A model generated the notes under the pieces. That model searched no databases, was not told the DNA's origin, and was given only the letters and a program-made list of their open reading frames with translations. Shown piece after piece: positions 1-22,701 of a stretch of 22,701 nucleotides of DNA. Source of the stretch: a virus; IMG/VR virus record IMGVR_UViG_3300042559_000902, positions 1 through 22,701 of that record; one strand, written 5' to 3'. Position numbers and translations under genes: made by a program. Positions within the stretch are counted from its first letter, which is position 1. The number at the start of each line of letters is the position of its first letter.

Positions 1-885
1 GACTACGCGGTCAAGACCGCCAAGGGCATGCGTATCATCGAACGTAACGAGAAGACGGCTTTCCTGACCAAGCACCTTCGGGCCTACGGAGGCAAGGGGG
101 AGTTTGAGGGATCAAAGCTTGGCCGCGTCCTGCGGCGGATCGTGTTCTCCGGGAAGGGACTGGTTAGTAAGCCCGCCAACCCGGAAAGCGTAATCCTCGG
201 GGCCAGTAAGGCTTCGGGGTATGAACTTCCCAGAGAGGAGACTCACACCATGAATGCTGAAGAAGTCCAAAAGATCGAGGCGGAAGCCGCTGAGGCCAAA
301 GCCAAGAACGAGAAACTGGAAGCCGAACTGGCCGCCGCCGCCGAGAAGCTGGCGAAGATCGAAGCCGAGCAGCGTCTGGCCCGCCTGACCGCCTCGGTGG
401 TCGAGAAGCTGGAAGCCGAACAGGCTCACGCAGCGGCCATCGCCTCTGTGCTGTCGGCGTTGTCCGACGAGCAGTTCGACGCCGCCGTCGCTGCCACCAA
501 CGACTACCTCGCGGCCAAGCTCGCCGCCTACAAGGAAGCGGCCAGCAAGGCCAAGGCTTCCGAGGACCTGACCGCCACCGTCGAGACCCTGAAGGCTCAG
601 GTGGAAGAGTTGAAGAAGGTCGCAGCCGAAATCACCCCCGCCCCCAAGGGCCTTGGCGAGGCGACTCCTCCCAAGCCGACCCCTGTGGCGACCATCCCCA
701 TGGAAAAGGGCGCCGTGCCCCCGGAAGCAGCCCCCGTGGTTGCCACCGTTCTTGAAAACGTGATCCCGAGTGAGGAACCGGCCCTCGCGGGGACCGTGGC
801 CAACCAAAGTGTGAACAAGGTGGCCGCTCAGATCGCTGCGTTCTTTGGCGCAGACGAAGCTGAGAGTAAGACTGACGCCGAGTAA
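1..885 (+). CDS. Prohead maturation protease fused to scaffold region (5' partial)
   Basis: Frame 1 is open from the first base, so the gene starts upstream; the ATG at 28 has no convincing ribosome binding site and is probably internal. The first ~65 visible residues resemble the C-terminal part of phage prohead proteases (GRVLRRIVFSGKGLV, then KPANPESVI), where a small beta element ends in a P-A-N-P turn. The catalytic residues would lie outside the window. From about residue 75 (counting from the ATG at 28) the protein becomes Ala/Glu/Lys-rich with heptad-like coiled coil to about residue 200, then a Pro-rich linker and a short C-terminal helix (KVAAQIAAFFGADE). That second half looks like an assembly scaffold. 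Such proteins act inside the procapsid, where the protease degrades the core and trims the capsid protein. The exact protease family (S77, S78 or U35) cannot be decided from this fragment. Confidence 0.72.
   Translation, partial: DYAVKTAKGMRIIERNEKTAFLTKHLRAYGGKGEFEGSKLGRVLRRIVFSGKGLVSKPANPESVILGASKASGYELPREETHTMNAEEVQKIEAEAAEAKAKNEKLEAELAAAAEKLAKIEAEQRLARLTASVVEKLEAEQAHAAAIASVLSALSDEQFDAAVAATNDYLAAKLAAYKEAASKAKASEDLTATVETLKAQVEELKKVAAEITPAPKGLGEATPPKPTPVATIPMEKGAVPPEAAPVVATVLENVIPSEEPALAGTVANQSVNKVAAQIAAFFGADEAESKTDAE
232..240 (+). promoter_or_regulatory. Internal Shine-Dalgarno for the nested scaffold
   Basis: AGAGAGGAG lies 9 nt before the in-frame ATG at 250, inside the protease-scaffold gene. 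It decides the internal start and falls at the boundary between the protease-like and coiled-coil halves of the protein. Confidence 0.65.
250..885 (+). CDS. Nested in-frame capsid scaffold protein (internal start)
   Basis: An ATG at 250 lies in the protease reading frame and is preceded by AGAGAGGAG (232-240) at 9-nt spacing, a better start signal than most in this window. Translation from here gives 211 aa beginning MNAEEVQKIEAEAAEAK: pure coiled-coil scaffold without the protease part. Composition is extremely rich in Ala, Glu and Lys with almost no aromatics, as expected of a scaffold that must later be removed. Lambda C/Nu3 uses the same design: the full-length product carries the protease into the procapsid while the short product supplies most of the scaffold. 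The internal start is seen directly; its use in vivo is inference. Confidence 0.68.
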   Translation: MNAEEVQKIEAEAAEAKAKNEKLEAELAAAAEKLAKIEAEQRLARLTASVVEKLEAEQAHAAAIASVLSALSDEQFDAAVAATNDYLAAKLAAYKEAASKAKASEDLTATVETLKAQVEELKKVAAEITPAPKGLGEATPPKPTPVATIPMEKGAVPPEAAPVVATVLENVIPSEEPALAGTVANQSVNKVAAQIAAFFGADEAESKTDAE

Positions 886-913
886 TTTTCTCACCCACAA
901 GGAGACGAGAGAG

Positions 914-1378
914 ATGGCACTTAAACCTGATCGTCACATTCTGGAGACCGACATCTCCCTCGTGTGCAATGATGTCCACGAGAAGGGAGCAGTTCTGGTC
1001 TACAGCACCGCTGGTAGCGGCACCGCGCTGTATACCCCCGGTGTGGCCACCCTGGCTGCTAACCCCTCTGGCAAGGTCCCCGCAGGCGTCAGCCTCGCAG
1101 CCTTTGTCAACATCGACCAGACCCGTCAGAAGAGGAACTTCCAGCGCGATGAGCAAGTCATCGGCGAGAAGGCTCCCCTGCTGAAGAAGGGCTGGGTCGT
1201 CACCGACATGATCGTGTCCGGCCAGGCCGCCTCGATCGACGCTGGTGTGACCGCCTACCTCGGCGCAAGCGGCAAGCTGACCACCGTGGCCAGCACCAAC
1301 CCCAAAGTCGGCCAGTTCGCCAACAAGGTGGACGCCGAAGGCTTCGTGAAGGTCTACATCGACCTTCCCGCTGTCTAA
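914..1378 (+). CDS. Probable capsid decoration (cement) protein
   Basis: 154 aa. The start is set by AAGGAGA (899-905) 8 nt before the ATG at 914; an in-frame ATG at 845 lies inside the upstream gene without such a site. The protein is small, beta-rich and Gly/Ala/Val-rich, with no signal peptide or membrane segment. Its second half (LKKGWVVTD, then VTAYLGASGKLTT, then NPKVGQFANK and a final VKVYIDLP strand) resembles the layout of lambda-D / DUF2190-type capsid cement proteins: a value set by the gene, a G-x-v-a/G-x-F block and a closing beta-strand. Position supports this, since it sits between scaffold and major capsid gene exactly where lambda carries D. Such proteins bind the expanded capsid surface and stabilise it. 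The family match is from pattern memory only; another minor head protein is possible. Confidence 0.55.
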   Translation: MALKPDRHILETDISLVCNDVHEKGAVLVYSTAGSGTALYTPGVATLAANPSGKVPAGVSLAAFVNIDQTRQKRNFQRDEQVIGEKAPLLKKGWVVTDMIVSGQAASIDAGVTAYLGASGKLTTVASTNPKVGQFANKVDAEGFVKVYIDLPAV

Positions 1379-1407
1379 TCCGGTAACCTCTCAAGGAGAT
1401 CAGTAAG

Positions 1408-2427
1408 ATGAAGAAGCCCAGTGATGAGATGGTTGCCCTGCTTCGGCGTGCTGGCGACCACGGTTTCGAGACTGCCAGCGCAGCCCAGGCTGAACTGGCC
1501 AAGGCCCTCACCATGCCCCTCCGTCAGGGCATCCTGAAGGGTGACATCGTCAGCGGCATCTACCAGCCGATTTACTTCGCGCCCGGTACCGCTGTTGAGT
1601 TCCCCCTCGACTTCCTGGCTCCAGGAACCGAGAAGGACTTCGTGGCCTACACCGTGCCTGCTCAGGGTCGCATCCCCGAGAAGCACGTCAGCGGTGACTT
1701 CGTGATGGTTCCGACCTACGAAGTGGCCGACTCGATCGACTTCGCCCTGAAGTACGCTCGTGACGCCCGTTGGGACATCGTGGGCCGCTGCATGCAGGTC
1801 CTCGAGGCTTCCTTCGTCCGCAAGATGAACGACGACGGCTGGCGCACCATCCTGTCGGCTGGCAACAGCCGCAGCTTGACGGTGTACGACAGCGCCGCCA
1901 CCCCCGGCCTGTTCACCAAGCGTCTCGTGGCCCTGATGAAGACCATCATGCGCCGCAACGCTGGCGGTAACAGCACCTCGGTGAACCGTGGTCAGCTGTC
2001 CGACCTGTACCTCAGCCCCGAGGCCCTGGAAGACATGCGCTCCTGGGACCTGAGCCAGGTCGACGACTTCACCCGTCGCGAGATCATGCTGTCCGGCGAA
2101 GGCAACGGTGAGTACGGTCTCACCAAGATCTTCGGCGTGAACCTGCACGACATCGACGAGCTGGGCGTGGGTCAGGACTACCAGTCCTACTTCATCGACA
2201 CCCTCGGCGGCACCCTGGACTTCGGCACCGGCAACGACGAGAAGCTCGAGCTGGTCGTCGGCCTCGACCTCACCAAGGACGACTCCTTCGTGATGCCGTG
2301 GCGCCAGGAAATCGAAGTGTTCGAGGACCCCACCTTCCATCGTCAGCGTCGCGCTGGCTTCTATGGCTTCGGTGAGTACGGTTTCTCGATCCTCGACAAC
2401 CGCCGGGTTCTGCTGGGCGCCCTGTAA
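1408..2427 (+). CDS. Major capsid protein (HK97-fold type)
   Basis: 339 aa, a usual length for an HK97-fold capsid subunit. AAGGAGAT (1393-1400) stands 7 nt before the ATG, and the gene ends in tandem stops TAA TAG. The first ~45 residues are helical (AAQAELAKALTMPLRQGILK) and could be an N-arm or scaffold-like region. The middle has an E-loop-like stretch (FPLDFLAPGTEKDFVAYTVP), followed by a long-helix region (residues about 105-145) and a beta/P-domain half. The C-terminus (FYGFGEYGFSILDNRRVLLG) looks like the final strand of this fold. Codon use is strongly C/G-ending, as expected for the most abundant virion protein. Being immediately downstream of protease, scaffold and decoration genes makes this assignment the natural one. 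Identification rests on context and fold-like pattern, not on a search. Confidence 0.8.
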   Translation: MKKPSDEMVALLRRAGDHGFETASAAQAELAKALTMPLRQGILKGDIVSGIYQPIYFAPGTAVEFPLDFLAPGTEKDFVAYTVPAQGRIPEKHVSGDFVMVPTYEVADSIDFALKYARDARWDIVGRCMQVLEASFVRKMNDDGWRTILSAGNSRSLTVYDSAATPGLFTKRLVALMKTIMRRNAGGNSTSVNRGQLSDLYLSPEALEDMRSWDLSQVDDFTRREIMLSGEGNGEYGLTKIFGVNLHDIDELGVGQDYQSYFIDTLGGTLDFGTGNDEKLELVVGLDLTKDDSFVMPWRQEIEVFEDPTFHRQRRAGFYGFGEYGFSILDNRRVLLGAL

Positions 2428-2455
2428 TAGGAAGCCCGACAAAGCAACTCACGCG

Positions 2456-2484
2456 AGGGCAGCCGCAAGGCTGCCCTTGTGCTT
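2456..2484 (+). terminator. Rho-independent terminator after the capsid gene
   Basis: A perfect 9-bp stem (AGGGCAGCC, 2456-2464, with GGCTGCCCT, 2469-2477) closes a GCAA tetraloop of the stable GNRA type and is followed by TGTGCTT. It sits 28 nt after the capsid stop codon. The T-tract is short, so termination may be partial, letting some transcription continue into the fibre genes. Confidence 0.75.
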
Positions 2485-2493
2485 TATAAGGTG
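2484..2493 (+). promoter_or_regulatory. Candidate late-promoter element (TTATAAGGTG)
   Basis: The sequence TTATAAGGTG lies just downstream of the terminator and 22 nt before the next start codon. A near copy, TTATATGGTG, occurs at 22056-22065 in the only other long gap of the window. The TATAAG core resembles a -10 box, but no clear -35 is seen. This is a comparison within the window and not an established promoter. Confidence 0.25.
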
Positions 2494-2515
2494 TAAATTC
2501 CGGTGGAGGATACAG

Positions 2516-2782
2516 ATGAACGCCTACCGGATCGTCACCCGAATCCAGGACCAGGACGACTTTACTGGCGTCCCGCAGTCCGGACAAGTCGTTTACTTTG
2601 ACGCCTCCTCCGGCAAGTTTACCCCTGCCGATCTCCTGCCGCTCATCCCCCCGGTTGGCAGGACCCTTTCTGGCTTAACGGACGTTCAGGTGGTGGCCCC
2701 GTCTGGCAATGACGTCCTCATGTACCGCTCTGGCGACCAGAAGTGGACGAACGAACACATTCTTGACGGAGGCAACTGGTAA
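2516..2782 (+). CDS. Small fibre-associated structural protein
   Basis: 88 aa. The chosen ATG follows GGTGGAGGA (2502-2510); an upstream in-frame ATG at 2363 lies inside the capsid gene and was rejected. The C-terminal half has the pattern LSGLTDVQV...NDVLMYRSGDQKWTN, a motif frequent in phage tail-fibre proteins (D-V, then N-x-V-L-x-Y, then W), and the last residues are LDGGNW. The following fibre protein ends in the closely similar LDGGSF, linking the two. The final codons contain GGAGG (2768-2772), which serves as the ribosome binding site of the next gene; stop and start overlap as TAATG. It may be a fibre connector or a minimal adhesin. No enzymatic motif is visible. Confidence 0.6.
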   Translation: MNAYRIVTRIQDQDDFTGVPQSGQVVYFDASSGKFTPADLLPLIPPVGRTLSGLTDVQVVAPSGNDVLMYRSGDQKWTNEHILDGGNW

Positions 2783-4275
2783 TGGCGAACACGATCAGGA
2801 TCAAGCGTAGGACTTCGGGGGCGACCGGTGCCCCGTCATCCCTGTACAACGCCGAGTTGGCCTTCAACGAAGTCGACAAGACACTCTACTACGGCTACGG
2901 CACAGGCGGGGCGGGCGGCACTTCCGGTTCCGTCATCGCCATCGCGGGCGAAGGGGCCTTTTTGGCATTGTCCGGGGCCGGGACGGTCAACCTCGGGCGG
3001 GCCATCAACTTCACCGGGACGCTGGACTTCCAGGGTACCACCACCGCCCTGACGGTCACAGCCAACGACAACAGCACGAAGGTCGCCACGACCGCCTGGG
3101 TTCGCAACCAGGGCTACATCACCGACAACCAGACGATCAATGTCTTCGGCGATGCGACCGGCTCGGGCACGACCTCCATCACCCTGACGCTGGCCAACTC
3201 CGGCGTGACGGCTGGCACCTACACGAAGGTCACCGTCAACAGCAAGGGCCTGATCACCTCGGCCACCACGCTCGCCGCCTCCGACATCCCCACGCTGACG
3301 GCCTCCAAGATCTCCGACTTCGACACCCAGGTCCGCACCTCCCGCCTGGATCAGATGGCCGCGCCGTCTTCGGCGCTCAGTCTGAATAGCCAGAAGATCA
3401 CCAGCCTGGCCGACCCCACCAACGCCCAGGACGCCGCCACCAAGAACTATGTCGACTCGACCGCCCAGGGGCTGGACCCCAAGGGTTCCGTCCGGGTCGC
3501 CACGCAGACCAACCTCAACCTGTCGTCGCCCGGTTCGACCATCGACGGCATCACGATGGTGTCCGGCGACCGTGTGCTGGTGAAAACCCAGACCGCCCCC
3601 GCCCAGAACGGCATCTATGTCTTCAACGGGTCGGCAGCCGCCATGACCCGGGCCACCGACGCCAACTCAACCAGCAACCTGACCGCTGGCGCGTTCGTGT
3701 TCGTCGAGGAAGGCTCCGATGCCAACAACGGCTATGTCTTGCAGAAGCCGACCGGGTCGTATGTCCTCGGCACCAGCAGCCTGACCTTCGTGCAGTTCAG
3801 CGGCACCGGCCAGATCACGGCGGGCGCAGGCTTGACGAAGACCGGCAACACCGTCGATGTCGTCGGGACCGCCAACCGCATCACCGTCAACGCCGACTCC
3901 ATCGATATCGCCAGCACCTACGCTGGCCAGAACACGATCACCACGCTGGGCACCGTCGCCACGGGCACCTGGAACGGCACGACCATTTCCGTGTCCTACG
4001 GTGGCACGGGCGCGACGACCCTGACCGGCTACCTCAAGGGCAATGGCACATCGGCCTTCACGGGTGTCTCCACCATCCCCGGCTCGGATATCTCCGGCAA
4101 CATCAGCGGCAACGCAGCCAATGTGACCGGCACGGTCGCCGTGGCCAACGGCGGTACGGGAGCCACCACCCTGACGGGTATTCTCAAGGGGAACGGCACA
4201 TCCGCCATTTCGGCGGCTGTCGCTGGCACAGACTATCTCGACCCCAACAGCACCCTTGACGGCGGCTCGTTCTAA
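2782..4275 (+). CDS. Tail fibre protein with GGTGATTL repeats
   Basis: 497 aa. The N-terminus (MANTIRIKRRTSG...LYNAELAFNEVDKTLYYGYG) matches the fold-entry pattern of phage fibre and Mtd-like proteins (I-x-I-K-R, then A-E-L-A-x-N, then L-Y-x-G). Residues about 166-358 form a segment found again in the fibre gene at 6462 and including DAATKNYVDS and QNGIYVFNG. Two GGTGATTL units follow (near 4003 and 4147), each leading into L-K-G-N-G-T-S-A, and the protein ends DPNSTLDGGSF. Composition is Thr/Ser/Gly/Asn-rich with few charges and no signal peptide, typical of elongated trimeric beta fibres. It probably forms a thin host-contact fibre or part of one. The next gene starts in its stop codon (TAATG). 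Confidence 0.75.
   Translation: MANTIRIKRRTSGATGAPSSLYNAELAFNEVDKTLYYGYGTGGAGGTSGSVIAIAGEGAFLALSGAGTVNLGRAINFTGTLDFQGTTTALTVTANDNSTKVATTAWVRNQGYITDNQTINVFGDATGSGTTSITLTLANSGVTAGTYTKVTVNSKGLITSATTLAASDIPTLTASKISDFDTQVRTSRLDQMAAPSSALSLNSQKITSLADPTNAQDAATKNYVDSTAQGLDPKGSVRVATQTNLNLSSPGSTIDGITMVSGDRVLVKTQTAPAQNGIYVFNGSAAAMTRATDANSTSNLTAGAFVFVEEGSDANNGYVLQKPTGSYVLGTSSLTFVQFSGTGQITAGAGLTKTGNTVDVVGTANRITVNADSIDIASTYAGQNTITTLGTVATGTWNGTTISVSYGGTGATTLTGYLKGNGTSAFTGVSTIPGSDISGNISGNAANVTGTVAVANGGTGATTLTGILKGNGTSAISAAVAGTDYLDPNSTLDGGSF
3277..3855 (+). repeat. Duplicated fibre segment, copy 1
   Basis: 193 codons from ASDIPTLTASKISDF to LTKTGNTV. The same segment occurs at 6618-7199 in another fibre gene with one codon more. 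Long blocks are identical in protein (for example ISDFDTQVRTSRLDQMA and NLNLSSPGSTIDG), while many third codon positions differ. Confidence 0.9.
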
Positions 4276-4922
4276 TGCCCAACCTGATCCGGCTGAAGAG
4301 AAACACCTCGGCGGGGGTGTCCCCCGCTGCGGGTTCTCTGTCGACCGGCGAGTTGGCGATCAACACAGCAGACGGCGTCCTGTTCACGAAGAATGAATCG
4401 GGCACCGTCCTCAGACTCGTTCCGTTCAACCAGTACGGCCTTCTGGTCGTCGGCACCGGGGCGACAGCCCGCTCGGTCACTTGCAGCGCCTATGCGAACG
4501 GCACTTTTGCGGCAACGGGAGACGCCCAGCACAGGATAGGCAACCTCAGGATCTCCACCACGACGGCCACCCCCGCCGAGTTGTCGCTGGACGGTACGAC
4601 CGCCTCCAACTCCAACACCTTCGTCCTCCCCAATAACGCCACCTTCAACTTCGACATCCAGGTGGTGGCCCGCAGGACGGACACGACCGGCGAGCATGGG
4701 GCGTGGCATTTTTCGGGCTGTGTTTCCCGCGATGCCACCGCAGGCACGACCGCCATTGTCGGGACCGTCGGCAAGACCACGGTGGCGAAGACGACCGATG
4801 CCTGGGATTGCAATGTGACCGCCGACTCCACGAACGGACGACTGGCTGTCACCGTCACGGGCCAGGCTGCCAAGACCATCCGGTGGGTCGCTACCGCCAA
4901 AATCACGGAGGTCACGGCCTAA
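4275..4922 (+). CDS. Fibre protein with Mtd-like N-terminus and shared C-terminal domain
   Basis: 215 aa, starting in the stop codon of the previous gene (TAATG) with only a weak upstream ribosome binding site, so coupling is likely. The N-terminus (MPNLIRLKRNTSAG...LSTGELAINTADGVLFTKN) parallels that of the preceding fibre and the entry domain of phage tropism-determinant proteins. Residues about 95-215 form a beta-type domain (SLDG, then FVLPNNATFNFDI, then VTADSTNGRLAVTVTG and KTIRWVAT). That domain recurs at the C-termini of the next two proteins and is a known C-terminal module of many phage fibre proteins. It probably folds as a compact trimeric tip that meets the receptor; that role is inference. 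The last codons hold GGAGGT (4907-4912) for the next gene. Confidence 0.68.
   Translation: MPNLIRLKRNTSAGVSPAAGSLSTGELAINTADGVLFTKNESGTVLRLVPFNQYGLLVVGTGATARSVTCSAYANGTFAATGDAQHRIGNLRISTTTATPAELSLDGTTASNSNTFVLPNNATFNFDIQVVARRTDTTGEHGAWHFSGCVSRDATAGTTAIVGTVGKTTVAKTTDAWDCNVTADSTNGRLAVTVTGQAAKTIRWVATAKITEVTA
4557..4919 (+). repeat. Shared C-terminal fibre domain, copy 1
   Basis: Encodes the domain running from ATPAELSLDG to IRWVATAKITEV. The landmarks L-P-N-N-A-T, V-T-A-D-S-T-N-G and K-T-I-R-W-V-A are repeated in copies at 6119-6469 and 8001-8360. Confidence 0.85.
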
Positions 4923-6472
4923 TGGCTAAAAGAATCGACCAGCTGGGCGACCGCACACCAGTCAACAACGACTGGGTGGTCTCGACGATCACCAGTGGGC
5001 CAGCGACCCGCTCCAGACTTTACCAGTTGATCCGCAACGGCCTCGACCAGTCGGTGGACACGGGCGGCAATTCCTTGCCCATCATCGGCCCCGAGAGGAC
5101 GGTCACGGGATCGGGTGGACACATCCTGCTGGTTCCCGGCAAGAAGGCCGGTGGACCCGGCAACGCCCCGTCCGACTACTACGGGCGGGTCTACTTCGTC
5201 GCCTCCGGTGGCACCTCCCCCACCAATGCCGACTTCTACTTCGCCTTCGACACCGACAAGGTCCTGCTGGTGTCTGGCCAGACAGGTTCGGGCAAATCGA
5301 TCCTCCTCCAGAGCGGCACCTCCACCCTCTGTTCGGTCCATATTGGCCAGAGTCTCTCGTCCGGCCCCGCCACTGTCATCGTCGGCCCCCTCATCTCCAA
5401 CGGCCTGTTCGTCAACGGCTCACAGGGGGTCTTCCAGGAAGATTTCTCCTCGTTCGATGTCGTCAACCCGAAGCTGCTCTGGCCCCGCAAGGTTTCCACG
5501 CTGGCGACCTCCGGCTCCGGTGCCCCCGATGTCGGCATTGAGCGGGCGGTCAAGGGCATCCTGAAGGTCACCGATGGCTCGACGGGAGGTGGCTCTTTCT
5601 CGTCGCCGTCCACCACGCTCACTCTGGCAGGCGGGAACGCCAACAATCTTGCGATTGAAGCCGCTTCGTTCGTCCGGCTGAATGTTACCTCGGCCACGAC
5701 TTTGACCGGCATCGCCGCCCCCACCAGCGGCTCCCACGCCGACGGCAGGAAGGTCAGCCTGTTCAATGTCGGCACCGCCAATCTCGTGCTGGTCAACAAC
5801 GATACCGGCAGCGTCACCGAAAATCGCCTGAAGCTGAACACATCCGCCACCATAATTCCCGCAAGTACAAGCCTAGACTTGACTTATGACTCAACGGCAT
5901 CCCGCTGGGTCGTTTCGGGCGGCAGCGCGGGTTCTTCCGGGGCGCAGGGAGCAGACGGGGCCGTCCAATATGCCTCCGCGGGCTTCCTTGCAGGAGCCAC
6001 AGGTGTATTTACCAATGGATCGGACCTGCGAGTGCAAGGCCCCCTCCTGACCGGATCAACCAACACGCGGTGCGGCCTCTATGTCGTCCACAAGCTGACC
6101 CAATCAGCCGCCCTGGAAAAGTTGACTACGGACGGGCAGGCGGTGACTGGCAGCAATCAGGTTGTATTACCTGATAACGCAACCTATCTCTTTGATATTC
6201 TTGTTAGCGCACAGCGCGAAGATGCTATCGGGGAGAGGGCCGCGTTTCGCTTTGAGGGCGTGGCCTTCCGGAATACCGGGGCGGCTACGGTGGACATCCT
6301 CATCGGCGGCGTCAGCAAGACCAGCATATCCAAGTCCGAGGTTCCTTGGGATGTTTCCGTTGTCACGGACGCGACCAATGGGGCGATCAGCATTCAGGTA
6401 ACCGGCGAGTCATCCAAGTCCATTCGTTGGGTGGCAGCCGTCAAGACAGTCGAGGTGCGCCGTGCCAATTAA
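4922..6472 (+). CDS. Fibre/adhesin protein, module A plus shared C-terminal domain
   Basis: 516 aa from the ATG at 4922, overlapping the previous stop (TAATG) with GGAGGT nine nt upstream. The N-terminus (MAKRIDQLGDRTPVNNDWVVSTI) is a short helical/loop cap typical of proteins that plug into a tail complex. Residues about 60-160 are Gly-rich beta repeats of the kind S-G-S-I-L-L-Q-S-G. Residues 223-331 are module A (LTGIAAPTSGSHADGRKVSLFNVG), also present in both giant fibres. A short Gly-rich, collagen-like stretch (SSGAQGADGAVQ) follows, then the shared C-terminal domain at 400-516. It seems a chimera of the two fibre types in the window. The GQTGSGKS string is part of a beta repeat and not a nucleotide-binding loop. 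The last 11 nt overlap the next gene. Confidence 0.68.
   Translation: MAKRIDQLGDRTPVNNDWVVSTITSGPATRSRLYQLIRNGLDQSVDTGGNSLPIIGPERTVTGSGGHILLVPGKKAGGPGNAPSDYYGRVYFVASGGTSPTNADFYFAFDTDKVLLVSGQTGSGKSILLQSGTSTLCSVHIGQSLSSGPATVIVGPLISNGLFVNGSQGVFQEDFSSFDVVNPKLLWPRKVSTLATSGSGAPDVGIERAVKGILKVTDGSTGGGSFSSPSTTLTLAGGNANNLAIEAASFVRLNVTSATTLTGIAAPTSGSHADGRKVSLFNVGTANLVLVNNDTGSVTENRLKLNTSATIIPASTSLDLTYDSTASRWVVSGGSAGSSGAQGADGAVQYASAGFLAGATGVFTNGSDLRVQGPLLTGSTNTRCGLYVVHKLTQSAALEKLTTDGQAVTGSNQVVLPDNATYLFDILVSAQREDAIGERAAFRFEGVAFRNTGAATVDILIGGVSKTSISKSEVPWDVSVVTDATNGAISIQVTGESSKSIRWVAAVKTVEVRRAN
5588..5914 (+). repeat. Fibre module A, copy 1 of 5
   Basis: Encodes GGSFSS, then LTGIAAPTSGSHADGR, LFNVG and LTYDSTASRWVV. 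The same series of landmarks recurs at 8931, 16250, 20021 and 20411. Confidence 0.85.
6119..6469 (+). repeat. Shared C-terminal fibre domain, copy 2
   Basis: Landmarks VVLPDNATYLFDI, VVTDATNGAISIQVTG and KSIRWVAAVKTVEV align with copy 1 in the preceding gene. The codons for the closing VEV supply the Shine-Dalgarno of the next gene. Confidence 0.85.
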
Positions 6473-8423
6473 TTTTGACAAGAGTCCAGCCGGGTCAGTC
6501 ACACTCAAGGCTCCCTCTTCTGGGTCGACGACTTTCACGCTGCCAGCTTCGGACGGCAGCAATCGCCAGCTGATCATCACCAACGGTCTGGGTGTCCTGA
6601 GCTTTGTGTCGCTCCAGGCTTCCGACATCCCCACTTTGACTGCGTCCAAGATCAGCGATTTCGACACGCAGGTCAGGACGAGCAGGCTGGATCAGATGGC
6701 GGTCCCCACCGCCTCGGTCAATCTCAACAGCCAGAAGATCATCAATCTTGCGACCCCCACCAACGCCACCGACGCAGCCAACAAGGACTATGTCGACAGC
6801 GTCAGCCAGGGACTGGACCCGAAGAACTCTGTCCATGTCGCCACCACGACCAACCTGAACTTGTCCTCGCCTGGCAGCACCATTGACGGTGTGACCATGG
6901 TCTCGGGCGACCGGGTGCTGGTCAAGGATCAGTCCACCGCCAGCCAGAACGGCATCTATGTGTGGAACGGTGCCGCCTCGGCCATGACGAGAGCCACCGA
7001 CGCCGACAGCGTCACCAAGCTGAACGGCGGGGCGTTTGTGTTCGTTGAAGAAGGCAACACCTACGCCACCACGGGCTGGGTATTGCAGCAGCCTGCTGGC
7101 ACATATGTTCTTGGCACCACCGCCCTGACTTGGTCCCAGTTCTCCGGCGCAGGCCAGATCACCGCCGGGACGGGCCTGACCAAATCGGGCAACACCATCG
7201 CCCTGATCACTCCGGTCACCACGGCCAACGGTGGCACGGGCCTCACGACGGTCGGCACCGGCTTTCTGAAGGGGAACGGCTCAACCCTCAGCTACGTCAC
7301 CCTTTCCTCTGGCGATATTCCCGATCTGTCGGCCACCTATGTGACCTTGGCGGGTAGCCAGACGATTTCGGGCACGAAGACCTTTTCCTCGTCGCCGATC
7401 TTTTCCACGCTGACCGGCTATGTGAAAGCCAACGGGGCCAGCGCCCTGACGGCCTCTTCGACTGTGCCAGCAGGAGATATCTCTGGTACACTTGGTGTTA
7501 GCAATGGTGGTACTGGTGCTACCACTCTCACCAGCAACGGTGTCCTGTTGGGCAATGGCACCTCGGCCATTCAGGCTACTTCGGCAGGCACGGCCAACCA
7601 AGTTTTGCGCGTCCCCTCCATTGGTGGTGCGCCCGCCTTCGGAGCCATCAACCTAGCCAGTACCTCAGCTGTCACCGGCACGCTACCCATCTCCAACGGC
7701 GGTACGGGCCAGACCAGCTTCGCCTCAGGCATCCTGAAGAGCGACGGCACCACCCTGTCGGCTGGCACGATTTCGGCTTCCGACATCCCCGACCTGTCCT
7801 CGACCTATGTCACCGTCAACACCAACCAGACGGTCAATGGCGTCAAGACTTTTGCGAGTGGGATCAATGTCAGCCAGATCACGCCTTCGGCGAACAACTA
7901 CATCGGCTTGGGGGCCTCGGGTACGCCTGTCCGGCAGATTGACACCTGGATTGGCAGCAACAACAACAAGCATACGGATGTCTTCCCCTACAACACCTCG
8001 ACATCGGCCACGCCTGTTGATCTTTTCCTGGATGGGTCCACCACCCGCATGGGTCTTTCTAATGGCGAAGCCTGGTATTACGAAGCCAAAGTTCTTGGGA
8101 CTCAAACGGGGGGTACTTCGGGTACGGTAGGTGATAGCTTTGCTACCCGATTTACCGGGGTGATCAAGCGTTCTTCCGGCGGCACAACCTCCATGGTCGG
8201 ATCGACATCGCAGGATATTGATGCTCGCGACACGGGGGCGGCGAACTGGGCGACGACAGTCACAGCAGACACCAGCAATAACGCTTTGAAAATCGCCTGT
8301 ACTGGCGAAGCCAACAAGACCATTTACTGGCAGTCTAAAGTCTCGCTGGTTCGCATCGGCACTCCTGGAGCTAGCGGTGGTGGCGGTGGCGGCAGCGGTG
8401 GCCCCTCAAGCGGCATGGTTTAA
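6462..8423 (+). CDS. Tail fibre protein with duplicated segment and GGTG repeats
   Basis: 653 aa with a GTG start: GAGG (6452-6455) lies six nt upstream, inside the end of the previous gene, and the frame overlaps it by 11 nt. The N-terminus (GSVTLKAPSSGSTTFTLPAS, then DGSN, LSF) is a common phage fibre entry motif. Residues 53-246 duplicate the segment of the 2782 gene. Units of NGGTG (near 7230, 7503 and 7695) follow with L-K-G-N-G or similar, then the third copy of the shared C-terminal domain (514-633). A Gly/Ser tail ends the protein (GGGGGGSGG...GMV). The whole looks like a long trimeric beta fibre whose head equals that of its two predecessors. The Gly tail after the domain is unlike the other copies and may link to another subunit. 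Confidence 0.75.
   Translation: MPINFDKSPAGSVTLKAPSSGSTTFTLPASDGSNRQLIITNGLGVLSFVSLQASDIPTLTASKISDFDTQVRTSRLDQMAVPTASVNLNSQKIINLATPTNATDAANKDYVDSVSQGLDPKNSVHVATTTNLNLSSPGSTIDGVTMVSGDRVLVKDQSTASQNGIYVWNGAASAMTRATDADSVTKLNGGAFVFVEEGNTYATTGWVLQQPAGTYVLGTTALTWSQFSGAGQITAGTGLTKSGNTIALITPVTTANGGTGLTTVGTGFLKGNGSTLSYVTLSSGDIPDLSATYVTLAGSQTISGTKTFSSSPIFSTLTGYVKANGASALTASSTVPAGDISGTLGVSNGGTGATTLTSNGVLLGNGTSAIQATSAGTANQVLRVPSIGGAPAFGAINLASTSAVTGTLPISNGGTGQTSFASGILKSDGTTLSAGTISASDIPDLSSTYVTVNTNQTVNGVKTFASGINVSQITPSANNYIGLGASGTPVRQIDTWIGSNNNKHTDVFPYNTSTSATPVDLFLDGSTTRMGLSNGEAWYYEAKVLGTQTGGTSGTVGDSFATRFTGVIKRSSGGTTSMVGSTSQDIDARDTGAANWATTVTADTSNNALKIACTGEANKTIYWQSKVSLVRIGTPGASGGGGGGSGGPSSGMV
6618..7199 (+). 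repeat. Duplicated fibre segment, copy 2
   Basis: 194 codons from ASDIPTLTASKISDF to LTKSGNTI, matching 3277-3855 throughout. Differences are mainly substitutions; one codon is gained near the G-N-T-Y-A-T-T-G-W region. Confidence 0.9.
8001..8360 (+). repeat. Shared C-terminal fibre domain, copy 3
   Basis: Encodes ATPVDLFLDGS, then VTADTSNNALKIACTGEANK and TIYWQSKVSLV. It is more diverged than copies 1 and 2, with R-W-V-A replaced by Y-W-Q-S. Confidence 0.8.
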
Positions 8424-8438
8424 TCTGGAGTTTGACAA

Positions 8439-11400
8439 ATGGCAACTAGAGTAATAGCCGCCCAGGACAAGACCACTTCGGGGGCGGGCGATGATGTCCA
8501 GATTAAAGCCGGTAATGCCAACACCAGCGGGGCTGGTGGTAACATTATTTTGCAGCCTGGCTCACAGGTAACGACTGGTGGAGATGGTTTTGTTCAAATC
8601 AAAGGAACAGGCGCCAACACCACACTCAAGTTGACAGAGTCTGCGTACAGCAGAAGTTTTACTTTTGGCATGGATTATTCCGGGGCTTCGCTGTCTGCCG
8701 ATGGCGGTCTTTCTGGAATTACTCTTTTCAACAAAATGTTCTTAAGTACCTCTGGACTTTTGAGGGCTGCTTATTACAGCTATGTTGGTTTAGGCAATTC
8801 AAACAGCCAGCATTATGACAACTGGGGTTTTATTTACCTAAGAAATGATGGCGTCATTAACTGGTGGGGTGATGTTGGTCTTACTTATGGCTCGGTTGGT
8901 CAGATTCGTGTTTCTAATGCTTCAACTGGTGGCGGTTCTTTTGCCTACACCTCCTCGACTCCGACTGCGCTATCAACCAATCCAACAAACGATTTAGTCC
9001 TCACAGGTTCTGCTTTCCAGCGTTTGTCTGCATCTTCTGCGGTAAGCCTCACGGGTATTGCCCCGCCCAGCACCGGCTCTCACGTCGACGGTCGCCTTAT
9101 TTGGCTCTACAATGTCGGCTCTTTCAACATCACACTCAAGCACAGCCAAACCAGCACGGCAGCAAATCAGTTTGTGAATGAAGGGGGCGGGGACATTGTC
9201 CTCGGACCTAACCGTGTCGTTCAAGCCATTTACGATTCGACGACCACTAAGTGGCGCGTCAACGGTGAAACCTATCCGTATGTCTTCCCCACCACCGACG
9301 GCACCAATGGTCAGGTTCTGACCACCAACGGAAGCGGAAGTCTTTCGTGGGCAACCGTAAGTGCTGGGGCTACAGCAAGCGGCACGACCAATTACATTGC
9401 CAAGTTCACGGGGGCTTCCACGCTTGGCAACAGTCTTCTTTATGACGATGGGTCAAATGTCGGTATTGGGACGACATCCCCACTCGGTCGCCTTGATGTC
9501 GTTGGCGCAAATACTTACGAGCCTATTCGTGCAATTACCAATTCAGCTTCAAATTTGGAGTCGGGAGCCAATGCTACGGTTGGCCTGTCGGTAAACAATA
9601 GCAACACAACGGCTGGCAATGGCATTGCAATTAGCTTTGCCACGGCAACTACTAACTCAAACCTTTATGGTGTTGGAGCAGTTGGCTTTAATAGTCTTAC
9701 CCACACCACCCTTGGCGTACCGCAGGGTAATTTCCAAGTTATTACTAGAGATGCTGGCGGTGGTTTAACTCCGAAGCTCACGATCAACACTAGTGGCAAT
9801 ATAGGGTTTGGAACAACTTCTCCAGACAAAAGACTTACGATTGCAGCGAATGGTCCATCCCCAGGGATCACGATCTACAAGTCTCCAGATGGGACCTTGA
9901 ATTCGGCACAGCTAGTAGCTGCTTTGGGAACAGGCAGCAGCAATACAAATGCTGGCACAACCGGCGGCAATGAGTATGGCATACTTCAGCTTAATCATAG
10001 CGGGACTGTTCGCTGCCAGTTTTACGCCAATGCGGGTGGTGCTGCTGGCAGCAATTTCGTTCTTGACGGCGTCTCTTTTGGGACCACCGCTACCTCGGCT
10101 GGCCAAGTCTATATTATTCCAGCTAATGCGGCTAGTAAGGCTCTTGTTGTCCGTGGCGCAGGAAGTCAATCTGCAAATCTAACAGAGTGGCAAAACGATA
10201 GCGGTACAGTCTTAGCCAGCGTAGACAATTTAGGAAGGCATATTAAGTCGTACAACTCGGCATCAGGTTTGTCCACCTTTAGCGTGGGCAAGACTGTTTT
10301 GGGTGCTGTTCATTTCGCAAACCCCGCCGGGACAAATACATCAACCCGCAACGAAGCAGCAATCACCTTCAGGGGCGATGTTGCCACAGAAGCCCAGGCC
10401 GGTATCTATGTCACCAACGACAACAGCACCGGCACGCACATGGCGTTCGCTACGACGGACTCGTATGCGACCGGCCCGCAGCTTGGTCTGACAATTGCGA
10501 ACACGGGGGCCGTGAGTTTTCCGCGTGCCTCGACCGTAAGCACGCCAGCAGTATGTTCCATCGGTTCTAACAGTAACGATGGTGGTGTTCTAAAACTATA
10601 CTCAGCTGGTTTCGGTCTGAGAATTACCAGCCTGAATGGGGACATCATTAGCGGTGATGTCAACAGCGTAAACATAACTCCAGGTGCTGCTGGCAATACA
10701 ACAGGCCTGAATGTTGTGGCGAATATGGGCGCAAATGGCACGGTCGCCGGTTTTACAAACAACGGAAATGTTGGCTCCAAAGTAGTTGTCATCAAAGGAA
10801 AAGCTGCTCAGACTGGCAACCTCACTGAGTGGCAGGACAGTACGGGGACGGTTGTTGCGGCGGTGAGTCCGACTGGAGCCTTCACAGGTTCGTCGTTCAC
10901 GCCCTACGGCACATTTAACTCTACTACGACAATCTTTGGAAATAACTATTGGACGCCGAACCTGAGTGGCGTCAGCAATCCTTCTTCTGGGACATTTACA
11001 AAAACAACAGCAACATCTGCTTGGGATTCACATTTTTATTCGACTGAAGGCTATACCAAAAATGTTTATTGTGCAGCAAGAGCCTCGCAGACAAATGGCT
11101 CTATCATGCTTGCACTCAACAGTGATCCAACTACCGATGCAAGTTATGTTTCTTTGGATTACGCATGGTATATCAGAGGGGATGGAATCTTAGAAATATA
11201 CGAAAGTGGAACAGCTATCTCTTCGTATGGTTCCTATACGACTTCAACAGTACTTTCTATTACTTACGATGGTTCTAACGTTCAATATTGGAAAGATGGC
11301 GTTATCCAACGAACGGTAGCCAGATCGACAGGTAGCCCACTCTATTTAGATTCCTCGTTTTCGACGCAGAATGCGTCTCTGAACAACGTTCAGTTTGGAC

Positions 11401-13382
11401 CTATCGGCCAACCCTTCGGCATCTCCGGCACCTCCGGCTACCTTCCGAAGTTCACGAGCCAGCAGACGCTTGGCAACAGTATTGTCTACGACAATGGCAC
11501 AAGTGTGGGCATAAACACATCTTCACCTGCCGGTGTCTTTACCGCAAAAGCTGCGTCTAGCTCAACGCATTTTGTAAACTTCCAAAATACTTCTGGAACT
11601 ACTGTCGCTTCTTTCTACAGCAGTTCAGCGGGACATGGACAGTTTTATGTCAACGACAATACTGGTTCTGGTAAATTCTCTGTAGTTGCACATGACGCTG
11701 CTTATTTTAATCTTCCAGCTTTTGTTAATAACAAGCTGGAAGTTGCGTGTCCAACAGTTGGCACAAAAGGACTTATTGTTAAGGCGTTCTTGGGGCAGAC
11801 GGCGAATCTGACGGAGTGGCAAAACAGCACCGGGACGGCGCTGAGTATTGTTGATGCTTCTGGTAGAGTTGGCGTAGGCTATAGCGGAAGTTTGGATGCT
11901 GTTGCCGGATATTCTTATTCTTTAAGAACTGGTGGCAACATCTTATTGCCAAACACAGGACAAATTGGCTTTTTGAATTCTACTGCGGCTGGTGCTTATG
12001 CTACCATTCAATACAACGCCAGCGACAAACTTATTCTTAGCAATTTTAATGCTGCTGGGTTAGGCATAAGTGTCGATGGCGGTGTTGAAAGATTTCTTTT
12101 AACAAACACTACGGCAACTTTTAAGACCCTCTTTACTGTTGGCGTTGAAGGCGTTAGTTCGTCCAATGTCAATTTCTATGTGAAAGCTGCATCGGGCCAG
12201 ACAGCAAATATACAGGAATGGAGAAACAACGCTGGTACCACGCTGTCTGCCATCAATAGTGCGGGCAGCTTTACTAATAACGGCGGATACAGTCAGTCAG
12301 AAGAATTTGGAAACGGCGCTACTGTAAGTAATAGTTATGCGACAGCAATAGGATATGCGGCTGTTGCTGGTCAGTTATCTACTGCGGTTGGGGCTAACGC
12401 CATAACCAGCGGAGTTACATCGACAGCACTAGGCGCAGACGCTAATGCTGATGGAGGGTCAACTGCTGTTGGAAGGTCAGCCGCAGCTTCTGGTGGTTCC
12501 GCAGTAGCCATTGGAGTAAACTCTTCGGCGGTAGGAAATAACTCAATAGCAATTGGCAGGCTTGCCGCTTCAAACGGCGGCATAGCTATTGGGTACAACT
12601 TTACGGGCGGAGGGGTTGGTTACACTAATTTTAATGCTTCAACTAATGGACTAGCAACAACTGGAGCCATAGCCGTATACGCTGGCGATGGTGCTACCAA
12701 CGGTAATTTTAGTCGCCAGTACTCTATCCTTGGCGCGTGGGCTACTGCAACATACGCATCACGCCTTGGTCGTGTTCAGTTGCGTGTCAACGACTACACA
12801 ACAGATCGTGAAGCGATTCGCTACGAGTCGGACGGTGCAAACGCCCTGACCAGCATCGGTGGCAGCGCAATCATCGCCAGCACCACGCTTGCGGTTCAGT
12901 CAGCCGCTTTGGCTAATAAGGGTCTTGTCGTCAGGGGGGCTTCTGGACAAACGGCTAATCTTCAAGAGTGGCAGAATAACGGCGGCACCGCCCTAGCCTA
13001 CATGGATGCCAACGGCAACTTCTTCGCCGTCAGCAAGAGCTTCTTGATTGATCACCCCACCCCCGCCAAGGCCGCAGAAGGCAAGAAGCTTCGTTATGCC
13101 TCATTGGAAGGTCCAGAGAATGGCGTCTACTTTAGAGGCAGGCTGGAGGGAGAGAGCGAGATTGTCCTGCCCGACTATTGGAAAGACCTGGTCGATCCAG
13201 AGAGCATCACGGTTAACTTGACCCCGCGCAAGCGACCCCAACCCAACCTGTTTATTGTTGACGCCAACGCAGAGAAGGTGACTGTCGGAGGCGAAGCCGA
13301 CATTTGCTGTGATTTCATCGTGTACGGCACACGCAAGGACATTGCTAAGCTGGAGGTGGAGATCGATGGGAACAGCTTATAA
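8439..13382 (+). CDS. Giant tail fibre protein with YadA-like repeats
   Basis: 1647 aa; GGAG (8427-8430) precedes the ATG by 8 nt. Order of parts: IILQPG beta repeat (about 29-56); module A (165-277); a DGTNGQVLTTNGSGSLSW linker (about 283-304); a G-T-x-x-Y-I-x-K-F-T to G-I-G-T-T-S-P unit (about 310-345, second copy about 994-1030). A concanavalin/SPRY-like stretch lies at about 835-990 (WYIRGDGILEIYESG, ITYDGSNVQYWKDG). Five copies of the KGLVVRG...QTANLTEWQN repeat begin at 566, 780, 1109, 1246 and 1493. YadA-head-like beta-roll repeats occupy about 1299-1390, and the C-terminal tip (1533-1647) carries FLIDHP and LEGPENGVYFRGR. No S74 auto-chaperone motif is seen. It is probably a long trimeric fibre that touches the host. 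Large parts are visibly more AT-rich than the head genes. Confidence 0.8.
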   Translation: MATRVIAAQDKTTSGAGDDVQIKAGNANTSGAGGNIILQPGSQVTTGGDGFVQIKGTGANTTLKLTESAYSRSFTFGMDYSGASLSADGGLSGITLFNKMFLSTSGLLRAAYYSYVGLGNSNSQHYDNWGFIYLRNDGVINWWGDVGLTYGSVGQIRVSNASTGGGSFAYTSSTPTALSTNPTNDLVLTGSAFQRLSASSAVSLTGIAPPSTGSHVDGRLIWLYNVGSFNITLKHSQTSTAANQFVNEGGGDIVLGPNRVVQAIYDSTTTKWRVNGETYPYVFPTTDGTNGQVLTTNGSGSLSWATVSAGATASGTTNYIAKFTGASTLGNSLLYDDGSNVGIGTTSPLGRLDVVGANTYEPIRAITNSASNLESGANATVGLSVNNSNTTAGNGIAISFATATTNSNLYGVGAVGFNSLTHTTLGVPQGNFQVITRDAGGGLTPKLTINTSGNIGFGTTSPDKRLTIAANGPSPGITIYKSPDGTLNSAQLVAALGTGSSNTNAGTTGGNEYGILQLNHSGTVRCQFYANAGGAAGSNFVLDGVSFGTTATSAGQVYIIPANAASKALVVRGAGSQSANLTEWQNDSGTVLASVDNLGRHIKSYNSASGLSTFSVGKTVLGAVHFANPAGTNTSTRNEAAITFRGDVATEAQAGIYVTNDNSTGTHMAFATTDSYATGPQLGLTIANTGAVSFPRASTVSTPAVCSIGSNSNDGGVLKLYSAGFGLRITSLNGDIISGDVNSVNITPGAAGNTTGLNVVANMGANGTVAGFTNNGNVGSKVVVIKGKAAQTGNLTEWQDSTGTVVAAVSPTGAFTGSSFTPYGTFNSTTTIFGNNYWTPNLSGVSNPSSGTFTKTTATSAWDSHFYSTEGYTKNVYCAARASQTNGSIMLALNSDPTTDASYVSLDYAWYIRGDGILEIYESGTAISSYGSYTTSTVLSITYDGSNVQYWKDGVIQRTVARSTGSPLYLDSSFSTQNASLNNVQFGPIGQPFGISGTSGYLPKFTSQQTLGNSIVYDNGTSVGINTSSPAGVFTAKAASSSTHFVNFQNTSGTTVASFYSSSAGHGQFYVNDNTGSGKFSVVAHDAAYFNLPAFVNNKLEVACPTVGTKGLIVKAFLGQTANLTEWQNSTGTALSIVDASGRVGVGYSGSLDAVAGYSYSLRTGGNILLPNTGQIGFLNSTAAGAYATIQYNASDKLILSNFNAAGLGISVDGGVERFLLTNTTATFKTLFTVGVEGVSSSNVNFYVKAASGQTANIQEWRNNAGTTLSAINSAGSFTNNGGYSQSEEFGNGATVSNSYATAIGYAAVAGQLSTAVGANAITSGVTSTALGADANADGGSTAVGRSAAASGGSAVAIGVNSSAVGNNSIAIGRLAASNGGIAIGYNFTGGGVGYTNFNASTNGLATTGAIAVYAGDGATNGNFSRQYSILGAWATATYASRLGRVQLRVNDYTTDREAIRYESDGANALTSIGGSAIIASTTLAVQSAALANKGLVVRGASGQTANLQEWQNNGGTALAYMDANGNFFAVSKSFLIDHPTPAKAAEGKKLRYASLEGPENGVYFRGRLEGESEIVLPDYWKDLVDPESITVNLTPRKRPQPNLFIVDANAEKVTVGGEADICCDFIVYGTRKDIAKLEVEIDGNSL
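8523..8606 (+). repeat. IILQPG beta repeat (short copy)
   Basis: Encodes SGAGGNIILQPGSQVTTGGDG. The 19-nt DNA core at 8543-8561 is identical to 15787-15805 and differs by one base from 19573-19591, both in the second giant fibre. Confidence 0.8.
8931..9269 (+). repeat. Fibre module A, copy 2 of 5
   Basis: Encodes GGSFAY, QRLSASSAVSLTGIAPP, DGRLIWLYNVGSFNITLKHS, DIVLGPNRVVQ and STTTKWRVNGE. It is the closest relative of copy 3 in the other giant fibre, with which it also shares the downstream linker. Confidence 0.88.
10134..13022 (+). repeat. Five interspersed NLTEWQN repeats
   Basis: Units of about 36 codons at 10134-10241, 10776-10883, 11763-11870, 12174-12272 and 12915-13022. Each reads (K)GLVVRG-x(4)-Q-T-A-N-L-T-E-W-Q-N-x-x-G-T-x-L-x-x-V-D-x-x-G-x-F with variation. 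The units are separated by unrelated sequence, so they act like standard joints between different inserts. Two more copies lie in the second giant fibre. Confidence 0.88.
12333..12612 (+). repeat. YadA-head-like beta-roll repeats
   Basis: Encodes about seven short units of the type A-x-A-I-G-x-x-A-x-A-x-G (ATAIGYAAVAG, TAVGANAITSG, TALGADANADG, TAVGRSAAASG, VAIGVNSSAVG, IAIGRLAASNG, IAIGYN). This is the pattern of trimeric autotransporter head repeats, which fold as a left-handed trimeric beta-roll. Confidence 0.85.
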
Positions 13383-14064
13383 TCCCTCGATAACAAACTC
13401 TGGGCTGATTCTGTGCGTTGATGTAGGCAATCCCCGTTCTTACCCTGGGTCGGGCACCACCATCAACGACATCAGCGGGCAGGGCAACAATGGCACGCTC
13501 ACCAACAGTCCATCTTACAACGCTGGAAACGGCGGCTATCTGACTTTTACGAGTGCGTCCTCGACTTATGTTTCCATACCGTATTCGGCCTCGCTGGATA
13601 CCCCGACCGGATGCACGCACGAAATCTGGTTTTATCCGACTGGGGTCGGGGAGTTTTTCAGTCGTGGCACCTCGGATTCCGGGGCAACGCCAGACAACCC
13701 AAGGCTTTATGTTAGCGCAACCGGAAGCGTTTATTTTGATTGGTCATCTCCCGCCGCAGATCGCTACGGTGATATTGCCGGGGCGGCGACTATGAACGCT
13801 TGGAATCAGGTCGTTCTTCAGACCCTCCCCAGCACAACCATGAAGCTTTATACCAACGGTGTTTACAAAGGCGCCAGCTCCATCGGCGGCAACATGCCAG
13901 CCACTATTCCCAACACCGCCAACCCCATCATCCTTGGTGGTGCCACCTGGATACCTCGGTATTTTTCAGGACGAATCGCCATCGTGCGTATGTATAACCG
14001 TGCCTTAAGTGCCGATGAAATATTGCAAAATTACAACGCTGTGCGTGGGAGGTTTGGACTCTAA
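13366..14064 (+). CDS. LamG / concanavalin-like adhesin, paralog 1
   Basis: 232 aa. The start at 13366 overlaps the end of the giant fibre gene by 17 nt and follows GGAGGTGGAG (13352-13361); an ATG at 13309 lacks such a site. The protein has the LamG_3-type layout: LILCVDVGNPRSYPGSGTT, then DISGQGNNGTLTN, a Y-L-T-F-T strand, HEIWFYPT, WNQVVLQ, LYTNGVYKG and FSGRIAIVRMYNRALSADEI, ending RGRFGL. These folds are jelly-roll beta-sandwiches that often bind sugars, so a receptor-binding role at the fibre tip is likely but not shown. It is the first of three tandem paralogs. The codons for the terminal G-R-F (GGGAGGT, 14047-14053) double as the Shine-Dalgarno of the next gene. Confidence 0.78.
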   Translation: MGTAYNPSITNSGLILCVDVGNPRSYPGSGTTINDISGQGNNGTLTNSPSYNAGNGGYLTFTSASSTYVSIPYSASLDTPTGCTHEIWFYPTGVGEFFSRGTSDSGATPDNPRLYVSATGSVYFDWSSPAADRYGDIAGAATMNAWNQVVLQTLPSTTMKLYTNGVYKGASSIGGNMPATIPNTANPIILGGATWIPRYFSGRIAIVRMYNRALSADEILQNYNAVRGRFGL

Positions 14065-14753
14065 TGGGACTTAGCCACTCGCCATCGACAGTAACCAACG
14101 GCCTGCTTCTCGCCGTAGACGCAGCCAACCCGCGTAGCTACCCAGGCTCTGGCACGACCTGGAATGATCTGAGTGGTAACGGCCACAACGGCACGCTCAC
14201 AAATGGCCCGACTTTTGCCGCCGGGAACAGCGGTCATATCGTTCATACGGGGGCTTCTAATCACCATACTGCGATAGCGAATACCACAGCCTTACGGCTG
14301 ACGACATCGGTAACCCTTCAAGCGATGATTTATCCTACCTCTTACCCAAACGGAGGGGGAGGGGGCGGTTTTCTAATTGCCATGCCTGGTGCTTATTATC
14401 TTGAATTAAAAAATTCTGGGGTGCTACGAACTTATTTTTACGGTTTGAGCAACGCAGGATATCACGATGGCACTAATACTGTACCGTTAAATCAATGGTC
14501 TCATGTTTCAGTTGTCCGCGACCAATCTGCCAACACCATCGTGACCTACATCAATGGAGTGGTAGATCGCACCGTCAGCAGTATTACTGGCTCTATGACT
14601 ACCGCGGTGAATACCCTGCAAATTGGTGCCTTCAGCGGTGGTGGTTATAGCTTTAATGGCCGAATTGCCAACGCTCATGTTTACAATCGAGCCTTAAGTG
14701 CCACAGAAATTTTGCAGAATTTTACCGCTATGCGTGGGAGGTTCGGCCTATGA
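14064..14753 (+). CDS. LamG / concanavalin-like adhesin, paralog 2
   Basis: 229 aa, beginning in the stop codon of paralog 1 (TAATG). The same landmarks appear in order: LLLAVDAANPRSYPGSGTTW, NDLSGNGHNGTLTNGPTF, a long strand-rich middle, WSHVSVVRD, VTYINGVVDRTV, FNGRIANAHVYNRALSATEI, and the end RGRFGL. N-terminal and C-terminal blocks are almost the same as in paralog 1 while the middle (about residues 60-130) has diverged and includes a run of glycines (NGGGGGGFL). That is what selection on a binding face would leave. GGGAGGT (14736-14742) in its last codons precedes the next ATG by 7 nt, and the genes overlap as ATGA. Confidence 0.78.
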   Translation: MGLSHSPSTVTNGLLLAVDAANPRSYPGSGTTWNDLSGNGHNGTLTNGPTFAAGNSGHIVHTGASNHHTAIANTTALRLTTSVTLQAMIYPTSYPNGGGGGGFLIAMPGAYYLELKNSGVLRTYFYGLSNAGYHDGTNTVPLNQWSHVSVVRDQSANTIVTYINGVVDRTVSSITGSMTTAVNTLQIGAFSGGGYSFNGRIANAHVYNRALSATEILQNFTAMRGRFGL

Positions 14754-15394
14754 GCGTTTACGCAGGACCAAACATCCCCACCGATGGTCTCGTCATGCTC
14801 TGGGACGTTGCTGATCGCAATTCCTATCCAGGGACCGGCACTATTTTGTATGACCTAAGCGGAAGAGGAAATAACGGCACCCTTGTAAATACGGTGGCGT
14901 TTGACAGTACTACTGCCAACGGCATCCTTGAGACCAACGGGGTTGATAGTCAAATTACGGGTGGTCCCAACCTTCAGACTGTAAATCACACCATCATCAC
15001 GGGTTCCAGAAGAAAACCAGGGTCTGCCTACAACGGCAGGGTGGTGAGTTCCAATGGTGGCAACTGGCTCTTGGGACATCATGGTGGGTCTGGAAACAAA
15101 TACTACGCCGAAGGCTGGGTGGTGAATGGGTCGGCAGACGGGACTGTTTGGGCGATATATGCAGGTATAGGCAATTATAGTTCTGATATATGGACATTAT
15201 ATAGCAACGGCGTTTCTATTGGCAGCAATAACGGCGGCGTTTACGGACCTTCCTCCTTCTGTGTCGGCGCCTGGAACTCGTCCAGCGAAAGAAGTCAAGC
15301 TCAATTGAGCTTTCTGATGGCCTATAGCCGGGTATTGTCAGAAGAGGAAGTTATCAGAATTTATGTGGCTATGCGCGGTCGTTTCGGAATATAG
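14750..15394 (+). CDS. LamG / concanavalin-like adhesin, paralog 3
   Basis: 214 aa with a four-base ATGA overlap to paralog 2. It keeps the family frame (LVMLWDVADRNSYPGTGT, YDLSGRGNNGTLVN, a late AYSRVLSEEEVIRIY helix and the end RGRFGI) but is the most diverged of the three tandem copies. Its middle carries HHGGSGNKYYAEGWVVNG in place of the strands seen in paralogs 1 and 2. The terminal codons (ggt cgt ttc) no longer make a Shine-Dalgarno; the following giant fibre has its own AGGAG beginning in the TAG stop. Function is probably the same beta-sandwich adhesin, perhaps with another ligand. Confidence 0.74.
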   Translation: MSVYAGPNIPTDGLVMLWDVADRNSYPGTGTILYDLSGRGNNGTLVNTVAFDSTTANGILETNGVDSQITGGPNLQTVNHTIITGSRRKPGSAYNGRVVSSNGGNWLLGHHGGSGNKYYAEGWVVNGSADGTVWAIYAGIGNYSSDIWTLYSNGVSIGSNNGGVYGPSSFCVGAWNSSSERSQAQLSFLMAYSRVLSEEEVIRIYVAMRGRFGI

Positions 15395-15403
15395 GAGCTT
15401 ATC

Positions 15404-18400
15404 ATGGCTGATTCGGACAAGAATATCGTAATTACCCCCAACCGCTCCCAAACGGCCCAACCAACCATTGTCTTTACCGGCAAAGGCAATGTGCCGATCA
15501 CCCTTAAGTTGCTTGATGATTCCAACGGGACTATGAGCTTTGAGGGGTCATCAGGGCAGCTTTTCTCCATCAATAACAACCTCGCCTCCGGAACGATTTT
15601 TTCCGTCAACGACATCTCTGGCGTGCCGATGATTGATGTCGATGCGTCGGGATTGGTGAGGCTGGCACCTTTGGGGGGGACCACATACAGCAATACCCTA
15701 TATGGTGTGCCAAGGACGGTGGCCGGGTCAGGCAACAGCGTCACTATTCGTGCCGCTGACGGCTTGACGAGCGGGGCGGGCGGCAGCATTATTTTGCAGC
15801 CTGGCCAACAGGCGACGACAGGTGGAAATGGGGTGGTCGTTGTTCGGCAACCTGGCGGCACCGCTGGTACTGATGAATTACAAATTTATCATGATGGCAC
15901 CCATACTTATTTTGCGAATAAAGATACATCTGGAAATATTTATTTCGATGTTCCAACTGGTAGTAATCCTGGATTGTTTATTAGGCGCTCTGATTTCACG
16001 ACGCAAAGCCTGAAGCTGACCGCTGGAGATATTGACAATCTGGCGACTGTTCAGTCTGTTTCCGCAGATATGCAATTGCGCTCTGGATCAGGCGATGTCT
16101 GGATTAGACCAGGAACTGCCAGTAATTATGTAACCAATTGGTTTGCTCTTCGCCTCCGCAATCTGAACGGTCAAAATGGGGCAATTCTTAGAATTCCCGG
16201 CAATAATCCAGCCGGTATTTTGCAGCTTTATGACAATGCGGATTCATCTGGCGGCTCAATAGCTTATCCGGCTGCTACCCCGACAACTCTTGCTGCTAAT
16301 ACGAATGACCTTGTTTTAAATAGCTCTGCTATTCAGCGACTGTCGGCCTCTGCTGCTTACAACCTAACTGGCATTGCACCCCCAGCCACGGCTTCTCATG
16401 CTGATGGTCGTGTGATCTGGCTTCATAATGTTGGCTCTTTTAATATCACGCTCAAACACAGTCAATCCAGCGTAGCTGGTAATCAGTTCATCAATGAAAA
16501 CGGCGGCGACATCGTCCTCGGCCCCAACCGCATCGTCCAATGCACCTACGACGGGACATCGACGAAGTGGCGGGTTCACGGGGAAATGTACCCGTACAAT
16601 CTGCCTACGGCAGACGGCACTTCTGGCCAAGTCCTCTCGACGAACGGGAGTGGAACCCTCTCCTGGACTACCGCCTCCGGCGGATTGGGTGGGTCGGGAA
16701 CGACCAACTACATCGTGAAGTTCACGGGTAGCACCACGGCTGGTAATAGCCAGATATTTGATAATGGCACGAATGTTGGTATCGGCACGGCTTCGCCGAA
16801 TTCCAAAGTTACCATCGGCGCAGATTTCGCATCCATCACGGGCATGACCATCGACACCGGAAACGGCACCGACTCTGGCTTGGTGATGAGAAAAGCAGCA
16901 AGCAAGACTGCTATGGGCTTTTTGCCTTGGGACAGCGATGCCTACATTACTGCTGGAGTGTATTACGACGGTGGTGCCTGGGTGCATCACAACGCAAACA
17001 ACAACAATCAATTATTTGTAATGTCGCCTGGGACCGGCATTTCTTGGTATGCCAGCAATAATGGAACTGGTTCATGGAATGTTGCTAACGGTATCACATT
17101 GTGGAATGACGCTGGCACATGGAGACAGCCAGTAGATGCAGTCGGCACGGGTGGATCGACCGTCAATGCTCTGGGAACAGCCCTGATACGCGTTTCGCCG
17201 TCGTCGCAAAACACCTACGCCGCTCTTGAGCTTCGCACCCTCAACGCCGGGACCTACGGCGGCGCAGGACTGATGGCTGTCAACGACACCAACTATGACA
17301 GCAATCTCGTGTTCTACACCAACCCCGCTGGCAGTACCACTCGCGCCGAGCGGATGCGTATCCATAAGAATGGTGACATCGGCATTGCTATCGGTGGCAA
17401 AATCGCCCAGGGGTTGGGGTTTGCCGGAAACGCAAGTGCGACATCGTACAACTATATCGATTTGTACAATGGCACAACGGGTGAACTTGGACTTCGCACG
17501 GTTGGTAGCTTCCCGCTAATTTGTTATACGGCGAACACCGAGCGGTTGCGAATTGACTCTTCTGGCAATGTTGGAATTGGCACGGCTTCGCCAAGCACAA
17601 AACTTCATGTGGTTGGTGCTGTAAGATCTAGTGGTTATTCTGGCGGCGGTGATGGAACATATCTTGCTTTGACAGGCGATTTGCCTGGCTACTCAGCAAA
17701 CACTTACCCGACCTTGAGATCGGACGGAAGCATTTATTTTGCTGCTAGCGATAGATATTCTGCTTACTTATACAGCGTAGATAATTCTTTTAATATTTGC
17801 AATACATCTACGCAATGGAGAGTAAGACTTCATCCTAACGGGACAAGTTATTTTACTGGCGGCAGCGTGGCTTTCGGCGACACCGCTGCAACTGGTGGCG
17901 GTCAAGTTTATGTTGCGCCAACTTCAGCAGGTACGAAAGGCTTAGTGGTTCGTGCAGCGGCTACGCCGACGGCAAACATCCTTGAAGTCCAGAATAGTTC
18001 GGGCACCAACCTGGTTTATGTTGACCCGACCGGCGACCTTGTGGTCGGCAGTCTCAGTGCAGGCACTTTCCCAACGGGCGCATTGGCACCTCTGCATGTC
18101 ACCCGTTCCACCACGGCTGTGTCTACGGCTATTGCAGCTTGGCCAACCGCCGAACCCGAAACCCAGACCCACGCCCGCGTCGTTGCTTACATGTCGGATG
18201 GCGGCAACGGTGGAACCGCAACTGTCGGCACGGGCACTACGAACATTGTTCAGTTTGGCGAGTACTACACAGGTCGTGTTGTCTTGATGCCTTTGGGGGC
18301 TGGGAGTGGGACTCCGGCTGACCAGAACTCTGGGGCTGGTCGCGACATCATGCTGCTGGGTGGCAAGTCCGACAACTCGGCTGGCAAGACGGGTGGGCGG

Positions 18401-20746
18401 GTGTTCATTCAAGGTGGGACCGGCTTCGCCGGAGCCTACGGCACTAACTTCGGTAATGTTGTTCTTCAGGCTAATGGTGGGAATGTTGGCGTTGCCGTCA
18501 CCAGCCCACAATCGACGCTTGATGTCCGTGGCATGACCATTATCACCAATAATAGCGGTAGTAACTACAATGAAAATTTAAGACTTCCCGAATCTTCTAG
18601 TGGGTATGCGACTATTCATATGGGTGGTTCGGTAGCCACGACTGGCACCGGAGCAAATCAATGGTCCATCCTTAAGACGTCGGCTGGCCTCTCCCACCGT
18701 TTTGAAATTCGGCACAATACTTCTCAGTATTTTGCAATTACTACGGCTGGTGCTGTTGGTATAAACGAGACTTCTCCTGGGGCGCAACTTCAAGTAAATA
18801 CTGGTGCGGCTGCCACCAAGGGCCTGATTATAAAAGGCGCAGCCTCGCAATCTGCAAACTTGACAGAATGGGTTGCAAGCGATGGCGTTGTTACTGGTCA
18901 ATTTTCCCCAGACAGCGTTCTAACTGTCGGTCGCCCAGAATACGGAACTATTTATGTCGGCAGTTACTATCCAGGTTTTATTATCGATCATTTTTCACGA
19001 AGTGTGCCTTCGACAGTTGGCAATTATGTTGAACTTTTCAGGACGGCTCGTGCTGGTGGTCTGCCAATTACTTTAAGGGTTAGTTTTGGTCGCGCAGGTT
19101 ATCGAACGGTTCAAAAAGTATACAGGCTCAACAATAGCCTTTATGATGCTGATAAAGTTATTATTCCAGAATATTCGACCACCGGTACTGAATACCAGTC
19201 TGGCGCACCAGATGATGATTTTGAACTTGAAGTTGCTACTTATGATACCTACAATCAAAGTTTTAGGCTAAGAAGAACTGTTTCAAGTGGTGTTGCTGTC
19301 ACAGCCGACATAGGACTTTTTGCCTATAAATCCTACATGAGTTCTTCGGGCGGCATAACCAAAATTTCTGGAACGGGAACTTCTTCGATTTCTTTGACGA
19401 ATTGGCACGCCACACCTTTTAGGACTCAAACCATAACCGGCCCTGTGCCAGCAGCAAACAATGGCGCAGGCACCAATCTTTCAATTGCTGCAAGCAGTGG
19501 CGCCGGGACTGGGGCTGGTGGCTCCTTGTTCTTGTATGGCGGTAGCGGTGCTACAACCGGAGCTGGAGGCTCCATCATTTTGCAGCCTGGCCTACAGGCA
19601 ACTTCTGGAGGCAACGGCATCGTCGTCGTTCGTCAGCCTAGCGGCACGGCGGGCACAGACGAAATCCAGCTTTCACACGATGGCGGCAAGGGCAGTATTA
19701 TCAACAAAGATGGGACATTGCAACTGGGTGGGGCAAATATTGCCATTCGGAATAGTGCCAATAATGCAAATACCACATTAACAGCAACAGCTATCTACGC
19801 CACCAGCATTAACAGCAATAATTCTGTTAACTCCGATGGCGTAACAAACGACAGCTATTCTTGGGCGATTGATGGTTCTAGCTTAAACTGGAACAGTAGC
19901 TTCAACATACGGGTTAGTTGGTCCCATATTAAAGGATATGGCGGGGCCGGGATGGCCTATGTTGGCGATGGTACTAATAATACCTACGCTACGCTGCATA
20001 TTACTGACGGCGGTTCAAATGGTGGTTCGCTTGCCTATCGAGCGACTAATGTTTCAATCACAGCCAACACCAACAATCTGACTCCTTCCACTTTTTCTGC
20101 AATGCAAAGGTGGAGCAGTACTGCAAATTACAATGTGACTGGATTTTCTCCTGGTGGGTCAACTAGTTTTGGTGGCGGCACACCCACATGGATTCATGCT
20201 AGCGGTCGAGTAATCTGGGTTCATAATGTTGGTTCTTACAACATCACTCTGAAACACGAAGACGCCAACAGTACTGCGGCAAACAGATTCACAAATGAAA
20301 CCGGAACTGATTTGATTTTGCCGCCGAACAGCATGGTCATGTTGACTTATGACAGCACAACGACAAGGTGGCGGGTACACACGCTAAGTAATGTTGTAAC
20401 CAATTCTTCATCCACGACCAATATAAGTGCAGCCACCAACAACTTGGCTTTGTCTGGTTCTAATTTCCAAAGGATGAATTGTACTGTCGCTTGCAACTTG
20501 ACCGGAATTGCCCCGCCCTCTGGTGGCACGCACTACGATGGCCGAACCATGCGTCTTTACAACACAGGTACGGCCAACCTCACCCTCAAGCACAACAGCA
20601 CCAGTTCAGACATCGCCAACCGGTTCTGCTGTGTGCAAGCTGTCGATATTATTCTCGCCCCCCGCGACTACGCCGAACTCATTTGGGACGGCACGGACGG
20701 TGGGCTTGTGGCTGGTCAGAATAACCCATGTTGGAGGGTCGCATAA
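15404..20746 (+). CDS. Second giant tail fibre protein
   Basis: 1780 aa; AGGAG (15393-15397) is 6 nt before the ATG. Order of parts: a beta N-terminus with FTGKGNVPITLKLLDDSNG and LFSINN; IILQPG/VVVRQP repeat (122-165); module A (283-394); DGTSGQVLSTNGSGTLSW linker; a GTTNYIVKFTG to VGIGTASP unit (about 429-470). Further SP-x-x-x-L-x-V units follow (for example VGIGTASPSTKLHV). NLTEW-type repeats lie at 844-879 and 1138-1173, and an AT-rich unknown globular stretch at about 1181-1310. A second IILQPG repeat (1384-1427) and two more module A copies (1540-1659 and 1670-1780) form the C-terminus, ending NNPCWRVA. No S74 chaperone and no IDHP tip are seen, so the C-terminal module A pair is probably the distal or joining end. 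It shares at least four module types with the 8439 fibre, which implies common ancestry. Confidence 0.8.
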   Translation: MADSDKNIVITPNRSQTAQPTIVFTGKGNVPITLKLLDDSNGTMSFEGSSGQLFSINNNLASGTIFSVNDISGVPMIDVDASGLVRLAPLGGTTYSNTLYGVPRTVAGSGNSVTIRAADGLTSGAGGSIILQPGQQATTGGNGVVVVRQPGGTAGTDELQIYHDGTHTYFANKDTSGNIYFDVPTGSNPGLFIRRSDFTTQSLKLTAGDIDNLATVQSVSADMQLRSGSGDVWIRPGTASNYVTNWFALRLRNLNGQNGAILRIPGNNPAGILQLYDNADSSGGSIAYPAATPTTLAANTNDLVLNSSAIQRLSASAAYNLTGIAPPATASHADGRVIWLHNVGSFNITLKHSQSSVAGNQFINENGGDIVLGPNRIVQCTYDGTSTKWRVHGEMYPYNLPTADGTSGQVLSTNGSGTLSWTTASGGLGGSGTTNYIVKFTGSTTAGNSQIFDNGTNVGIGTASPNSKVTIGADFASITGMTIDTGNGTDSGLVMRKAASKTAMGFLPWDSDAYITAGVYYDGGAWVHHNANNNNQLFVMSPGTGISWYASNNGTGSWNVANGITLWNDAGTWRQPVDAVGTGGSTVNALGTALIRVSPSSQNTYAALELRTLNAGTYGGAGLMAVNDTNYDSNLVFYTNPAGSTTRAERMRIHKNGDIGIAIGGKIAQGLGFAGNASATSYNYIDLYNGTTGELGLRTVGSFPLICYTANTERLRIDSSGNVGIGTASPSTKLHVVGAVRSSGYSGGGDGTYLALTGDLPGYSANTYPTLRSDGSIYFAASDRYSAYLYSVDNSFNICNTSTQWRVRLHPNGTSYFTGGSVAFGDTAATGGGQVYVAPTSAGTKGLVVRAAATPTANILEVQNSSGTNLVYVDPTGDLVVGSLSAGTFPTGALAPLHVTRSTTAVSTAIAAWPTAEPETQTHARVVAYMSDGGNGGTATVGTGTTNIVQFGEYYTGRVVLMPLGAGSGTPADQNSGAGRDIMLLGGKSDNSAGKTGGRVFIQGGTGFAGAYGTNFGNVVLQANGGNVGVAVTSPQSTLDVRGMTIITNNSGSNYNENLRLPESSSGYATIHMGGSVATTGTGANQWSILKTSAGLSHRFEIRHNTSQYFAITTAGAVGINETSPGAQLQVNTGAAATKGLIIKGAASQSANLTEWVASDGVVTGQFSPDSVLTVGRPEYGTIYVGSYYPGFIIDHFSRSVPSTVGNYVELFRTARAGGLPITLRVSFGRAGYRTVQKVYRLNNSLYDADKVIIPEYSTTGTEYQSGAPDDDFELEVATYDTYNQSFRLRRTVSSGVAVTADIGLFAYKSYMSSSGGITKISGTGTSSISLTNWHATPFRTQTITGPVPAANNGAGTNLSIAASSGAGTGAGGSLFLYGGSGATTGAGGSIILQPGLQATSGGNGIVVVRQPSGTAGTDEIQLSHDGGKGSIINKDGTLQLGGANIAIRNSANNANTTLTATAIYATSINSNNSVNSDGVTNDSYSWAIDGSSLNWNSSFNIRVSWSHIKGYGGAGMAYVGDGTNNTYATLHITDGGSNGGSLAYRATNVSITANTNNLTPSTFSAMQRWSSTANYNVTGFSPGGSTSFGGGTPTWIHASGRVIWVHNVGSYNITLKHEDANSTAANRFTNETGTDLILPPNSMVMLTYDSTTTRWRVHTLSNVVTNSSSTTNISAATNNLALSGSNFQRMNCTVACNLTGIAPPSGGTHYDGRTMRLYNTGTANLTLKHNSTSSDIANRFCCVQAVDIILAPRDYAELIWDGTDGGLVAGQNNPCWRVA
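15767..15898 (+). repeat. IILQPG-VVVRQP repeat, copy 1 (132 nt)
   Basis: Encodes TSGAGGSIILQPG, GNGVVVVRQPGG and TAGTDELQIYHDG. Exactly 132 nt long, like the copy at 19553-19684 in the same gene. Confidence 0.9.
16250..16585 (+). repeat. Fibre module A, copy 3 of 5
   Basis: Encodes GGSIAYPAATPTTL, IQRLSASAAYNLTGIAPP, DGRVIWLHNVGSFNITLKHS and STKWRVHGE. Protein similarity to copy 2 is very high, and the linker after it is also shared. Confidence 0.88.
17933..18922 (+). repeat. Two NLTEWQN-type repeats of the second giant fibre
   Basis: Units at 17933-18040 (KGLVVRAAATPTANILEVQN) and 18815-18922 (KGLIIKGAASQSANLTEW). They match the five units of the 8439 fibre; the second unit loses the Q-N after the W. 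Confidence 0.8.
19553..19684 (+). repeat. IILQPG-VVVRQP repeat, copy 2 (132 nt)
   Basis: Encodes TTGAGGSIILQPG, GNGIVVVRQPSG and TAGTDEIQLSHDG. In frame and of equal length with copy 1, about 3.8 kb upstream. Confidence 0.9.
20021..20380 (+). repeat. Fibre module A, copy 4 of 5
   Basis: Encodes GGSLAYRATNVSITAN, YNVTGFSPGG, ASGRVIWVHNVGSYNITLKH and STTTRWRVH. It has an insert (STSFGGGTPTWIH) before the GRVIW strand. Confidence 0.85.
20411..20743 (+). repeat. Fibre module A, copy 5 of 5
   Basis: Encodes NNLALSGSNFQRM, CNLTGIAPPSGGTHYDGR, LYNTGTANLTLKH and the protein end CWRVA. It follows copy 4 directly and has four unusual cysteines, two adjacent (RFCCVQ). Confidence 0.82.
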
Positions 20747-21012
20747 TGGCTGGTATTTCTCGTCGATGTAAGAGAAGGCCGAGGGGTGGTGTCGGTGGTT
20801 GTCCTGGCCAAGGGTCGGGAACCCCACCGACGGTCTATCCTGGTGGAACCTCAAGTGGCGTGATCAAGAGAAGTACGACAAATCCGCCAGCCCCGCCCCC
20901 CAGGACTCCACCCAAACCTGTTGTCAAGTCTGCCACGACTGTGGTGATTCCCTTCACTTCACCCATTGTGCCTACAACTTCAGGCATAACGGTGACGGTG
21001 ACGAAAGTTTAA
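20746..21012 (+). CDS. Small proline-rich protein of unknown function
   Basis: 88 aa from the ATG at 20746, which overlaps the previous stop as TAATG and follows GGAGG (20733-20737) by 8 nt; the in-frame ATG at 20728 would lie before that site. The N-terminus is strongly basic (RRCKRRPRGG) with two cysteines, the middle Pro-rich (NPPAPPPRTPPKP), and the C-terminus a Val/Thr-rich beta stretch (TTVVIPFTSPIVPTTSGITVTVTKV). I do not recognise the family. Sitting between a giant fibre and a Thr-rich LamG adhesin, it may be a connector or chaperone for one of them. No membrane segment or signal peptide is evident. Confidence 0.55.
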   Translation: MAGISRRCKRRPRGGVGGCPGQGSGTPPTVYPGGTSSGVIKRSTTNPPAPPPRTPPKPVVKSATTVVIPFTSPIVPTTSGITVTVTKV

Positions 21013-21021
21013 GAGGTCACC

Positions 21022-22044
21022 ATGTCCGGTACGCCGTTTCCAACGACCACAACGACTACGTCGACTACGACTGGTGGTTTTACTACTACGACTACTACTT
21101 CGACTACGACTACCACCACAACGCCGACCACAACCACCACCACGACCCTAACCCCGACCACGACCACATCGACGACGGCAGCCCCGGTCAATGCGTCCCT
21201 AACACTAGCTACAGCCGACCCCGTCTACAACGATGAGGCCATGGTCTTCACCCTGAGTGGGGTGACCATTTCCCCCGGCGACATCATCACGGTCACCATC
21301 GCTGACAACACCATACAGTCTGCAATCGACGGCACCTATGTGACGGGGCAGACTTTCCAGAATACCGATGTGTTCAACTGCGTGGGGGCGACTCTTTTTC
21401 TGGATCAGTACGCCACCAACTTTGGCCCCAACAGCGGAACCTGGAATGACCTGAGCTACAGCGGGAATGACGCCACTTTCGTCAGCAACCCCACCTATTC
21501 CGACTCCAACGACGGCTATTTCATCTTTGACGGCACCGCATCCTATGCCTACGGCAGCGCCGGTCTGACCAACAACGCTGACTTCAGCGTGAACTTCTGG
21601 ATGTATTACATCAGCAATAATGCCACCGAGCAGGGTATTCTGTCGACTTGGGATACCAGCTGGAATGGATTTGCCATTGGGACGAGTGGGACGGGGGCGA
21701 ACATCCGGTCTTGGACGAACAACGGAGCCGGTGGCGGGTTGAACTGGGCCACAACGGCCAGCATCCGCAACGGCTGGCATATGTTCACTTTGACCTATAA
21801 GTTTTCGACCAAGACCCAGACGGTCTACATCGACGGGGTCAAGAAGGGGACAGAATCCTTCGGGTCGGCCATTACCCACTCCACGCTCCAGATCGCCAGG
21901 GGTGGGGCCACGGGATCGAGCCAGTTAGCCTCTTACCCGTTGACGAACGCTTACATAACCCATCTAGGGTTTTACAACAGCGTGTTCACAGACAACCAAG
22001 TCGCTTATATGTTCAGCAGAATAAAAAGCCGATTTGGCTTGTAG
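21022..22044 (+). CDS. LamG adhesin with threonine-rich N-terminal stalk
   Basis: 340 aa; AGAGG (21012-21016) lies shortly before the ATG at 21022. Residues about 7-55 are almost only Thr with a few Ser, Pro and Gly. Residues about 56-110 form a small beta domain (LTLATADPVYNDEAMVFTLSG, then GDIITVTIADN) of unknown type. The rest is a LamG-like beta-sandwich (GTWNDLSYSGNDATFVSNPTY, YFIFDGT, FSVNFWMYY, WHMFTLTYK, QTVYIDGVKKGTESF) ending KSRFGL. The end matches the R-G-R-F-G-L of the three tandem paralogs, so this is a fourth family member set on a stalk. The stalk may be an extended spacer that carries the lectin-like domain away from the virion. Receptor binding is inferred. Confidence 0.76.
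   Translation: MSGTPFPTTTTTTSTTTGGFTTTTTTSTTTTTTTPTTTTTTTLTPTTTTSTTAAPVNASLTLATADPVYNDEAMVFTLSGVTISPGDIITVTIADNTIQSAIDGTYVTGQTFQNTDVFNCVGATLFLDQYATNFGPNSGTWNDLSYSGNDATFVSNPTYSDSNDGYFIFDGTASYAYGSAGLTNNADFSVNFWMYYISNNATEQGILSTWDTSWNGFAIGTSGTGANIRSWTNNGAGGGLNWATTASIRNGWHMFTLTYKFSTKTQTVYIDGVKKGTESFGSAITHSTLQIARGGATGSSQLASYPLTNAYITHLGFYNSVFTDNQVAYMFSRIKSRFGL
21040..21186 (+). repeat. ACN codon tract (threonine-rich stalk)
   Basis: 49 codons, mostly ACT/ACC/ACA/ACG, encoding runs of 3-7 Thr broken by Ser, Pro, Gly-Gly-Phe and Leu. Codon choice is mixed, so this is not a pure trinucleotide microsatellite, but close relatives such as ACGACT recur. Confidence 0.9.
22026..22040 (+). terminator. Weak hairpin at the end of the LamG gene
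   Basis: AAGCC (22026-22030), loop GATTT, GGCTT (22036-22040), followed by GTAGTTT. The 5-bp stem lies in the last coding codons. It mirrors the arrangement at 2456-2493, where a hairpin is followed by the TTATAWGGTG element, but is much weaker. Confidence 0.25.
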
Positions 22045-22055
22045 TTTGAAGTGTA

Positions 22056-22065
22056 TTATATGGTG
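22056..22065 (+). promoter_or_regulatory. Candidate late-promoter element (TTATATGGTG)
   Basis: Nine of ten bases match the element at 2484-2493, and both are followed four bases later by TTCC. It is the second of the only two gaps longer than about 40 nt. No -35 box is recognised. Confidence 0.25.
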
Positions 22066-22091
22066 ACCTTTCCTTTTTAGGAGTTTTTGAT

Positions 22092-22442
22092 ATGGCACAG
22101 TGGATTGAAGCTACCGAACCCAGCGTTGTCCCCCCGATCGCCGAGAAGGTGTTCGACAAGTGGCGGATTGAGCAGTTCAGCACGGTTGGTGATGGGGTGA
22201 CCTCCCCCGTCCAACTGCATGTGATTTTCGTGAAAAGTCGCGTCTACAACGAGACGGTGACCAATCCGGAAACCAACGAGACCACTTCGGTCGAGAAGGT
22301 TGAAGTCAACTCCAGCATCAAGACCAACCTGTTCGTCCCCAACCTGTACGAACTCGCCGCCGAAGACGCCGATGTCGCCCAGGCTTTCGGTCTGGTCGTG
22401 GCTGCTCTCGACAAGATCGCCAAGGCCAAAGGCGTTATCTGA
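22092..22442 (+). CDS. Small acidic structural or accessory protein, unknown
   Basis: 116 aa; AGGAG (22079-22083) is 8 nt before the ATG. The protein begins MAQWIEATEPSVVPPIAEK, has a beta-strand pair around VQLHVIFVKSRVYNETVTN, a polar loop (NPETNETTSVEKVEVNSS) and a helical C-terminus (LYELAAEDADVAQAF, then VAALDKIAKAKGVI). No membrane segment or catalytic motif is seen. Codon use returns to the C/G-ending style of the head genes, suggesting it is core phage and not part of the fibre cassette. The next gene starts in its stop codon (TGATG). Family not recognised; a tail or neck minor protein is a guess from position. Confidence 0.6.
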   Translation: MAQWIEATEPSVVPPIAEKVFDKWRIEQFSTVGDGVTSPVQLHVIFVKSRVYNETVTNPETNETTSVEKVEVNSSIKTNLFVPNLYELAAEDADVAQAFGLVVAALDKIAKAKGVI

Positions 22443-22701
22443 TGTACAAGGCAACGATCGGCGTTGTCCTTGGGGTATCCAAGACGGGCCAGAGCCTTAC
22501 CGCTCAACTTGTCAGCCCCAGCGGCACGCCGGTCGGGAGCCTGATCTCTGGCGGATTCGTCGAGATTGGCCAGGGCAACTACATGTGGACTTACGACCAG
22601 TTCCCGGCCAGCTTCCGGGGTGGCGTTAAGTTCTTTTCTGGCAACAACTTAATGGCGTTCATGACCATCAACCCAGAGTTGCTGGAATATGTGGATGCCC
22701 C
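22442..22701 (+). CDS. Unknown beta-rich virion-associated protein (3' partial)
   Basis: The ATG at 22442 overlaps the previous stop as TGATG, and the frame stays open to the window edge (86 full codons). The visible part (MYKATIGVVLG, then LTAQLVSPSGTPVGSLISGGF, VEIGQGNYMWTYDQFP, FRGGVKFFSGNNLMAF) has the look of a small immunoglobulin-like or beta-sandwich domain: a S-P-S-G-T-P-V-G turn followed by a G-N-Y-M-W strand. Such domains are frequent in tail and baseplate decoration proteins. I do not recognise the family, and the C-terminal part is missing. Confidence 0.6.
   Translation, partial: MYKATIGVVLGVSKTGQSLTAQLVSPSGTPVGSLISGGFVEIGQGNYMWTYDQFPASFRGGVKFFSGNNLMAFMTINPELLEYVDA

Follow-up and report, generated by a model that had tools for sequence, protein, structure and literature searches.

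A threonine-rich stalk in a phage lectin-fold protein and a GalNAc-transferase-like enzyme family linked to poly-threonine genes point to possible mucin-type glycosylation of virus proteins by some phages

The threonine-rich tract of a 340-amino-acid (aa) phage protein is best read as a mucin-like stalk that bears the lectin-fold domain of a virion protein and receives O-linked sugars from a phage enzyme resembling polypeptide GalNAc-transferases (ppGalNAc-Ts); we put the probability of this best single reading at roughly 0.45. The stalk, probably disordered, would keep a LamG head at a distance from its anchor; in the infected cell, a transferase of the phage, working like a ppGalNAc-T, would attach O-linked sugars to the Thr side chains of the stalk. 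The protein is encoded in a virus record of 22.7 kb, itself a fragment (the window, i.e., the whole stretch of DNA analyzed here). More surprising than the stalk reading is the genetic link that emerged around the enzyme: members of its family lie repeatedly next to poly-Thr genes, in phages as well as in bacteria. Taken together, the results suggest a possible mucin-type sugar coat on proteins of some phages, put there by the phages themselves.

The Thr-LamG protein and its relatives

An earlier note on this DNA had described about 49 nearly all-Thr codons preceding a lectin-like domain. The tract is real, although its purity was overstated: 36 of its 49 residues are Thr, and the longest uninterrupted Thr run is 7. 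The densest 46-residue stretch of the protein holds 36 Thr, against a maximum of 24 in 20,000 shuffles of the protein, and the other 12 window genes tested reach at most 14 Thr per 46 residues. The stalk has two of the traits of a mucin-like region, a long Thr/Ser/Pro-rich stretch beyond chance and length variation between relatives (see below); dense O-glycosylation would be a third. The lectin-like domain is likewise borne out, with Laminin_G_3 (PF13385) scoring 46.5 bits against a curated cutoff of 27.6, but about 115 residues without a family match separate it from the tract (Table 1). An AF2 model of the whole protein, built from four near-identical sequences, gave a mean pLDDT of 32 and no usable fold.

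Table 1. Features of the window around the stalk gene, and bacterial cassettes of a poly-Thr protein and a transferase
Feature	Position	Strand	Basis or remark
94-aa Pro/Thr-rich gene, possible partner of the stalk gene	20728..21012	+	ORF upstream; also 94 aa in L003
Thr-stalk/LamG protein gene, 340 aa, ATG start	21022..22044	+	Open reading frame; 3 viral relatives
Thr-rich stalk, residues 7-55 (codons 7-55), 36/49 Thr	21040..21186	+	Composition; leader length differs in 4 relatives
Residues 56-170, conserved	21187..21531	+	Conserved among four relatives; no Pfam match here
Laminin_G_3 (concanavalin A-like lectin fold) domain, residues 171-328	21532..22005	+	Pfam E 5.4e-12; record-wide family search
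C-terminal end ...KSRFGL	22006..22041	+	Resembles ...RGRFGL/I of three other LamG-like window proteins, by eye
116-aa gene downstream, same module	22092..22442	+	ORF; positional counterpart of 117 aa in L003
Start of 212-aa module gene, cut by window end	22442..22701	+	Homologous to gene just downstream of L120 poly-Thr protein
Bacterial cassettes, poly-Thr protein then DXH-family transferase	L443:3287-6852; L451:4675-6828; L483:4807-7269; L475:4690-7257		HprK-like or PqqD-like regions

The 94-aa ORF upstream begins within the end of a 1,780-aa fiber-like gene. Gene context, together with cyanophage relatives that are annotated in some records as virion structural proteins, suggests a place for the Thr-LamG protein on the virion. 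Elsewhere in the window (positions 13309-15394), each of three tandem genes encodes a LamG-like region (that of the third scores below the Pfam cutoff). Their products terminate in RGRFGL/I, which resembles KSRFGL at the end of the Thr-LamG protein and may serve in anchoring or as a signal for assembly. No tRNAs were found in the window.

Relatives of the Thr-LamG protein occur on three viral contigs (L003 on G001, 149 kb; L004 on G002, 64.7 kb; and L005 on G003, 69.4 kb), with 84 to 86% identity after the tract. A profile search for a wider family retrieved the same three loci and nothing further, and 72 pattern stretches from bacterial genomes contained no relative. In the window protein and these relatives, the last 288 residues, from a conserved A/P-A-P-V on, are of equal length, and the leader ahead of them measures 52, 45, 40, and 42 aa, respectively, always in frame. 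The length of the tract had been proposed to change in frame, and in-frame change is indeed what is seen, in a comparison of four closely related phages rather than of isolates of one phage; the invariant length that the note had named as part of its counterevidence is thus not observed. The proposed mechanisms, slippage or recombination, fared unequally. All four Thr codons are in use in each of the four tracts, and only the window tract has its codons in a more repetitive order than shuffles do (P = 0.027, uncorrected; 0.79, 0.15, and 0.44 in the others); the mixed codons make polymerase slippage on a pure repeat an unlikely cause of the length change. Recombination between short in-frame repeats is possible, since in the L003 leader four TTSGP units replace part of the Thr run. 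A diversity-generating retroelement was also considered and is not favored, RVT_1 being found in 0 of the 4 records, all possibly partial.

A transferase family that recurs beside poly-Thr genes

All three of the longer relatives carry a candidate partner enzyme. Matches to the glycosyltransferase family PF00535 number three in G001 and two each in G002 and G003, and one of these enzymes, of DXH type (motif DSH), is common to the three, at 82 to 97% identity to the G002 copy. Its gene follows 28 to 30 kb downstream, on the strand that also carries the stalk gene; it encodes GT2 as the only domain found and is absent from the window itself, a 22.7-kb fragment. As the four stalk relatives are close kin, the shared enzyme counts as one evolutionary event. 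A second GT2, of DXD type, is also common to G001, G002, and G003 (L146, L147, and L148; 69 to 91% identical) and could extend a glycan.

In a 42-row alignment of the DXH transferases, D90, H92, GFGxEE, and H213-R-F are invariant. Pfam Glyco_transf_7C gave weak matches in 6 of the 42 (best E = 0.03). A whole-profile search of PDB sequences recovered 9 matches at E values up to 10 with no ppGalNAc-T among them, the best being the bacterial N-acetylglucosaminyltransferase 6h1j (E = 8.9e-7; residues 2-117), and a profile of the C-terminal half recovered 3, including GALNT7 (E = 0.066) and GALNT10 (E = 0.68), matches too weak by themselves. Their alignment runs through the Gly-rich motif and sets H213 opposite the His of "SRVGH." The ppGalNAc-Ts (family GT27) have a DXH metal motif and a third metal His after a Gly-rich motif. 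An AF2 model of the transferase (mean pLDDT, 83; mostly >90 up to residue 270; 77 around H213) has a predicted fold closest to these enzymes. All 50 of the Foldseek matches listed were ppGalNAc-Ts (best, ppGalNAc-T2; E = 4.7e-14), and ppGalNAc-T2 also headed the VIA-align results (Z = 24.0; rmsd, 3.3; 264 aligned), in which the first 29 entries were all ppGalNAc-Ts (Z = 24.0 to 19.4), followed by GlfT2 (18.6) and K4 chondroitin polymerase (18.2). These 29 are many entries of few enzymes (T1, T2, T4, T7, T10, T12, fly PGANT9, and Toxoplasma T3), and the ranking is that of the AF2 model of the DXH transferase alone, not of ordinary GT2s. As there is no significant whole-length match to GT27, we describe the transferase as one that would work like a ppGalNAc-T and do not class it as a member.

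Viral stretches contained 353 relatives of the DXH transferase, of which the best 80 were used to examine up to 3 kb on each side for poly-Thr ORFs (≥12 Thr in 20 residues). Such an ORF was found in 24 of these 80 loci, whereas a different phage GT2 family, taken as control, had it in 1 of 79; as a yardstick, 3 of 111 reversed-pattern stretches (those of 120 that are absent from the poly-Thr scan) had one. With single-linkage clusters at 80% identity, the counts were 8 of 34 for the enzyme and 1 of 63 for the control GT2 (Fisher P = 8e-4). Upon greedy clustering, the poly-Thr ORF lay upstream on the same strand in 8 of 35 clusters and downstream in none, ending within 280 bp of the enzyme ORF in 7 of the 8 positive clusters. 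The reverse view started from a viral-contig scan for ACN x12, which gave at least 120 stretches: the enzyme occurred in 6 of 120 poly-Thr stretches among the matches listed versus 0 of 111 reversed-pattern ones (P = 0.018), an unclustered count in which one of the six is weak (E = 6e-9). One large branch of the family adjoins a different gene, and an ACN x11 tract occurs anywhere in 6 of 21 records from loci without a close poly-Thr ORF. Phage-collection records yielded no DXH transferase at an E value of 1e-5.

The family is also widespread in bacterial genome contigs (at least 100 relatives, of which 80, in 73 clusters, were used). A poly-Thr ORF lies within 6 kb of the enzyme in 24 of these 80 loci, a count for enzyme loci alone; with each locus taken once per class, it is upstream on the same strand in 15, downstream on the same strand in 3, and on the other strand in 4 and 2. 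One of the 24 (L445) has the tract inside the enzyme ORF itself; as this tract contains an ambiguous base, no argument is based on it. In a tree of 115 enzymes, 23 rows have an upstream same-strand poly-Thr gene, and 17 changes are needed to account for them, versus an average of 21 with shuffled labels; at least 11 of the 17 are forced by well-supported branches. Hence, the label is somewhat clustered, yet it is not the trait of one lineage.

Individual loci illustrate this arrangement. In a sister phage (L120/L177), the gene order is poly-Thr protein, 218-aa, 183-aa, 152-aa, enzyme, 194-aa, 214-aa, 321-aa, and 378-aa genes, of which six match the L003 module at 30 to 57% identity, and the enzyme lies inside the virion module together with its poly-Thr protein. 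The end of that poly-Thr protein matches the L003 212-aa protein (35%), and in blastp searches the 218-aa gene matches the L003 212-aa gene (39.5%) and the window piece 22442..22701 (36%). The stalk gene of the window occupies about the same slot as the L120 poly-Thr gene, one gene before the 212-aa homolog. On a Gemmata sp. IIL30 contig (L489:3986-8397), probably a prophage, as genes read without a family search as phage tail genes lie upstream, the poly-Thr gene directly precedes the transferase.

Among the bacterial cassettes (Table 1), Hyphomicrobium and Bradyrhizobium MAGs have an approximately 90-aa, exported-looking poly-Thr protein ahead of an enzyme that includes an HprK-like domain as a fusion. 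In Hyphomicrobium, the enzyme is also fused to DUF6065, and its small poly-Thr partner has a Tat signal above the cutoff; the Bradyrhizobium one has no match to the Tat signal. A PqqD-like region is found in the poly-Thr protein of L483 and in the enzyme ORF of L475. The HprK-like and PqqD-like scores are below the NCBI cutoffs (84.7 and 77.4 bits versus 200; 24.2 versus 35), and no named system matched these cassettes above the cutoff. By their sequence features, they look like peptide-glycosylation cassettes. A prokaryotic counterpart of mucin-type O-glycosylation may exist, with a GalNAc-T-shaped family in phages and many bacterial phyla and poly-Thr proteins as its dedicated substrates (phage virion stalks and small exported bacterial peptides); we hold this view tentatively, at somewhat short of an even chance.

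Modified stalk or plain linker

Several observations count against a glycosylated stalk: in the lineage of the window, ~30 kb separate the enzyme from the stalk gene, sister phages carry the enzyme without the Thr-LamG protein, and 27 of the 35 viral enzyme clusters have no poly-Thr ORF in the examined stretch (up to 3 kb on each side). None of the nine other enzyme-bearing records has the Thr-LamG protein. In six of them the neighboring 212-aa gene is present without it, and in three (G004 to G006) the 212-aa gene is also absent; the latter may be fragments and are uninformative. Furthermore, G001 encodes a second, very large poly-Thr protein (1,345 aa; L169:4974-9011, minus strand), whose globular and Cys-containing parts are set apart by poly-Thr linkers, and G004 encodes a similar one (at least 1,185 aa; L521:1-3555, plus strand); these could be the real substrate of the transferase. 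The missing Thr-LamG protein in the nine records, six of them with the 212-aa gene, and these large proteins lower our confidence in the glycosylated stalk. Two Pfam-supported glycosyltransferase ORFs lie 6 to 9 kb from the gene for the 1,345-aa protein in G001. In favor of the glycosylated stalk, however, the Thr-LamG tract is the sole ACN x8 tract on the records of G002 and G003.

The tract could instead be an unmodified flexible Thr/Pro-type linker, only spacing the LamG head from its anchor, with the transferase, if it modifies poly-Thr, serving other proteins. PT linkers occur in secreted enzymes, and poly-Thr occurs commonly in proteins of environmental phages: in 94 of the 124 ACN12 ORFs examined among the matches listed, the Thr frame exceeded the other five in length, and 91 poly-Thr ORFs of at least 150 aa, trimmed to the tract surroundings, gave Pfam matches to PA14, fn3, collagen, F5/F8 type C, BNR, and base-plate families (one to five members per family). 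Such a linker would also fit the 114 of 120 poly-Thr stretches (among the matches listed) that are without this transferase family within the stretches searched, the domain-separating tracts of the 1,345-aa protein, and the sister records with the enzyme but without the Thr-LamG protein. It offers no explanation for the presence, in all three relatives, of a transferase from a family repeatedly found next to poly-Thr genes of phages and bacteria, and we consider it quite possible while betting against it. That same recurrence lends indirect support to the suggestion of the earlier note that the stalk is a glycosylation target. In PMC6821194, poly-threonine tracts are described as possibly linked to genome instability and Ser/Thr-rich low-complexity regions are noted in polysaccharide-binding proteins, many from two organisms; poly-Thr glycosylation in phages was not apparent in the titles and abstract beginnings of the open-license papers listed.

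DNA and host surfaces are known targets of phage glycosyltransferases (PMC12619734), and many members of the present family have other neighbors. Conceivably, then, the transferase acts on phage DNA or a host surface glycan and is close to poly-Thr genes through shared late virion modules. We regard this as unlikely, given that the link is also found in bacterial loci with HprK-like or PqqD-like enzyme fusions and in loci where a Tat-type signal or PqqD-like region is part of the poly-Thr protein, and that the predicted fold ranks with peptide-modifying enzymes. Least probable is a near-neutral low-complexity tract without specific function, lengthened and shortened by recombination: its length and interruptions do differ in every relative, but 4 of 4 retain a Thr-rich leader with all four Thr codons in use, as expected under selection on the residue.

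We retain the glycosylated stalk as the preferred reading; in it, the place of the protein on the virion, the use of peptide Thr by the enzyme, the sugar that it would add, and the stalk of the window as its substrate are inferred.

Comparison with known systems

The usual teaching has mucin-type O-glycosylation as a trait of eukaryotes. If both an enzyme of this kind and its poly-Thr substrates are phage-encoded, virion surfaces could be sugar-shielded or retargeted, and many poly-Thr proteins of environmental viruses would gain a testable role. A further use of the transferases might be the production of Thr-linked glycopeptides in bacterial cells.

The C-terminal part of the Thr-LamG protein resembles cyanophage LamG-like proteins (e.g., that of S-RIM44; 27.6% identity over query residues 165 to 340), the relatives annotated as virion structural proteins in some records, whose matches start at query residue 122 or later and leave the Thr stalk unmatched. 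Glycans on phage virion proteins, as proposed here, have a precedent in mycobacteriophages (Freeman et al. 2023, as cited in PMC12619734), where they are at the C termini of capsid and tail-tube subunits. In contrast, the target proposed here is a Thr stalk of some length at the N terminus, with an enzyme similar to GalNAc-transferases. With the HPr-rel-A type peptide-modification systems (NCBIfam TIGR04352 and TIGR04353), some bacterial relatives of the enzyme share a fusion to an HprK-like domain or a neighboring PqqD-like poly-Thr protein; unlike in those systems, the scores are below the cutoff, and the enzyme of the window's relatives has a GT2 domain alone.

The closest comparison is with the eukaryotic ppGalNAc-Ts. 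The setting here is phage and bacterial, there is no significant whole-length sequence match, and the alignment of the phage enzyme ends at residue 284, with no C-terminal lectin domain matched. On the other side, their catalytic fold is the closest to that predicted for the phage enzyme (Z = 24.0), the DXH motif is shared, a later His may lie at the matching place (by alignments at E = 0.066 and 0.68), and, as with ppGalNAc-Ts and mucins, the recurrent genetic partner of the phage enzyme is a Thr-rich polypeptide.
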